A stretch of DNA of 64,000 bases from Colwellia sp. GTDB taxonomy: Bacteria; Pseudomonadota; Gammaproteobacteria; Enterobacterales; Alteromonadaceae. Of the stretch, positions 1 through 64,000 are shown in pieces (positions within the stretch are counted from its first letter, which is position 1; each line of letters opens with the position of its first letter). The stretch spans positions 1 to 64,000 of the forward strand of contig JABSOY010000023.1 of assembly GCA_013215385.1 (NCBI GenBank), written 5' to 3'. Below the pieces are notes generated by a model. It searched no databases, had not been told where the DNA came from, and was given only the letters and a program-made list of their open reading frames with translations. The position numbers were made by a program, and so were the translations under genes.

Positions 1-68
1 GTATGGATCCTTAATTTGTGTTTGGTAGACACTAATAAACCTAGCTCATAGGTTGGAGGAGTCCATAC
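1..68. repeat. Nested inverted repeat, possible three-way-junction fold
   Basis: The first seven bases (GTATGGA) pair with 62-68 (TCCATAC). Two short hairpins lie inside: GTGT/ACAC at 18-21 and 29-32, and AACCT/AGGTT at 38-42 and 50-54. The architecture is cloverleaf-like, but there is no T-arm, so it is not a tRNA. It could be a small mobile palindrome, a structured RNA or chance in AT-rich DNA. The window edge prevents judging its true limits. Confidence 0.3.
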
Positions 69-384
69 ATTGTGGCATTAGTGACGATTAGAATAATTAA
101 TTGGCCTATAATTTTGTTAACTCGTGGGATAGGCAAACAAAGTGCGTTAATTTAGCTAAAAGTTTACGGACTATCGTTCGGCAACTACTACCTTTTGATT
201 TTTAATTTGGAAATTCAATATTTCAAAAAATATTTTCAACGGATTTTTTCGCACAAGAACTTTGTTAAATAAGGCAAGCAAGAGCCATACCCCAACGATT
301 GAACTGTTACGTTAGATCTTCAAGGTAATAGAGACAGCTCTTAGGGAGATGGCTAACTAAATTCAACTCAGTTTAGTCTTACAC
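69..384. other. Intergenic, no gene recognised
   Basis: AT-rich non-coding stretch downstream of the small leftward gene at 385-618. I see no reading frame with a ribosome binding site, no tRNA-like fold and no strong terminator. Confidence 0.4.
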
Positions 385-618
385 CTATAAAGTGTATATA
401 TCAGCGTCTGAACGTTTATGCATTTCACCTCGGGCAAGTAATCGATCGACTGCGGTTTGTACTTGAGCAATATTGTGAGGGCACCTTTCATTGCCAAGCC
501 ACTGGTTACATATATGATGGATTGAAGCTGATGCTCCAGGGTTCACTGAAAGGTAATTAATAATACCTGTTTGGATTTCACTGTGGATGTCTGCCATTTT
601 CACTATCATTATCCTCAT
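385..618 (-). CDS. Small hypothetical protein, winged-helix-like
   Basis: I do not recognise a named family. The 77-residue product has an N-terminal helix, a central segment with two Cys (HHICNQW and ERCPHN), and a C-terminal helix followed by a short strand pair (VDRLLARGEMHKRSDADIYTL region). That ending resembles the recognition helix and wing of small winged-helix proteins. The start is uncertain: Met1, Met4 and Met8 are all possible, and Met8 (MADIHSEIQ) begins the folded-looking part. None has a strong ribosome binding site. It stands alone, more than 300 bases from the next gene. A DNA-binding role is inference only. Confidence 0.55.
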   Translation of the reverse strand: MRIMIVKMADIHSEIQTGIINYLSVNPGASASIHHICNQWLGNERCPHNIAQVQTAVDRLLARGEMHKRSDADIYTL

Positions 619-868
619 ATTATCGTGCTTATTAACAAGTTTAGAATAGTTGATGGCATTTTTCCTGTGCTAGCGATAAAAAGTCATAAAGTAATCACTG
701 ATGCTAACGACCGCAATGTCGGATTATTTACCGCTAAATAAGCATGCTATATCACCAATAATTCGCATTAAAAAAATGCTCTTCTGTGTGGAGAAAGTAA
801 AGATTCAGAGTTATCTATTTTCGGATTAATAACCTCAAAAATTATGCGTAGTCAGACATTAGTTAAAT
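619..868. other. Intergenic, no gene recognised
   Basis: Non-coding spacer between the small gene at 385-618 and the terminator of the peptide transporter. It presumably holds the promoter of the 77-residue gene, but I cannot pick out a convincing -35/-10 pair. Confidence 0.35.
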
Positions 869-914
869 AATACGCGCAGGCAAGTTATTTTGCTTACCGG
901 CGCGCGAGTATTTT
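869..914 (-). terminator. Probable terminator of the peptide transporter gene
   Basis: An imperfect GC-rich hairpin (arms AATACGCGC-GGCAAG and CTTACC-GCGCG-GTATT, with small bulges) lies 37 bases past the leftward stop at 951. On the minus strand it is followed by ATTTAACT, so the U-tract is weak. Confidence 0.45.
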
Positions 915-950
915 ATTAGCACAAATTATATAAAGTGGCTAACTTCGGTA

Positions 951-2447
951 TTACTTAACGCCATGCATTAACTTGTTAATCATTGGGCCAATAATAAACA
1001 GTAATACACCACCTGCGGTTAATAGCCAAAAGCTAAAACTAAAACCTGATAATGCTGAAGCAACCGTCATACCTGTTTCGCCGCTCATTGAACCGGCTAA
1101 CATGCCCGAAAAATTATTACCGATTGCAGTACTTAAAAACCAACCGCCAAAAGCAAAACCAGCGAGAGAAGCGGGTACTAACTTACTGACCATAGACAAA
1201 CCAATAGGCGATAAACATAACTCACCAATAGTATGTAAAACGTAGCAAGCAGCAAGTGGCCAAATAGGGATCATGTTATTTTCATCAAGTAAGTTTTCTA
1301 AAGCGTACATCAAAACTAAAAAGCCTAAACCTGTGCCTAATAAGCCCAAAGAAAATTTACGGGGAATACTCGGTTCAAGCTTTTTCTTTGCCATAAAAAT
1401 CCATAAAATAGTAACGATCGGCGCAAAAATTAAAATAGAGACAGAGTTTACTGACTGAAACCACGCAATTTTAAATTCAATCGCTTCGGTAATGCTTCTA
1501 TCAACAATATTCTGGGCTAAAAAGGTTAATGAACTGCCTGCTTGTTCAAAAAACATAAAGAAAATAACGTTAAAGGCAAACATAATTAAACAAGCAACAA
1601 CCCGCTCAAAGGCGACTTTTCCGTCGCGTTTAGCATGAGACAGTAGCATTACAGCTAAGGCGACAAATAACGCGAATAAAATCCATGCTAGAATTTTTGC
1701 GCCTGCAAAAGCCATCAGAATGTAGAAAGGGACAATGGAAGCAATAGCGCCGAACACGACATAAACAAGGTTCCGGGTGCGCATCGGTGTTTTTTTAACA
1801 CTGCCAAGGCCTTTTAATTGCTTACGACCGATGTAAAACCAAACGTAGCTGATAAGCATACCCACACCAGCTGCGCCAAAAACAGCCTTATAATTATCCA
1901 TCATCGGTGTATCGGTTAATGTGCTGGCTAACCATTGGGTAATAATCGGAGAAACCATAGCCCCTGCGTTTATGCCCATATAAAAAATACTAAAACCATT
2001 ATCGCGACGAGGATCACCTTCAGGATAAATTTTGCCGACCAAATTAGAAATATTAGGTTTAAATAAACCATTACCGACAATGACGGTCGCTAGGCCGACC
2101 ATAAAAAATGTCTGGTCGGGCATCATGATCATAAACAATCCGGCACCCATTATTAACGCGCCAACGAGTATGGAGTGCTGTGAGCCAATAACTTTGTCAG
2201 CAATATAACCGCCAAAAATCGCACTTGCATAAACTAACGCTAAATATGAACCGTAAGTATTTGACGCAAATGATTGTCCTGAAGTATCACCATTAAAAAA
2301 CTGCGCGACTATATATAAGGTTAATGCCCATCGAATGCCGTAGAAAGCAAATCGTTCCCAAAATTCTGCCATAAATAACATCCATAATGGTTTTGGATGT
2401 CCCCATAAATTATCAAATTCAGGTGGTGCCTGTAACGTTGTTGTCAT
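951..2447 (-). CDS. Proton-dependent oligopeptide transporter (POT/PTR2 family)
   Basis: Inner-membrane proton symporter taking up di- and tripeptides. The 498-residue product is of usual POT length and is a chain of about 12-14 hydrophobic helices. The family signature ExxER appears near residue 28 (AEFWERFAFYG). Further typical segments are the GLFKPNISNLVGKIY loop and FYMGINAGAMVSP. Closest named relatives would be DtpA/DtpB-type permeases; I cannot say which subtype. It is transcribed divergently from a CadC-like regulator at 2611. A peptidase gene lies beyond that regulator, which suits a peptide-use role. Both genes share a 160-base promoter region carrying direct repeats. Confidence 0.93.
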   Translation of the reverse strand: MTTTLQAPPEFDNLWGHPKPLWMLFMAEFWERFAFYGIRWALTLYIVAQFFNGDTSGQSFASNTYGSYLALVYASAIFGGYIADKVIGSQHSILVGALIMGAGLFMIMMPDQTFFMVGLATVIVGNGLFKPNISNLVGKIYPEGDPRRDNGFSIFYMGINAGAMVSPIITQWLASTLTDTPMMDNYKAVFGAAGVGMLISYVWFYIGRKQLKGLGSVKKTPMRTRNLVYVVFGAIASIVPFYILMAFAGAKILAWILFALFVALAVMLLSHAKRDGKVAFERVVACLIMFAFNVIFFMFFEQAGSSLTFLAQNIVDRSITEAIEFKIAWFQSVNSVSILIFAPIVTILWIFMAKKKLEPSIPRKFSLGLLGTGLGFLVLMYALENLLDENNMIPIWPLAACYVLHTIGELCLSPIGLSMVSKLVPASLAGFAFGGWFLSTAIGNNFSGMLAGSMSGETGMTVASALSGFSFSFWLLTAGGVLLFIIGPMINKLMHGVK

Positions 2448-2544
2448 TATTTTTCCTTTGACTATTATATTTTTTTATCCCTTTCAGCATACGCCTGAAT
2501 AAATTTTGTACTTGAAGCCTTAGTGAAGCTCTTTGAAAGTTATG

Positions 2545-2592
2545 GTGAAGCTTTGGTGAATAGTTAATGAAACAGTTGCTCTTTGGTGAATA
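2545..2592. promoter_or_regulatory. Direct repeats in the divergent promoter region
   Basis: The 12-mer CTTTGGTGAATA occurs at 2551-2562 and again at 2581-2592, exactly 30 bases (about three helical turns) apart. Related GTGAAGCT copies lie at 2523 and 2545. This spacing on one face of the helix, between a transporter and a divergent DNA-binding regulator, suggests operator sites. The binding protein is inferred, not shown. Confidence 0.4.
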
Positions 2593-2610
2593 TACGATAA
2601 ATTAAGCGTT

Positions 2611-4335
2611 ATGACGGAAATAAAAAATGCCACTGTAGTGGTAACAAAAAATAATAAAGTAACTCGCTATCTTATTGATGATCTTAACTTAGATGTGCAA
2701 AGAGGTGAGCTTACTCGTAACGGTGAAGCCCTGACGATACCAAAACTTAGCTATGAACTCTTGGTGGCATTAGCGCAGGCTGCTCCTGCCTTATTAAGTC
2801 AGCAAGAATTGATGCTAAAAGTTTGGCCTGACCGTGTTATTGGTGATGAAACCTTAAAACAACGGGTAAAGTTATTACGAAAGTCACTTGGTGATAGTGC
2901 CTGTGATCCTAAATATATTGAAGCTGTGCGAGGGCGCGGTTATCGGATTATTCCACAAGTAAGTTGTGAATGTGTGGTAAAACGCTCGCCATCAGTCACG
3001 CTTGATTCGTCTGCCAACGACTTACTGCCAAATTTATTATCTTCATCGTTACATCGATGGTGGCGAAGGCCTGCCTATATCGGTTTACTGATTTTTGTTG
3101 TTGTTGTTAGCTCGTTTATATTAACGTCATTATTTTATCAGCAAGAAGCTGAACTTAAAGCGGCGGTTAATGCAGAGCCATCGATAAGTTTGCTTGAGCA
3201 GCAAGTCGGCAAGTCTGCTTATAATTTGTATCAGCGAGGTCGTGAATATTATAAGCGTTACCGAGCACAAGATAATAAAATAGCGATCGACTTTTATCGA
3301 CGCGCCATTGCTGAAAAACCAACGTTTTCGCAAGCCTATGCGGGTTTAAGCCAAGCCTATAGCCAAAAGTATTTTCAGTTTGGCGGTAACGAAAAAAGTA
3401 AACAAGCCGCTATTGATAACGCTTATCTGGCGATTAGTTATAATAATAATTCTCCAGATGCATATAAAGCATTAGGCACTGCCTATTACGTGTCGGGTTG
3501 GTTATCAAAAAGTATTAATGCTCTATTAAGAGCTGAAAAAATTGCGCTAGACGACCGTGAAATTTTGACTAACTTAGCTTTTATTTACAGTGAACAAGGG
3601 AAGTTTGCACAAGCTTTGTTTTGGCATGAAAAAGCCTTAAAAGCTGACCCTAATTACGCTGTCGCTATGTTACACCTTGCGATAACATTACAGCGTACAG
3701 AACATTTAGAGCTAGCATTACACTGGTACCAAAAATCCTTTGAACAACAACCTGATTACTTGTTAACGACCTACCATCTCGCTCACCTGTATATTAAATT
3801 AGAGCAGTTCGAAAAAGCGCGAGAAATAATTGCAGAAAGCTTAACTGTTCAACCGGAACATCCTTTATTACTTGAAGCGTTAGCGGATAGTTACTTTTAT
3901 CAAGGAAAAGAAAAAACCGCTAACATCTATTACCAAAAAGTTGCGGATAAGCGAGAAAATCAACCATTCAACCATGCGAATATATTGTTAGCCTTATTAG
4001 AAAATAGTGGCTCAGCGTCACAAGAGAGAATAAACAAGCTGCTCGCTGAAAAATTTAAAAACCAGCTGATTAGCTTGCATTTATCTGGCAGTGAAAAGCC
4101 GAGAACGAGTTTATATCTTGCTGAAATTTATGCTGTATTAAACGATGAGGTATTGGCTATGCGTTATTTGGTGCAAGCTCTTGAACAAGGGCAGGTGTTT
4201 AATTATCAAATTGAACATTCGATAGCATTGACCAAGGTGAAAACGTTACCGCGTTATAAAAATTTACAAAAGCAAAAGCAAAAGGAGCAGGGGAGTTTAC
4301 CTGCTCCTAATATTGATAAATACTTCGACAATTAA
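2611..4335 (+). CDS. CadC-like transmembrane transcriptional regulator with TPR sensor
   Basis: The 574-residue protein has an N-terminal OmpR/PhoB-type winged helix (about residues 22-115; ending VRGRGYRII, the typical wing). A single membrane helix follows at about 155-176, then a periplasmic region of tetratricopeptide-like helices (about 205-450, for example SQAYAGLSQAYSQKY and AVAMLHLAITLQRTEH). This ToxR/CadC architecture lets a membrane-bound factor bind DNA directly. It is divergent from the peptide transporter, whose promoter it may control; that is inference. The 3' end overlaps a hairpin that probably terminates the convergent M24 gene. Only 8 bases separate the two stop codons. 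Confidence 0.85.
   Translation: MTEIKNATVVVTKNNKVTRYLIDDLNLDVQRGELTRNGEALTIPKLSYELLVALAQAAPALLSQQELMLKVWPDRVIGDETLKQRVKLLRKSLGDSACDPKYIEAVRGRGYRIIPQVSCECVVKRSPSVTLDSSANDLLPNLLSSSLHRWWRRPAYIGLLIFVVVVSSFILTSLFYQQEAELKAAVNAEPSISLLEQQVGKSAYNLYQRGREYYKRYRAQDNKIAIDFYRRAIAEKPTFSQAYAGLSQAYSQKYFQFGGNEKSKQAAIDNAYLAISYNNNSPDAYKALGTAYYVSGWLSKSINALLRAEKIALDDREILTNLAFIYSEQGKFAQALFWHEKALKADPNYAVAMLHLAITLQRTEHLELALHWYQKSFEQQPDYLLTTYHLAHLYIKLEQFEKAREIIAESLTVQPEHPLLLEALADSYFYQGKEKTANIYYQKVADKRENQPFNHANILLALLENSGSASQERINKLLAEKFKNQLISLHLSGSEKPRTSLYLAEIYAVLNDEVLAMRYLVQALEQGQVFNYQIEHSIALTKVKTLPRYKNLQKQKQKEQGSLPAPNIDKYFDN
4273..4307 (-). terminator. Terminator of the M24 gene inside the convergent reading frame
   Basis: A perfect 8-bp stem (GGAGCAGG at 4284-4291, CCTGCTCC at 4300-4307) is followed on the minus strand by TTTTGCTTTTGC. 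It sits 37 bases beyond the M24 stop, within the last codons of the regulator gene. Confidence 0.6.
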
Positions 4336-4343
4336 CATTTATA

Positions 4344-5639
4344 TTATGTAAAGCGAGCAACCTTGCCAATCGGTGAATCTAAAGAGTCTGGCGGCACGGT
4401 AAACCATTGTGCGCCTTTATCTGTCATATATAGGCAATCTTCAAGACGGACACCAAATTCGCCTGGAATATAAATGCCGGGCTCATTAGAAAAACACATA
4501 CCAGCGCGAAGTTTTTCTTGTTCACCATGAACAAAGTTAACGCTTTCATGACCTTCCATACCAATGCCATGGCCAGTTCTGTGTGATAACCCTGGTAACT
4601 GATAGCCAGGGCCAAAGCCTTTAGCTTGATAATGCTTTCTTACTGCATCATCAACTAAGCCTGCCGGAGATCCTATTTGCGCTTGCTCTAATGCAATTTG
4701 CTGACCTGTTCGAACGGTTTGCCAAATATCTCTTTGACGTTTAGAGGGCTCGCCAACCACAAAAGTTCTGCTGATATCTGACTGATAGCCGTGGACATTA
4801 CAACCACAGTCCATCAAGACAATAGAGCCTTCTTTGATAATATGTTTCTTTTTACTACCATGCGGAAAAGCACTTGCTTGGTCGATTAACGCCATATTCC
4901 ATGGACTGCTGCCGCCTAAGGCTGATTGCGCATTACTCATTAAGCTTTTTACTTGTGAGGAAGTCATACCGACTTCTAGTTTTGCATAAACTTCAGCATA
5001 AGCTAATAAAGTGACTTCATTGGCTTTGTGCATCAATTGTAATTCATGATGGCTTTTAATGATGCGACAACCACGAGTTACTGGTTCAGCGCTGATATGC
5101 TGGAGGTTTGATAATAAATTCATTACGCCATGTTGCACAAAGTAACGTACAGAGTTTTCAAAACCTATCTTACCTTTTGCAAGGTTAATACCGCGGTCGA
5201 CTAATATTTGTTTGATGCGCTCGAATGGGCTTTCATGTTCTTGCCAAACACGAATGTCACCGTCAATCGCTAAACTTTCTTGAATGCTCGGCTCTTCAAA
5301 GAATGGACAAACAATACCGACTTTACCTTGTTGAGGAATAACTAAAGCGGTAAGGCGTTCGCTGCGCCACCATTGAATACCAGAGAAATAATCCATTGCT
5401 GCGCCGGGCTCAATAATTAAGGCGGAAATGTTCATTTGTTGCATTAATTTTTGCGCTTTTTTAATACGAACTTCACGCTCAGCCGCGGTAATTGCAGAGA
5501 CACCCTTGGTAATGTTTTTAAGCGTATCTTTATTCGATGTGGCTTTTTGAGTTGAAGAGGCAAGTGCTGTAGAAGTAATCGATAATGCAGCAAGGCTTGC
5601 GCCGCTGGCTTTTAAGAAAGCTCTTTTATTCATATTCAT
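4344..5639 (-). CDS. M24 family metallopeptidase (Xaa-Pro aminopeptidase-like), exported
   Basis: Predicted dinuclear-metal peptidase of the pita-bread fold, 431 residues. The N-terminal creatinase-like domain (about 50-200) is followed by the catalytic domain with all five ligand segments visible: VLMDCGCN (Asp), GYQSDISRTF (Asp), RTGHGIGMEGH (His), FSNEPGIY (Glu) and RLEDCLY (Glu). The N-terminus (NKRAFLKASGASLAALS...ALA) looks like a Tat-type signal, with Lys-Arg in place of Arg-Arg, so export by Tat is likely but not certain. It lies 38 bases after the PilZ-like gene and may be the last member of that leftward operon. The substrate is unknown; Xaa-Pro peptides are the family guess. Confidence 0.85.
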   Translation of the reverse strand: MNMNKRAFLKASGASLAALSITSTALASSTQKATSNKDTLKNITKGVSAITAAEREVRIKKAQKLMQQMNISALIIEPGAAMDYFSGIQWWRSERLTALVIPQQGKVGIVCPFFEEPSIQESLAIDGDIRVWQEHESPFERIKQILVDRGINLAKGKIGFENSVRYFVQHGVMNLLSNLQHISAEPVTRGCRIIKSHHELQLMHKANEVTLLAYAEVYAKLEVGMTSSQVKSLMSNAQSALGGSSPWNMALIDQASAFPHGSKKKHIIKEGSIVLMDCGCNVHGYQSDISRTFVVGEPSKRQRDIWQTVRTGQQIALEQAQIGSPAGLVDDAVRKHYQAKGFGPGYQLPGLSHRTGHGIGMEGHESVNFVHGEQEKLRAGMCFSNEPGIYIPGEFGVRLEDCLYMTDKGAQWFTVPPDSLDSPIGKVARFT

Positions 5640-5677
5640 GGGATGTTCCTAGGATACTAATGTTGATAACGTGCTTA

Positions 5678-6283
5678 TTATTTTGCCGATGCTTCATTGC
5701 GCTGCTTAGCTAAAACTTGCAATTGTTTGGATTGCTGATGCAAACTACAGCGTACTAAAATTTCACGGTCTTCTTCACGAATGTGTTGATAAACGACTTT
5801 ATAGCTAATGCTTTCATTTTCAGTAGTCTCCGCTGAGATTATTTCACCACAGCAATAAATCGCGCAATTTTCATCGTTTAAAAATATTTTTAATTCAATG
5901 AACTGTCCGACAGAAAACGGCTGCTCGCTGCTGAAAATAATGCCGCCACCGCCAAAATTTATTCCTTGAAAACGTTGTGCTTCGCTGTCTTGCTGATTTA
6001 AAATATAACTGACCAGTAAATCAATCTTTTGCGCTTGATGATGTAAATAGTCAACCAATTGGCCGGCAACACTGCCGAGTGTTTGTAAGGGGCGTAAGGC
6101 TGCTTGGTCAAGCGTTATCATTTCAGATGCCATTTTAAAGGGCATTGGCATTTTATCCATGAATGTTTGATAACTCGGAGCAGTGTCGTTATTGAGGATC
6201 GAAATATTAATATTAAATGTATAACTGATGGAAAAAAACTCATCAAATTGAGTTGCTTTCGGTGCGCTATTTTCTTCAGACAT
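5678..6283 (-). CDS. PilZ domain-like protein
   Basis: The 201-residue cytoplasmic protein has a C-terminal PilZ-like beta-barrel (about residues 95-180, with GINFGGGGIIF and a later KVVYQHI strand). The N-terminal half (about 1-95) is helical and resembles the extra domain seen in some marine PilZ proteins. The usual c-di-GMP contact RxxxR before the NxSxxG-type motif is not evident: the preceding residues are DSEAQRFQG. Ligand binding is therefore doubtful. The start codon overlaps the stop of the TetR gene by one base (TAATG), so the two are translationally coupled. Role unknown. Confidence 0.75.
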   Translation of the reverse strand: MSEENSAPKATQFDEFFSISYTFNINISILNNDTAPSYQTFMDKMPMPFKMASEMITLDQAALRPLQTLGSVAGQLVDYLHHQAQKIDLLVSYILNQQDSEAQRFQGINFGGGGIIFSSEQPFSVGQFIELKIFLNDENCAIYCCGEIISAETTENESISYKVVYQHIREEDREILVRCSLHQQSKQLQVLAKQRNEASAK

Positions 6284-6912
6284 TAGTTAACCTTGTTATT
6301 TTTTGTTGGCCGCATAAAAACCTTTACCACACATTCACACATTTCTTCAATGTGGCTGGTATCAAGGTATATGCCATCAATAAGTAAACGAACAATACCA
6401 TGCAAAGCGCCCCATGTAACTTGTGCCAAACGTAAGCTATTTTCGTCGGTAATAAGCAGACCTTGTTGTTGCCAAACTTTGGTCATTTCAAGCTGGTAAT
6501 TAAAGCTGGGGTAGGCAATATCACGTAATGCTTGATCACTATTGTTGTTTTTCCAAATGGTTTTGCCAAACATTAGCTCATAAAGTGATGGGTTCTGTGT
6601 GGCAAAATGAATATATTGATGGACAAATTGGCGGAACTTATCTTCATTTGATAATTTTTGGTCATCAAAAATTTGTTCAGATAATTTTTGCCATTGTACA
6701 AAACCTAATGCCGCAATAGCACAGAGCAAATCGTTCTTATTGTTAAAGTAATGATATGCCGCCGTACGAGAAACACCAATGCGCTCGGCAAGCTTACGTA
6801 ACGACAAGCCTTCGATGCCTTGTTCATTCACCATTTCGGCACCTATTTCAACGAGTGAACTACGTAAATCACCGTGATGATAGGTCGTTTTTTTGTTTGA
6901 TTGCTTCATCAT
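6283..6912 (-). CDS. TetR/AcrR family transcriptional regulator
   Basis: 209 residues with a classical N-terminal TetR helix-turn-helix at about 28-55 (GLSLRKLAERIGVSRTAAYHY) and a divergent, all-helical ligand domain (family TetR_C of the WHG type suggested by LYELMFGKTIW). It begins 14 bases after the stop of the threonine/serine exporter-like gene and overlaps the PilZ-like start by one base, so it is embedded in an operon. Autoregulation of the run is a reasonable guess; the ligand is unknown. Confidence 0.88.
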   Translation of the reverse strand: MMKQSNKKTTYHHGDLRSSLVEIGAEMVNEQGIEGLSLRKLAERIGVSRTAAYHYFNNKNDLLCAIAALGFVQWQKLSEQIFDDQKLSNEDKFRQFVHQYIHFATQNPSLYELMFGKTIWKNNNSDQALRDIAYPSFNYQLEMTKVWQQQGLLITDENSLRLAQVTWGALHGIVRLLIDGIYLDTSHIEEMCECVVKVFMRPTKNNKVN

Positions 6913-6926
6913 TTTATTTCTATTAG

Positions 6927-8153
6927 CTATAACGATTTACGAGAAGGTAAGGCAACATTCGAAAAAATAAGCCCTGCCACTAAAGACATAAATATTAGAA
7001 AGGTTTGTGAGGCAATATTCGTTGTATTTAGCATATCGACCCCTGAAATTGCGCTGTTTAAACCGATATAGACTTTGCTACCAGGAACAAGTACCACCAG
7101 GCCTAATATCTTAACAATGCTCGATGGTAATTTCATGAGTCGAGAAAATAAATTCGCATAAATACCTAAAGCAAAAGCGCCGACAAAAGCGCCAAGCGCA
7201 GGGCCTAAATAAATTGCACCAATAATGCTTGCTCCATAAGCAATGTAACCAGCAATTATTCCCCAAGGCGCGTCTTTTTTGCGTACGCGAAACAAAATAA
7301 CCAAGCTAATCGAAAGTGCCGTGACCGCCGCCCACGCTGTCCAAGTAGGTATGTCGCTGGGTTCAATAAAGGTAACTTCGCCCCACAATAGTTTACCTAA
7401 TGCCATGCCTAACACTGCGCCAAAATAGAGCTTAAAGAGGATCATTATCGCGTCCATAATACGTGCGGTTCCCGACATTAGATTTCTAGCTGCTAGTTCC
7501 GCTAATCCAAGGGTAAGTGCTAAACCGGGAATAAATGCGATAATGGCAGAAAGAATAACTAAAGGCATATTTATACTGGGATCAATGAGCGTAATTGCTG
7601 AGGCTATTAGTGCGGTAGTAATAGCAGCAATAGGCTCTAACATATCGGTAACTCGACGAGAATTCTCAGCCCAAAAAACAAATAAACAAGCGACAAAACC
7701 TAGTAAGGTTGACCAGAACACATCATTCCAACTGGTGTGCATTAGCATAGCAAAAGCACCACTTGAGCCACCAAAAGCAAGAAATGTTAGCAAGCGGCCA
7801 TAAGGGTTAGGTTTATTGGCAATCTCATCAAGGCGTTCAGTCGCTTCAGCTAATGTACGTTCTCCGGAACTTAATTCATCAACTAATTCATCGGTTCGTG
7901 CCAACGAGCCTAAATCAAGCTCGCCAGGTTTTACGCGCATAACATGGTTGTATTGCTGATTCTCTTCATCTTCAGAAAGTACAAAGGTAAGTGCTGTTGG
8001 CGTGATAATAAAACATGCTTTTAAATCAAGAAATTTTGCTACATTCTGTAAATGAGCTTCAAGGCGATACGCAGGAGTACCGAATTTATGTAAGGCTTTA
8101 CCTAATCTTATAATAAATCTACGTTTTTCAGAGAAATCATCAGATGCAGTCAT
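6927..8153 (-). CDS. Threonine/serine exporter family protein (ThrE-like)
   Basis: Inner-membrane exporter-like protein of 408 residues that carries both family halves in one chain. The N-terminal DUF1212 region (about 10-260, soluble start then five or so membrane helices) is followed by the C-terminal four- or five-helix ThrE_2 region (about 270-400). A conserved-looking soluble segment, LSSGERTLAEATERLDEI, precedes the first helix near residue 120. Family members export small amino acids, as ThrE does in Corynebacterium. The substrate here is not established. It is the first gene of the leftward run with the TetR, PilZ-like and M24 genes. Confidence 0.88.
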   Translation of the reverse strand: MTASDDFSEKRRFIIRLGKALHKFGTPAYRLEAHLQNVAKFLDLKACFIITPTALTFVLSEDEENQQYNHVMRVKPGELDLGSLARTDELVDELSSGERTLAEATERLDEIANKPNPYGRLLTFLAFGGSSGAFAMLMHTSWNDVFWSTLLGFVACLFVFWAENSRRVTDMLEPIAAITTALIASAITLIDPSINMPLVILSAIIAFIPGLALTLGLAELAARNLMSGTARIMDAIMILFKLYFGAVLGMALGKLLWGEVTFIEPSDIPTWTAWAAVTALSISLVILFRVRKKDAPWGIIAGYIAYGASIIGAIYLGPALGAFVGAFALGIYANLFSRLMKLPSSIVKILGLVVLVPGSKVYIGLNSAISGVDMLNTTNIASQTFLIFMSLVAGLIFSNVALPSRKSL

Positions 8154-8397
8154 ATAGTTGTTTACGTATTTTATTGGTTATTTTGCTATGGTAATTGAAT
8201 AATTCACGAATGTAATGCTTATTTTTATTTCTTTAAAAACAGCTCGTTTTTTTGTGTTAATTATTTAAAAATTGAATGTAAGTAAAACGTATAAAAAAAC
8301 GCTTTAAAGTTTAGTGTCGGTAACGCTATTGATAGTCGCTATTTCGATAATAATTTTGTTACACTTGCTAGATTCCCCAAAATGTTAAAGGAACGTT

Positions 8398-8571
8398 ATG
8401 ACCTTACTGATTATACTGTTAGCCGTTTTTGCTGGCATCGCTTTAATGGTTGTTTTAGGTGAACGCTTTGGTAAACCTATTGATGACGAAGAACAAGCAA
8501 AGTATTCAAAGATAATTCCTATCCTTGTTTTTATTTTATTGATGGGCAGCTTGATTAAGATGCTGGTGTAA
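8398..8571 (+). CDS. 57-residue two-helix membrane protein
   Basis: A short reading frame beginning ATG at 8398, seven bases after an AAAGGA ribosome binding site. The product has a first membrane helix at about residues 3-20 (LLIILLAVFAGIALMVVL), a short charged loop (GERFGKPIDDEEQAKYSK), and a second helix at about 39-56. This hairpin topology with a conserved-looking acidic loop is typical of real small membrane proteins. I do not recognise a named family. It stands alone between a leftward exporter gene and a rightward aldolase. Confidence 0.7.
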   Translation: MTLLIILLAVFAGIALMVVLGERFGKPIDDEEQAKYSKIIPILVFILLMGSLIKMLV

Positions 8572-8759
8572 TCGATATATATTTATTTGATTCGTGCTTA
8601 AGTTAGTCTATTTTTATCTAGCTATTTGGTGCGATTCTTTGATCTAGAGGTTTGCTTGGTAGTAGGGATGATTTAATATTGCTTAAACCTATCATAGCTC
8701 AAGGCGCGTTACGCAGATAATGGTATTTTCTAATCAAGTACCGCAACACTGAACTGATG

Positions 8760-8818
8760 CTCTAGCTTACCTCCATACGACTTGCTGAAACCCGCATCTT
8801 GAAGTGTGATGGGGATAT
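8760..8818 (+). repeat. Dispersed intergenic repeat, copy 1
   Basis: The segment ending GCATCTTGAAGTGTGATGGG (8794-8813) recurs in inverted orientation at 34773-34797 with three differences over 25 bases. The similarity extends upstream through CTAGCTTA and TGAAAC. It lies directly before the aldolase ribosome binding site. Confidence 0.55.
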
Positions 8819-8841
8819 TATGATTTTATAAGGATTTTTTG

Positions 8842-9612
8842 ATGTTAAGCATTCCACAACTCAATCTAAAAAATAAAGTGTCGACACAAGAGTGGCAAAC
8901 TCGCGTAGATTTAGCCGCTTGTTATCGTCTTATTGCATTACAGGGGTGGGATGATTTAATTTATACCCATATTTCCGCGCGTATTCCTGACTCGGAGCAT
9001 TTATTAATTAATGCCTTTGGTTTAGCTTTTGAAGAAATAACGGCATCAAACCTAGTAAAAATAGATTTAGCCGGCAATATTATTGACCCTGATTGTCCTT
9101 TTGAAATTAACCCTGCCGGTTTTACTATTCATAGCGCAGTCCACGAAGCTCGTCATGACGCGCAATGTGTTTTGCATTTACACACCAATGAAACTATTGC
9201 CGTAGCCAGCTTAACTGAGGGGTTATTGCCGTTAAGCCAATATGCAATGTTTGCACTGGCATCAATGAGCTATCATGATTACGAAGGTTTGGCGGTTAAT
9301 GCGGATGAAAAATTACGTTTGCAGAATAACCTTGGAACTGCCAACTTTATGCTGTTAAGAAATCACGGTGGTTTAACGCTTGGTGAAACCATTGGCGATG
9401 CCTTTATGCATATGTACGACTTAACACGTGCTTGCCAAGTACAATTACAAGTAATGGCCACTGGCATGGAAGCCATTTTAGTTGACCAAAGTATTGTCGA
9501 CGGTATTAAAGCTCAAGCGAATGTTGTACATACAGGAACAACGGGTGGACAAAAGTCGTGGCCTGCGATGGTGAGAAAAGCGTACCGAGCAGATCCAAGT
9601 TTCGCCACATAA
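8842..9612 (+). CDS. Class II aldolase/adducin family protein
   Basis: 256 residues in the zinc-dependent class II aldolase fold. The metal-binding HLHTN motif is at about 112-116 (His112, His114), and the later RNHGGLTLG and MHMYDLTRAC segments match the family. The start is ATG 8842, seven bases after AAGGA; an in-frame TTG lies one codon upstream. Members cleave or rearrange phosphorylated or free sugar acids (L-fuculose-phosphate aldolase type), or have poorly known roles. Its rightward partner 196 bases on is an enolase-superfamily dehydratase, so action on a 2-keto-3-deoxy sugar acid is plausible but inferred. Confidence 0.85.
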   Translation: MLSIPQLNLKNKVSTQEWQTRVDLAACYRLIALQGWDDLIYTHISARIPDSEHLLINAFGLAFEEITASNLVKIDLAGNIIDPDCPFEINPAGFTIHSAVHEARHDAQCVLHLHTNETIAVASLTEGLLPLSQYAMFALASMSYHDYEGLAVNADEKLRLQNNLGTANFMLLRNHGGLTLGETIGDAFMHMYDLTRACQVQLQVMATGMEAILVDQSIVDGIKAQANVVHTGTTGGQKSWPAMVRKAYRADPSFAT

Positions 9613-9673
9613 AACTTATAGTAGTCACATTGAATGATAGCTGAAACAGTCATCCTAAATTATAGATAAACAC

Positions 9674-9750
9674 GTCATCCTGAAACTGCTTACAGGGATG
9701 TAAGTACTTAGGTTTAGTCAGGAACAATAAACCTGTGTTTTAGGACCTCG
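9674..9750 (+). repeat. Structured palindromic repeat, copy 1
   Basis: Outer imperfect arms GTCATCCTGAAAC and GTTTTAGGAC enclose two hairpins: CTTACA-GGGA-TGTAAG and AGGTTTA-(11 nt)-TAAACCT. The same core occurs at 15073-15148 on the other strand. In both places it is read in the direction of the flanking genes. Confidence 0.65.
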
Positions 9751-9808
9751 AACCGGTCGTAACGAAAGTTGTTCATTGCGATAAAACCTAATATATTTTG
9801 AGAAAATA

Positions 9809-10993
9809 ATGAAAGTAACTCACGTAGAAATTTTTGATATTGAATGCCCAAACCGTGCCGGTTGGAACCCAGTATTTATTCGCGTCCATACCGATGAAGG
9901 TATCTCGGGTGTTGGTGAAGCTGGCCTTGCTTACGATTGGGGACACAGCGCGGCGGCGGCGATGATAAAAGAGATCACCGAAGCGGTATTAATTGGCTTT
10001 GACCCTTTTAGAACTGAGCTGTTATGGTCGAGAATGTTACGAGAAAGCTTTTGGGGGTTAGGCGGTGGACCTGTTTTATATTCTGCCATGAGCGCTATTG
10101 ATACCGCTCTTTGGGATATAAAGGGTAAAGCATTAGGCGTACCGGTTTACCAATTATTAGGCGGTAAAGTGAATGATAAATTACGCACCTATGCCAGCCA
10201 ATTACAGTTTGACTGGGACGTTGAAATTAAAAAGTTATTCTTACCTGAAGAATATGCTGAAGCTGCATTAAAGGCTGTTGCCGAGGGTTATGACGCAGTG
10301 AAAGTTGATCCAATCGTTTATAACGCCGATGGCACCTCGTCGTTTGACAGAACTAAGTTATTTACTAAACCGCAAATGCGTTTATTTGGCGACAGGTTAC
10401 GTGCTATTCGCGACGCAGTTGGCGAAGATGTTGACATTATTTTTGAATCTCATTCATTAATGGGGGCAGCATCTGCTATTCAAATGGGCGAAGTTGTTGA
10501 AGAAGTGGGCTGTATGATGTACGAAGAGCCGGTGAATTACTTGAATGCTAAAGTCCATAAAAAAGTAGCTGAACGTGTCAATGTGCCCATTGCCGGCGGT
10601 GAACGCTTGTATCATCGTTGGGATGTTCGACAATACTTTGAAGATCAAAGTATTGATGTGCTACAACCCGATGTAGGCTTATGTGGCGGTTTTACCGAAG
10701 CCAAAAAAGTGTGTGACTACGCCGATGTTTATGACATTCGCATTCAAGCGCATGTTTGTGGTGGACCAGTGGCAACAGCCGCATCACTTCATTTAGAAAC
10801 GGCAATTCCAAACTTCCTTATTCACGAACATCATACTTATGCCACTAAACAGTGGAATCGTGAATTATGTATTCAAGATCCACAACCTAAGAACGGTTTT
10901 TTTCAAGTCACAGAAGTACCGGGTTTAGGTATTGAATTGAATGATGAAGTGGTAAAACGTTCGCCTAATATTACGGTTAATGCATTGAAATAA
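9809..10993 (+). CDS. Mandelate racemase/muconate lactonizing enzyme family dehydratase
   Basis: Enolase-superfamily enzyme, 394 residues, probably dehydrating an acid sugar to a 2-keto-3-deoxy acid. The N-terminal capping domain (about 1-125) precedes a (beta/alpha)7-beta barrel. Candidate catalytic residues are KVDP (Lys165), metal ligands Glu213 (FESH), Glu239/240 (YEEPV) and Glu265 (GGERL), and an Asp288/His315 dyad (LQPDVG and QAHVCGG). First-ligand Glu instead of Asp, followed by Ser-His, resembles galactonate/mannonate dehydratase-like subgroups. The exact substrate cannot be read from sequence. It follows the class II aldolase across a 196-base spacer containing a palindromic repeat. 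Confidence 0.88.
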   Translation: MKVTHVEIFDIECPNRAGWNPVFIRVHTDEGISGVGEAGLAYDWGHSAAAAMIKEITEAVLIGFDPFRTELLWSRMLRESFWGLGGGPVLYSAMSAIDTALWDIKGKALGVPVYQLLGGKVNDKLRTYASQLQFDWDVEIKKLFLPEEYAEAALKAVAEGYDAVKVDPIVYNADGTSSFDRTKLFTKPQMRLFGDRLRAIRDAVGEDVDIIFESHSLMGAASAIQMGEVVEEVGCMMYEEPVNYLNAKVHKKVAERVNVPIAGGERLYHRWDVRQYFEDQSIDVLQPDVGLCGGFTEAKKVCDYADVYDIRIQAHVCGGPVATAASLHLETAIPNFLIHEHHTYATKQWNRELCIQDPQPKNGFFQVTEVPGLGIELNDEVVKRSPNITVNALK

Positions 10994-11171
10994 TATATAA
11001 AATATTTTTTGATAAGATAACGTTAATATTTCATCATCATTAAGTAGCTAATTGATGAACTTTTATGTTAATAAAACTTTAATTGATTGTTTTTTTTGTT
11101 ACTAGATGTATATTTGTTTTTAACTTGCAAAATGACTTGCCAGTTATTGATTTTTTAATAAGGAATGTTAA

Positions 11172-11417
11172 ATGAAAAACAGCATACAAAAACTCATTAC
11201 AATAGGAGTTTGCGGCATTGTAGTATTGTCGTTAAATTCATTTGCCGGTGTCACTGTCCATGGAACAACTAACGGAGTAACGACTGTTTCATGTACTGGT
11301 GGATGTACAATGGCTGGTGGGTTGTTAGGTATTGAAGTTTGTGACAGTAATGACGTATGCTTAACTGTCAGAGGTAGTAGAGTTAAGACTCAGTCAGAAC
11401 CAAACAAAGAAACTTAA
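11172..11417 (+). CDS. Small secreted cysteine-containing protein
   Basis: 81 residues with a clear Sec signal peptide (MKNSIQKL then a hydrophobic core, likely cleaved after NSFA at about residue 25). The mature part of about 56 residues holds four Cys in two pairs, CTGGC and CDSNDVC, which suggests disulfides in the periplasm or outside the cell. The ribosome binding site AAGGA lies upstream. I do not recognise a family. It is followed 77 bases later by another envelope protein and a hairpin, and may be expressed with it. Confidence 0.65.
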   Translation: MKNSIQKLITIGVCGIVVLSLNSFAGVTVHGTTNGVTTVSCTGGCTMAGGLLGIEVCDSNDVCLTVRGSRVKTQSEPNKET

Positions 11418-11439
11418 TCAGTATTTTAATGCTTATTTA

Positions 11440-11465
11440 TGAGCAGTTAATAGCTGCTCACTTTC
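11440..11465 (+). terminator. Hairpin after the small secreted protein gene
   Basis: TGAGCAG and CTGCTCA form a perfect 7-bp stem around a 7-base loop, followed by CTTTC. The U-tract is weak, so it may only attenuate transcription into the next gene. Confidence 0.4.
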
Positions 11466-11494
11466 AATATAAAAACATACACGGATGTTAAAAT

Positions 11495-12199
11495 ATGACA
11501 AAGTCATTTAAACTTTTTCTTAAGGTAAGTTTTCCAATTTTAGTCATTGGTATAGTTTATTATTTTGTTACTATTTATCAAGCTAACAACTCAACTGTTA
11601 AAGTTGAGTATGATGTAGAGAAACAAGACTCAGAAATAAAAGATAACAATTCACCTTCTTTACCTACCTCATCAGATGTTTCAATCGAAAACAATAAGAA
11701 AAATACTAGTACGGCAGAACCTTTAGAAAATTCGGATGCTATTTCCACAAATATAGAAAACACTCTGGCAAGTTTTGATGAATTAATTATTAATGAGAAA
11801 AAGGTGCAAGAGAAAGCTTTTGGGTATTTTAAAAAAATTAAAAACATTAATCGTGCCTTTGAAACTGATGAGTATGATGTTGAATGGTCAAATAAAATGC
11901 TTGATAACATTAATGATCATGTTTTATTTAATAATGAAAATGGAGAAGTAAGATTTTCTGCTATCCAAGTTAATGACTTAGAGTGCAAAGGAACCTTGTG
12001 CAAATTAGATTTTAGTAATATCTCAAATAATGACGATGCATGGGATGAGCAAAGAATGGATTTAATGTATGCACTGCTTAATCTTAATAGTAAAAATCCT
12101 CAAGAGCCCTCCAGTTTTGATCGTTCAATAAAAGCTATGTCCATTGAAGGTGGTGGTATTCGTTATTATATAAGCCGTGGTGTTAGTGACTTGCAATAG
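11495..12199 (+). CDS. Membrane-anchored hypothetical protein with CX4C motif
   Basis: 234 residues. An N-terminal membrane anchor at about 8-28 is followed by a low-complexity, Ser/Asn/Lys-rich linker (about 35-100) and a compact C-terminal domain (about 110-234). That domain contains LECKGTLCKLDF, a two-Cys motif I associate with uncharacterised periplasmic domains of marine gammaproteobacteria. The linker is strikingly A-rich in codon choice compared with neighbouring metabolic genes, which hints at recent acquisition or relaxed selection. Function unknown. It pairs with the small secreted protein upstream. Confidence 0.65.
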   Translation: MTKSFKLFLKVSFPILVIGIVYYFVTIYQANNSTVKVEYDVEKQDSEIKDNNSPSLPTSSDVSIENNKKNTSTAEPLENSDAISTNIENTLASFDELIINEKKVQEKAFGYFKKIKNINRAFETDEYDVEWSNKMLDNINDHVLFNNENGEVRFSAIQVNDLECKGTLCKLDFSNISNNDDAWDEQRMDLMYALLNLNSKNPQEPSSFDRSIKAMSIEGGGIRYYISRGVSDLQ

Positions 12200-12219
12200 C
12201 TCTAAGCTCTTTATTGCTA

Positions 12220-12690
12220 TCAAATATAATCAACAGGTAATGCTGTGGTATATTTAATCTCTTCCATGGCAAAGCTTGAGCTGATATCAGCAAAACTAGC
12301 TTGTGTTATCAGTTTTTTGTAGAAAGCGTCATAAGCTTTCATGTCTGAAACGACCACGCGCAATAAGTAATCGACTTCGCCACTCATACGATAAAATTCA
12401 ATAATTTCAGGAAACTCTTTGGAGTTTTTACTAAAGTCATTAAGCCAATCAGGGTTGTGCTGATTCGTTTTTATCATCACGAAAACGGTTAAGCCGACAT
12501 TCAGTTTTTCAGGGTCTGCCAAGGCTACACGGCCTTTAATAATACCGTTTTTTTCCATAGCTTGAATACGGCGCCAACATGGTGTTGTCGACAGACCAAC
12601 CTGTGCGGCAACTTCGCTAACCGATTGTGTGCAGTCGTTTTGCAATATCTTAAGAATATCTCTGTCGAAGTTGTCCATTATATTTCTCAT
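12220..12690 (-). CDS. Lrp/AsnC family transcriptional regulator
   Basis: 156 residues with the family's two parts. The N-terminal helix-turn-helix (about 5-55, DRDILKILQNDCTQSVSEVA then LSTTPCWRRI) precedes the RAM/effector domain (about 70-150, with GEVDYLLRVVV and the closing ALP segment). Members bind amino acids and regulate amino-acid metabolism or transport. There is no adjacent target pointing to a specific ligand. The CWRRI recognition helix is typical of Lrp-like proteins of Alteromonadales. It is convergent with the membrane-anchored protein gene, 20 bases apart. Confidence 0.92.
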   Translation of the reverse strand: MRNIMDNFDRDILKILQNDCTQSVSEVAAQVGLSTTPCWRRIQAMEKNGIIKGRVALADPEKLNVGLTVFVMIKTNQHNPDWLNDFSKNSKEFPEIIEFYRMSGEVDYLLRVVVSDMKAYDAFYKKLITQASFADISSSFAMEEIKYTTALPVDYI

Positions 12691-12956
12691 CTCAGCTAAT
12701 TATTGGTAATGATAATTTAACTTTTGGTTTATTTGTAGATTTATTTTTCATTTAAAGCAATTATTACTAAATTTCGTACCTTTATCGTTACTGTGATAGT
12801 TAGTGATATGAGCAGTTAAATAAGTAAAAAGGCTTATGGAATAAGATAACTCCCCCCGCTGAATAGAGAACTATACTGCTAAATAAGGTTTCATTTTAAC
12901 TGTAAATCTTTTTTGTTATTCAATGTGTTTTTACGGCGTGATACTAAGGGAAGCTC

Positions 12957-14123
12957 ATGGTTAGTGATTCATTTTTTAGTCAAGAAAACTTCATGCCTCA
13001 TGGTATGTGCTATTTATGGCAGCCAGACATATTATGGACTTCAGTGATATCCGATGTGACGACTGCTTTGGCTTATTTTTCTATAACTGCCGCCGTAATT
13101 ACGTTTGTAAAAAAGCGTCATGATTTACCTTACCCATGGTTTTTTATTCTAGCAGGTTCGGTAATATTTGTTGCCTGTGGTACTTCTCACCTTATTAGCG
13201 CTATTGTTATTTGGAAGCCTATTTATGGGATTTCCTCTATCGTTAAGGCTATTACGGCAGTTGCTTCACTGGCAACTGGTATTGTTATCTGGTTTATATT
13301 GCCATTTTTTCTTAAGTTTCCAAGCCCGACGATGTTAGCAGAGAAAAATACAGCGCTAGAAGTCTCATTAAATAAATTGCAACTTGCTCATGCCAGTATT
13401 TTAGAGTCTCAAAAATTAGCATCGCTCACTAACTTAATGTCAGGGATGGCGCATGAACTCAATACGCCAATGGGAACGAGTATTACGGCAGCTTCTTGTA
13501 TTGAAGATGAACTGGCGAAGCTTAAGAAAGAAAAGCTGACTAAAAGTCAATTTTACCATATTCTTACTAATATTGATCAAGGTTGCCAGTTAGTACAAAG
13601 TAATTTAAAGAGAAGTGCCGATTTAGTCAGTCTCTTTAAAGAAGTTGCTGTAATTGAACACAGTTCAGCAGAAAAACACTTTAATTTACATGAATTCATC
13701 TCAGACTTAACTATTGCCCTTAGCCTAAAGTTTGATTTATCCCCGGCACAAGTAAAGCTTAATTGTCCAAAAACTTTAAACATTTACAGTAATCCCAACG
13801 CTTTTATCGATATCATCACCAATTTTTTCACCAACTCAGTCACCCATGGCTTTAGTGAGTTATCAGAAGGTTGTATAGAACTAAATTTTGAAAATAAGTC
13901 AGCAAACCTATTAACGTTTACTTATTCTGATAATGGCTGTGGCATGGATACCGCGCAATTGAAAAGGATATTTGAACCATTTTTCACCACCAGCCGAGGA
14001 ACAGGACGACCTGGTTTAGGGATGACCATCGTTTATAATACAATTACCAATTTGAAAGGAAAAATTGAATGTAACAGCGATACAGGTGAAGGAATGACCT
14101 TTATCGTTGAGCTGCCTATATAA
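12957..14123 (+). CDS. Histidine kinase with ethylene-receptor-like membrane domain
   Basis: 388-residue sensor kinase. Three membrane helices (about 24-50, 61-84, 92-116) match the ethylene-binding domain of plant ETR1. The first reads SDVTTALAYFSIT, so ETR1 Asp25, Tyr32 and Ile35 correspond to Asp33, Tyr40 and Ile43. The second contains CGTSH, placing Cys74 and His78 at the Cu(I) ligand positions Cys65 and His69. ETR1 Pro36 is replaced by Thr44. There is no GAF domain. A short coiled linker leads to the phosphoacceptor box MSGMAHELNTP (His166), then an ATPase domain with N-box (TNSVTHG), DNGCGMD and GRPGLGM. No response regulator is adjacent. Ethylene sensing is inference. Confidence 0.85.
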   Translation: MVSDSFFSQENFMPHGMCYLWQPDILWTSVISDVTTALAYFSITAAVITFVKKRHDLPYPWFFILAGSVIFVACGTSHLISAIVIWKPIYGISSIVKAITAVASLATGIVIWFILPFFLKFPSPTMLAEKNTALEVSLNKLQLAHASILESQKLASLTNLMSGMAHELNTPMGTSITAASCIEDELAKLKKEKLTKSQFYHILTNIDQGCQLVQSNLKRSADLVSLFKEVAVIEHSSAEKHFNLHEFISDLTIALSLKFDLSPAQVKLNCPKTLNIYSNPNAFIDIITNFFTNSVTHGFSELSEGCIELNFENKSANLLTFTYSDNGCGMDTAQLKRIFEPFFTTSRGTGRPGLGMTIVYNTITNLKGKIECNSDTGEGMTFIVELPI

Positions 14124-14155
14124 TGAGTCCGCTTGATTAATAGATGGATCTCAAA

Positions 14156-15028
14156 CTAAAAACTATAAATCCGCTCTGTATTGTGGTGACATAATTTAGC
14201 AAGCTCGTCAGTTGAAAAGCTGGCCGTGGTAATTTGTTGCTGCCAATAAGCTTGATAAGAACTATGAAAAGTACACAAGGGAAAATTGCTCGCGAGCATG
14301 ACACGCTTAATACCAAAGCAGCTAATACAGTGTTTAATTATGTTTTGTTGCCAAACACTAGTGTACTGCCTATTGGTCATTTCATAACCTGAACATTTTA
14401 TTGCACAATGTTCAAACGCACTTAATATTTTAATTCCCTGCAACCAGCGCTGATGTTCACACTCTTCACTCTCTTCACTTTTTTGCTGTGGTGGCCATCC
14501 GGCATGATTAATTACCACAGATAATTGTGGCATTTCAGCTAAAAGTTCAGCAAGTAAATATACACTGTCTAGATTGTTAAGTGGCATTTGCAACTCAAAA
14601 ATCAACTGCTCTTTCGCCAACAAGGCTAAATTTTTTTGTACTTGTGGATTAGATAAATAGTGAATTGCATTATCATCAAGAATATCGCGAACACCAACGA
14701 CTGATTTAAATTTTTTGAGCTGAATAATTGCTTGTAAAAACATTGATGGTTCAAGCTGAAGGTCAATACCCGCGATTGATTTGAAGGGTAAAGTACAATG
14801 AGATTCTAACCAGTGAATTTCACGCCAAGGTTCTTGATTATTGAACCCTGCTTCAATATGGACAAAACCAGCAAGTTCGAATGGTGAAGGTAAGCGCAAG
14901 TCTTTTTCAGTGAAGTTTTTGACGATCTTTTTTTTATCTAACCAATGCGGGGGATTTTCAGCTTTTAGCCACTGGTAATCACCTTGTTCAAGGTTAAATA
15001 AATGTAGATGCGGATCTATTATTTTCAT
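14156..15028 (-). CDS. Amidohydrolase family protein (sugar lactonase-like)
   Basis: 290 residues of the TIM-barrel amidohydrolase group that contains L-fuconolactone and L-rhamnonolactone hydrolases. Visible signatures are the N-terminal metal motif DPHLHLF (about residues 5-11), VINHAGWP in the middle and LASNFPLC near the C-terminus. The last has Asn where many members have the Asp of SDWP, a variant also seen in the family. Likely reaction: opening a sugar lactone to its aldonic acid in the cytoplasm. It lies 160 bases downstream of an SDR dehydrogenase in the same direction, with a palindromic repeat in the spacer, as expected for consecutive steps. Confidence 0.78.
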   Translation of the reverse strand: MKIIDPHLHLFNLEQGDYQWLKAENPPHWLDKKKIVKNFTEKDLRLPSPFELAGFVHIEAGFNNQEPWREIHWLESHCTLPFKSIAGIDLQLEPSMFLQAIIQLKKFKSVVGVRDILDDNAIHYLSNPQVQKNLALLAKEQLIFELQMPLNNLDSVYLLAELLAEMPQLSVVINHAGWPPQQKSEESEECEHQRWLQGIKILSAFEHCAIKCSGYEMTNRQYTSVWQQNIIKHCISCFGIKRVMLASNFPLCTFHSSYQAYWQQQITTASFSTDELAKLCHHNTERIYSF

Positions 15029-15072
15029 TTTATTATCATTACTTTTTATGACTGAATATCATTGGGCTATTG

Positions 15073-15148
15073 GTCATGCTGAACCACAGGTTTAATGTTC
15101 CCGACTAAACCTAAGTACTTACATCTCTGTAAGCAAGTTCAGCATGAC
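15073..15148 (-). repeat. Structured palindromic repeat, copy 2
   Basis: Perfect 12-bp terminal inverted repeats (GTCATGCTGAAC at 15073-15084, GTTCAGCATGAC at 15137-15148) enclose two hairpins. Read on the minus strand these are CTTACA-GAGA-TGTAAG and AGGTTTA-(11 nt)-TAAACCT. The core matches 9674-9750 in the opposite orientation. It could be a MITE or a REP-like element. Confidence 0.75.
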
Positions 15149-15188
15149 GGTCTTTAGTTCAAGCTAATCATTCTTAAAAAAAACATAG

Positions 15189-15914
15189 CTATTGAGTGGT
15201 ATAACCACCATCAATTACTTGTAAACTACCGGTAATAAACTTGGCTTTGTCTGAAGCTAAAAAGTAGACTAATTCAGCTACTTCTTCAGGTTGTCCTAAA
15301 CGGCCTAAGGGTTGTAATGCCGCTTCTTCTGCATGTACTTGCGATTTATCTGCACCTGAACGCTGACAATAACTATTAATGGCTTGGTGGTATAAAGGTG
15401 TTTCTATAGTGCCCGGACAAACTGCATTGGCGCGAATATTAAAGCTGGCGTAATCAAGCGCAGTGGTTTTTGCCATTGAAGCTAGCGCTGCTTTACTCAT
15501 GTTATAAGCAAAAGAGTTTTGCTTAGCTATTAACGCTTGGTCTGAGGCCATTAAAATAATAGCGCCGTTATTATTAGCTTTCATATTAGGCAATACTGCC
15601 CTTATCGCGGCGTAAGCACCCTTAACATTAATGTTAAATACTTTATCAAAATCACTTTCTGAGGTGTTTTCGATATTACCTGAAAAGTGAATGCCGGCGT
15701 TAGAGACCAATACGTCGATATTGCTCTCTTTGACAATGCTTGAAACAATGTTTTTTACTTGTCGGAAATCGGTAACATCACACTTTATAAATGTACCGGT
15801 ATTACTTGGCTGTAAATCTAAATTGAATACTTGATAATTTTTACGGATAAATAACTCAACTATACTTAATCCAATACCGGAACTACCGCCCGTTACTATG
15901 CATGTTTTCTTCAT
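15189..15914 (-). CDS. Short-chain dehydrogenase/reductase
   Basis: 241-residue classical SDR. The Rossmann motif TGGSSGIG is at 8-15, NAG at about 72-74, and the catalytic triad is Ser124, Tyr137 and Lys141 (YNMSK). The C-terminal PEEVAELVYFLASDKAKFITG region is standard. Asp36-like NLDLQ after the second strand suggests NAD(H) preference, though this is a weak guide. Proposed role: oxidation of a sugar or sugar acid, feeding the lactonase encoded downstream. The substrate is unproven. Confidence 0.9.
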   Translation of the reverse strand: MKKTCIVTGGSSGIGLSIVELFIRKNYQVFNLDLQPSNTGTFIKCDVTDFRQVKNIVSSIVKESNIDVLVSNAGIHFSGNIENTSESDFDKVFNINVKGAYAAIRAVLPNMKANNNGAIILMASDQALIAKQNSFAYNMSKAALASMAKTTALDYASFNIRANAVCPGTIETPLYHQAINSYCQRSGADKSQVHAEEAALQPLGRLGQPEEVAELVYFLASDKAKFITGSLQVIDGGYTTQ

Positions 15915-16074
15915 TGTTGTTATTTACTCGTTAGGTTTTAGTCGCTTGGTACTTGTTAATAAATAATAACAGGGTTTGTTGTTTGTGGTGAAGTTATGTT
16001 GTCGATTTATGTTCAAATGGCTTTGTTTATTCGAGTAAAAGTACCTGTAACCTAATTGTAGAATATGGAATGAT

Positions 16075-16512
16075 ATGCTTAATAATCAGCTGTTGAAAAA
16101 AAAACTAAGACTTTATTATATTACGACTATATTTAGTCTATTTTTTGCTGTTGTTGGCTTTAGTTATAATGCTTGGCGGCTTGAAGTCAGTGAAGACAAT
16201 AATAATATTCGTACCGCTTCATTTGAGGTGTTAAAAAGTTTAGCCGAGTTTGAACAAGTCGTTTTTTCCGCTCATTATGATCAGGATGAATCGGCAGGAA
16301 ATCCTCGGTTAGGCTGGATAAAAATAGGCTTGGTCGTAGACTTAAGTGTCTTAATTAGTCCTGAGGTTGAAAGTAGTTCAGCTTTGTTAAAGCAGCGTTG
16401 GAATGACAATTGGTCGACAATTCAAGCAAGCCAAAATGACATTAGTTTTATCACCGACCAAATAGATGAAGTAAGAGCTAATATTAAAGCTAAATTAGCT
16501 GATCTCAATTAA
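16075..16512 (+). CDS. Hypothetical membrane-anchored protein
   Basis: 145 residues: a basic N-terminus (LLKKKLRLYY), one membrane helix at about 14-33, then a mainly helical periplasmic domain rich in Asp, Ser and Gln. I recognise no domain. The single-anchor layout and late helix pair (SQNDISFITDQIDEVRANIK) would suit a small envelope coiled-coil protein. A perfect 12-bp inverted repeat (16489-16500 and 16512-16523) straddles its stop codon. It is convergent with the M20 peptidase gene. Confidence 0.6.
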   Translation: MLNNQLLKKKLRLYYITTIFSLFFAVVGFSYNAWRLEVSEDNNNIRTASFEVLKSLAEFEQVVFSAHYDQDESAGNPRLGWIKIGLVVDLSVLISPEVESSSALLKQRWNDNWSTIQASQNDISFITDQIDEVRANIKAKLADLN

Positions 16513-16523
16513 GCTAATTTAGC
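16489..16523. repeat. Perfect inverted repeat across a stop codon
   Basis: GCTAAATTAGCT and AGCTAATTTAGC, 12 bp each with an 11-base loop, cover the last codons and stop of the preceding gene. No U-run follows, so it is not a classical terminator. It could stabilise the 3' end. Confidence 0.45.
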
Positions 16524-16568
16524 CCTGTTCAGCTGCTACTGAGTTATAAACTTTATGATTTATGTTAA

Positions 16569-16597
16569 TAAAAAAGGGATCAATTACTTTTGATCCC
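16569..16597 (-). terminator. Intrinsic terminator of the M20 peptidase gene
   Basis: GGGATCAA/TTGATCCC, an 8-bp perfect stem with a 6-base loop, is followed on the minus strand by TTTTTTATTAA. It lies 25 bases past the leftward stop at 16622. Confidence 0.85.
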
Positions 16598-16621
16598 TAG
16601 GTTATTATTTCAGACTAAACT

Positions 16622-18127
16622 TTATTTCGTTAACTCAACCATCACTGCGGTATACATTTTTAAATTCAAAACGAACTGTTTCATGGTAATAAACTCATGC
16701 TCGGAATGCCCGGTATATTCGGCACCAGGCATAGATGGACCAAAGCTAACCGCATTAGGAAATAGGCGAGAGTTAGTGCCACCACCAATCGCAATCGGCT
16801 TAGCATCTTTTATACCGGTAAAGTGCGAAAATACTGAAAGTAAGGTATTAATATGTGGTGCATCTTTTTGTATAAAGGGCTCGCCAATATAATGTTCTAA
16901 TTCAGTAATATTAGCCATATTGGTTAGTTTCCATGTGGCAAGAGCATGGTTAATTTCTTGGGTTAATTGCTGTGCTGATTTTCCGCGCGGACGACGAATA
17001 TTAATGTTTAATTCAATATTGTGTTTTAGTTGTTTGATAACCGTTGGGGAAACCGTCATTGGCCCCATAAAATCATCACTATAGGCAATGTCACCAAACT
17101 TTTTCCCTTCAAGACCTAAACCAATATTATCATTAAGAAAGTTGACCAAGGTACCTGCACCATTCGATGGCCAGCGAGTCTCTGACAATAAGTCAGCTAA
17201 ATACGGTATCGCATTTACACCTTCGTCTGGTTTTGAAGAATGCGCCGATTTCCCTAATGCGGTAATGGTTAATTGTTGATCTTTTAAAATAAGATCAAAG
17301 CTTATACCTTGATAGTATCTTGCTTTAACCATTAGTCGTTGGAGTAAGCTAATGTCAGCATTTTCAATAACAGCTTTAGCATCTTCAGGTATCTGGCTGC
17401 CAAAAAAACCACCGGTAAATTCACTAATATAGGCACCGATGCCGGTGTACTTTTCTTTGTTAAAGGCTATTTTTATTGTTCCGTAGCCCTTTTCTGCAGT
17501 TACAACGGGGTATTCAGCATCTATTGTGATGTTTGTTTGTGGTAATGTATGGGTTTTTATATAGGCTTGCAGCGGCGCCCAGTCTGATTCTTCGGCCATG
17601 TATACATATAATTCTATACGCTTATTTAACTTGATATTTTTATCTTTAATCGCTTTCATGGCGTATAACGCTGTTGATATAGGTCCTTTATCGTCTTCAG
17701 TTCCGCGTCCGATAAGTTTCCCTGGCTCAGAAGTTGTGTCAAGTTCAAAAGGTGACTTCTGCCACTTTTTCGGGTTAACCGGTTGTATATCACCGTGAGT
17801 AATAATACCAAAGCGGTCTTCACCTTCACCTAAGCCGATAACAACGACGTAACCATCATCTTTATAATCAAGACCCAACGCTTTTGCTTGCTTTTTAAGT
17901 TCAGCTTTAAAGGCAATATGCTCAGGGTTGTCGTTAGCTGAAAGACCGTCGACTGCTACGGTATTGTATTTAACTAATTCGGCTAAACTCGCCACCATAG
18001 CTTGCTGATATGTATTGGCCGCATATTCAGCCGTTTGCTCAGCAATGCTACTGACCGGCTTTTCTGTTGATAATGCTGGAAGGGCGATGAAACCGAATAA
18101 GACGAGTGAAGCTAGTTTTTTGAACAC
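16622..18127 (-). CDS. Exported M20 family dipeptidase
   Basis: 501-residue di-zinc peptidase with a Sec signal peptide (MFKKLASLVLFGFIALPALS). M20 signatures in order are ITHGDIQPV (metal His and catalytic Asp), GRGTEDDKGP (bridging Asp), MAEESDW (catalytic and metal Glu) and, near the C-terminus, IGGGTNSRLF. The central dimerisation lid (about 230-370) is present. Family members of the PepV/carnosinase type cut dipeptides. With a signal peptide this one probably works in the periplasm. A strong terminator follows. There is no operon partner: the upstream region is about 400 bases of non-coding DNA and the DUF3545 gene. Confidence 0.9.
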   Translation of the reverse strand: MFKKLASLVLFGFIALPALSTEKPVSSIAEQTAEYAANTYQQAMVASLAELVKYNTVAVDGLSANDNPEHIAFKAELKKQAKALGLDYKDDGYVVVIGLGEGEDRFGIITHGDIQPVNPKKWQKSPFELDTTSEPGKLIGRGTEDDKGPISTALYAMKAIKDKNIKLNKRIELYVYMAEESDWAPLQAYIKTHTLPQTNITIDAEYPVVTAEKGYGTIKIAFNKEKYTGIGAYISEFTGGFFGSQIPEDAKAVIENADISLLQRLMVKARYYQGISFDLILKDQQLTITALGKSAHSSKPDEGVNAIPYLADLLSETRWPSNGAGTLVNFLNDNIGLGLEGKKFGDIAYSDDFMGPMTVSPTVIKQLKHNIELNINIRRPRGKSAQQLTQEINHALATWKLTNMANITELEHYIGEPFIQKDAPHINTLLSVFSHFTGIKDAKPIAIGGGTNSRLFPNAVSFGPSMPGAEYTGHSEHEFITMKQFVLNLKMYTAVMVELTK

Positions 18128-18522
18128 AGACTTTCCTTTAATTTTTTTAGATAATTAACTTGCTCTACTATAACGATTAAATGTCAGGGCAGACAGCTAC
18201 AAAATTTTAGAAATAATACCTATACAGTTACTCTATTGTAAAAGTATTATTTATTACTCTGTTAGAGGCTAGGTTATCTATTGGTTCCATATTTATTTTT
18301 TATCTGCAATATACATAAGCAAAATCAGGGCAGAAAAATAAAAGAATAAGCATTACACGTACTGGAAATAGTTAGCTGTTAACGGTGGGAGGTTAAATTG
18401 AGCTGTGTATCTTCAAAAAATGACCGGCTGTTGTTCACCAAATTGTGGCTTTTTATCAATATCAATTGCTGGGGACGATTAACCGAGCAAAGTGTATTAA
18501 CTTTACTCGTTTATTGTCTTGG
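18128..18522. other. Intergenic region, promoter area of the M20 gene
   Basis: About 395 bases without a convincing gene. TCAGGGCAGA occurs twice (about 18183 and 18326). A 20-codon frame at 18420-18482 with a CCSPNC motif has no ribosome binding site and I do not call it. Confidence 0.35.
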
Positions 18523-18696
18523 TTAACAACAATAATCTCTTAAATCAGTAAGCTCTTGTCGTAAGCGTTTTCGGTCTTTATAGCTTTCTATTTCACGCCA
18601 TTTTCTTTTTTGTGATCGCTTTGCTTTTGAGTCGTTAATTAACTCAAACGAGGTATTGAAAATATTATCATATTCATCAAAGCTAGTATGTTCCAT
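18523..18696 (-). CDS. DUF3545 family small basic protein
   Basis: 57-residue reading frame starting at ATG 18696 behind an AAGGG ribosome binding site. The C-terminal half contains KRKWREIESYKDRKRL, which I recognise as the core of the DUF3545 family, widespread in Shewanella, Vibrio and relatives (there KRKWREIEAIKD-type). It is highly charged, probably one long helix, and ends in Cys-Cys. Function unknown; the basic helix could bind nucleic acid. It is monocistronic in appearance. Confidence 0.8.
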   Translation of the reverse strand: MEHTSFDEYDNIFNTSFELINDSKAKRSQKRKWREIESYKDRKRLRQELTDLRDYCC

Positions 18697-18867
18697 GAGG
18701 ATCCCTTATTAAGCTTTATTTAATTGACCTAGTGCACTCTACAAGCTGAATATGACTTTTTTCTTACAGTTAAATGACGATTAAAATACTTTTGCTTTAA
18801 GCCGTATTAAGCAAAAAACTAAAGCTTCACTATACTAGTTTTATAGTGTTTTTATATAAGGTTAGCC

Positions 18868-19110
18868 ATGACAAAAAATAGTGATACAGAAATAATATCT
18901 CAAGCAGATATAGATAATTTATTACGTATTAATGAGTTTATTGAACAGCATGACGAAAATTCTCTGGTAAGTGAGTTAAAGCAAGCGATCTTAGATTCTG
19001 GTAAATTAGAGATAAGCCAATGGGAGTCTTTACGAGACCATATTCGGGAAATAGAAGAACTTATCCCTCATATTGATTTGATTATTAAATTGAAAAAGGA
19101 GACGAAGTAA
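18868..19110 (+). CDS. Small acidic hypothetical protein
   Basis: 80 residues, soluble and helix-rich, with a conserved-looking acidic core (SQADIDNLLRINEFIEQHD, then a REIEELIPHIDLIIKLKKE tail). No membrane segment, no Cys. A start codon at 18868 is preceded by AAGG (TATAAGGTTAGCC). A strong terminator sits directly after the stop, which supports a real single-gene transcript. I recognise no family. Confidence 0.65.
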   Translation: MTKNSDTEIISQADIDNLLRINEFIEQHDENSLVSELKQAILDSGKLEISQWESLRDHIREIEELIPHIDLIIKLKKETK

Positions 19111-19117
19111 AACTAAT

Positions 19118-19154
19118 AAAGCCCATAACAAGTTCACTTTGTTATGGGCTTTTA
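19118..19154 (+). terminator. Intrinsic terminator after the 80-residue gene
   Basis: AAGCCCATAACA and TGTTATGGGCTT form a 12-bp stem around a short loop, followed by TTATT. The preceding AAACTAATAAA allows weaker use on the other strand for the convergent peptidase gene ending at 19213. Confidence 0.85.
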
Positions 19155-19212
19155 TTGATAAATATTAACTTGCTAAATGTCCCCTTTCCTCGGGAATAGT
19201 ATTCATTGATAT

Positions 19213-20970
19213 TTAAATAAGTTGCTGATTAATCCAATCAATCGTTAATTCTTCTAATAAGGCCATAGGCAGGCTGCCGTTCTTTAACATTTGATCGTGA
19301 AAAGTACGAATGTTGAATTTTTCACCGAGCTTTTCTTCAGCCATAGCGCGTAATTCACGTATTTTTATTTCACCAATTTTGTAAGATAATGCTTGGGCTG
19401 GCCAGCTAATGTATCGGTCGATTTGCATGGTAACGTCTGCCATGCTTAACGCGGTATTTTCGGCTAAATAGTCTATCGCTTGCTGGCGCGACCAACCTTT
19501 AGCATGCATGCCCGTATCAACCACTAAACGACAAGCACGCCATGCTTCATACGTTAATCGTCCAAAGTCGCTGTAAGGGTCTTGGTAGAAACCTATTTCT
19601 TTACCTAAACGTTCAGAGTATAACCCCCAGCCTTCGCCAAATGCCGCATGATAAAGTGTTTTTCTAAACTCTGGCATATCAACTTCTTGGGCAATAGCAC
19701 TTTGCATATGGTGCCCAGGTTCAGCCTCGTGAAACGTTAACGCCTCTAAGGTATATAAAGGTTGGCTTTTTAAGTCTTGGGTATCTAAAAAGTAAGTGCC
19801 AGATGTGGTGCCACTACCATCTGAGGCTACATAATAGGCACCACCGTTAGGCGCGGGTTTTATATCGAAGGTTGAACGGGGTAATACTGTAAACCATTTT
19901 GGTAATTGTGCGGCCATTTTACGGGTAATGTAGCTGGCTTTTTCAATTAAGTCGCGCGGTTTATCGGTATAAAACTGAGGATCAGTACGTAAGAAGTTAA
20001 TAAAGGCTTGAAAGTCCCCTTTAAATTTTAGGTCTTTAATGATGACGTTCATTTCTTGGCGAATTCGAGCAACTTCATTTAAGCCTAAAGTATGAATATC
20101 GTCTGCTGACATCGACGTTGTGGTATAAAATTCAATAAGGTATTGATAATAATCACTGCCATTTTTTAACGGGCTAATACCAACATCTTGACGACAGTTA
20201 GTCATATATTTTTGAGTGAAAAAATCATAAAACTTTTGATATTCAGGAATAACTGTTTCAGTAATTAACTGTGCCGCTTTTGTTTGATAGTTTGCTTTAT
20301 CAGCTGCCGACATTCTACTGGGCATCGTTAATAATGGTTGATAAAAGTTACTTTTCTGTACATCTTTAACAATATGTTTGCTGATGCTTTTATCGTAACT
20401 CTTAAAGCTTTCGCAATAATGAGTATGCCCCTGAGCAACGGCTTCGGTTAAGTTATCAATATGCTCTTGGTTATAACGAGGAAAATCGGCAAGACTGATT
20501 AAATAGTTATCATAATCTTTAGCGGTTAAAAAGGACATATTGGCCGGAGCACCAGCAAAGTAGCTATGAAAACCTGCATAGATGTTCATCGGATAGAAAC
20601 GGTCTAGCTGTTGATAGCTTTTAGCTTCGGTTTGACGTTCATATTTAAACAAACGATAAGAAACTTGTTCTTTAGCAGAAAGTGCCGACAGTTCAATTTT
20701 ATCGAGTTTATTTAATAAGGACTGGTTATAGGTTTCACGCCTTTTTTCTGACGCTTTAGAGAAAGAAGGCAGTTTGCCATTCATTCGAAATGCATCAGGG
20801 TCTTTACGGAAGAATACTTGTTCTTTATTCGCCGTTTGCCAATGCTCATTCAAGAGTTGTTCAAATTGTTGTGACGATGTTTTAACTTCATCAGCGTTGA
20901 CAAAAAATCCTGTTGTTGCCGTTATTGAAGCAATAAGGAGTAGGGTACTTTTAACTTTATTTCTTTTCAT
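19213..20970 (-). CDS. DUF885 family exported metallopeptidase-like protein
   Basis: 585 residues with a signal peptide (LLLIASITATTGFFVNA). The DUF885 zinc motif reads HEAEPGHH at 414-421, the family's usual HExxPGHH form, and the further segments GEGWGLYSERLG and YISWPAQALSYKIGE are hallmark C-terminal motifs. Proteins of this family are predicted zinc carboxypeptidases or dipeptidases; characterised examples are few. The location is periplasmic or, less likely, extracellular. The gene is divergent from a DUF1294 gene, with 75 bases between the starts. Confidence 0.87.
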   Translation of the reverse strand: MKRNKVKSTLLLIASITATTGFFVNADEVKTSSQQFEQLLNEHWQTANKEQVFFRKDPDAFRMNGKLPSFSKASEKRRETYNQSLLNKLDKIELSALSAKEQVSYRLFKYERQTEAKSYQQLDRFYPMNIYAGFHSYFAGAPANMSFLTAKDYDNYLISLADFPRYNQEHIDNLTEAVAQGHTHYCESFKSYDKSISKHIVKDVQKSNFYQPLLTMPSRMSAADKANYQTKAAQLITETVIPEYQKFYDFFTQKYMTNCRQDVGISPLKNGSDYYQYLIEFYTTTSMSADDIHTLGLNEVARIRQEMNVIIKDLKFKGDFQAFINFLRTDPQFYTDKPRDLIEKASYITRKMAAQLPKWFTVLPRSTFDIKPAPNGGAYYVASDGSGTTSGTYFLDTQDLKSQPLYTLEALTFHEAEPGHHMQSAIAQEVDMPEFRKTLYHAAFGEGWGLYSERLGKEIGFYQDPYSDFGRLTYEAWRACRLVVDTGMHAKGWSRQQAIDYLAENTALSMADVTMQIDRYISWPAQALSYKIGEIKIRELRAMAEEKLGEKFNIRTFHDQMLKNGSLPMALLEELTIDWINQQLI

Positions 20971-21045
20971 GTTTTATTATCTTTGTTTGGTATGGAAAGC
21001 ACGGGTAATATACCAAGTGCGGTATCGCTTACAAAGTAAATTTAT

Positions 21046-21393
21046 ATGTTTTCAATGATTGTTGTGCTTTTATTCTTTTGTGGTTTAGGTTTTTTATTTT
21101 TAGAATTAGGCTTAGATGTGTTGTTTGTCGGTAGTTATTTGCTGCTAAGTTTGGTGGTTTTTGTTTGTTATGGTATTGATAAACGTAATGCGATAACAGG
21201 TCGCTGGCGCATTTCAGAAAAAACACTGCACTTATGGGCAGTTATTGGCGGATGGCCTGGAGCGTTAGTTGCTCAGAAAATGTTTCGTCATAAAACTCAG
21301 AAACGAGCGTTTATTGTGATGTTATGGCTGAGTATTATCGCTAATACGTCGGTGTTTTCTTATTATCTGTATTTAACAATAACGATTTATTAA
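21046..21393 (+). CDS. DUF1294 domain membrane protein
   Basis: 115 residues. Two N-terminal hydrophobic helices are followed by the DUF1294 signature YGIDKRNAITGRWRISEKTL and then GGWPGALVAQKMFRHKTQK, with a final membrane helix. Many relatives carry an N-terminal cold-shock domain; this one does not, so it is the membrane part alone. Function unknown. It is convergent with lipA, and a long inverted repeat lies between them. Confidence 0.88.
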   Translation: MFSMIVVLLFFCGLGFLFLELGLDVLFVGSYLLLSLVVFVCYGIDKRNAITGRWRISEKTLHLWAVIGGWPGALVAQKMFRHKTQKRAFIVMLWLSIIANTSVFSYYLYLTITIY

Positions 21394-21443
21394 AGCATCT
21401 AGCTGCATTGTTACTTGTCGAGGTACTAATATAATTTTTAGCG

Positions 21444-21503
21444 GTAACGGCTACATTTGATAGATGATCGTAGATTATCAAATGTAGCTGCTGTAATCGT
21501 TAC
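21444..21503. terminator. Long inverted repeat between convergent genes
   Basis: GCTACATTTGATA (21450-21462) and TATCAAATGTAGC (21476-21488) are a perfect 13-bp pair. Outer GTAACG/CGTTAC extend it. It lies right after the lipA stop and could end transcripts from both sides, though neither has a strong U-tract. Confidence 0.5.
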
Positions 21504-22493
21504 TTAGTCGCTGGCAGGGTTGAAACTCATTACTTCTTCACCGGCGGCTTGTTTGTCGGCATGGTAACTCGAACGTACTAATGGACCACAGGCTGCGTGA
21601 GCAAAGCCCATTTTAACCGCTTCTGCTTGGTACATGTCGAATACGTCAGGATGTACGTAACGTTCAACTGGTAAATGGTGTTTACTTGGCTGTAAGTACT
21701 GACCAATCGTTAACATGGTAACGCCATGGCTGCGTAAGTCGCGCATCACTTGTAAAATTTCTTCGTCGGTCTCACCTAAACCAACCATTAAACCTGATTT
21801 GGTCGGTACGGTTGGATTTGCTTCACCAAACTTTTTCAATAAATCTAATGACCATTGATAGTTAGCACCCGGACGTGCCTTAGTGTACAAGCGTGGCGCA
21901 GTTTCTAAGTTGTGGTTAAATACATACGGAGGGCTCGCATTTAAAATTTCTAATGCGCGATCCATACGGCCACGGAAATCAGGGACTAATATTTCAACTT
22001 TCGTGTTTGGGGCATGCTTAGCTATTTCACTAATACAGTCAGCAAACTGCTGTGCACCGCCATCTCGTAAATCATCACGATCAACAGAGGTGATAACGAC
22101 ATATTTTAACTTCATGTCTTTTAGTGTTAGTGCTAGTTTTTTCGCTTCGTCTAGTTTTGGTGCTAATGGGCGACCGTGGCCGACATCACAAAAAGGACAA
22201 CGTCGGGTACAAATATCACCTAAAATCATAAAGGTAGCAGTACCGTGGTTAAAACACTCAGATAAATTTGGGCAAGAAGCTTCTTCACACACTGAATGTA
22301 AGTCATGTTTACGTAATGCTGCTTTTATGCTGTCAATACGTTCAGAGCTACGCGGAAGTTTAATACGTAACCACTTAGGCTTTCTTAACATGGTTTCGCG
22401 TTCGGAAGGCACAATTTGAATTGGGATAAGTGCCATTTTTTCAGCATCACGCATTTTTGTGCCGGGGATAACTCGGGTTGTTTTAGTGGTCAT
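21504..22493 (-). CDS. lipA: Lipoyl synthase
   Basis: Radical-SAM enzyme that inserts two sulfurs into protein-bound octanoyl groups to make lipoate. At 329 residues it is normal length. The auxiliary cluster cysteines are Cys69, Cys74 and Cys80 ([12 protein letters not shown]). The radical SAM cluster cysteines are Cys95, Cys99 and Cys102 (CTRRCPFC). The conserved C-terminal RSSYHAD is present; its Ser serves as the fourth auxiliary-cluster ligand in the family. The start overlaps lipB by 11 bases, so the two pathway enzymes are translated together. Confidence 0.97.
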
Positions 22494-23142
22494 TAGCTTC
22501 GTCCCAACCAGTTTTATAACTGATGTTATTGGTATTTAATAATTGAGCCAGGTGTTTAATTAAAGTTTCACCTGCTTGAACTGTATTTTTTAATTCGCTG
22601 ATATCAGCCGTTTGCACCATTTCCAGACCTTGATAACCACAAGGGTTAATGCGTAGGAATGGTGATAAATCCATGTTTACATTTAGCGCTAAGCCGTGAA
22701 ACGAGCAACCTTTTCGTATTCGTAAACCTAGTGATGCGATTTTTTTCCCGTCAACATATACACCGGGAGCATCAGGTTTTGCATTGGCGATAATATTAAA
22801 GTCTGCCAATGCGGCAATTAGCCCATTTTCAAGTAGGGTGACAAGTTCACGAACGCCAATTTTTCTGCGGCGAAGATTGATCATAAAATAGATCACTTGC
22901 TGACCTGGCCCGTGATAAGTGACTTGGCCGCCTCGGTCAACTTTTACCACTTCAATATTGCCCGGCATAAGCAAGTGCTCTTCTTTACCTGCTTGCCCCT
23001 GGGTAAATACCGCCGGGTGTTCTACTAGCCAAAGCTCATCTTGAGTTTCATCGTTGCGAACATCAGTAAAGTTCTGCATTGCCTGCCATACAGTGGTGTA
23101 ATCCATGGTGGCAAGTTGTCGAATGATTAACGAGTTTTTCAA
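22483..23142 (-). CDS. lipB: Lipoyl(octanoyl) transferase
   Basis: Transfers octanoate from acyl carrier protein to lipoyl domains, giving LipA its substrate. The 219-residue protein shows the family signature [12 protein letters not shown]. The catalytic Lys lies in [11 protein letters not shown] and the catalytic Cys in INPCGYQGL. It is cytoplasmic. Order and strand (ybeD, lipB, lipA) follow the usual gammaproteobacterial cluster, without the LysR-type gene that sits between lipB and lipA in Escherichia coli. Confidence 0.97.
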
Positions 23143-23233
23143 GTTTTCTCTTCGCTTAATTTGATTAAAGGGATTATATCCAAATAATAGTAGGAATACA
23201 CCGGATAAAAATTAAGGGTATTCTTTAGATTGA

Positions 23234-23497
23234 TTATAAAACGTAACGAACGACATCAATGGCAGTTAGTTTTGTATAAATCGTTTCAATTTGCTCTTTA
23301 CTTGTTACTGTTACAGCAATCGAAAGAGAATGATAAGTGCCTTTGGAGCTTACTTTAATTTTTGGAGAGTAATCACCAGGTGCATGCTTTTGTAATTCAT
23401 TGATGACTAAATCAGGTAATTCATCACAAGCAACTCCCATGACTTTAAAATTAAGTACGGTAGGAAATTCTAATAGTTCATCAAACTTGGTATTCAT
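23234..23497 (-). CDS. ybeD: YbeD/DUF493 family protein
   Basis: 87-residue ferredoxin-like alpha/beta protein of the conserved YbeD family. Position between dacA and lipB and the motif PTVLNFKVMGVACDEL near the N-terminus, with SKGTYHSLSIAVTVTS in the middle, identify it. The molecular role is not known; the fold resembles ACT-type regulatory domains. A terminator lies between dacA and this gene, so it probably has its own promoter in the 160-base gap. Confidence 0.93.
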   Translation of the reverse strand: MNTKFDELLEFPTVLNFKVMGVACDELPDLVINELQKHAPGDYSPKIKVSSKGTYHSLSIAVTVTSKEQIETIYTKLTAIDVVRYVL

Positions 23498-23613
23498 CTT
23501 GTATCTCTAAAGTCAGCGGGCTTGGTAAATAGTCAATATTGAGGCATTTTATCATTAATCAAATAAAATGTGATCATTGTATTTAGTGCTTTTATTAAAG
23601 TTATGATCTTGCA

Positions 23614-23643
23614 AAGAAAAAACTCGGCAGAAGCCGAGTTTTT
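23614..23643 (-). terminator. Terminator between dacA and ybeD
   Basis: ACTCGGC/GCCGAGT stem with a four-base loop, flanked by A- and T-runs on both sides, so it can act in either direction. It sits just after the dacA stop at 23662. Confidence 0.85.
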
Positions 23644-23661
23644 AATGAAAATGTGTGATTA

Positions 23662-24849
23662 TTAATTAGCAAATTGTAATTTTACATAATCAACTAAGCG
23701 GCTAAATATACTGCCTTCATTGACTTCTTGTAACGTCACTAATGGGTATTCTGCAATATCTTCACCGTCTAAACGTAAAAATAGTTTACCAACAACGGTA
23801 CCTTTGGCTATAGGAGCTTCTAGTTGGTGGTCAAGTTCAAAGCTTGCGGCTAAATTTTTGCGTTGTCCACGAGGAATAGTAATCGGGGTATCGAGTAATA
23901 TACCTAAATCGACTTCTTTTACATCACCCATCCATACACGGTTAGCAACAAATTTTTCGCCTGCTTTATAAGGAGTATAGGTTTCAAAAAATCGGAAACC
24001 GTAGTTCAGTAGTTTTTTACTTTCTACTTTTCTTGCCCGTTCACTGTCAGTACCCATAACAACACTGACTAAACGCATGCCACCTTTAGTCGCTGAAGAA
24101 ACTAAACTATAACCGGCTTGTGAGGTATGGCCGGTTTTTAGTCCATCTACATTCATGCTTTTGTCCCACAATAAATTATTGCGGTTATATTGCTTGATAT
24201 TATTGTAAGAAAAAGATTTTTGACTATAAATTTTATATTCTTCTGGCACATCACGAATGAGTGCCATTGCTAAGGTGGCCATATCACGAGGAGTGGTTTT
24301 ATGCTCTTGGCTGTCTAGTCCGTGGCTGTTTTCAAAGTAACTACTGTTCATGCCTAGTTGCTCAGCATGACCATTCATTAATTGCGCGAATGCATCTTCG
24401 CTACCAGCAATATGCTCTGCCATAGCAACACAGGCATCGTTACCAGAAGCAACAATGATTCCTTGGTTTAATAATTTCACCGAAACTTCTGTGCCGACTT
24501 CAATAAACATTAATGATGAACCAGGGAAGTTTTTCGCCCAAGCTTTTTCGCTGATTGTTACTAAATCTTCATTTTTAATGTTGCCGCTTTCTAGTTCTTT
24601 ACCAATAATATAACTGGTCATCATCTTGGTCAGGCTTGCTGGTGCTAATAAAGTATCGGCATTACTTTCAGCGAGAACTTTTCCAGTAGTGAAATCAATA
24701 AGAATATGACCTTTTGCTTTAACTTCTGGCGGAGAAGGGATAATGGTTACTGCTTGGGCAAAAGATGAGACGCTTAAAGCAACAGCACCAATAAAACAAA
24801 GAAGTTTTTTTGAAGTTTTAGCCATTTTTTCAGCTAATCGGTAAGTCAT
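23662..24849 (-). CDS. dacA: D-alanyl-D-alanine carboxypeptidase (PBP5/6 type)
   Basis: Trims the terminal D-Ala from peptidoglycan pentapeptides in the periplasm. 395 residues with a signal peptide (cleavage after about residue 33) and the three penicillin-binding motifs: SLTK at 72-75, SGN at 135-137 and KTG at 238-240. The C-terminal beta domain and an amphipathic membrane anchor (FSRLVDYVKLQF) complete the PBP5 layout. It lies after rlpA in the mrdA-rodA-rlpA-dacA series. A clear terminator follows. Confidence 0.96.
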   Translation of the reverse strand: MTYRLAEKMAKTSKKLLCFIGAVALSVSSFAQAVTIIPSPPEVKAKGHILIDFTTGKVLAESNADTLLAPASLTKMMTSYIIGKELESGNIKNEDLVTISEKAWAKNFPGSSLMFIEVGTEVSVKLLNQGIIVASGNDACVAMAEHIAGSEDAFAQLMNGHAEQLGMNSSYFENSHGLDSQEHKTTPRDMATLAMALIRDVPEEYKIYSQKSFSYNNIKQYNRNNLLWDKSMNVDGLKTGHTSQAGYSLVSSATKGGMRLVSVVMGTDSERARKVESKKLLNYGFRFFETYTPYKAGEKFVANRVWMGDVKEVDLGILLDTPITIPRGQRKNLAASFELDHQLEAPIAKGTVVGKLFLRLDGEDIAEYPLVTLQEVNEGSIFSRLVDYVKLQFAN

Positions 24850-24950
24850 AATGTTCCTATGAGAATGAAAATAAAGGGAGATATTTTCAGAAGTATACCA
24901 TTTTTAGTGATGATTACTATCGTGGTTTTCCGGCAATTTGTTACGAGAAA

Positions 24951-25760
24951 TTATTTACGACTGAATGCTTTCGGGTAACCTGATTTTTTTAAGTTTGCCA
25001 AGATGGTATTTAGTTGTTCTTTATTGCCAATTGGCCCCATTTGAATACGATAAATTCCATTGTTTTTTGGGATTATTGTATTTATTTGATAAAGGTTTTG
25101 TAGTGCTTTTGCGGTTTTATTAGCAAGGTTTTCATTCTTAGTTGCAAAAACCTGGATATATTTACGTTGGTTAGTCTTAACAACTAAGGGCGACTTGAGC
25201 TTAGGCTGAATTACTTTCTTGGGTACTGAAAAGTCTGTAATAGCGGTAATCGTTACATTGGCTACACCGGTTTTCATCATACCTAACTTATAAGCTGCAC
25301 TGTAGGATAAGTCGATAATTCGGTCTTGGTGAAAGGGACCACGGTCATTCACTCTGACAACAACCGATTTATTATTTGCATTGTTCGTCACTTTTAAATA
25401 GGTAGGTAGTGGTAGGTTTTTATGCGCAGCGCTCATGGCGTACATATTATAAATTTCACCATTTGAGGTTAAATGACCATGAAATTTTTTGCCGTACCAA
25501 GACGCAATGCCCGTTTGACTAAAACTTTCAGCACTTTTTAATACTGAATAGGTTTTCCCACGAACTTGATACTGACTTTTATTACCACCTCTGCTGTGAG
25601 ACTCAGCTCGTGGAGTAATATCAACAAGCTCACTAGTCGTAGGAATGCGTGTTGGTTTACTGTCATTTCTTTGCTGATAACGGCCTGAGTTGCTACTGCA
25701 AGCTGCTACAACAAGTAAAAGTAAAACAAATTGTAAGGTGATGAATATATTTTTTCGCAC
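24951..25760 (-). CDS. rlpA: Septal ring lytic transglycosylase RlpA family lipoprotein
   Basis: 269 residues. The N-terminal lipobox VVAAC marks an outer-membrane lipoprotein. The central double-psi beta-barrel (about 85-180, GIASWYGKKFHG through VRVNDRGPF) carries the residues typical of RlpA, and a SPOR domain closes the chain (about 195-269), which binds denuded glycan strands at the septum. In Pseudomonas, RlpA cleaves such strands. Activity here is inferred from motif retention. It follows rodA by 30 bases in the cell-wall block. Confidence 0.93.
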   Translation of the reverse strand: MRKNIFITLQFVLLLLVVAACSSNSGRYQQRNDSKPTRIPTTSELVDITPRAESHSRGGNKSQYQVRGKTYSVLKSAESFSQTGIASWYGKKFHGHLTSNGEIYNMYAMSAAHKNLPLPTYLKVTNNANNKSVVVRVNDRGPFHQDRIIDLSYSAAYKLGMMKTGVANVTITAITDFSVPKKVIQPKLKSPLVVKTNQRKYIQVFATKNENLANKTAKALQNLYQINTIIPKNNGIYRIQMGPIGNKEQLNTILANLKKSGYPKAFSRK

Positions 25761-25790
25761 TTTAGTGTGTCTTATTTTTTATTGGTGAAT

Positions 25791-26906
25791 TTAAGCAATA
25801 AAGCGTTTATGGGTACTAATTGCCATTAGCATGCCAAAACCTGCCAGTAATGTCACCACTGATGTACCACCATAGCTTACTAAGGGCAGTGGAACACCTA
25901 CAACGGGTAATAAACCTGAAACCATACCTATGTTGACAAAAACATATACAAAGAAGGTTAGCGTGATACTGCCTGCTAAAAGTTTAGTGAAGGCGTGTTC
26001 TGCTTGCACCGCAATCCACAAGCCCCGCATAACAATAATTAAGTAAACACTTAATAAAGCGACAACACCCATAAAGCCAAACTCTTCACTAAATACTGCA
26101 AAAATAAAGTCAGTGTGACGTTCGGGCAAAAATTCTAGTTGTGATTGAGTCCCTTGCAACCATCCTTTACCTTCAAAACCGCCAGAGCCAATGGCTATTT
26201 TTGATTGGATAATTTGATACCCTGAACCTAAAGGGTCTTGCTCAGGGTTTAGGAAGGTAGTGACTCTTTGTTTTTGATAAGCACCTAATAAATAGAACCA
26301 TAATATTGGGGCAAAACCTAATCCTAAACCTATGCAAACACCAATTAGTTTCCAGCTAAGCCCAGCTAAAAAAATAACGAATATTCCTGAACTAGCGATT
26401 AATATTGATGTACCGAAATCGGGTTGCTTGAAGATTAGTATTGTCGGTAAAAGTACCAAAACTAATGCAATGATAATCGTGCTTAATTTAGCGGGTAAAT
26501 TCTGTTGGCTAACATATCCCGCAATCATAATAGGCACGATAAGTTTCATCACTTCTGATGGTTGAAATTTCATAAAGCCCAAATCTAACCAGCGTTGGGC
26601 TCCTTTACCAACATGGCCAAACAACAAAACCGCGATCAACAGAAGTAAACCAAAAACGAATACCGGAACAGCCCATTTTTGATAAACAAGCGGGGGGATT
26701 TGCGCAACGGTAAACATCACTAATAATGCAATGCCCAGCCGTGTTATCTGGCGGTACACAATCGCCATTTCTTGGCCGCCGGCACTATAAACAACAAATA
26801 ATCCTACCGTCATCAAGACAAGAATGCCCAAAAGTAGTGGTAAATCAATATGAATTCTCTGCCAAAAATTACGTTGTTTTTGTTGGTCATGCCCGATGTT
26901 ACGCAC
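25791..26906 (-). CDS. rodA: Rod shape-determining peptidoglycan glycosyltransferase RodA
   Basis: SEDS-family polymerase that builds glycan strands during cell elongation together with PBP2. 371 residues with about ten membrane helices; family motifs include GSGGFEGKGWLQGTQSQLEFLPERHTDF-type sequence near residues 230-255 and the VPLPLVSYGGTS loop. The start is GTG and overlaps the mrdA stop by one base (TAGTG), so RodA and PBP2 are translationally coupled and probably made in matched amounts. Confidence 0.96.
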   Translation of the reverse strand: MRNIGHDQQKQRNFWQRIHIDLPLLLGILVLMTVGLFVVYSAGGQEMAIVYRQITRLGIALLVMFTVAQIPPLVYQKWAVPVFVFGLLLLIAVLLFGHVGKGAQRWLDLGFMKFQPSEVMKLIVPIMIAGYVSQQNLPAKLSTIIIALVLVLLPTILIFKQPDFGTSILIASSGIFVIFLAGLSWKLIGVCIGLGLGFAPILWFYLLGAYQKQRVTTFLNPEQDPLGSGYQIIQSKIAIGSGGFEGKGWLQGTQSQLEFLPERHTDFIFAVFSEEFGFMGVVALLSVYLIIVMRGLWIAVQAEHAFTKLLAGSITLTFFVYVFVNIGMVSGLLPVVGVPLPLVSYGGTSVVTLLAGFGMLMAISTHKRFIA

Positions 26907-28927
26907 TAGTTAGGTCCTACTTTTTGAGTTTTTTTGTTACTACCATAAATATTTTTATGCTGTGGGTGTTTGCTTTTGTCAGTACTTATTATTTCTCTGT
27001 CACCAAAATATTGATCCATTACTTGGCGCGCTACAGGTGCTGCGTTAAACCCACCACCACCCTCTAAAACATTTTCAACAACAACTGCTACGACAATTTC
27101 CGGATTTTCATATGGGGCAAAAGCAACGAACATCGCATTGTTTCGTTGTTTTTCTTTGATCGCTGTTGCATCATATTCTTCATCTTGCTTTTTTGATATC
27201 AGCTGGGCCGTACCCGATTTTCCTGCTGCGTCATAGCGAGCGCCTTTAAAAGCAGGGTATTTTTTTTGTGCGGTGTTATGCATAGCATCAAGGACTAAAT
27301 TCCAGTTTTTATGGTTTTTTAATACAATGGGCGGTTTATCTTCAAATTCTATTGCTTCAGTGAGCATTTTTGTAACAACATTATTACTTTCATTAGCGAC
27401 AGAAACATTATCTTGTGTTGAGCCTTGTTCATTTAAGGGCTTTATATCAACTGCTCTGGCTGTAGAACGTAAAAAGTGTGGTATTTTTTTCTGGCCTTTA
27501 TTGGCTAAAATAGCAATAGCCTGTGCTAATTGTAATGGGGTTACTGTCCACAAACCTTGACCAATGCCAACGTTAACGGTGTCTCCTGTATACCAAGGTT
27601 CATTATATCTACTTCGCTTGGCTTCTCTTCCAGGTAAAATAGCGCGTTTGTCTTCCCAAATATCAACACCGGTCAAATCACCAAAGCCAAACCTTTCCAT
27701 CATATTGGTAATGTTATCGATATCTAGCCTAACCGCTAAAGTATAGAAAAAAACGTTGCATGAATGTTCTATCGCTTCGTTTAAGTCAACCCAGCCATGT
27801 CCTTGCGGATACCAATCTCGGTATTTACGTTCAAGACCTTTTAGCTGAAACCAGCCAGGATCATAATAACGTGACTTTTGGGTGATAATTCCTGCTTCTA
27901 AGCCCGCTAATCCTAGTAAAGGTTTAACGGTCGAAGCGGGAGGATAACCTTGAACACTACGATTAAGTAGGGGTCTATTATTTTTTGGATCAAGTAATTT
28001 TTTATAATTTTTACTGCTGATACCATGAACAAATAAGTTACCGTCGTAACTTGGGTTAGAATACATGGCTAATATTTCACCACTACGAGGATCCATAGCC
28101 ACCACTGCACCACGTTTACCTGCTAACGCGCGTTTGGCGATCATTTGCAATTCAATATCTATGCTTATGGTTAAGTCTTGCCCCGAAATCGGCGGCGTGT
28201 AATCAAGTGTTCTGATCACGCGGCCTTGACTATTTATCTCTACTTCTTGGTGGCCAATAGTGCCATGCAACAAGTCTTCATAATATTTTTCTAACCCTAG
28301 TTTTCCTATATTCCGCGTTGCTGCATAATCTTCAGATAAGTTTTGTTCTGCTAAACGGATGGAGTCTTTACTATTAATACGAGCTACATAACCCAATGAA
28401 TGCGTAGTTAAGTCGCCAAAGGGATAATAACGCTTCAGACGGGCATCGATGAAAAAGCCAGGGAATCTGTGTTGGTTAACTGAAAAAAGAGCAACCTGCT
28501 GAGCGCTTAATCGAGAATGTAATTCAATCGGTTTGAAGCGACGGTTTCTTTTTAAGGCTTTGAAGAGTTTTTGCTGTTTTTCTTCGCTGATCTCAAGTAA
28601 TTCACTGACCTCAACTATATGTTTTTTTAAATCTGTAGCTTGCTCGGCAATCACTTCTAATGAATATACTGGTTTGTTTTCTGCGAGAAGTACCCCATTA
28701 CGGTCGTATATGAGCCCACGGTTAGGCGCAACAGGTAATATTTTTATGCGATTTGAGTTCGAACGGGTTTGATATTTATCGTAAGAGTTAATCTCTAAGT
28801 CGTAAATATTACTAAGTAATATTATTAACATTACCATAATACCGACGAAAGCAATAAAGGTTCTACGGGCAAATAAATTTGCTTCAGCCGAGTGATTTCG
28901 AATAGCTACGCGTTTATTCGAAGCCAT
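26906..28927 (-). CDS. mrdA: Penicillin-binding protein 2
   Basis: Elongasome transpeptidase of 673 residues. One N-terminal membrane helix at about 24-44 is followed by the pedestal domain and the transpeptidase domain. Active-site Ser332 lies in ASTVK, with SCN (HSCNVFFYT) and KSGTAQ completing the three motifs. The C-terminal tail after about residue 640 is charged and low in structure. It sits between rlmH (three bases upstream) and rodA (one-base overlap). Confidence 0.97.
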   Translation of the reverse strand: MASNKRVAIRNHSAEANLFARRTFIAFVGIMVMLIILLSNIYDLEINSYDKYQTRSNSNRIKILPVAPNRGLIYDRNGVLLAENKPVYSLEVIAEQATDLKKHIVEVSELLEISEEKQQKLFKALKRNRRFKPIELHSRLSAQQVALFSVNQHRFPGFFIDARLKRYYPFGDLTTHSLGYVARINSKDSIRLAEQNLSEDYAATRNIGKLGLEKYYEDLLHGTIGHQEVEINSQGRVIRTLDYTPPISGQDLTISIDIELQMIAKRALAGKRGAVVAMDPRSGEILAMYSNPSYDGNLFVHGISSKNYKKLLDPKNNRPLLNRSVQGYPPASTVKPLLGLAGLEAGIITQKSRYYDPGWFQLKGLERKYRDWYPQGHGWVDLNEAIEHSCNVFFYTLAVRLDIDNITNMMERFGFGDLTGVDIWEDKRAILPGREAKRSRYNEPWYTGDTVNVGIGQGLWTVTPLQLAQAIAILANKGQKKIPHFLRSTARAVDIKPLNEQGSTQDNVSVANESNNVVTKMLTEAIEFEDKPPIVLKNHKNWNLVLDAMHNTAQKKYPAFKGARYDAAGKSGTAQLISKKQDEEYDATAIKEKQRNNAMFVAFAPYENPEIVVAVVVENVLEGGGGFNAAPVARQVMDQYFGDREIISTDKSKHPQHKNIYGSNKKTQKVGPN

Positions 28928-28929
28928 TA

Positions 28930-29400
28930 TTATTCTCGGTGATATGGGTGGTTATTATTAATACTCCAAGCGCGATATAAGCTTTCAGCAACAACAATAC
29001 GTACCATAGGGTGGGGAAGTGTTAGTGGCGATAAAGACCACTTTTGTTCGGATGCTTTGATACACGAAGGTGCTAAACCCTCTGGTCCACCAATAAGTAA
29101 AGCAACATCACGGCTGTCCAACTGCCAGCGTTCTAGCTGTTTGGCAAGTTGTGGTGTTGTCCAAGGTTTACCTTCAACTTCTAAGGTAACTATGCGATTA
29201 CCTTTTGGAATCGCGTTTAACAATAACCCGCCTTCTTTTTCTAGAATACGAGTTATGTCCGCGTTTTTACCACGCTTACCCGGAGGTATTTCGACTAAAT
29301 GGAATGACATGTCACGAGGAAAACGACGACAATATTCGTTAAATCCTTGAGTAACCCATGTTGGCATTTTATTACCAACAGCATATAAGGTAAGCCGCAT
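28930..29400 (-). CDS. rlmH: 23S rRNA pseudouridine-1915 N3-methyltransferase
   Basis: 156-residue SPOUT-class methyltransferase that modifies pseudouridine 1915 in helix 69 of 23S rRNA. The SAM-binding knot is visible as [10 protein letters not shown] and [13 protein letters not shown], and the conserved end is NNHPYHRE. It acts on assembled 70S ribosomes in the cytoplasm. It follows rsfS by 28 bases, as in other gammaproteobacteria. Confidence 0.97.
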
Positions 29401-29428
29401 AATAGTTTAGTCTGTTTTCACTATTCGT

Positions 29429-29746
29429 TTAGTTCCACAATTCTTCTAACTGGTAACGGTCACGAATTTCATCGGTCATTACATGAACGATAATATCGCC
29501 TAAATCAACTAATGCCCATTCACCAACGTCATTTCCTTCAATGCCTAATGGTTCGATACCTTGAGCACGACATTCGATAGCAATAGATTGCGCAATAGAT
29601 TTCACATGACGATTTGAATTACCTGAACAGACAACCATGTAATCAGCAAAACCTGATTTTTTAGCGATGTCTAAAGTCGTAATGTCACGACCTTTAATTT
29701 CTTCTAATTTTTCAATAACAAATGCTTTTAACGCTTCAACTTGCAA
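29429..29746 (-). CDS. rsfS: Ribosome silencing factor RsfS
   Basis: 105-residue RsfS/Iojap protein that binds L14 (uL14) on the large subunit and blocks subunit joining in starvation. Family segments seen: DITTLDIAKKSGFADYMVVCSG near residues 19-40 and the late GEWALVDLGDIIVHVM. It lies between nadD and rlmH in the conserved order. Confidence 0.96.
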   Translation of the reverse strand: MQVEALKAFVIEKLEEIKGRDITTLDIAKKSGFADYMVVCSGNSNRHVKSIAQSIAIECRAQGIEPLGIEGNDVGEWALVDLGDIIVHVMTDEIRDRYQLEELWN

Positions 29747-29807
29747 GGGGATTTCTCTTAGTATAAAAAGTAATACGCTATAATATCATTATTTTTTCTG
29801 CGAGTAA

Positions 29808-30485
29808 CTATGAAGTTATTTTTTGATAGAGTTTTTCTTGAATTATATATTGATGTACTGTCTTAGTAAGAATATTTTCTTTGAGATACCCATCGTAAAA
29901 CTGTTGACGTATTTCACTTGATGAAATATCAAACGATTGATTTTTATGTAAAATGATACCACCAGCATCTCGTTGAACTATTTCGTTAATATTGTTTATT
30001 TGATGATTATTTAATAATTCTTGCGTGGCAGTGTTTATTTGATTTAAAGGATATCCAGGACGAACATTTACCACAAGGTGGCACAGTGAAATAATGGTTT
30101 GCCATTGATGCCAAGTAGTGAAATTAAGTAAAGAGTCCATACCTATAATAAAAAAAATTTTACTCTTGGGCTGTTCTTGTTTGATTTCTTGTAAGCTGGT
30201 GACGGTATAAGAAGAACTATCACGCTTTAATTCTCGATTATCAAGATGAAACAATGGTTGTTGCTGACAAACAAGTTCCACCATCTTTTCACGGTGTAAA
30301 GCGCTCGCTGTCGTTGAATCTTTATGAGGAGGGATATGTGCAGGCAGCAGGGTAAGTTGATCTACATTCAGCCATTTCGCGGTTTCTTTAGCTGTTTCTA
30401 TATGGCCACGGTGAATAGGATCAAAAGTGCCCCCCATAATCGCAATAATGTTTCTATCGGCACATTCTTTTTTATGCGTACTCAT
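29808..30485 (-). CDS. nadD: Nicotinate-nucleotide adenylyltransferase
   Basis: Adenylates nicotinate mononucleotide in NAD synthesis. 225 residues with the nucleotidyltransferase N-terminal motif GGTFDPIHRGH and the C-terminal ISSSEIR motif (the family's ISSTxIR). The first codons overlap the holA 3' end by 14 bases. E. coli has cobC between nadD and rsfS; here that gene is absent. Confidence 0.96.
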   Translation of the reverse strand: MSTHKKECADRNIIAIMGGTFDPIHRGHIETAKETAKWLNVDQLTLLPAHIPPHKDSTTASALHREKMVELVCQQQPLFHLDNRELKRDSSSYTVTSLQEIKQEQPKSKIFFIIGMDSLLNFTTWHQWQTIISLCHLVVNVRPGYPLNQINTATQELLNNHQINNINEIVQRDAGGIILHKNQSFDISSSEIRQQFYDGYLKENILTKTVHQYIIQEKLYQKITS

Positions 30486-31515
30486 AATCTAAACTGAAAT
30501 TTTTTGTAGTTTGTCCGTGATAAAGACTAATACAAACATCAGCCAGTAAAATAAACGGGTTAAAGTCGCTACTGGTTTTACTCAGTAGGTCGGTTTGCGC
30601 TAAACGAGCTTGGGCTTGGTAAAGATTCTTGCGAGTAATATTATTGAGCGCATGTTGGTACAGTGGTTTCTTCTTGTCCCAAATACGATACTTTTTATAG
30701 ATGTCGTTAATGGGCACGCCTTGCTCAAGCTGCTCTACCATGCTGGATAATTGCGTTATTTCTTTATGCATAAACCAAACAAGTTGCCCTATAGCGGCGC
30801 CTTCGTGTTGTAGCTGGTCTAACATGCTAATACATTTGGTAAGGTTACCGCTGAGTAAAGTATCAATTACTTGAAAAGGGTTAAACTTTGCTTGCTTGAT
30901 TAATAGCTTTTCGGCATCTTCAGCAGTGATCAGTTGACTACCAAATAATAGTGAAAACTTTTGTAATTCCTGCTCTAAGGCGGGAAGGTTTCCTTCGAAT
31001 AATTCAATCATCAGTGGGATAACGTCACTGTGTATATTCAACTGCTGTTGTTTTATTTGCTGATTGAGCCATTGCTGGAGTTGACGACCTTCAATGTCAT
31101 AAAGGGGGAGGAAACAACCTAGTTGTTCTAAGGTTTTAAACCATTTTCTTTTTTGACCTGCAGCATCAATCTTAGGGCCATGAAAAATCAGTTGGACATC
31201 TTGATGAAAATTTTCACTGAGTTTGAGTAATATTTTACTGCCTGCTTCAGCAACTTTCCCGGTGACTAATTCTATTTCAATAATGCGCTGCGCGGCAAAC
31301 AAGCTCATCGCTTGATATTCTTCAACCAAGGTGTTCCAGTCAAATTTATCGTCAGCACTAAGGCGGATTATCTCACTAAAACCTTGTTGCTGACAGTGTT
31401 GTTTTATCGCGGATAAACTATTATTTTTTTGCCAAGGTTCATCACCAAAAACTAACCAAACAGGCTTAAACCCCTGTGTGAGAGTATTAGTTAACTGGTT
31501 ATGATATATGCGCAT
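30472..31515 (-). CDS. holA: DNA polymerase III subunit delta
   Basis: Clamp-loader subunit that opens the beta sliding clamp. The 347-residue length, the YHNQLTNTLTQG start and PVWLVFGDEPWQK (the delta-type degenerate P-loop region) fit HolA. AAA+-like domains I and II are followed by the C-terminal collar (about 215-345). It overlaps lptE by one base (TAATG). Confidence 0.93.
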   Translation of the reverse strand: MRIYHNQLTNTLTQGFKPVWLVFGDEPWQKNNSLSAIKQHCQQQGFSEIIRLSADDKFDWNTLVEEYQAMSLFAAQRIIEIELVTGKVAEAGSKILLKLSENFHQDVQLIFHGPKIDAAGQKRKWFKTLEQLGCFLPLYDIEGRQLQQWLNQQIKQQQLNIHSDVIPLMIELFEGNLPALEQELQKFSLLFGSQLITAEDAEKLLIKQAKFNPFQVIDTLLSGNLTKCISMLDQLQHEGAAIGQLVWFMHKEITQLSSMVEQLEQGVPINDIYKKYRIWDKKKPLYQHALNNITRKNLYQAQARLAQTDLLSKTSSDFNPFILLADVCISLYHGQTTKNFSLDYEYA

Positions 31516-32042
31516 TAGATTTTTATCGCCGACAAGTCACGTAAAATTTTAGTCGCGGCTTCTTTGCGCATTTCACTTAGCATTAAATCAAGTTCACGAC
31601 TTTTAGCGAGAGCGACATTAGGATCATCTTGATAATCACGATTAAGCTCAAATTCGAAAGACCGTATATCGTCAGCTGAAAATGCTAATTGATACCTAAC
31701 GGTATACATTAACTCGTACTCTGCCACTTGTCCGTTGGGGAAAACAGATAAAGTACGACGATTCAAACTGTCTTTTAAAATACGTAATTGAGGAATGTTT
31801 TTAGCTGGGCTAGCGACTAATTTTATTTTATTTAAGCTCAGATGTTGTTTAACTTGGCGAGTAAGTTCGCCAAATTTATCAACAGAGCTTAAATGCAAAG
31901 TTTGTAGTTGCGGTGACAATAAATAATCACCTCGCAAATGAAAGCCACAGCTTGATATAAACAAGGTTAAAAAAGCAAAAACGGCTATCGCTGAATGTGC
32001 TCTATATTTTGTGGTTAAGCTAAGTCTGTTGCTCATTTTCAT
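31515..32042 (-). CDS. lptE: LPS assembly lipoprotein LptE
   Basis: Outer-membrane lipoprotein that plugs the LptD barrel for lipopolysaccharide export. 175 residues with signal and lipobox ending FISSCGFHLRG; CGFxLRG after the cleavage site is the family hallmark. The rest is a two-layer alpha/beta fold. It is encoded just after leuS, the standard location. Confidence 0.95.
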   Translation of the reverse strand: MKMSNRLSLTTKYRAHSAIAVFAFLTLFISSCGFHLRGDYLLSPQLQTLHLSSVDKFGELTRQVKQHLSLNKIKLVASPAKNIPQLRILKDSLNRRTLSVFPNGQVAEYELMYTVRYQLAFSADDIRSFEFELNRDYQDDPNVALAKSRELDLMLSEMRKEAATKILRDLSAIKI

Positions 32043-32066
32043 TACCTCGATATTACCTTTATATGA

Positions 32067-34670
32067 CTAATTAGCAACAATGTTTAAAAGTTTGCCCGGT
32101 ATATAGATAACTTTACGAATTGTTTTGTCATCAATAAAGCGGATTACTGTTTCGTTACTTAAGCCTAACGCTTCAACTTCTTCATTATTTGCCGATGCTG
32201 AAACGGTAATTTTAGCGCGTACTTTACCGTTTACTTGTACGATGATTAACTTCTCATCTTCCACTAAAGCACTTTCGTCGACTATTGGCCAAGAAGCGTC
32301 TTCAATCGAGGCATTATTGCTTGCTGCGTCACCCAATGTTTTCCATATTTCATGACACATATGCGGAGTAATTGGCGTAAGCATAATGACTACAGCACGA
32401 ACTGCTTCTTGCATAACCGCTCTGTCTTCAACACTCGCTAATTTCGCTTTTGTTAAATGGTTCATTAATTCCATAATTGAAGCAATTGCGGTATTGAAGG
32501 TATTTCTACGGCCAATATCGTCACTCACTTTTGCTATGGTTTTATGTAATTCTCTCCGCAATTTTTTCTGCGAAGCGCTCAAGGTTAATTCACTTAACGA
32601 TGGAACTGTCCCATGTTCTTTGACTTGTTCACTAAAATCAAAAGCAAGCTTCCAAACACGTTTCAAGAAACGATGTGCACCTTCAACGCCTGAGTCAGAC
32701 CACTCTAAAGTTTGCTCTGGTGGTGAGGTAAACATAATAAATAAACGTACAGTATCTGCACCATATTTAGCGATCACTTCTTGTGGGTCTATACCGTTAT
32801 TTTTTGACTTAGACATTTTGCTCATGCCAGCAGAAATTACCGGTTGGCCGTCAAGCTTGCTAACTGCAGCGGTGACATTACCTTTCTCGTCACGTTCAAC
32901 GTCTACATCTGTTGGTGAAATCCAATCTCGTGCACCATTTTCTGCTTCACGATAATAAGTGTCGGCTAAGACCATGCCTTGACATAACAGTTTTTTGAAC
33001 GGTTCATCACAGTTTACTAAACCTGCGTCACGTAATAACTTATGGAAAAAACGTGCATATAATAAATGTAAAATAGCATGTTCAATACCACCAATGTATT
33101 GATCAACTGGTAACCAGTAATTGGCCTTGGCGGGATCAATCATTTGAGTATCGTCGTTTGGCGAACAGTAACGTGCGTAATACCAAGACGATTCCATAAA
33201 AGTATCGAAAGTATCTGTTTCGCGGAAAGCTTCTTCACCGTTATGAGTGGTTTTAGCCCACTCAGGGTTGTCTTTAATCGGCGAGGTAACGCCATTCATA
33301 ATCACATCTTCAGGCAGTTCAACTGGAAGTTGGTCAAGAGGAACAGCTGCAGACTCTCCATTGGCTAAGTGCACCATAGGAATTGGCGTACCCCAATAAC
33401 GTTGACGAGAAACGCCCCAGTCACGTAAGCGGTAATTAACTTTTATTTGACCTTTATCTTCAGTTGATAATTTGTAAGCGATAGCTTTAAATGCTTTTTT
33501 GAAATTTAAACCATTAAACTCACCAGAGTTGATCAGTTTACCTTTCTCAGTAATTGCGGCCTTAGCTATATCGTCATCTTCTGTGCCAGCAATAACTTGG
33601 ATAATTTCTAAGCCGTATTTAGTGGCAAATTCAAAGTCACGTTGGTCGTGTCCAGGTACAGACATTACCGCGCCAGAGCCGTAATCCATTAAAACAAAGT
33701 TTGCCGCCCAAACAGGAACAATTTTGCCCGTTAAGGGGTGAATGGCTTTAAGGCCGGTATCAGCACCTTTTTTCTCCATCGTTGCCATATCAGCTTCGGT
33801 AGATTTATTGGTTTTACATTCAGCAATAAAATCGCTTAATGCGCTGTTATTTTTTGCAGCGGCTAAAGCAAGTGGATGTTGCGCCGCAAGGGCTACGTAA
33901 GTAACCCCCATTAAGGTATCTGGACGAGTTGTATAGATATCAAAACTTTCGCTTGAATCTTTAACTTGGAAGGTCATTTCAACACCTTCACTACGACCAA
34001 TCCAGTTACGCTGCATGGTTTTAACTTGCTCTGGCCATTCAGTTAGTTGGTCTAAGTCAGTTAATAGTTCTTCAGCGTAATCAGTGATTTTAATAAACCA
34101 CTGTGGAATTTCTTTACGTTCAACAATTGCGCCTGAGCGCCAACCGCGTCCGTCAATAACTTGTTCGTTTGCTAATACTGTTTGGTCAACTGGATCCCAA
34201 TTTACGGTAGCATTTTTCTTATAAACTAAACCCTTTTCATAAAGTTGAGTAAAGAACCATTGCTCCCACTTATAATAATCTTTTTTACAGGTCGCTAATT
34301 CGCGGCTCCAGTCATAAGCAAAACCTAATGACTTTAGCTGGTTACGCATGTAATCAATGTTTTCATAAGTCCATTTTGCCGGAGCTGTCTTATTTTTTAT
34401 TGCTGCGTTTTCTGCCGGTAAACCAAATGCATCCCAACCCATAGGTTGCATAACATTTTTACCTTGTAAGCGTTGGTAGCGAGAAATAACGTCGCCTAAA
34501 CTATAGTTACGCACATGGCCCATATGTAAACGACCACTTGGGTAAGGGAACATAGCGAGACAGTAAAATTTTTCTTGGCCGGGTTTTTCTTCGGCTTTAA
34601 AGGTATTGTTTTCAGTCCAAAATTGTTGAACTTGCGCTTCGATAGCTTGGGGATTGTAAATGGATTCCAT
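32067..34670 (-). CDS. leuS: Leucine--tRNA ligase
   Basis: Class I aminoacyl-tRNA synthetase charging tRNA-Leu. 867 residues from the chosen ATG at 34670, giving the usual start [18 protein letters not shown]. The frame stays open 39 codons further, but that extension begins inside an intergenic repeat and has no family counterpart. HIGH motif variant HMGH ([14 protein letters not shown]), the CP1 editing domain (about 220-420) and KMSKS ([12 protein letters not shown]) are intact. It heads the leftward block through lptE and holA. Confidence 0.97.
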
Positions 34671-34772
34671 TAAAAATTTCTCAAACACTTTAGTAATGTG
34701 GTGTTCACTAGCGTGTCGATTGAAATTGACCGCGATTATGAACGCATATAAATAATGGCGATAGAATACCTT

Positions 34773-34818
34773 ATATACCCGTCCCACTTCAAGATACTGT
34801 TTCAGAGATAAGCTAGTT
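34773..34818 (-). repeat. Dispersed intergenic repeat, copy 2
   Basis: ATACCCGTCCCACTTCAAGA (34775-34794) is the reverse complement of the 8794-8818 motif with a few changes. The flanking GTTTCA and TAAGCTAG also match. It lies in the leuS upstream region. Confidence 0.55.
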
Positions 34819-34898
34819 TCGACAAGTTTATGTGATTAATTTTTTCTATAAATAAATGGCTAGCTATACTTTACTAAAAAGCATCTTAGGAGTTAGTA

Positions 34899-35384
34899 AT
34901 GAAAACAGAAAATAGTGTTTTTCAAAAGCTCTATCAAGCAGTCTTAGTATGGGCTGAAGATATTAATCAACACGAGATTACCGATATAATTGAAAAAGTA
35001 GAGCGAAGCAAATTATATCTACAAGCGGCAGAACAATTACCTGCAGATAAAGTAACGCAATTTATTGATAACTTGCGTTTTGATATAAAAGAATTCATTG
35101 AGCAAAATAAAGCAGAAGCCAAGCATTCTTTATATTTAGGTTTGTTAAATGAATCGTTCTGGAAAAACATGCAAGCGATAACAGACAAGTCACAAGTTGA
35201 ATGGTCTGAGCTTTATGATGACTTTAAGCATCGTGGCGAATATAAAAGTGGTGACTTTATTGGTTTTGGCTTTTTAGAATGTAAGCATTGCCATGAGAAA
35301 ATTACTTATAGCCATGCATCTGATGTGGCTGATTGTTTTTCTTGCGGTGGAACTTCCTTTACGAGATTGCCTTTTTCTCCTTAA
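34899..35384 (+). CDS. Zinc-ribbon protein of the YbeL/DUF1451 family
   Basis: 161 residues. A helical N-terminal region (about 1-115) precedes a C-terminal zinc ribbon with two CxxC pairs, CKHC and CFSC (about 130-152), ending in TRLPF as in the family. E. coli ybeL lies in the same leuS neighbourhood. Role unknown; nucleic-acid binding through the ribbon is a guess. Divergent from leuS. ATG 34899 follows TAGGAG. Confidence 0.9.
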   Translation: MKTENSVFQKLYQAVLVWAEDINQHEITDIIEKVERSKLYLQAAEQLPADKVTQFIDNLRFDIKEFIEQNKAEAKHSLYLGLLNESFWKNMQAITDKSQVEWSELYDDFKHRGEYKSGDFIGFGFLECKHCHEKITYSHASDVADCFSCGGTSFTRLPFSP

Positions 35385-35503
35385 TGTTAGCGCTGAAGGG
35401 TTGACTTACATTTACTAATTATTATAAATAAGAGTACACTGGCTGTACTACATTTATTTATTATTCCTAGCTTGTTTTTTGAGCGTTATCAGTGAGATAT
35501 TGC

Positions 35504-37906
35504 ATGCCATCAAAGGTTATACCTACTTCATCAGCAACTCGTTTAGCAGTTGAACAATTAACAGCTCAATTGTCTGCAGAGCAATTTTCTTATTCTGAAG
35601 TTACCCCCGATGTCGAGCAACGTTTTATTGGCCATTCTCGTGCTAAGGAGGCGCTCGAATTTGGTTTGTCGATGCAGGCACCTGGCTTTAATATTTTTGC
35701 GATGGGTGAACATGGCACCGGCCGACAAACATTAATTAAACAAATGTTATCCGCCACGGCGGGTAATGAAAAAACACCTTTTGAGTGGTGTTATATCAAT
35801 AATTTTGATGATGTTCACGCCCCACATAAACTTTATTTAAGCGCCGGAGAGGGTAAGCAACTACTTACTCGCATTAATACTTTTATTGATGAGTTATTAG
35901 ACTTGTTCCCTGAGATTTTTGATAACCCAAGTTATCAACGTCAAACAGGTGCAGTAGATAGAGAGTTTAATAAAAAATACGATCAAGCAATTGCCGAAGT
36001 AGAAGAGAGCGCTTTAAAGAATGACGTTTTATTGTATGAAGAAGATGGCGAAATAGGTTTTTCTCCTTTAGTTGATGGTAAACCATTAAATGATAAAGAA
36101 TTTGCAAGTTTAGATGAAGGTAAACGTGCCGATTTTTACCTGTTGTTAGATAAATTAGAAAACCTTCTTTCTGAGCGACTTATTGAGTTACCACAATGGA
36201 AGCGTATTTCTTCTGACAAATTGCGTAAACTCAAAAATGAAACTGCTGAACATGCTATTCGCCCATTTTTAAAAGAACTAGAGCATGAGTTTGCCAGTAA
36301 CATTGGTGTTTTAAAATTCTTGTCAAAAGTCAAAACGCATGTCGTTGATACCGTATTAGAAATACTGGTAGATGAAAGCGTTGAAAACCGAAATGATAAA
36401 GATGCGCGTAAATTAATGGTTGAGCAGTTTCTCCCTAATTTATTGGTTTCACAAGAAAGTAATGCCGGTGCGCCGGTTATTTATGAACAAAATCCGACTT
36501 TTCAAAATTTGTTTGGTCATGTAGATTTCGCAAGCTTTCAAGGCAGTACATATACCAGTTACCGTTTAATAAGAGCGGGAGCCTTGCATAAAGCCAATGG
36601 TGGCTACCTTATTTTAGATGCCGATAAATTACTCAATCAACCCCTTGTTTGGGCACGTTTAAAGTTAGCGCTAAAATCACAAGAAATAACCATTGAAAGT
36701 CCTTATTCAGAATATAGTCAGCCCGGTTCATTTAGTTTACAACCCGAAAAAATCCCGCTAAAAGTTAAAGTTATATTGCTTGGCGACCCAGAAATTTATT
36801 ACATGCTGCAAGATTACGATCAAGAGTTTACCGAGCTATTTCGTATCTTAGCTGACTTTGATCATTACCTAGAAAGCAATGAAGAAACTTTAAATGATTA
36901 TGCCCATTTAATTCGTCAACGGGCCTATAAATATAACTACCCACAAGTGAGTAACAAAGCGGTACTTGAACTCGTGCGTTATGCGCTAAGACGTGCCGAG
37001 CACCAGCAAAAAATTTCAGCAAATATCGTGCAAGTAAACGATTTGCTCGACGAAGCTTTTTACCTGTGGAGTAAAGGTGGCAGTGAAGGTGAATTAACGG
37101 CCAATCATGTCACGTTAGCACTTGCCGCTAAGCAACGAAGAACAGGGCGGATGAGTGAAGCTTGGTTAGGTGAAATAAAAGAAAAACAAGTACTTATTGA
37201 TATCGAAGGAGAGCATGTCGGTAAGGTAAACGGGTTAACTGTCTTAGAAATTGGTGATAGTGTCTTTGGTACGCCAGCGCGCATCACAGCAACGGTTTAT
37301 GCGGGCAGTGAAGGGGTTACTGATATTGAACGAGAAGTCGATTTAGGTAAGTCAATTCATTCTAAAGGGGTCTTATTATTAACTGGTTATTTAGGCCATA
37401 AATACGGGCAAGGCTTTCCTGTCTCCATTTCTGCTAATTTAGCGATTGAGCAGTCTTATGGACATATTGATGGCGATAGTGCCTCAATGGCTGAGCTTTG
37501 TGCGCTTATCTCAGCGATATCTTTATTACCTATTGATCAAGGGCTAGCGATTACAGGATCTATTAACCAACACGGCGGCGTACAATCTATTGGTGGTGTT
37601 AATGAGAAAATTGAAGGTTTTTATCGCTTATGTAAAGACGAGGGATTAACGGGTAAGCAAGGGGTTATAATTCCTAGAACCAATGTCAATAACTTGATGT
37701 TAGCCGACGAAGTGATTGAAGCCGTTAAAAATGAGCAGTTTTCCATTTATGCCGTTGAAGACATAGACCAAGCGCTAGAATTGTTAATGAATGAATCTGC
37801 TGGAAAAATTAGTAAAACAGGCCGTTATCCTCGAAAATCTATTCATGCTCTGGTTTTGAATAAACTTTCACTTTTTTCAGACTTATTAAATGGCGTTGAC
37901 GAGTAG
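35504..37906 (+). CDS. Lon-related AAA+ protease (LonB/YcbZ type)
   Basis: ATP-dependent serine protease relative of about 800 residues. The N-terminal AAA_32-type region has GEHGTGRQT where a P-loop has GKT (Arg for Lys). A long helical insert (about 150-260) and lid follow, then the Lon protease domain (about 570-770) with the Ser/Lys dyad: Ser659 in DGDSASMAE and Lys702 in GGVNEKIEG, 43 residues apart as in Lon. An in-frame GTG four codons upstream (35492) is an alternative start. It is longer than E. coli YcbZ. Transcribed alone, ahead of the nuo operon. Confidence 0.9.
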   Translation: MPSKVIPTSSATRLAVEQLTAQLSAEQFSYSEVTPDVEQRFIGHSRAKEALEFGLSMQAPGFNIFAMGEHGTGRQTLIKQMLSATAGNEKTPFEWCYINNFDDVHAPHKLYLSAGEGKQLLTRINTFIDELLDLFPEIFDNPSYQRQTGAVDREFNKKYDQAIAEVEESALKNDVLLYEEDGEIGFSPLVDGKPLNDKEFASLDEGKRADFYLLLDKLENLLSERLIELPQWKRISSDKLRKLKNETAEHAIRPFLKELEHEFASNIGVLKFLSKVKTHVVDTVLEILVDESVENRNDKDARKLMVEQFLPNLLVSQESNAGAPVIYEQNPTFQNLFGHVDFASFQGSTYTSYRLIRAGALHKANGGYLILDADKLLNQPLVWARLKLALKSQEITIESPYSEYSQPGSFSLQPEKIPLKVKVILLGDPEIYYMLQDYDQEFTELFRILADFDHYLESNEETLNDYAHLIRQRAYKYNYPQVSNKAVLELVRYALRRAEHQQKISANIVQVNDLLDEAFYLWSKGGSEGELTANHVTLALAAKQRRTGRMSEAWLGEIKEKQVLIDIEGEHVGKVNGLTVLEIGDSVFGTPARITATVYAGSEGVTDIEREVDLGKSIHSKGVLLLTGYLGHKYGQGFPVSISANLAIEQSYGHIDGDSASMAELCALISAISLLPIDQGLAITGSINQHGGVQSIGGVNEKIEGFYRLCKDEGLTGKQGVIIPRTNVNNLMLADEVIEAVKNEQFSIYAVEDIDQALELLMNESAGKISKTGRYPRKSIHALVLNKLSLFSDLLNGVDE

Positions 37907-37987
37907 TCAGCGTGCGGTTTATCTCTTATTTCCCCTTTATAAATGTCTGAAAGAATAGTTATTTATCATTTTTAAATTGAATGATTA

Positions 37988-38017
37988 TTGTGCAGATTTT
38001 TAAATCTTTTCTATACT
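37988..38017 (+). promoter_or_regulatory. Candidate promoter for the nuo operon
   Basis: TTGTGC and TATACT are separated by 18 bases in the 300-base gap before nuoA. The spacer contains the palindrome AGATTTTTAAATCT. If used, the mRNA has a leader of about 205 bases. No other pair in the gap looks better, but this is a by-eye call. Confidence 0.3.
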
Positions 38018-38229
38018 CAACGTAAGTCACTTAAATAAGGCTTTTACCGTTTACCTATGGGTAATTGCCTTAAATAAGCTAATACGGACAGTTAACAGTC
38101 CAAGCTATTTACGGTATCTAATGTTTTCGTTATAGCTTTAAAATAAAAATAACATTTTTCGATAAGTATGCTGTCTATCGATAAAGCTTTCTTCATTTTA
38201 ATATGATGAAATCTTATTGGGGAGCTCGT

Positions 38230-38673
38230 GTGAATTTATCCAATCAAATCGCCGAAATATGGCCGATAGCTGCATATTTTCTTATTCTTATTGTCATGCT
38301 CATTGCCATGATGTTGTTATCTCATATCCTTGGCCCTAAAACACGTAGCCGCGCAAAAAACACGCCTTATGAGTCTGGCATTATTGCCGCAAAAACTTCG
38401 GCTACTGATAGTAATAACCATACTCGCTTTACCAACCACTTCTTTTTATACGCCATTTTCTTTGTTATTTTCGACTTGGAAACAATCTATTTGTTTGCTT
38501 GGGTCATCGCCTTTGATGAAGTCGGTTGGGCGGGGTTTATCGAAGCAAGCATCTTTATCGGGGTGTTATTAGCAGCACTGATTTATATCATTCGTATTGG
38601 CGCTTTAGAGCTTAAGCATCGCCACTTACCTTTTCGTCACCAGCGCTCTGCTGAAATTTTAAGGAAAGATTAA
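38230..38673 (+). CDS. nuoA: NADH-quinone oxidoreductase subunit A
   Basis: Membrane subunit with three helices. I choose GTG 38230 because GGGGAG lies five bases upstream and the resulting 147 residues equal the E. coli length; ATG codons at 38203 and 38206 would add nine or eight residues without a ribosome binding site. Conserved loop KNTPYESG and the [18 protein letters not shown] helix are diagnostic. First gene of the 13-gene complex I operon. Confidence 0.95.
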
Positions 38674-38675
38674 TC

Positions 38676-39314
38676 ATGGAATGGTCTTTAACGAAAGCAA
38701 AGCTTGATGACGCGATGTCGCAAGCTAAAGGGATTTCAGAAGAAGAGTTAAACCGCAGTGTCTTTATGGCTAAACTTGATGACATGGTTAATTGGGGACG
38801 AAAAAACTCTATTTGGCCGTTTAACTTTGGCTTAAGTTGTTGCTATGTAGAAATGGCAACTTGCTTTACGTCGCGACATGACATAGCCCGTTTTGGTGCT
38901 GAGGTGATTCGCGCAACGCCTCGTCAAGCCGACTTAATGGTTATTTCTGGTACGTGTTTTCGAAAAATGGCACCGGTTATTCAACATCTATACGATCAAT
39001 TATTAGAACCTCGCTGGATTATTTCGATGGGCTCATGCGCTAATTCTGGCGGCATGTATGACATTTACAGTGTTGTACAAGGCGTAGACAAGTTTATTCC
39101 TGTTGATGTTTATGTGCCTGGCTGTCCGCCAAGGCCTGAAGCTTTACTTGAAGCGCTATTACTTTTACAAACAAGCATTGAACATCAACCAAGACCCTTA
39201 AGTTGGACCGTTGGCGAACAGAATGTTAGCCAAATTGATAAACCTTCATTACGCGATATTAAGCAACAAGAACGCATTGATGTTACTACCTTAGATCCCC
39301 CTGATAGGTGTTAG
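38676..39314 (+). CDS. nuoB: NADH-quinone oxidoreductase subunit B
   Basis: Peripheral-arm subunit holding cluster N2, the last iron-sulfur centre before quinone. 212 residues with the tandem Cys of [10 protein letters not shown], the Cys of SGTCFRK and PGCPPRPEA. It begins two bases after nuoA. Confidence 0.97.
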
Positions 39315-39364
39315 CAAAACAAGTAACGATAAAAAAATCAATAATAAAGCAGGACGTTTGATTC

Positions 39365-41203
39365 ATGGCTGAGTTCAATATAAAAGCAAGTAAAGATTGG
39401 CATTGGGGTTCATCAGAAAATACTTCTGATGCTCCACAACAACATGTAAAATTTACTGAAGAGTTAAGAGTAGAGATACTTGCCCAAGCCGCTGATATCG
39501 AGCTAAAGGCAGTAACTGCTATTGAAAATATTGTTGATGGTATTTGTACTTTTTGGGTTGAAAAAAGTCAACTGATTAAGTTAATGAATGTACTGAAGAA
39601 TGAACTCGTTCAGCCCTTTGATATGTGCTTTGATTTGGCAGGTATCGATGAAACGACTCGTGAGCATCGAGCGCCACATTTACAAGATTTTACCGTGAGT
39701 TATCATCTACGTTCTTACCAAAGAAACCAAGATATTCGTATTAAAGTTGCTTTGCCGGCAAGTGACAAATCATTAGCAAGCGTTTGTCATATTTGGCAAA
39801 ATGCTAATTGGTACGAAAGGGAAATATGGGACATGTTTGGCATAACATTTAGTGGCCATCCTAACTTACGAAGAATCTTAATGCCGGACACTTGGCAGGG
39901 ACACCCGTTATTAAAAACACACCCTGCTCGTGCTACAGAGATGGACCCATTCACCTTAACCGCATATCAACAAGATAAAGAACAAGCCGCCTTACAGTTT
40001 GACCCTGAAGCTTGGGGAATGAAACGTCAAGATGAAGATAATGATTTCATGTTTTTAAACCTTGGTCCTAACCATCCTAGTGTTCATGGCGCTTTTCGTA
40101 TCGTTTTGCAAATGGACGGTGAAGAAATTGTCGATTGTGTACCTGATATTGGTTACCACCATCGCGGCGCAGAAAAAATGGGCGAGCGTCAATCTTGGCA
40201 TAGCTATATTCCTTATACCGATCGTATTGATTACCTTGGTGGGGTGATGAATAACTTTCCCTATGTCATGGCGGTGGAAAAACTCGCGGGAATTACCGTG
40301 CCAGATCGCGCGAAAGTCATTCGTATTATGACCTCAGAAATGTTTCGAATTCTCAGTCACTTACTTTTTTATGGCACATTTGCTCAAGATATCGGAGCGT
40401 TATCGCCGATTTTTTATATGTTTATCGACCGGGAAAAATTGTTTGGCATTATTGAAGCCTTTACGGGCGCAAGAATGCATCCAAGTTGGTTTCGCATTGG
40501 CGGTATTGCCCAAGACTTACCGAAGGGGTGGGATGTAATGGTGCGCGATTATGTGAATTACTTACCAAAGCGCTTAGATGAATATGAAAAAATGGTCATG
40601 CAAAATTCTATTTTGAAAAACCGTACGGTTGATATCGGCGCGTATTCAAGCCAAGAAGCTATTGATTGGGGCATAACCGGACCTGGCTTACGGGCAACAG
40701 GGTATTCGTGGGATCTTCGTAAACAGCGTCCTTACAGTGGTTATGACCAATTTGATTTTGAAGTTCCTCTTGGCAACAAAGGTGATTGTTATGATCGTTG
40801 CCGGGTGCGAGTTGAAGAGATGCGACAAAGTATACACATTATCGAGCAATGTTTAAATAATATGCCTGAAGGGCCTTATAAAGCTGAACACCCGCAAACC
40901 ACGCCTCCTGACAAGGCTAAAACGATGCAAGACATTGATAGCTTAATTCCACATTTTGTCAACGTTTCGTGGGGACCGGTAATTCCTGCAGGGGAAGTAT
41001 CGATGTGTGTTGAAGCCACTAAAGGGATCATGGGCTATCACCTGATTAGTGACGGTAGCACCATGAGTTACCGTACTCGTATTCGCACACCCAGTTTTGC
41101 ACATTTACAAATGTTGCCATTAATCAGTAAAGGTCAAATGGTCGCTGATTTAATCGCTACTTTAGGTAGTGTCGATTATGTCATGGCTGATGTAGACAGA
41201 TAG
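39365..41203 (+). CDS. nuoC: NADH-quinone oxidoreductase subunit C/D fusion
   Basis: Fused NuoCD (also called nuoC) of 612 residues, the gammaproteobacterial arrangement. The NuoC part (about 20-200, ending [18 protein letters not shown] and RRILMPD) is joined to the NuoD part (about 225-612, [16 protein letters not shown], with the quinone-site region), and the C-terminal [10 protein letters not shown] end is standard. It forms the quinone pocket with NuoB. Confidence 0.97.
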
Positions 41204-41212
41204 GGATTAAAT

Positions 41213-41758
41213 ATGAAAAGTGACGTTCTCTCCATGGAAAACATATCGACCGTTACCATAGATTACCGACAATACCTATCGACTACTGAGGTAGCCGCGA
41301 TAGAGCATGAAGTCAGTATTATGGAAACGCGAGAAGCTGCGGGTATTGAAGCGTTAAAAATAATACAAGAGCATCGCGGCTGGGTAAGTGACGACAGTTT
41401 ATATGCTATAGCAGACTTATTAAATATGCCAGAAGCAGAGCTTGAAGGCGTTGCCACCTTTTATAATTTAATTTACCGCCAGGCCGTAGGGCAGTTTGTC
41501 ATTCATCTATGCGATAGCGTTGCCTGCCACTTAACTGGCTATGAGGAAATTTATCAAACGATAAAATCGTACTTAGGTATCGATTACGGACAAACGACTA
41601 TTGATGGCAAGTTTACCTTTTTAACTAATGTTTGTTTAGGCGGCTGCGATAAAGCACCGAGTATGATGGTCGGAAAACAACATTATCAATCTTTAACTCC
41701 TGAAAATGTTGTTGAAATCTTAGCTGATTTAGCAAAGCAGGAGAGTGAAAATGACTGA
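41213..41758 (+). CDS. nuoE: NADH-quinone oxidoreductase subunit E
   Basis: Thioredoxin-fold subunit with a [2Fe-2S] cluster (N1a). 181 residues; ligands in CDSVACHLTG and CLGGCDKAP. The last codons overlap the start of the 62-codon duplicate frame by eight bases (AATGACTGA). The tail from TPENVVE to the stop is repeated downstream. Confidence 0.96.
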   Translation: MKSDVLSMENISTVTIDYRQYLSTTEVAAIEHEVSIMETREAAGIEALKIIQEHRGWVSDDSLYAIADLLNMPEAELEGVATFYNLIYRQAVGQFVIHLCDSVACHLTGYEEIYQTIKSYLGIDYGQTTIDGKFTFLTNVCLGGCDKAPSMMVGKQHYQSLTPENVVEILADLAKQESEND

Positions 41759-42060
41759 GGCTATGCGTCCACTCATCCAATTGGTTAATCTGGAATCACC
41801 ACTATCACTCAGTGAATATATTAGCGAAGGCGGTTATCAAGGTATCAGGAAAACATCCCATGTTCATCAATATTTAAATCCTGAAAATGTTGTTGAAATC
41901 TCAGCTGATTTAGCAAATCTGGAGAGCAAACATGACTGAACTTCTGAAGCGTCCACTCACCCAATTGGTTAATCTAGAGTCGCCACTATCACTGAGCCAA
42001 TATATTAGTGAAGGCGGTTATCAAGGAGCCAGTAAAGCACTACATGAATATAGCCCTAAA
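41699..42060 (+). repeat. Diverged tandem duplication of the nuoE/nuoF junction
   Basis: Two direct copies of about 181 bases: copy 1 begins at 41699 (CCTGAAAATGTTGTTGAAAT) and copy 2 at 41880 with the same 20 bases. Each runs through the nuoE tail, the ATG of nuoF and about 30 nuoF codons, then fades out. Copies differ at scattered positions and by one 3-base indel. Confidence 0.92.
41751..41939 (+). CDS. Chimeric 62-residue frame: NuoF head joined to NuoE tail
   Basis: Created by tandem duplication. Its first 31 residues copy the NuoF N-terminus (RPLIQLVNLESPLSLSEYIS against RPLTQLVNLESPLSLSQYIS) and its last 20 copy the NuoE C-terminus (PENVVEISADLANLESKHD). ATG 41751 overlaps the nuoE stop and its own stop overlaps the nuoF ATG, both by the same eight bases, so ribosome re-initiation along the operon is preserved. 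Within the NuoF-like part most differences are synonymous. No complex I subunit of this form is known to me. It may be a translated by-product, a bridging cistron or a new small accessory peptide. Confidence 0.7.
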   Translation: MTEAMRPLIQLVNLESPLSLSEYISEGGYQGIRKTSHVHQYLNPENVVEISADLANLESKHD

Positions 42061-43272
42061 CAAGTTTTAGATTTAGTCAGTAATTCAGGGTTAAAAGGCC
42101 GTGGCGGTGCAGGTTTTCCAACAGGGATGAAATGGGGCTGTGTGCCAATGTTTGCTGATAATGATGACAAAGCTCCCGAATTTAAATACCTAGTGGCAAA
42201 TGCTGATGAAATGGAACCGGGTACGTTCAAAGACCGTTATTTATTAGAAGGCGTGCCCCACCAGTTAGTCGAGTCGATGATCATCGGCTCTTATACCATG
42301 GCGGCAAATCGCGGATACATTTTTTTGCGTGGCGAATATCACCTGGCTGCCAAACGTTTACAGCAAGCGATTGACGAAGCCTATCAACACAACTGGTTAG
42401 GAAAAAACATTCAAGGTACCCAATTTTCTTTTGATTTATATGTACACACCAGTGCCGGTCGTTATATTTGCGGCGAAGAAACCGCATTGATTAATGCTCT
42501 TGAAGGGCGCCGGGCAATTCCAAGAGCTAAGCCACCTTTTCCACAAATGAGTGGTTTATTTGGCAAACCTACCGTGGTTAATAATGTCGAAACATTAAGC
42601 AATTTACCTCATATTCTTAAACATGGCGCTGCATGGTTTAAAGCGCTTTCTCCGGATAGCGACTCGGGCACTAAAATTTATGCCGCTTGTGGACGAGTAA
42701 AAACCCCTGGTTTATGGGAGCTACCTATGGGCACAACGATACGAGAAATTTTGTATCAACATGCCGGTGGCATGGCCGATGGCCTAAAATTACGAGGATT
42801 ACTGCCAGGCGGCGCGTCAACGGATTTTCTTTTACCTGAGCACCTTGATACACCAATGGACTTTGACTCTATTGCCAAGGCGGGAAGTCGTCTGGGAACA
42901 GGTGGTTTAATTGTCTTAGATGATAAAAGTTGCCCAGTGGCCATGGTGCTTAATTTAATTAAATTTTTTGCCCAAGAGTCATGTGGCTGGTGCACACCTT
43001 GTCGTGATGGCACGCCTTGGGCGGTAGAAGTGCTAACACGTATTGAAAATGGTCGTGGCCGCAAAGAAGATCTTGATAGCTTACATAACCTCTGTGATTT
43101 TATGTGGCTCGGAAAAACGCATTGTGCGCTTGCCCCAGGAGCGGTTGAACCCTTAAAAAGTGCGTTACGCTATTTTCTTGATGATTTTGAACAGCATATT
43201 GATCACGGCTGTTGCTCATATAAGCAAAGCACAAATCAACAAACTAAGCTGAAAGGACATTGTCATGGCTGA
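41932..43272 (+). CDS. nuoF: NADH-quinone oxidoreductase subunit F
   Basis: NADH-binding flavoprotein subunit, 446 residues. FMN/NADH site GRGGAGFPTGMKW near residue 57, cluster N3 ligands SCGWCTPCRDG plus a Cys in KTHCALAP. It receives hydride from NADH and passes electrons to NuoE and NuoG. Its first 30 codons exist a second time upstream, in the chimeric frame. Confidence 0.96.
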   Translation: MTELLKRPLTQLVNLESPLSLSQYISEGGYQGASKALHEYSPKQVLDLVSNSGLKGRGGAGFPTGMKWGCVPMFADNDDKAPEFKYLVANADEMEPGTFKDRYLLEGVPHQLVESMIIGSYTMAANRGYIFLRGEYHLAAKRLQQAIDEAYQHNWLGKNIQGTQFSFDLYVHTSAGRYICGEETALINALEGRRAIPRAKPPFPQMSGLFGKPTVVNNVETLSNLPHILKHGAAWFKALSPDSDSGTKIYAACGRVKTPGLWELPMGTTIREILYQHAGGMADGLKLRGLLPGGASTDFLLPEHLDTPMDFDSIAKAGSRLGTGGLIVLDDKSCPVAMVLNLIKFFAQESCGWCTPCRDGTPWAVEVLTRIENGRGRKEDLDSLHNLCDFMWLGKTHCALAPGAVEPLKSALRYFLDDFEQHIDHGCCSYKQSTNQQTKLKGHCHG

Positions 43273-46234
43273 TAAAAAAATGGCGGTATCGCAAAAAGTC
43301 ACCGTATATATCGACAATATTGCTTATCAAGTCAGTAAAGATAATAACTTACTTGCTGGCGTATTATCTCAAAAACTCAACTTACCTTATTTTTGTTGGC
43401 ATCCTTCCATGGGCTCGGTAGGTGCTTGTCGACAGTGTGCGGTAACTCAATATCAAGATGAAAATGATACGCGTGGCCGTTTAGTTATGGCATGTATGAC
43501 GCCGGTCAGTGATGGCATGCGAATTGGTTTACAAGATAATAGCGCTGAAAAATTTAGAGAACAGGTGATCAGCGCGATGATGACTAATCATCCTCACGAC
43601 TGTCCGGTTTGCGCTGAAGGTGGTGAATGCCATTTACAAGATATGACCGTAATGACAGGTCATGGTTCACGAGATTATCAAGGTAGCAAGCGTACGTTCA
43701 ATAACCAAAATCTAGGCGAACTGGTTGGCCATGAAATGAATCGTTGCATTACCTGTTACCGATGTACGCGTTTTTATAATGACTATGCTGGCGGGAAAGA
43801 TTTTGGCGTTTACGGCTCAAGAAATCAGGTTTATTTTGGCCGACAAAAAGACGGTACCTTAGAAAGTGAATTTAGCGGGAATTTAGTGGAAGTTTGCCCG
43901 ACAGGGGTTTTCACCAACAAAGTGTTTTCCGCACATTATACCCGTAAGTGGGATTTACAGTCTGCGCCTTCTGTGTGTGCACATTGTTCTGTGGGTTGTA
44001 ATACTAGTATTGGTGAGCGCTATGGTTCCGTTCGTCGGGTGATGAACCGCTATAATTCCGATATAAATGGTTACTTTTTATGTGATCGCGGTCGTTATGG
44101 TATCGGTTTTGTCAATGGCGAACAGCGCATTAAAAAAGCGCAAGGCATCAGCCAACAATCTTTTGAAAAAGTAAGCCGTTTAGATGTATCAAAAGCGCTG
44201 GCGCATTTTCGCGGCAAACGTTTTATTGGTATTGGCTCTGCACGGGCATCATTAGAAGCTAATGTTTATTTGAAAAAAATTGTTGGCGAAAATGATTTCT
44301 CAGCCGGTTATAGCAATCAACAAATGAAGGTGGCAAGCGCACAACAAAATCTTCTGCAATATGCGCAATCAAGCGGTGAAATTTTAAGTCTTAGTGATAT
44401 TGAAAAGTGTGATTTCATTCTGGTTATCGGCGAAGATATAACCAAGTCATCACCAAGAATGGCATTATCAATTAGGCAAGCTTGCCGTAATGCCGGTATT
44501 GATAAAGCAGCCGGTATGGGCATTGCTTCATGGCAAGACAGTGCGGTACGTACGATTAGTGGCAAACTTAATACACCCTTCTTTTCTCTGCATACTACAG
44601 CAACTAAACTAGATGAGCTCACCGAGCAATACTTACTATTAGCACCTGATGATATTGAGCACATGGTGTTAGTACTTACTAAGGCGATATATTCATTAAT
44701 AAATGAAGACTTCGACAATGCACATGAAAAACAGTTAGCGAAACTTTCGACTCCTCAGCAACTTTTTATTAGCTGTTTGATCACTAAATTAATGGCGGCA
44801 GAATCACCCTTAATTGTCACGGGTGATAGCTTAGCTAGTGCAAAAATATTAGCCGCAATTGGAAAACTGACTGATTGTTTAGCACAAGAAAAATTGACGA
44901 CGCAATTGAACTTAGTTGTACTTTCAGGCGCGAGTAATAGTTTTGGCCTATTGTCATTACTCGATAAGTCGACTTTATCAGCTGAACAGGTTTTATCTCA
45001 GTTCAGAGCAAAAAAAGTGCATGGCATTATTTGTTTAGAACAAGAATTAGCGGCTTTCACCAATGACGAACTAGCGCTGATAAGAGCGAGTGCAGAAACG
45101 ATTATCGTACTTGACCATACACACTGCAGAGTATCCGACTTTGCTGATATTGTTTTTCCGGTTGCTGCAGTCAGTGAAGGCAATGGCCACTATGTTAATT
45201 ACCAAGGGCGAGTGCAACGATATAACCAAGTACATGCTCCTGAATTGCCTATTTTAGACAGTTGGAAATGGCTGGCGTTGATTGAAGAGTCTTTTGAATC
45301 GTCAACAATGCCAACGGCGATACTGCGTAAAAACAAACTCGAACCCATCAATAACTTAGTCCAATTACACCGCTATTTTGCAGAATCACTTTCTGCTTGG
45401 CCGCTTTCTAATAAAGAAGTTAATCAAGAGGCTAATAAAGACAGTGGCAAGAATCAGCCGGTGGCTCGAATGACAAAACGTGCCAGTGGACGAACTTCAC
45501 AAGCGGCTAACTATGCTATTCATGAAGCTAAAGTCACCCAAGATCAAGAATTGCTTTATAGCTTTTCTATGGAAGGAAATAAACCCAATACCAATAATGC
45601 TATGCCATTTACTTGGGCGCCAGGTTGGAACTCCAATGAATCGATTAATCATTATCAGGTCGATATTGAAGGACCACTTATTAATGATATCGAAAATGAT
45701 GACTATTTATCTTTTGTGCATTCACTCTATGATTCAACACCTGACGGTGCAGAAGTAACCGAGGATAAAGTAGAGTCAGAGAACTCGCCACTTGTTTACT
45801 TTCCGCAAGGTTCTTTATTTAAAGGGGAATGGCAATCGGCCAACACGGCAGAGTTTAAGCTACTAACACATGAACACGAGAAACATTTTACCATTTACTT
45901 ATCAAGTACATCGGCCGAGCGACAGGGATGGAACAATGGACAGTGGTTAAAAATCATTACCGAAGATGAAACCGTTATTGGACGATTAAGGTGCGATGAA
46001 CATTTACCTGACCATCTAGCTTATGGCGACATTAATGAACTTACCAATAGGAACACCGGGGTGTGTATTACACTGGCAGAAGCTAAACAATCAGATGTTC
46101 TTTTGCAACTAGAAAATCGACAAGATCTTTATCAACAAGCTAAAGACTCGCAACAAAAAGTACTGCAACAACTGAAAAAATTTGACCAACATATTCCTAT
46201 TCGTTTTGTGGCTGGAGGCTTAGATGAAGCCTGA
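43265..46234 (+). CDS. nuoG: NADH-quinone oxidoreductase subunit G
   Basis: Largest peripheral subunit, 989 residues. N-terminal ferredoxin domain (CWHPSMGSVGACRQC) is followed by CPVCAEGGEC, RCITCYRC and CPTG cluster motifs. Next comes CAHCSVGC with a later Cys (FLCDRG), the extra N7 cluster found in E. coli-type enzymes. The molybdopterin-oxidoreductase-like fold (about 300-690) has lost its cofactor role. The segment about 690-790 is linker-like and poorly conserved. It overlaps nuoF by eight bases and nuoH by eleven. Confidence 0.95.
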   Translation: MADKKMAVSQKVTVYIDNIAYQVSKDNNLLAGVLSQKLNLPYFCWHPSMGSVGACRQCAVTQYQDENDTRGRLVMACMTPVSDGMRIGLQDNSAEKFREQVISAMMTNHPHDCPVCAEGGECHLQDMTVMTGHGSRDYQGSKRTFNNQNLGELVGHEMNRCITCYRCTRFYNDYAGGKDFGVYGSRNQVYFGRQKDGTLESEFSGNLVEVCPTGVFTNKVFSAHYTRKWDLQSAPSVCAHCSVGCNTSIGERYGSVRRVMNRYNSDINGYFLCDRGRYGIGFVNGEQRIKKAQGISQQSFEKVSRLDVSKALAHFRGKRFIGIGSARASLEANVYLKKIVGENDFSAGYSNQQMKVASAQQNLLQYAQSSGEILSLSDIEKCDFILVIGEDITKSSPRMALSIRQACRNAGIDKAAGMGIASWQDSAVRTISGKLNTPFFSLHTTATKLDELTEQYLLLAPDDIEHMVLVLTKAIYSLINEDFDNAHEKQLAKLSTPQQLFISCLITKLMAAESPLIVTGDSLASAKILAAIGKLTDCLAQEKLTTQLNLVVLSGASNSFGLLSLLDKSTLSAEQVLSQFRAKKVHGIICLEQELAAFTNDELALIRASAETIIVLDHTHCRVSDFADIVFPVAAVSEGNGHYVNYQGRVQRYNQVHAPELPILDSWKWLALIEESFESSTMPTAILRKNKLEPINNLVQLHRYFAESLSAWPLSNKEVNQEANKDSGKNQPVARMTKRASGRTSQAANYAIHEAKVTQDQELLYSFSMEGNKPNTNNAMPFTWAPGWNSNESINHYQVDIEGPLINDIENDDYLSFVHSLYDSTPDGAEVTEDKVESENSPLVYFPQGSLFKGEWQSANTAEFKLLTHEHEKHFTIYLSSTSAERQGWNNGQWLKIITEDETVIGRLRCDEHLPDHLAYGDINELTNRNTGVCITLAEAKQSDVLLQLENRQDLYQQAKDSQQKVLQQLKKFDQHIPIRFVAGGLDEA

Positions 46235-47198
46235 AATACTTTGGCACTTATTAGAAATAACCATCATTATTGCGTTATTGATCCCAATAGCTGCAACTTT
46301 AGTTTGGGTTGAAAGAAGGATGATTGGTATTTGGCAAGACCGTCATGGGCCTAATCGTGTTGGCCCATTCGGAATTTTACAATCATTAGCCGATTTACTG
46401 AAAATTTTAGGTAAAGAAGATTGGATCCCACCTTTTAGTGATCGCTTAGTTTTTACCATTGCACCGGTTATTGGTGCGGTATGCGTATTGATGAGTTTTG
46501 CTGTTATTCCTTTCACCCCCGATATCGGCGTTTCCAACTTAAATATTGGCTTGTTATTTTTCCTCGCGATGGCGTCATTGTCTGTTTATAGCGTGGTATT
46601 GGCAGGTTGGGCGTCGAATTCTAAATATGCGATGTTAGGAGGAATGCGCGCCGCGGCGCAGACCGTCAGTTATGAAGTTTTTATGGGCTTATCTGTGATG
46701 GGCGTAGTGCTACTAACCGGCACCTTTAATTTGCGAGAAATCGTTTTAGCACAAACTGATGGCTGGTTAATACAAAGCCAGTTTATCGGTTTCTTTGTCT
46801 TTCTTATTGCCGGTATTGCCGAAAGTCACCGTTTACCTTTTGATTTACCTGAAGCCGAAACTGAGCTCACCGCCGGTTTTCATACTGAATACTCAGGTTT
46901 GAAATTTGCGCTGTTTTTCCTCGGTGAATACTTAAGCGTTACCCTTATTTCTGCCATGTCTGTGGTGTTGTTTTTTGGTGGTTGGTTAATGCCTGCACCA
47001 CTTGATACTTGGCTACCACCCTTGGTGTGGTTCATTTTAAAGATTCTATTTTTTGTCTTCTTTTTTATTTTATTAAGAACCTCACTACCACGTCCGCGTT
47101 TTGACCAACTGCTCGCCTTTGGTTGGAAAATTATGCTACCGGTTGCTTTAGTTAATTTATTATTGACGGCAGCTTTACGTTTAGGGGGAATACTTTGA
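46224..47198 (+). CDS. nuoH: NADH-quinone oxidoreductase subunit H
   Basis: Membrane subunit joining the quinone cavity to the proton-pumping arm. 324 residues, eight helices, with WVERRMIGIWQDRHGPNRVG at about 28-47 and the acidic loop DLPEAETELTAGFHTEYSG. It ends TGATG, where ATG opens a 21-codon frame reaching into nuoI. Confidence 0.97.
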   Translation: MKPEILWHLLEITIIIALLIPIAATLVWVERRMIGIWQDRHGPNRVGPFGILQSLADLLKILGKEDWIPPFSDRLVFTIAPVIGAVCVLMSFAVIPFTPDIGVSNLNIGLLFFLAMASLSVYSVVLAGWASNSKYAMLGGMRAAAQTVSYEVFMGLSVMGVVLLTGTFNLREIVLAQTDGWLIQSQFIGFFVFLIAGIAESHRLPFDLPEAETELTAGFHTEYSGLKFALFFLGEYLSVTLISAMSVVLFFGGWLMPAPLDTWLPPLVWFILKILFFVFFFILLRTSLPRPRFDQLLAFGWKIMLPVALVNLLLTAALRLGGIL

Positions 47199-47256
47199 TG
47201 GACACTTATTGCAATGAGCAGGTTAGTCAAAGGGAACTATTGAACAGGAGGCTGAA

Positions 47257-47772
47257 ATGTTAAGTCAAATACGTACTATGTGGTTAGTGCTAAAACACAC
47301 TTTTACCAAAGCAGATACCGTGCAATACCCTGAACAAAAGCCTTATTTGGCGCCACGTTATCGTGGACGAATTGTGCTTACCCGAGACCCTGATGGTGAG
47401 GAGCGTTGTGTCGGCTGTAACTTATGTGCGGTTGCTTGTCCTGTTGACTGTATCGCATTACAGCAAACTATTGATGATGACGGTCGAAAGCGGGCGGAGT
47501 TTTTTAGGATTAATTTCTCTCGATGTATTTTATGTGGTTTTTGTGAAGAAGCTTGCCCAACGTATGCGATTCAATTAACGCCAGATATTGAATTAGCAGA
47601 ATATGATCGTAAAAATTTAGTTTATGAAAAAGAGCATTTACTGATTAACGGAACGGGAAAATACCACGACTATAATTTTTATCACCACAGTGGCATTAAA
47701 GTGGCGAATAAAGGTAAAGGAGAGGCTGAACAAGAACGTCCTCCTATTGATATTAAAGGATTAATGCCATGA
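47257..47772 (+). CDS. nuoI: NADH-quinone oxidoreductase subunit I
   Basis: Peripheral subunit with two [4Fe-4S] clusters (N6a, N6b). 171 residues; ligand sets [15 protein letters not shown] and [15 protein letters not shown] 47257 follows AGGAGG by five bases, a near-perfect ribosome binding site, unusual among the otherwise coupled nuo starts. It overlaps nuoJ by four bases. Confidence 0.97.
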
Positions 47773-48296
47773 GTCTATTTGCTTCAATTGAAGGTTTATT
47801 TTATTTAGCGGCACTTATCGCGGTTATTGCGAGCTTAAAAGTGGTGACGGGGAAAAATACTGTACACGCTTTATTGTATTTAGTGATTTCTTTGCTCGCG
47901 GTGGCGGTGTGCTTTTATTTAATGGGTGCACCTTTTGCTGCCGGTTTAGAAGTTATAGTTTATGCAGGCGCCATTTTAGTGTTATTTGTTTTTGCGGTCA
48001 TGATGTTTGGCTTAGGAGTTGATGAAACTATGCATGCACCGCAATCAAAAGGACTTTCACTATGGTTTGGTCCGATGTTATTAGCCGCATTGTTATTAAT
48101 TGAACTGGTTTTTGTCATTGATAACAGTGAACTCAAACTGCAATTAAGCAATAAGATGGTTGATGCAAAACAAGTGGGCATCTTACTGTATGGCCCTTAT
48201 TTATTGGCAGTAGAAATAGCCTCGTTTTTATTATTAGCGGGCTTAGTTGCAGGTTACCATTACGCTAAACCAGAACATCAGGGAAGGCGGTTATGA
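47769..48296 (+). CDS. nuoJ: NADH-quinone oxidoreductase subunit J
   Basis: Five-helix membrane subunit, 175 residues. Helix three region [20 protein letters not shown] contains the pi-bulge segment important for proton translocation. Overlaps nuoI and nuoK by four bases each (ATGA). Confidence 0.96.
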
Positions 48297-48601
48297 CCGA
48301 TATTCCTCTCGCCCATGTCTTAATACTATCCAGCCTACTATTTACTATCGGTTTTGTTGGTGTGGTTGTTCGGAAAAATACTTTATTTATGTTGATGAGT
48401 TTAGAGGTGATGCTTAATGCGGTAGGTGTTGCTTTTATTGGCGCAGGTAGTGTCTGGCAAGAAGCCGATGGACAAATTATGTTTATGTTAATTTTAACTT
48501 TAGCAGCGGCAGAAGTTGCGGTCGGGCTAGCGTTATTAATACGTATGCAGCGACGATATCGAACGTTAGATATTGACGTACTCAGTAAAATGAAAGGCTA
48601 G
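48293..48601 (+). CDS. nuoK: NADH-quinone oxidoreductase subunit K
   Basis: 102-residue, three-helix subunit of the antiporter-like E-channel. The two conserved membrane Glu are in MSLEVMLNAV and AAAEVAVGLAL. Starts within the nuoJ stop. Confidence 0.97.
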   Translation: MTDIPLAHVLILSSLLFTIGFVGVVVRKNTLFMLMSLEVMLNAVGVAFIGAGSVWQEADGQIMFMLILTLAAAEVAVGLALLIRMQRRYRTLDIDVLSKMKG

Positions 48602-48608
48602 GTGAACC

Positions 48609-50477
48609 ATGAACTTATTAGCAAGTTTACCCTTATATCCGCTGCTCAGTTTTCTAGTCTTGATAAGCTTTGGCAAACGACTTTCTTGGGCGGTAGCATC
48701 ATGGCTAAGTGTCGGCGCAATGGGCTTGTCTGCACTTTGTAGTATGTTGTTAGTTGCGCAGTTATCAACGAGTGAAGTAAACGTTATTACCTCTCATTTG
48801 TGGCAATGGTTTTCAGTTGGCAGTGCTAAGGTTAATGTGAGCTTTTACCTTGATGCACTTTCTGCTGTGATGATTTTAGTGGTGACTGGTGTCGGTTTTC
48901 TTATTCATCTATTTGCCGCTATTTACATGAAGAGTGATGAAAATTTCACGCGCTTTATGGCGTACATGAATTTATTTATTGTTGCTATGCTGGTGTTGGT
49001 ACTTGCGGACAACTTAGTTTTACTCTATTTGGGCTGGGAAGGGGTCGGTCTCTGTAGCTTTTTGTTGATTGGGTTTTGGTATCAAGAAAAGAACAATGTC
49101 TTGGCGGCACGTAAAGCTTTTATTGTGACCCGCATTGGTGATACCGCCATGGCTATTGGTTTGTTTTTATTATTTAAATCGCTATCAAGTTTAAATATTG
49201 TTGAAATTAACCAGCTTGCGCAAACCAGCGAAACGTTTTCACTGTCTATAGCAAATAATGAAGCCAGTGATGCCTATTGGGCGGCTTTATTATTACTCGG
49301 CGGCGCGGTCGGTAAGTCAGCACAATTGCCATTACAAACTTGGCTCCCTGATGCAATGGCTGGACCCACGCCAGTGAGTGCACTTATTCATGCCGCAACT
49401 ATGGTTACGGCCGGAGTCTATTTAATTGCCCGTATGAATGGCGTATTTATAATGGCTCCCGAAGTGATGACTTATGTCGCTTGGCTTGGCGCTATTACAC
49501 TGCTACTTGCCGGTGTGGCGGCCTTAGCACAAACAGATATTAAGCGCGTGTTGGCCTATTCAACCATGAGCCAAATAGGTTATATGATGTTAGCACTTGG
49601 CGCCGGAGCATGGTCGGCAGGGGTTTTTCATTTAATGACCCATGCTTTCTTTAAGGCTTTATTATTTCTAACGGCTGGCGCTGTCATCTTAGCGCTACAT
49701 CATCAACAAAACCTCTTTAAAATGGGAGGTTTATTAAAGAAACTTCCTTTTGAAAGTGCTCTCTTTTTTATTGGTTTAGCGTGCTTAGTCGCTTTACCGG
49801 GCACTTCTGGTTTTTTCTCTAAAGAAGCGATTATCGCCAGTTTATGGTTATCACCAACCGCCGGCGCAAGTTTGTGGTGGTGCGCAATCTTAGGGGCATT
49901 ATTAACCAGTATTTATAGTTGTCGATTATTCTTTTTAGCTTTCTTAGGTGAGCAACGTTTTCCTAAGGATTTGGTGATCAGCGATCATCTTGAAACTAAC
50001 CATTTATTACGAGGAGCTTTAGTTGTTTTAGCCTTGTTGTCATTGTTTGGTGGTTTATTCACTATTGATTTATCGACAGTTTTACCTTTAAGTAATGAAA
50101 GTGAGCTATCGCCGGGTTGGTTGCATGCTGTTGCGATTATCACTCCTTTTATCGGTATCGCATTTTCGTGGTTTTACTTTAAGCGTTATCGCAGTCGAGA
50201 CATTATTTCACTTAACGAGAGTCAGTCTTCTTGGCTGGTGTTTTGTCGGAATGGCTTAGGTTTTGATGTTATTTATCGTTTTCTTTTAGTTAAACCTTAT
50301 TGCTTTATTACCCAGTTGAATCGCCGAGACCTATTTGATCAACTGATTATGTTATCGGCTTGGTATGTGGAGATTTGGCGCGATGTATTATCGGCTAGTC
50401 AAAATGGACGTTTACGCTGGTTTGCTGGCACGTTTGGTTTATCGCTGGTTGGTCTGATTTTAGTGGTGATCTTATGA
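48609..50477 (+). CDS. nuoL: NADH-quinone oxidoreductase subunit L
   Basis: Distal antiporter-like proton pump, 622 residues, with the long lateral helix at the C-terminus (about 530-600). Motifs include GWEGVGLCSFLLIGFWY (conserved Glu), LPDAMAGPTPVSALIHAATM (after the conserved Lys of VGKSAQLP) and SQIGYMMLALG. It overlaps nuoM by four bases. Confidence 0.97.
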   Translation: MNLLASLPLYPLLSFLVLISFGKRLSWAVASWLSVGAMGLSALCSMLLVAQLSTSEVNVITSHLWQWFSVGSAKVNVSFYLDALSAVMILVVTGVGFLIHLFAAIYMKSDENFTRFMAYMNLFIVAMLVLVLADNLVLLYLGWEGVGLCSFLLIGFWYQEKNNVLAARKAFIVTRIGDTAMAIGLFLLFKSLSSLNIVEINQLAQTSETFSLSIANNEASDAYWAALLLLGGAVGKSAQLPLQTWLPDAMAGPTPVSALIHAATMVTAGVYLIARMNGVFIMAPEVMTYVAWLGAITLLLAGVAALAQTDIKRVLAYSTMSQIGYMMLALGAGAWSAGVFHLMTHAFFKALLFLTAGAVILALHHQQNLFKMGGLLKKLPFESALFFIGLACLVALPGTSGFFSKEAIIASLWLSPTAGASLWWCAILGALLTSIYSCRLFFLAFLGEQRFPKDLVISDHLETNHLLRGALVVLALLSLFGGLFTIDLSTVLPLSNESELSPGWLHAVAIITPFIGIAFSWFYFKRYRSRDIISLNESQSSWLVFCRNGLGFDVIYRFLLVKPYCFITQLNRRDLFDQLIMLSAWYVEIWRDVLSASQNGRLRWFAGTFGLSLVGLILVVIL

Positions 50478-51922
50478 TGCTAACTTTTGTTATTCTCGGC
50501 TTGTTATTGAGTGGTAGCCTCGCGTGGTATAGCGATGACAAGCCCTTTTTCGGTGTGAGGTTTCAGGCAAAGTGGGTCGCTTTAGTCGCCGTAATTATTT
50601 TCTCTCTAATTTTTGTTTTTTCGGTATATTTATCACCGTTAAATTTTCAAACATTACAAACCATCGCGCATGTTTCTTGGATCAACTCGTTAAATATCAA
50701 TTATACACTTGCCCTTGATCATTTGAGTATTACGCTCATTATGCTGACTTTATTTCTTGCGCTTATTTGTATCTTAGTTTCCTGGGATGAAATACAAGAA
50801 AAGTCGGGTTTTTATTATTTTAATTTACTGGCCACTTTTGCGGGGATTATTGGTGTTTTCTCTGCGGTAGATATGTTCTTATTTTTCTTTTTCTGGGAAG
50901 TTATGTTACTCCCCATGACTGCACTTATCGCTATTTGGGGGCATGAAAAACGTTATTTTGCAGCGATAAAGTTCTTTATCTTTACCCAAGTCAGTAGCCT
51001 GTTAATGTTAGTGGCTATTATTGCGATGGCTTATATTCATCAACAACAAGTGGGCGATTTAAGTTTCTCTTATCAAGACTGGTTATCCCTCGAACTGAAT
51101 AATGAGTTAGCGCTATATCTTATGCTGGGATTTTTTATTGCCTTTGCAGTGAAATTACCTTCTGTACCCTTTCATAGCTGGTTACCTGACGCCCATACCC
51201 AAGCACCAACTGCTGGTAGCGTGTTATTGGCCGGCGTATTATTAAAAACGGGCGCCTATGGCTTGATCCGTTTTGTTATTCAGCTTTTCCCCCAAGCCAG
51301 TGAAAACTTCGCCCCTATAGCCGTTACGCTTGGCGTTGTTAGTATTTTGTATGGCGCAAAAATGGCATTTGCCCAAACTGATTTTAAACGCTTAGTTGCC
51401 TATAGCAGTATTAGCCATATGGGTTTTGTGATGTTGGCATTATTTAGTTTCAATGAAATCGCTTACCAAGGAGTTATTGTTACTATCGTAGCGCATGGCT
51501 TAAGTAGTGCGGCACTGTTTTCATTAGCAGGCATGATTTATCAGCGTATTCATTCGCGAAATTTAACTGATATGGGCGGTTTCTGGCAAAGTGCTCCCCG
51601 GATGGGCGGTTTCGGACTTGCCTTTGCCGCCGCGGCCTTTGGTTTACCGGGCTTGGCTAATTTCGTTGGTGAATTTTTAAGTTTAGTGGGAGCTTATCAA
51701 GTATTTCCTGTGATGGTGATACTGGCGGCGTTTGGCTTAATTGGCTCGGCAATATATGGCATGGTGTTATTTCAAAAAACCTTTCAAGGTAGTTCGTTAA
51801 AAACCGTACCAGACTTGTCATGCCGTGAACTCATTGTTAGTAGTAGTCTATTAATGTTACTGGTTATTTTAGGTTTGTATCCTAATTTGCTTTTACAATA
51901 CTTTCGAGGCGTTATCTTATGA
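50474..51922 (+). CDS. nuoM: NADH-quinone oxidoreductase subunit M
   Basis: Antiporter-like proton pump, 482 residues, about fourteen helices. Conserved membrane Glu in FFFWEVMLLPM, Lys in AVKLPSVPFHSWLPDAH, and the end-helix region AYSSISHMGFVMLAL. Overlaps nuoN by four bases. Confidence 0.97.
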   Translation: MMLTFVILGLLLSGSLAWYSDDKPFFGVRFQAKWVALVAVIIFSLIFVFSVYLSPLNFQTLQTIAHVSWINSLNINYTLALDHLSITLIMLTLFLALICILVSWDEIQEKSGFYYFNLLATFAGIIGVFSAVDMFLFFFFWEVMLLPMTALIAIWGHEKRYFAAIKFFIFTQVSSLLMLVAIIAMAYIHQQQVGDLSFSYQDWLSLELNNELALYLMLGFFIAFAVKLPSVPFHSWLPDAHTQAPTAGSVLLAGVLLKTGAYGLIRFVIQLFPQASENFAPIAVTLGVVSILYGAKMAFAQTDFKRLVAYSSISHMGFVMLALFSFNEIAYQGVIVTIVAHGLSSAALFSLAGMIYQRIHSRNLTDMGGFWQSAPRMGGFGLAFAAAAFGLPGLANFVGEFLSLVGAYQVFPVMVILAAFGLIGSAIYGMVLFQKTFQGSSLKTVPDLSCRELIVSSSLLMLLVILGLYPNLLLQYFRGVIL

Positions 51923-53433
51923 GTACATCTCCCGAAATAACTAATAGCGTGATATTGAGTACGGAAATGTTTATCGCCTTATCGCCCATCCTATTACTTT
52001 CGTTTGGTATTGTGTTGTCATTACTGCTGATCGCTTGGCGACGATCGCAAAAAATGATTGCCCTATTTACGCAATTTATTTTGGTTATTACGTTGTTGCT
52101 CACCATTCACTTGCTCAGTGGTGACATACTGGTAGGCAGTGGGACTCAAATAACCACACTATTGAATGTAGACCGATTTAGTTACTTAAGCTTCGTTTTA
52201 ATCTGTATTTCAGCATTCGTTGTCGTTAGTTTAAGTCGCTCGGTATTAAAGTCGGAAGTAGAGGTACATGACGAATATTATTTGTTAATTCTCTTAGTGG
52301 TTTTAGGGGCTGGAATATTAGTGGTTAGTGACCATTTTGCCAGTTTGTTTTTAGGTTTTGAAGTACTGTCAATCAGCTTAGTGGGTTTAGTCGGCTATTT
52401 TCGTGAGCATGAACACGCGGTCGAAACCGGTTTTAAGTATTTGATCTTAAGCGCTACAGCTTCAAGCTTTATGCTATTAGGTATTGCCTTTATTTATAGT
52501 CAAACGGGTAATTTAAGTTTTGCCGTTAGTTCAAATGTAATGCCTTGGAGCGCACAGCCGCTACAAATATTTAACAGTGTCGGTATTTTATTATTATTTT
52601 CAGGCATCGCTTTTAAATTATCGCTTGCGCCCTTTCATTTTTGGTCACCTGATATTTATCAAGGTTCACCGACGCCTATTACGCTATTAATGGCAACGGT
52701 TTCAAAAGTGGCGATGTTTACTGTGTTGATAAAATGTTGTTTTTCACAAAATTACTTTAACAATGAAAGCTTCATTGAAATTATTACCGTAGTCGCGCTA
52801 CTTTCCATGCTTGTTGGTAATATATTGGCCCTTAAACAACAAAATATAAAACGATTAATGGCATATTCATCTATAGCCCATTTTGGTTATTTACTGATCG
52901 TTTTAACGGTATCTTCACTGCAAAACACTGAGTTTGCATGGCAAGGTGCATTGTTTTATTTGTCCGCTTATCTATTAGCTAATATAGCTATTTTTACCGT
53001 TTTATTAATCTCTGAGAAACACAGAGATAATATGAGTGGCGATAGAGATATTCATATTGTGGACTGGCATGGGATGTTTTGGAAAAACCGCTTATCGGCA
53101 GTATTAGTTATTTTCTCAGTATTAGCTTTAGCGGGTATTCCATTAACAATGGGTTTTGTTGGGAAATTCTATTTATTAAATCAAGCGGTTATATTCAAGT
53201 CGTGGTGGTTGATTTCAGGTCTAGTCATAGGTAGTGGTATTGGTTTAGCTTATTATTTACCGTTAATATTTGCTTTATTTAAAGATGAAAAAACGCTCGA
53301 AAACCAGGTTGTAGATGGGAGTGGCGTTTATTTAGTCACAACAGGTAAGCAATTGTTTATGTTTACTCTGTTAATAAGTAGCCTTTTATTTGGCATCTTT
53401 CCTGATTTGGTCAGTCAGTTTATTTATCGATAA
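51919..53433 (+). CDS. nuoN: NADH-quinone oxidoreductase subunit N
   Basis: Last complex I gene, third antiporter-like pump, 504 residues. LGFEVLSISLVGLVGYF holds the conserved Glu, FKLSLAPFHFWSPDIYQGSP the Lys and quinone-arm-facing loop, and YSSIAHFGYLL follows. No clear terminator comes after it. A decayed gene abuts the stop. Confidence 0.97.
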   Translation: MSTSPEITNSVILSTEMFIALSPILLLSFGIVLSLLLIAWRRSQKMIALFTQFILVITLLLTIHLLSGDILVGSGTQITTLLNVDRFSYLSFVLICISAFVVVSLSRSVLKSEVEVHDEYYLLILLVVLGAGILVVSDHFASLFLGFEVLSISLVGLVGYFREHEHAVETGFKYLILSATASSFMLLGIAFIYSQTGNLSFAVSSNVMPWSAQPLQIFNSVGILLLFSGIAFKLSLAPFHFWSPDIYQGSPTPITLLMATVSKVAMFTVLIKCCFSQNYFNNESFIEIITVVALLSMLVGNILALKQQNIKRLMAYSSIAHFGYLLIVLTVSSLQNTEFAWQGALFYLSAYLLANIAIFTVLLISEKHRDNMSGDRDIHIVDWHGMFWKNRLSAVLVIFSVLALAGIPLTMGFVGKFYLLNQAVIFKSWWLISGLVIGSGIGLAYYLPLIFALFKDEKTLENQVVDGSGVYLVTTGKQLFMFTLLISSLLFGIFPDLVSQFIYR

Positions 53434-53752
53434 CTTTTTGAATAATACTGAAATAATAGGGAATGTAAGTATCAAAGATGGCTCAGGAAAAATAACGCTT
53501 ACTGAAATCGATGGAAACTTATTTATAAATGATGACTCTGGAAGTATTTCTGCAAAAGGAATTAGTGGCAATGTTAATATTGAATACGGCTAAGTTGGCT
53601 TAACGGTACGTAATGTGAAGAGGACCATTATTATTGATGACGGCTCTGGAGATATTAATGTTGAAGATGCTGGTGGTTTGACAATTATTGACAGTGGCTC
53701 AGGTGGTTTGAAAGTAAATAACGTGAAAGGTGCTTTTGGAATAGATAGTTAA
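53434..53752 (+). pseudogene. Remnant of a beta-solenoid (DUF4097-like) repeat protein
   Basis: One continuous frame with five repeats of about 18 residues on the plan IxDGSGxIxVxxVxG (examples: VSIKDGSGKITLTEIDG, IIIDDGSGDINVEDAGG). It is broken by a single TAA at 53591-53593. The stop falls exactly where the conserved Ser of DGSG should be, so one C-to-A change from TCA would explain it. The 5' part, including any signal peptide and start, is missing at the nuoN end. Intact relatives would be exported proteins of unknown role. Confidence 0.65.
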
Positions 53753-53822
53753 GAAGTATAACGCCTTACTCATTATGTATAATAAACTCAGGTTCAGTAG
53801 CTGAATTAGTGGCTAATAAAAA

Positions 53823-53852
53823 ACAATAAACACTCATTAGGGGGTTTATTGT
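53823..53852 (-). repeat. Hairpin before the deaD promoter
   Basis: ACAATAAAC and GTTTATTGT form a perfect 9-bp stem around 12 bases. On the minus strand it is followed by a T-run, as in a leftward terminator, but no leftward gene ends here. It may block antisense transcription. Confidence 0.35.
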
Positions 53853-53872
53853 ACAAATCATCAATATATCAC

Positions 53873-53900
53873 TTGAATGATTGAATAATAGCTGTATAAT
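53873..53900 (+). promoter_or_regulatory. Promoter of deaD
   Basis: TTGAAT and a perfect TATAAT separated by 16 bases, followed by GCGCGCC, a GC-rich discriminator often linked to stringent or growth-rate control. Predicted start near 53907. Confidence 0.6.
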
Positions 53901-53906
53901 GCGCGC

Positions 53907-54121
53907 CTCGATAACGGTGTTATGAAGATACTTTGTGTTTTCAACCTTTATGCGAAATGAGTGGGGTTTTCCGCCCAATAGACTTCTTAGCTAATGTATA
54001 AAAATTAGCCCTATATTCTTCAACGAATGTTCCTTAAGTCTTCCTGGTGGTTTCCTCGTATATATATGCGGGATGATATGGCTACTTTTAGCCAATTCCG
54101 CCACAAGAGAAGACAAAATTT
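53907..54121 (+). promoter_or_regulatory. Long deaD leader with upstream frames and hairpins
   Basis: A leader of about 215 bases, similar in length to the cold-responsive csdA/deaD leader of E. coli. It contains TGGCTA-CTTT-TAGCCA (54079-54094) and frames of 12 codons at 53922 and 14 codons at 53950. A 32-codon frame at 54027-54125 has a stop that overlaps the deaD ATG (ATGA). Post-transcriptional control is inferred. Confidence 0.5.
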
Positions 54122-55912
54122 ATGACTACTTCTAACGATGCTCCTGTGAGCTTTGACTCTTTAGGCTTGCCTGAAACTTTATTAACTGCAGTAAAATCTC
54201 TCGGTTTTGAAAATTCAACTGATATTCAAGCTAAAACTATTCCCCCATTATTGGCCGGTAAAGACGTTTTAGGTGAAGCACAAACGGGTACAGGTAAAAC
54301 TGCAGCGTTTGGTTTACCAGCTCTTGCTAAAATTGATTTATCGTTGAAAAAACCACAATTAATGGTTTTAGCCCCAACTCGTGAATTAGCAATGCAAGTT
54401 GCAGAAGCGATTGAAAGCTTCGGTAAAAACATGAAAGGTTTACGTGTTGCGACTTTGTATGGCGGTCAATCATACCAACCACAATTTCAACAATTAGAGC
54501 GTGGCGCTCAAGTAGTTGTTGGTACCCCTGGTCGTTTAATGGACCATTTACGACGTAAAAGTCTTAAATTAGGTAACTTATCTTTTTGTGTACTTGATGA
54601 AGCTGATGAAATGCTTAACATGGGTTTCCTAGAAGATATTCAATGGATACTTGACCATTTACCAGAAACTACGCAAATGGCTTTGTTCTCTGCAACTATG
54701 CCACAAGCAATTCGTAAAATTGCTAATCGTTTCTTAAAAGATCCTGAACATATTAAAATTGCTGCTGTTAAACAAGCAAAAGCAAATATTTCTCAATTTG
54801 CTTGGAAAGTTAGCGGCATTCGTAAAATTACGGCTTTAGAACGTATCGCAGAAATCGTTGATTATGATGCGATGATAGTGTTTGTACGTACACGTAGCGA
54901 CACCGTAGAAGTTGCTGAGCAACTAGAGCGTGCTGGTTACCCTGCATTAGCGTTAAACGGCGACCTGAACCAAGCACAGCGTGAACGTTGTATTGAACAA
55001 ATGAAATCAGGTAAGTCATCTATTTTAGTGGCGACTGATGTTGTTGCTCGTGGTTTAGATATTCCACGTATCTCATTAGTTGTTAACTATGATTTACCAG
55101 GCGATAACGAAGCTTATGTTCACCGTATTGGCCGTACAGGTCGTGCTGGACGTGAAGGTATGTCAATTGCTTTTGTACGCCCTCGTGAAATGTACTCATT
55201 ACGTCATTATGAGCGTTTAACGTCTGGTGTTATTAAGACTTATGAGTTACCAAACATTGAAGAAATTGGTAAAAAACGTATTGAACGTACTCGTTTAGAA
55301 ATGACAGCCGTTGTTGCAGACAAAGACTTAACGAATATGCGTGAAATTGTTGAAGCTATGGCGAACGAGTCTGAGCTTTCAATGACTGATTTAGCAGCAG
55401 CTTTATTATTCAACAAGCAATTAAATCAGCCATTACAACCAAAAGAAGATCCAAAACCACGTCGTGAAACTCGCGAACGTAGTGATAGTAGAAATGACCG
55501 TGGTGGCAGAAATGAACGTGGCGGTCGTAACGAAAGTCGTGGTGGCCGTAATGAACGCGGTGGCGAACGTGCTCCTCGTAAGGTTAAAGTTAACCGTACC
55601 GATGTTGATTGGCAGACATACCGCCTAGAAGTGGGTAAAGAACATGGTGCTCGTCCTGGTGATATCGTTGGTGCTATCGCAAATGAAATATCATTAGACA
55701 GTAGCTACATTGGTGCAATTAACTTGCATGACAAACATACCTATGTGCAGTTGCCTAAAGGTATGCCTGAAAAGTCATTTGAGCAATTAAAGCGTGTTCA
55801 AATTCGTCGTCAAACTTTAGCTATTACAGTTTCTAATGAAACAGCTGTTGAATCAACGCCGACAAGTGATCGTCCTCGTAAACGTCAAGAGCGTTCAAAC
55901 CGTCCAAGCTAA
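54122..55912 (+). CDS. deaD: Cold-shock DEAD-box RNA helicase
   Basis: ATP-dependent RNA helicase acting in large-subunit ribosome assembly and mRNA decay at low temperature. 596 residues: Q motif and P-loop AQTGTGKT (Lys59), DEAD box at 159-162, SAT in FSATMPQ, and HRIGRTGRAGREG. Next come the helicase linker domain (about 365-440), an Arg/Gly-rich segment with repeats of the type RGGRNE (about 450-495), and a DbpA-type RNA-binding domain (about 498-575). The basic tail RPRKRQERSNRPS completes a CsdA-like architecture. A strong terminator follows. Confidence 0.95.
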   Translation: MTTSNDAPVSFDSLGLPETLLTAVKSLGFENSTDIQAKTIPPLLAGKDVLGEAQTGTGKTAAFGLPALAKIDLSLKKPQLMVLAPTRELAMQVAEAIESFGKNMKGLRVATLYGGQSYQPQFQQLERGAQVVVGTPGRLMDHLRRKSLKLGNLSFCVLDEADEMLNMGFLEDIQWILDHLPETTQMALFSATMPQAIRKIANRFLKDPEHIKIAAVKQAKANISQFAWKVSGIRKITALERIAEIVDYDAMIVFVRTRSDTVEVAEQLERAGYPALALNGDLNQAQRERCIEQMKSGKSSILVATDVVARGLDIPRISLVVNYDLPGDNEAYVHRIGRTGRAGREGMSIAFVRPREMYSLRHYERLTSGVIKTYELPNIEEIGKKRIERTRLEMTAVVADKDLTNMREIVEAMANESELSMTDLAAALLFNKQLNQPLQPKEDPKPRRETRERSDSRNDRGGRNERGGRNESRGGRNERGGERAPRKVKVNRTDVDWQTYRLEVGKEHGARPGDIVGAIANEISLDSSYIGAINLHDKHTYVQLPKGMPEKSFEQLKRVQIRRQTLAITVSNETAVESTPTSDRPRKRQERSNRPS

Positions 55913-55930
55913 TAATTATAAATATTGATC

Positions 55931-55958
55931 AAAAGGCACGTATATCGTGCCTTTTTTT
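55931..55958 (+). terminator. Terminator of deaD
   Basis: AAAGGCACG/CGTGCCTTT stem, five-base loop, then TTTTT, 19 bases after the stop. Confidence 0.92.
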
Positions 55959-56008
55959 ATGAGCAAAATTTAGCTGGATAGACGATGGTTTTAATGAATA
56001 TATCGACA

Positions 56009-56026
56009 TGTAAACTTAAGTGTACG
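56009..56026 (+). promoter_or_regulatory. Possible TyrR box upstream of hppD
   Basis: TGTAAA-CTTAAG-TGTACG matches the TyrR operator TGTAAAN6TTTACA at 10 of 12 defined positions. TyrR-family proteins control aromatic amino-acid catabolism in several gammaproteobacteria. A by-eye match only. Confidence 0.35.
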
Positions 56027-56193
56027 CCTGTACTGTAAGTAGTATATGGTCTGTCTTCACGTCGAATAAATTCCCAACAAAATATACGTACATTTTCATT
56101 TACGATGTAGTCAGCTATTACATTTGCCTCAAGCTTTCTCTTCTCGATAAACCTAGTGATAATACACTCATTGATTATGTAAGAGAGAGAAAT

Positions 56194-57252
56194 ATGACTG
56201 ACGTAAAAAATCCACTTAACCTTCGTGGTATCGAATTCACTGAATACGCAACACCAGATTCAGACTTTATGGAAAACGCATTTTACGGTTTTGGCTTTTC
56301 AAAAACGAAAACCTTTAAAGGTCGTGATATTGAATATTTTAACCAAAATGATATTCATTTTTTATTAAATAATGAAAAAGCAGGTTTTTCAAAAGAATTT
56401 GCTAAAAGTCACGGTCCGGCAATTTGTTCAATGGGCTGGCGCGTAGATAATGCTGAATTTGCTTTTGAAGAAGCGGTTAAGCGTGGTGCTAAATCAGCAG
56501 CTAACGAAGATAATAAATTACCGTACCCTGCTATTTTCGGTATCGGTGATAGTTTAATTTACTTTATTGACAAATTTGCCGCTTCAACGACTAACCCGGG
56601 TTCTATCTATGAAGATGACTTTGAACCGCTTGCTGACCCTATTATCAATGAAGACAAAGGTTTTTTACGTGTTGACCATTTAACCAATAATGTTCATCAA
56701 GGAACAATGGAACATTGGGCAAATTTCTATAAAAATATTTTTGGTTTTACCGATGTGCGTTACTTCGATATAAAAGGTGAAAAAACTGCATTGATTTCTT
56801 ATGCACTAGCATCACCTTGTGGCACTTTCTGCTTACCTATTAATGAAGGTAAAGGTAAGAAAAACAACCAAATCGATGAGTACTTAGATGAGTATAATGG
56901 TCCCGGTGTTCAACATTTAGCTTTTATTACTGATGATTTAGTTGGTTCTTTAGATAAGCTAGATAAAGATATTATCGACACATTAGATATCGTTCCGGAA
57001 TACTATGATGATGTATTTGATCGTATTCCTTGGGTTAAAGAAGATCATCAGCGTATTCAAGATCATCAAATTCTTGTTGATAGCCAAAAACAAGATTCGT
57101 ACTTATTACAAATTTTTACGAAAAACATCTTTGGCCCTATCTTTATCGAAATGATTCAAAGAGTTGATGATAGTGGTTTTGGTGAAGGTAACTTTACTGC
57201 ATTGTTTAAGTCTATTGAACTTAACCAAATGGCGAAAGGCACAGTTAAATAA
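56194..57252 (+). CDS. hppD: 4-Hydroxyphenylpyruvate dioxygenase
   Basis: Non-haem iron enzyme turning 4-hydroxyphenylpyruvate into homogentisate in tyrosine breakdown. 352 residues from ATG 56194, preceded by AAGAGAGAGA; the frame stays open upstream but that part has no family match. Two vicinal-oxygen-chelate domains; iron ligands His162 (VDHLTNN), His241 (VQHLAFITDD) and Glu319 (GPIFIEM). No homogentisate dioxygenase gene is adjacent. Here it stands alone with its own terminator. Confidence 0.95.
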   Translation: MTDVKNPLNLRGIEFTEYATPDSDFMENAFYGFGFSKTKTFKGRDIEYFNQNDIHFLLNNEKAGFSKEFAKSHGPAICSMGWRVDNAEFAFEEAVKRGAKSAANEDNKLPYPAIFGIGDSLIYFIDKFAASTTNPGSIYEDDFEPLADPIINEDKGFLRVDHLTNNVHQGTMEHWANFYKNIFGFTDVRYFDIKGEKTALISYALASPCGTFCLPINEGKGKKNNQIDEYLDEYNGPGVQHLAFITDDLVGSLDKLDKDIIDTLDIVPEYYDDVFDRIPWVKEDHQRIQDHQILVDSQKQDSYLLQIFTKNIFGPIFIEMIQRVDDSGFGEGNFTALFKSIELNQMAKGTVK

Positions 57253-57276
57253 CTGATTCTTAACTCCTGATATTAT

Positions 57277-57304
57277 AAGGCCTGCATATGCAGGCCTTTT
57301 TTAT
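57277..57304 (+). terminator. Terminator of hppD
   Basis: A 22-base perfect palindrome (AAGGCCTGCAT and its complement) followed by TTTTATT, 25 bases after the stop. The continuous palindrome leaves only a minimal loop. Confidence 0.9.
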
Positions 57305-57398
57305 TGCTCAATAAAAGCTATGCTTAATTGATTTACATATCGTTTGTAATATTTTTCGGTTAGCCTGTCTGCTGATCAAAGAGCCAAAGAGCATATTT

Positions 57399-59651
57399 AT
57401 GAATAGCATTGTTAAACCTTATTTATTTCGCGCTTATCTTGTCGCCAGTTTGGCACTGGTTCTTGGGCTTTCTTTATCCGTACTTGTCTATTCCTCATCA
57501 CAAAAAGTAAAAGAAAATGCAGTTGAACTCGTTGAGCAACGCATTCCCATCTTAACCAGTGTTAATCAATTAATTGCAGACTTAAGTGAGCAAGAACGTA
57601 ATATTTATGAATATTATCGCTCGCAAGATAGTGAGACTTTTGAGCGAGTACATAAAGACATTCAAGATGCCTTTAACATGCATAGTCAAATTTTGCATCA
57701 ACAAATAATCTTCGGTGACGAAGATGAAATTATTGTTGCTAAGCAAGCTGAAATAAACCAATTAGCCGGACAGTTTCACCGTATTATGGAAAGTGATCTA
57801 TATGGCGATGAGTATTGGAATGATTTGCGGGCCTTACTTACTGAAATATCTACGGTTAGACGCGAACTTTTACCGACCTTATTAAAGGTTGAAAAAATTA
57901 CTCAGCAGGCGGTTGATGAAGCACATCATGCGACTTTATCACAAATGGATTTTACTCATAATATTGTCACTTTCTATGGTGCAGCCATTATTATGCTTGC
58001 CGGATTAATTGCTTGGTATATCAGGCAGTATATTCTGACTAATGCCAAGAATACGCGCTTAGCGCTCTTTACACACCGTAATCCTAACCCAATTCTTAGC
58101 GTGAATAATTTAGGCGAACTGGTGTTCTCTAATCCAGCATGCGAGAAGTTATTAGTGAGCCAAGGGTTCAATAAACAAAATAGTGAACAGCTTCTACCCA
58201 GTAACTTTTTTGAAATTAGACAGCGATTAACTGAATGTCATGAAAATGCTATGACTTTAGAGCAAACGCTAGGTGAACGAATTTTACAGGTGAGTATTCA
58301 TTGGCTGAAAGAACTTGATGCTTACGATATTCATCTTATGGATATTACCGAGCAAAAAATAGCCGAACAAAAAGTTAAGCATTTAGCCTTCTATCAACCG
58401 CTAACCAATTTGCCTAATCAATATAAATTGAATGATGACATTGATCTTTGTCTTGTTAACAAAGATTGCTTTTCATTAGGTGTTTTCGCGGTGCGAGACT
58501 TTAACAAATTAATCAGCTCGGTGGGTGTTGAAGCCACGTCATTACTCGTTACTACGCTTGCGAACAATATTAAAGGGCAGTTAGAGGTTGGGGTAAACCT
58601 TTATCAACTTAATGATAGCCAATTTGCACTTATATCTCGCTATCAAATTAGTGAGATCTCTTTAGAAAACCTGACCTATAGTATTTTACAGGTGGCTCAG
58701 CGTTCTATTGTTACTTCATATGGTGAATTTTTTGTTGAACTTGATTTTGGTTTCTGTTTATCACCTGAGCATTCTGTTGAACGTGCTAGCTTACTTAAAC
58801 ATGCGCATGCAGCATTAGCTGAAGCTGAAGCTGATGAACATCAGCATTTTTCACTCTTTAAGGAAAGTTACGCCGATAAAATTGAACATAGTGCGAACTT
58901 GATTGACAAGTTGCGTCAGGTACTTGAAAAAGACGAGCTGTTTTTAGTTTTCCAGCCTCAATTGCACTTAATAACTAAAAAAGTCACTGGCATTGAAACG
59001 CTAGTACGCTGGAAACATGAAGGTGAAATTATTTCGCCGGTTGATTTTATTCCTTTAGCGGAGCAGTCTGGATTGATTGTACCTATTGGGGAATGGATCT
59101 TAAACCAAGCTTGTATTTTTGCAAAGCAGCTGGTCAACTCGGGTTATAGCGATATCGTTGTAGCTGTTAATGTATCGCCACGACAGTTCTCGCATCCGAG
59201 CTTTGCCGCCACTGTACAACAAGCTCTTGATCGCTCTGGTTTATTGGCTAAAAACTTAGAGTTAGAAATAACAGAGGGTGTGTTTATGCATAATGAAAGC
59301 GCTACACTAGAAGTGTTACATGAATTAAAATCCTCTGGTATTAGTTTATCAATAGATGACTTTGGCACCGGATATTCATCATTATCTTACTTAAAACGTT
59401 TACCCATAGATAAACTAAAAATTGATCAGTCTTTTATTCGTGATTGTCATAACAACGAAGAAGATAGGGTTATCGTCAAGACGATTATTGAATTGGGAAA
59501 GAGCTTAGGTTTATCGCTAATTGCTGAAGGTGTTGAAGAAAAATTGCATGTAGAATTTTTAAAATCACTAAAGTGTGATGAAATTCAGGGATACTGGTAT
59601 AGCCGTCCGCTTGAAGCGCCTCAGTTACAAGAGTTTATCGACAAATCTTGA
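57399..59651 (+). CDS. Membrane c-di-GMP phosphodiesterase (degenerate GGDEF, EAL)
   Basis: 750 residues. Two membrane helices (about 11-32 and 188-208) flank a helical periplasmic sensor. A PAS-like segment follows (about 220-325), then a GGDEF fold without its signature (LNDSQF where GGDEF belongs), and an EAL domain (about 505-745). The EAL box reads ETLVRW (Glu533). The remaining catalytic residues look intact: AVNVSPRQF, LEITEGV, DDFGTGYSS, KIDQSFI, IAEGVEE and IQGYWYSRPL. So c-di-GMP cleavage is likely and synthesis unlikely. The periplasmic ligand is unknown. Convergent with the M16 gene. Confidence 0.9.
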   Translation: MNSIVKPYLFRAYLVASLALVLGLSLSVLVYSSSQKVKENAVELVEQRIPILTSVNQLIADLSEQERNIYEYYRSQDSETFERVHKDIQDAFNMHSQILHQQIIFGDEDEIIVAKQAEINQLAGQFHRIMESDLYGDEYWNDLRALLTEISTVRRELLPTLLKVEKITQQAVDEAHHATLSQMDFTHNIVTFYGAAIIMLAGLIAWYIRQYILTNAKNTRLALFTHRNPNPILSVNNLGELVFSNPACEKLLVSQGFNKQNSEQLLPSNFFEIRQRLTECHENAMTLEQTLGERILQVSIHWLKELDAYDIHLMDITEQKIAEQKVKHLAFYQPLTNLPNQYKLNDDIDLCLVNKDCFSLGVFAVRDFNKLISSVGVEATSLLVTTLANNIKGQLEVGVNLYQLNDSQFALISRYQISEISLENLTYSILQVAQRSIVTSYGEFFVELDFGFCLSPEHSVERASLLKHAHAALAEAEADEHQHFSLFKESYADKIEHSANLIDKLRQVLEKDELFLVFQPQLHLITKKVTGIETLVRWKHEGEIISPVDFIPLAEQSGLIVPIGEWILNQACIFAKQLVNSGYSDIVVAVNVSPRQFSHPSFAATVQQALDRSGLLAKNLELEITEGVFMHNESATLEVLHELKSSGISLSIDDFGTGYSSLSYLKRLPIDKLKIDQSFIRDCHNNEEDRVIVKTIIELGKSLGLSLIAEGVEEKLHVEFLKSLKCDEIQGYWYSRPLEAPQLQEFIDKS

Positions 59652-59670
59652 GGACAAAAGTGCAAGTTTT

Positions 59671-59705
59671 CACCTACAACCATGTACTAATTATGGCTGT
59701 AGGTG
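59671..59705. terminator. Hairpin between convergent genes
   Basis: CACCTACAACCAT and ATGGCTGTAGGTG pair over 13 positions with one mismatch. It lies 19 bases from one stop and 10 from the other. The U-tracts are poor on both sides. Confidence 0.5.
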
Positions 59706-59715
59706 AGTTTAAGGT

Positions 59716-62586
59716 TTATCCGTTATTATTCAAAAGTACCGGTTCACCTAATCCTAGCGCTTTTAAACGCGGTAATTGTGTTTTTGCATCACCGACGACT
59801 AAGTAAATCATATGTTCAGGACGTAAGTATTCTCCAGCCAGAGCCTTGATAGAGTCTAATGTTAAACCTTCCACTAACTCTGCGCGTTCTAACACATAGT
59901 TTGCGGGTAAGTTGTACTTGCTCATATCTTGTAATATAGCGAGTTTGGCATTAAAGGTTTCAAATTTTCTAGCATTACTTTTTAAGTAATAACTTTGCGT
60001 TGTTGCTAAGTCCTTTTCATTGAAATCAGTTTGATATTGTTCAACAAGTGTTTTAATTAACGCTATAGCTTCAAGTGTTACATTACTGCGGACTCCACTA
60101 CTAATTAAAAACTCACCACTGACATTATCGCCGCTGAAACTAGAACGAACACCATAGGTATAACCTTTGCCTTCACGTAACTCTTGCGTAAGTTTTGAAG
60201 CAAAACTACCACCACCCAAAATGTAGTTCATCACTTGTGCACTGTAATAATCTTTATGCTTGGCATTAATGGTTGGGTAACCAATACGCAATTGCGACTG
60301 CTTAGCATTAGGAACATCGTAGAAGTAAACTTTGGCTTGAACAGGCATCTTAGGCGCGGCAACTTGTGGCAGTGTTGCTGATGTTTTTAGCCATTTATCT
60401 GCTAAGTTTTCGAAAGAATCAATTACGTCCTGTTTGTCTACATCACCGACAATATGAACATTAGCTAAATTTGGCGATAACTTTGTTTTATAGAAGTTAC
60501 GTAAATCGGCCATTGCGATTTTATCAACAGAGCTCAAACTGCCTAATAAGTTATTAGACAAAATATGCTGTTCGCCATACAGAAGTTTATTCATTTCATT
60601 ATTGGCTAATTGGCCAGGATTAGTCTGTTGCTGCTTAATTTGACTAACAACCCCCTGTTTAGCGAGGTTAAACTCAGTTTCATCCCAACGTGGTTCTAGT
60701 AGCATTTCAGTGACTAAGTCTATGGTCGCTTGATAATTTCTTGCTAATGTACTGGCTGAAACTTTGATAGCATTTTGTGTGGCATAAATATAAATGCTAG
60801 CACCTAATTTATTAATAGCCTCTTCAAGTTGTTTTGGTGTTTTGTTTGCTGTGCCCTTATTCATTAGCTCTGCGGTTAAATTTGCTACGCCAACTTTGCT
60901 TATGTCGTCGAATAACATGCCACCATCGATGTTAATCGTTAGTTGTACCAGTGGAACTTCTGTATTTTTAGTACCGTAAAGATTCAAGCCATTGTTTAAG
61001 TTTTTAGTCCAAACATTAGGTACTGTTAATTTAGGTGTTTCGCCATATATTGGTTCTTGAGAACGGTCAAAAGTTGATGCTGTTTTAGTATAAGTAGATT
61101 GCTGAGAAGAATCGAAGCTTTGCTCTGCATTTTCAACGATTTTTTCCTCAGTAATTTGTGCTTTAACTGAATTTTCTAAAGCAATATTTTGTTGGCCTTT
61201 CGGTACAAAGCTGGTCGCGACAAAGTGTTTGTTTTTAATATATTTCTTATAAACACGTAAAACATCATCTTTATTCACGGCTAAAATGTTTTTTGCTTCT
61301 TGATTAATAAAACCAGGATTTTTGGTGAAAATATTATATTGTGCTAGCTGGAAACCTTTACCTAGCACACTTGATAATCCGCGATAAAAAGAGGTTTCTT
61401 GTCCCGCTTTTATCGTTGCTAGATCTTCATCGCTAAACCCTTTATTTTCAAACTCTACCAAGGCTGCGCGGAGTGCTTGTTCGACTTTATTTAGATCCGT
61501 ATTTTCAAAAGCACGTACTTGTAGCATGAGTTGTCCGGCAAGCTCAGACTGATATTGATACATAGTGATGCGAGAGGTTAATTTTAACTCATCGATCAAC
61601 TTTTGATTTAATAAGGCTTTTTTCCCATCACTAAGTAACTCTACTAATACGTCAAGGGCATAACTATCTGGGTGATATTGTGGAACGGTTGGCCAAGTAA
61701 TACTAAGCTCAGGTAATTTAGCAAAATTATCTTCATGATAGATTTTTTTAGTTTGGGTCAAATTAGCAGGCTGTTTGTCTATTGGTGCAATTTTTTCACC
61801 GGCAGCTATTTCATCAAAGTATTTATGTACCCAAGCCTTCGCTTCGTTTTCATTAAAGTCTCCAGAGATAACTAAGGTGACATTATTAGGTACATACCAG
61901 CTTTTGAAAAAGTCTTTAACATCTTGTAATGTTGCGTTTTGTAAATCAGTTAAAGAACCAATAACTTGCCAGTTGTATGGGTGGCCTTCAGGGTAAAGGT
62001 TCTTATCAATAACATATTGAGTATGTCCATATGGACGATTGTCATTGCTTTGTCGCTTTTCATTTTTAACGACTTGTTTTTCTTTCGCGAGCACTTCTTC
62101 AGTAACAGTATTGATAAAAAAGCCTAATTTATCTGCTTCTGCCCAAATCATTTTTTCTAATGCATCGTTTGGTACGGTTTGAAAGTAGTTCGTTCTATCA
62201 CGACTTGTTGAACCATTTGCTCCTGAACCTCCAATACGGGCGCTCATTTTATCTAATCCGCCTTTTCCTAAGTTTTCTGACTCAAGGAACAATAAATGTT
62301 CGAATAAATGAGCAAAGCCTGTTCGGCCTTGGATCTCGCGGGCTGAGCCAACATGAGCGGTAAGGGCTACTGCTACCACGGGATCAGATCTGTCTACATG
62401 AAAAACAACTTCTAAGCCGTTATCCAAAACAAACTTACTATATTCGATATTAATGGCACTCTTTGTTGCTGATGCGCTTTTAGTTTGTTGATTATTTTGT
62501 ATGGTGCTTGATGAGGATTCTGTCGTGTTACATGCCGTAGTCGATAGTGCGGTGATTATTGCAAAGCTGAGAGCTGTCCATTTCAT
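59716..62586 (-). CDS. M16 family zinc peptidase lipoprotein
   Basis: 956-residue pitrilysin-type peptidase with two M16 halves in one chain. The signal peptide ends ALSTTAC, so Cys19 is probably lipidated and the protein anchored in the envelope. The first half carries the inverted zinc motif HLFEH at 93-97, with the distal Glu in the EKQVVKNEKRQ region. The second half (about 520-945) lacks the motif, as usual. It contains the R-Y-type pair in LREGKGYTYGVRSSF that contributes to substrate binding in the family. Likely degrades peptides in the periplasm. Confidence 0.92.
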   Translation of the reverse strand: MKWTALSFAIITALSTTACNTTESSSSTIQNNQQTKSASATKSAINIEYSKFVLDNGLEVVFHVDRSDPVVAVALTAHVGSAREIQGRTGFAHLFEHLLFLESENLGKGGLDKMSARIGGSGANGSTSRDRTNYFQTVPNDALEKMIWAEADKLGFFINTVTEEVLAKEKQVVKNEKRQSNDNRPYGHTQYVIDKNLYPEGHPYNWQVIGSLTDLQNATLQDVKDFFKSWYVPNNVTLVISGDFNENEAKAWVHKYFDEIAAGEKIAPIDKQPANLTQTKKIYHEDNFAKLPELSITWPTVPQYHPDSYALDVLVELLSDGKKALLNQKLIDELKLTSRITMYQYQSELAGQLMLQVRAFENTDLNKVEQALRAALVEFENKGFSDEDLATIKAGQETSFYRGLSSVLGKGFQLAQYNIFTKNPGFINQEAKNILAVNKDDVLRVYKKYIKNKHFVATSFVPKGQQNIALENSVKAQITEEKIVENAEQSFDSSQQSTYTKTASTFDRSQEPIYGETPKLTVPNVWTKNLNNGLNLYGTKNTEVPLVQLTINIDGGMLFDDISKVGVANLTAELMNKGTANKTPKQLEEAINKLGASIYIYATQNAIKVSASTLARNYQATIDLVTEMLLEPRWDETEFNLAKQGVVSQIKQQQTNPGQLANNEMNKLLYGEQHILSNNLLGSLSSVDKIAMADLRNFYKTKLSPNLANVHIVGDVDKQDVIDSFENLADKWLKTSATLPQVAAPKMPVQAKVYFYDVPNAKQSQLRIGYPTINAKHKDYYSAQVMNYILGGGSFASKLTQELREGKGYTYGVRSSFSGDNVSGEFLISSGVRSNVTLEAIALIKTLVEQYQTDFNEKDLATTQSYYLKSNARKFETFNAKLAILQDMSKYNLPANYVLERAELVEGLTLDSIKALAGEYLRPEHMIYLVVGDAKTQLPRLKALGLGEPVLLNNNG

Positions 62587-62704
62587 ATGAGAACCTTATT
62601 TTAGTTATTATTGGTTAGTACTGATATTGTGCCTTTTATTTTATAGAACACCAATAAAAGTGAAGAAAAAACGTAAACTTAATGTTAATAAATATTACAA
62701 GCGC

Positions 62705-62732
62705 ATAAAAAAAGCGCCAAAGGCGCTTTTAT
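62705..62732 (-). terminator. Terminator of suhB
   Basis: AAAGCGCC/GGCGCTTT stem with a three-base loop, followed on the minus strand by TTTTTTATG. Lies about 30 bases past the suhB stop at 62761. Confidence 0.92.
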
Positions 62733-62760
62733 TGTTTAAATGATATTTTATAAGCGTTAA

Positions 62761-63564
62761 TTATTTGCTTAAAGCTTCACCTAAATTAGGACGAATATCT
62801 TTTAAAATAGTTTTCAATAATCGAGGACAAGCTGCAACAACATTACCTGATACTGTATGGTTATGATCACCAACAAAGTCAGTGACTAAACCGCCAGCTT
62901 CAATAATTAATAATTCACCAGCAGCTGATTCCCAAGGTTTCAATCCTATTTGGAAATAACCGTCTACACGACCGGCAGCAACATAAGCTAAGTCTAATGC
63001 AGGAGAACCTGAACTACGTAAATCTGATGATTTAGTAAATAATGTTTTGAACATTTCTAAATAAGCATTGCTATGTTGCTTGTGCTTATACGGGAAGCCA
63101 GTAGCGATAATGGCACCAGAAAGTTCTTTATGTTGTTTTACACGAATTCTAAAGCCATTAAGCTGAGCACCTTTACCACGGCTAGCCGTAAAAAGTTCGC
63201 CACGAGAAGGGTCAAAAATAATTGCTTGGTCTAGTTTGCCTTTCACTTTTAAAGCAATAGACACAGAAAAATGTGGAATGCCTTTAATAAAGTTTGTTGT
63301 ACCGTTTATTGGGTCAATAATCCACTGGAAGTCGTCATCTTTACCTTTAATTACACCGCATTCTTCACTAATAATAGTGTGATCTGGGTATGATTTTTTT
63401 AATGTTTCAATAATGGCTTCTTCAGCGCTTAGGTCAGCACTAGTCACAAAATCATTTGTGCCTTTTGCTTCAACTTCAACTTTATCTAATTGTTCAATGG
63501 CACGAACAATAACTTTACCTGCGTTACGCGCAGCGCGAATACCAATATTAAGCATAGGATGCAT
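62761..63564 (-). CDS. suhB: SuhB, inositol monophosphatase family / Nus factor
   Basis: 267 residues from ATG 63564, giving the canonical start MHPMLNI; an in-frame extension upstream has no counterpart. In E. coli SuhB joins the rRNA antitermination complex and has inositol monophosphatase activity. Here the metal-site motif reads WIIDPINGTTNF, with Asn87 replacing the second metal-binding Asp. The late motif is KPWESAAGE, with Glu212 for Asp. Glu67/68 and Asp84 remain. Catalysis may be weak or lost while the transcription role is kept. Divergent from trmJ, the usual gammaproteobacterial setting. Confidence 0.93.
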   Translation of the reverse strand: MHPMLNIGIRAARNAGKVIVRAIEQLDKVEVEAKGTNDFVTSADLSAEEAIIETLKKSYPDHTIISEECGVIKGKDDDFQWIIDPINGTTNFIKGIPHFSVSIALKVKGKLDQAIIFDPSRGELFTASRGKGAQLNGFRIRVKQHKELSGAIIATGFPYKHKQHSNAYLEMFKTLFTKSSDLRSSGSPALDLAYVAAGRVDGYFQIGLKPWESAAGELLIIEAGGLVTDFVGDHNHTVSGNVVAACPRLLKTILKDIRPNLGEALSK

Positions 63565-63911
63565 ATAGAGACTACCTTTTACATATCTAGTAAATAGAAT
63601 TAAACAGTATAACAACTTTTAAAAAGAACGAGGCTTGCCGCCGAGCGGATTTTCAAGCGCGCAAAGTGTAGCAAAACTAGAACTGATAAGCGACCATGAA
63701 TTGATGGTTATTAACTAAACGACTAAAAAGCTTGGTTATATAGATGTTTAATAACTAATACATAATTTTTTGCACTAATCATTTGAGAAAAAATTGATGA
63801 TTTTTTCTCAGCACAAGGTTAATGTTCTGTGGTAATATTATCATTAATTTTAGCCATCTAGATAGTTAAGTTATTTTATAAATTAGCTACAAAATTGAGT
63901 AATTGAAGATA
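63565..63911. promoter_or_regulatory. Divergent promoter region of suhB and trmJ
   Basis: About 350 non-coding bases. A perfect 11-bp inverted repeat, TGAGAAAAAAT and ATTTTTTCTCA (63784-63810), surrounds TGATG about 100 bases before trmJ. TAATAT at 63833-63838 is a possible -10 for trmJ. No gene seen. Confidence 0.4.
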
Positions 63912-64000
63912 ATGTCAGAGCAATCATCACTTTTAAGCAATGTTCGGATTGTATTAGTAAATACCTCCGATTGTCGAAATATCGGTTCAGCCGCTCGTGC
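63912..64000 (+). CDS. trmJ: tRNA (cytidine/uridine-2'-O-)-methyltransferase TrmJ, 5' end
   Basis: The first 29 codons only; the gene runs off the window. The start MSEQSSLLSNVRIVLVNTSD followed by CRNIGSAARA matches the N-terminus of TrmJ, a SPOUT methyltransferase modifying tRNA position 32. Location next to suhB supports this. Confidence 0.88.
   Translation, partial: MSEQSSLLSNVRIVLVNTSDCRNIGSAAR

Follow-up and report, generated by a model that had tools for sequence, protein, structure and literature searches.

The nuoE/nuoF junction of a complete complex I operon is duplicated in tandem in the 64,000-nucleotide stretch of Colwellia sp. DNA analysed here (the window), and the duplication has left an intact chimeric frame of 62 codons between the two genes. 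In our judgement there is about an even chance that this frame has been held open as a relay which carries ribosomes from nuoE to nuoF, following a fairly old duplication restricted to this lineage. The duplication itself is real. The operon comprises nuoA, nuoB, nuoCD and nuoE to nuoN, all recognised by NCBIfam or Pfam models (nuoA above the cut-off in Pfam only), and the features at the junction are the following.

41213..41758, + strand: nuoE, complete, 181 aa (NCBIfam TIGR01958, 147.4 bits against a cut-off of 142.4; Pfam PF01257)
41685..41865, + strand: first repeat unit, native nuoE tail and nuoF-like head of the chimera (repeat search, TRF, join at 41862-41864)
41738..41741 (approximate), + strand: GGAG, Shine-Dalgarno-like, 7 nt 5' of the chimera ATG (from the sequence; presumed role)
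41751..41758, + strand: first 8-nt overlap ATGACTGA, nuoE stop and chimera start (from the sequence)
41751..41939, + strand: chimeric frame, 62 codons from ATG at 41751 to TGA ending at 41939, NuoF-like in codons 1-39 and NuoE-like in codons 40-62
41778..41843, + strand: conserved block, chimera codons 10-31, with 7 synonymous differences and 1 replacement relative to nuoF
41866..42049, + strand: second repeat unit, nuoE-like tail of the chimera and native nuoF head (repeat search, TRF; 3' edge approximate)
41932..41939, + strand: second 8-nt overlap ATGACTGA, chimera stop and nuoF start (from the sequence)
41932..43272, + strand: nuoF, complete, 446 aa (NCBIfam TIGR01959, 574.9 bits against a cut-off of 558.65; three Pfam domains above cut-off)

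The two units, 41685-41865 and 41866-42049, each carry a nuoE tail followed by a nuoF head. Tandem Repeats Finder (TRF) reported an array at 41685-42026 with a period of 184, 1.9 copies, 86% matches and a score of 524, and the direct-repeat search resolved it into two ungapped block pairs, one of nuoE tails (41685-41758 and 41866-41939; 89% identical, spacing 181) and one of nuoF heads (41765-41862 and 41949-42046; 84% identical, spacing 184). The three-base difference in spacing arises because of one extra codon near the native nuoF start. At 41941-41949 native nuoF is longer by that codon than the chimera and both of the nearest relatives. Apart from these pairs, the 64 kb window has no direct repeat that reaches 40 nt with its copies within 2 kb of each other (seed 11), and the other two TRF arrays have units of 25 nt and 18 nt. 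The duplication had already been noticed in a sequence-only reading, which placed it at 41699..42060; the array and the repeat blocks bear it out, but the repeat begins about 14 bases before that start. By ungapped jump alignment the crossover is best placed at 41863/41864. A crossover farther upstream in nuoE was considered as an account of the odd join codons 32-39 and was dropped, the jump alignment having left the join at 41862-41863.

The chimera, with its NuoF-like N-terminus and NuoE-like C-terminus, was found at 41751-41939 just as the sequence-only reading had described it, and the same eight-base overlap is exact on both sides. A GGAG also precedes the ATG of nuoF by 7 nt, as it does that of the chimera. 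With the insert, 173 nt separate the end of nuoE from the start of nuoF. The frame is unbroken over its 62 codons, with neither the stop nor the frameshift by which a pseudogene would be recognised. The 62-residue product matches no Pfam family at E-values up to 10 and no NCBIfam family at E-values up to 1, and its single-sequence structure prediction gave a mean pLDDT of 53.1 and a pTM of 0.26. Predicted RNA structure at the two starts was no better than in shuffled sequences (z of −0.36 and +1.65). A scan of 37900-44000 yielded 13 promoter sites against a shuffle mean of 17.3 and 3 terminator sites against a mean of 5.4; both counts are lower than in the shuffles, and the scan therefore gives no sign that nuoF has gained a promoter of its own.

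The nearest relatives found were Colwellia sp. DT_21 (L067; NuoF 88% identical) and Colwellia hornerae ACAM 607 (L068; 86%). Each has a single nuoE/nuoF junction with an 8-nt overlap, and in each the CDKAP-type motif of NuoE and the GRGGAGF motif of NuoF are 268 nt apart, against 452 nt in the window, a surplus of 184. Among 30 distinct relatives with NuoF at least 70% identical, the overlap is 8 nt in 21, so the coupling of nuoE to nuoF is probably ancestral. The remaining nine comprise three with an overlap of 4, two with an overlap of 1, one with a spacing of 0, two with +19 nt and one without a measurement.

Searches of the genus and the family, each covering one genome per species, confined the chimera to its own genome. 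Of the six genomes of the genus, the window's own included, only this one gave a full-length match to the 62-residue sequence; three others matched it through the head of their own nuoF and two gave no match. A functional micropeptide would be expected to be kept in related species, and within the genus the full-length match is limited to the one genome. Residues 1-202 of NuoF were matched in 72 of 295 family genomes, paralogues counted in, and a second match limited to the NuoF head (residues 2-49) occurred in the window's genome only. In the wider order search at least 138 of 394 genomes matched, among the matches listed, the query head being much diverged there; in two of the genomes with two matches, the second match spanned residues 43-157 and 43-149, outside the head. 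No second NuoF-head match was present at the wide nuoE-nuoF gaps of L104 (229 nt), L134 (817 nt) or L023-L025 (282-305 nt; NuoF 40-43% identical). In L104, a Pseudomonadota MAG, nuoE and nuoF lie about 229 nt apart at 2720-2950. In Thiobacillus sp. UBA2597 (L138, 3001-4607) the NuoF match is split into complementary pieces that cover residues 2-179 and 202-428 and lie about 410 nt apart, owing to either an insertion or an assembly fault. The sequence-only reading had counted absence from all relatives, together with the lack of a translation product, as grounds for giving up its view; the first half of this, absence, is what was found in the relatives examined. It also knew of no such extra small gene in nuo operons, and none turned up in the literature searched, mostly without subscription journals, where no report of a duplicated nuoE/nuoF junction was recognised either.

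The age of the duplication can be bracketed by silent divergence. Between the two copies it is 0.32 overall, 0.45 in the nuoF part and 0.075 in the nuoE part. Between the window and the two relatives it amounts to 1.3-1.9 when nuoF and nuoE are taken whole, and to 0.62-0.65 when only the first 50 codons of nuoF are compared. Within codons 10-31 the copies share 88% identity with each other against 79-80% with either relative (identities that leave out L069, L070 and L072-L074, which aligned out of register by a codon), and both copies carry Glu where both relatives have Gln. Because the copies are nearer to each other than to the relatives, these divergence levels place the duplication after that split and not in the recent past, and a fairly old, lineage-restricted event is the best reading of the sequences. 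The low value at the start of native nuoF (41932-42081; 0.62-0.65 from the relatives against 1.29-1.44 for whole nuoF) is a separate observation, which hints at constraint on the nucleotide sequence near a coupled start.

The spread of changes within the chimera is uneven. The sequence-only reading had counted six synonymous differences and one Glu/Gln change between CAATTGG and TATCAAGG, which is exact, and the codon after TATCAAGG (GGT/GGA) adds a seventh synonymous difference. Codons 10-31 thus hold 7 synonymous differences and 1 replacement (dN/dS 0.034), the eight join codons (32-39) about 2 silent and 8 replacement differences, and the NuoE-like part, rightly called the freer, 1 silent and 7 replacement differences. 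When all stretches were compared with simulated neutral chimeras, the scan-corrected p was 0.004-0.006; a cruder count, of 22-codon windows holding 7 or more silent differences and no more than 1 replacement, gave 0.008-0.015 under neutral simulation. The silent differences of the NuoE-like part and the block also differ (1/14 against 7/17 sites, p 0.045). Gene conversion was considered as the source of the conserved block and rejected, because, base for base, the block differs as much as the NuoE-like part does; what sets it apart is the kind of difference.

A dN/dS of about one half is what two copies should show if one evolves neutrally and the other accumulates mostly silent changes. The whole frame gave 0.49 against the native copies, and 73-75% of the simulated neutral chimeras had a ratio of replacement to silent changes as low or lower. 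With the two relatives (L067 and L068) used as outgroups to polarise the changes, 12 replacements can be assigned strictly to the chimera branch, 2 in the head, 7 in the join, 3 in the NuoE-like part and none in codons 10-31; the Glu/Gln replacement of the block belongs to the native side (nuoF), together with one replacement in the head and one in nuoE. Three of the block's silent differences are ambiguous after polarisation and one is unresolved. The contrast of block with rest ranges accordingly from p 0.0028 to 0.29 by the placement of the ambiguous silent sites, and with the eight join codons left out it is 0.17 or 0.028. Constraint on the NuoF-like part is suggested rather than demonstrated by these comparisons. 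The earlier claim of selection on the NuoF-like peptide is thus favoured by the scan and weakened by the neutral-like whole-frame value and by the upper range of the polarised contrast; the proposed dN/dS of the aligned copies came out neutral-like for the frame and low for the block.

The relay would have arisen as follows. After the split from the nearest known relatives, a tandem duplication of the junction joined the head of nuoF, in frame, to another nuoE tail and thereby copied the coupled stop and start. Ribosomes ending nuoE would restart at the chimera ATG, read 62 codons, stop at the TGA within the second ATGACTGA and restart on nuoF, so that two hand-overs through the chimera would restore the contact of nuoE with nuoF. 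Stops and frameshifts would be purged and missense changes tolerated, most of the 62-residue peptide being a by-product. In Escherichia coli, according to PMC10666635, two gene pairs lost 80-90% of their reinitiation when 38 nt stood between the genes and a third pair lost all of it, the final 15 nt of the upstream gene were enough, and unaided initiation at hyfI was 10-30%; according to PMC6728339, 13 of 14 overlapping pairs tested were tightly coupled. Without translation of the chimera, the gap would be 173 nt, farther than reinitiation after termination was seen to reach in E. coli. No stop or frameshift has arisen although the 12 chimera-branch replacements are distributed across head, join and NuoE-like part, and outside codons 10-31 missense changes without stops or frameshifts are the pattern expected of a relay; the whole-frame dN/dS likewise fits a peptide free to change. 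Against the relay, nuoF might start unaided on its own GGAG, which would make a relay perhaps unnecessary, conservation of codons 10-31 is not predicted by it, and nine of the 30 relatives lack a shown 8-nt overlap (eight have other spacings, up to +19 nt). The openness of the frame, taken alone, is weak evidence. In simulations with 15-30 substitutions and assumed indels of 0-0.1 per substitution, the chance of the frame surviving open ran from 0.33 down to 0.009.

Were the duplication harmless and nuoF started from its own ribosome-binding site, the frame might be open by chance. This reading, which we regard as rather unlikely though worth serious weight, agrees with the dN/dS of 0.49 and a replacement-to-silent ratio well within the neutral simulation, with chance survival of up to 0.33, with the GGAG of nuoF and with the absence of the chimera from the relatives examined. 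Nevertheless, survival drops to 0.03-0.1 at moderate indel rates, the divergence of 0.32 between the copies implies substantial age, and the conserved block is left without explanation. That block is what a selected micropeptide would account for, if the NuoF-like N-terminal 31 residues were functional, for instance in assembling the NADH module, and the remainder were free to change. The dN/dS of codons 10-31, the scan-corrected p and the absence of all 12 chimera-branch replacements from the block (0.005 by site share) speak for it. The polarised contrast, however, weakens to p 0.10 or 0.29 if the ambiguous silent sites are not assigned to the chimera, and without the join codons the values of 0.17 and 0.028 are joined by 0.07 by site share; the product has no family match, and its pLDDT of 53.1 is uninformative. 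We consider such a micropeptide unlikely. A bolder proposal, to which we give little credence, unites it with the relay: a new cistron, born at the operon junction and held by coupling from the start, whose first 31 residues would function, for example by docking on NuoE during assembly of the NADH module, while the remainder would hand ribosomes to nuoF.

Two further readings concern the origin of the copies. One nuoF head may have come from, or later been replaced by, a diverged allele through recombination, in which case the silent differences would predate the pair; the block indeed resembles between-species nuoF divergence, and silent divergence is far lower in the nuoE part (the 1/14 against 7/17 sites given above). 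This is very improbable, as the block's two copies resemble each other more than they do either sister (88% against 79-80%), neither is clearly closer to one relative, and the join codons resemble no nuoF compared. That an assembler joined pieces of two related strains head to tail is barely credible: the duplication is known from one genome, a 40-contig draft, but its contamination was reported as 0.18% and its completeness as 100%, the two copies are 11-16% different, and the join is in frame with codons that match neither parent well.

If the relay is true, the junction is a clear natural case of a chance duplication within an operon becoming locked in, a stop or frameshift in the extra frame would uncouple the next gene, and small new cistrons would have a simple route to last until a function is gained. 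Ribosome hand-over through two successive overlaps in a respiratory operon could then be tested on the chimera as it stands.

In gene order the operon is the same as the fused-nuoCD operons of Colwellia hornerae ACAM 607 and Colwellia sp. DT_21 (nuoA, nuoB, nuoCD, nuoE to nuoN), from which it differs by the one extra 62-codon frame. Partial tandem gene duplication produces head-to-tail copies shorter than a gene, one of which drifts. The window is alike in its head-to-tail sub-gene copies, found singly in both sisters; it differs in that the repeat crosses a gene border and remakes start, stop and frame, giving an intact chimeric cistron. Coupled overlapping pairs, as described in PMC6728339 and PMC10666635, are likewise co-directed, with a short stop/start overlap and a ribosome-binding motif in the upstream gene; overlaps of −4 and −1 are the commonest there, against 8 nt in the window. 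Unlike such pairs, the window has two consecutive overlaps, one copied from the other, with a small frame between them, and its coupling is presumed. The duplicated junction is a variant of these known things, partial tandem duplication and translational coupling, and not a new system.
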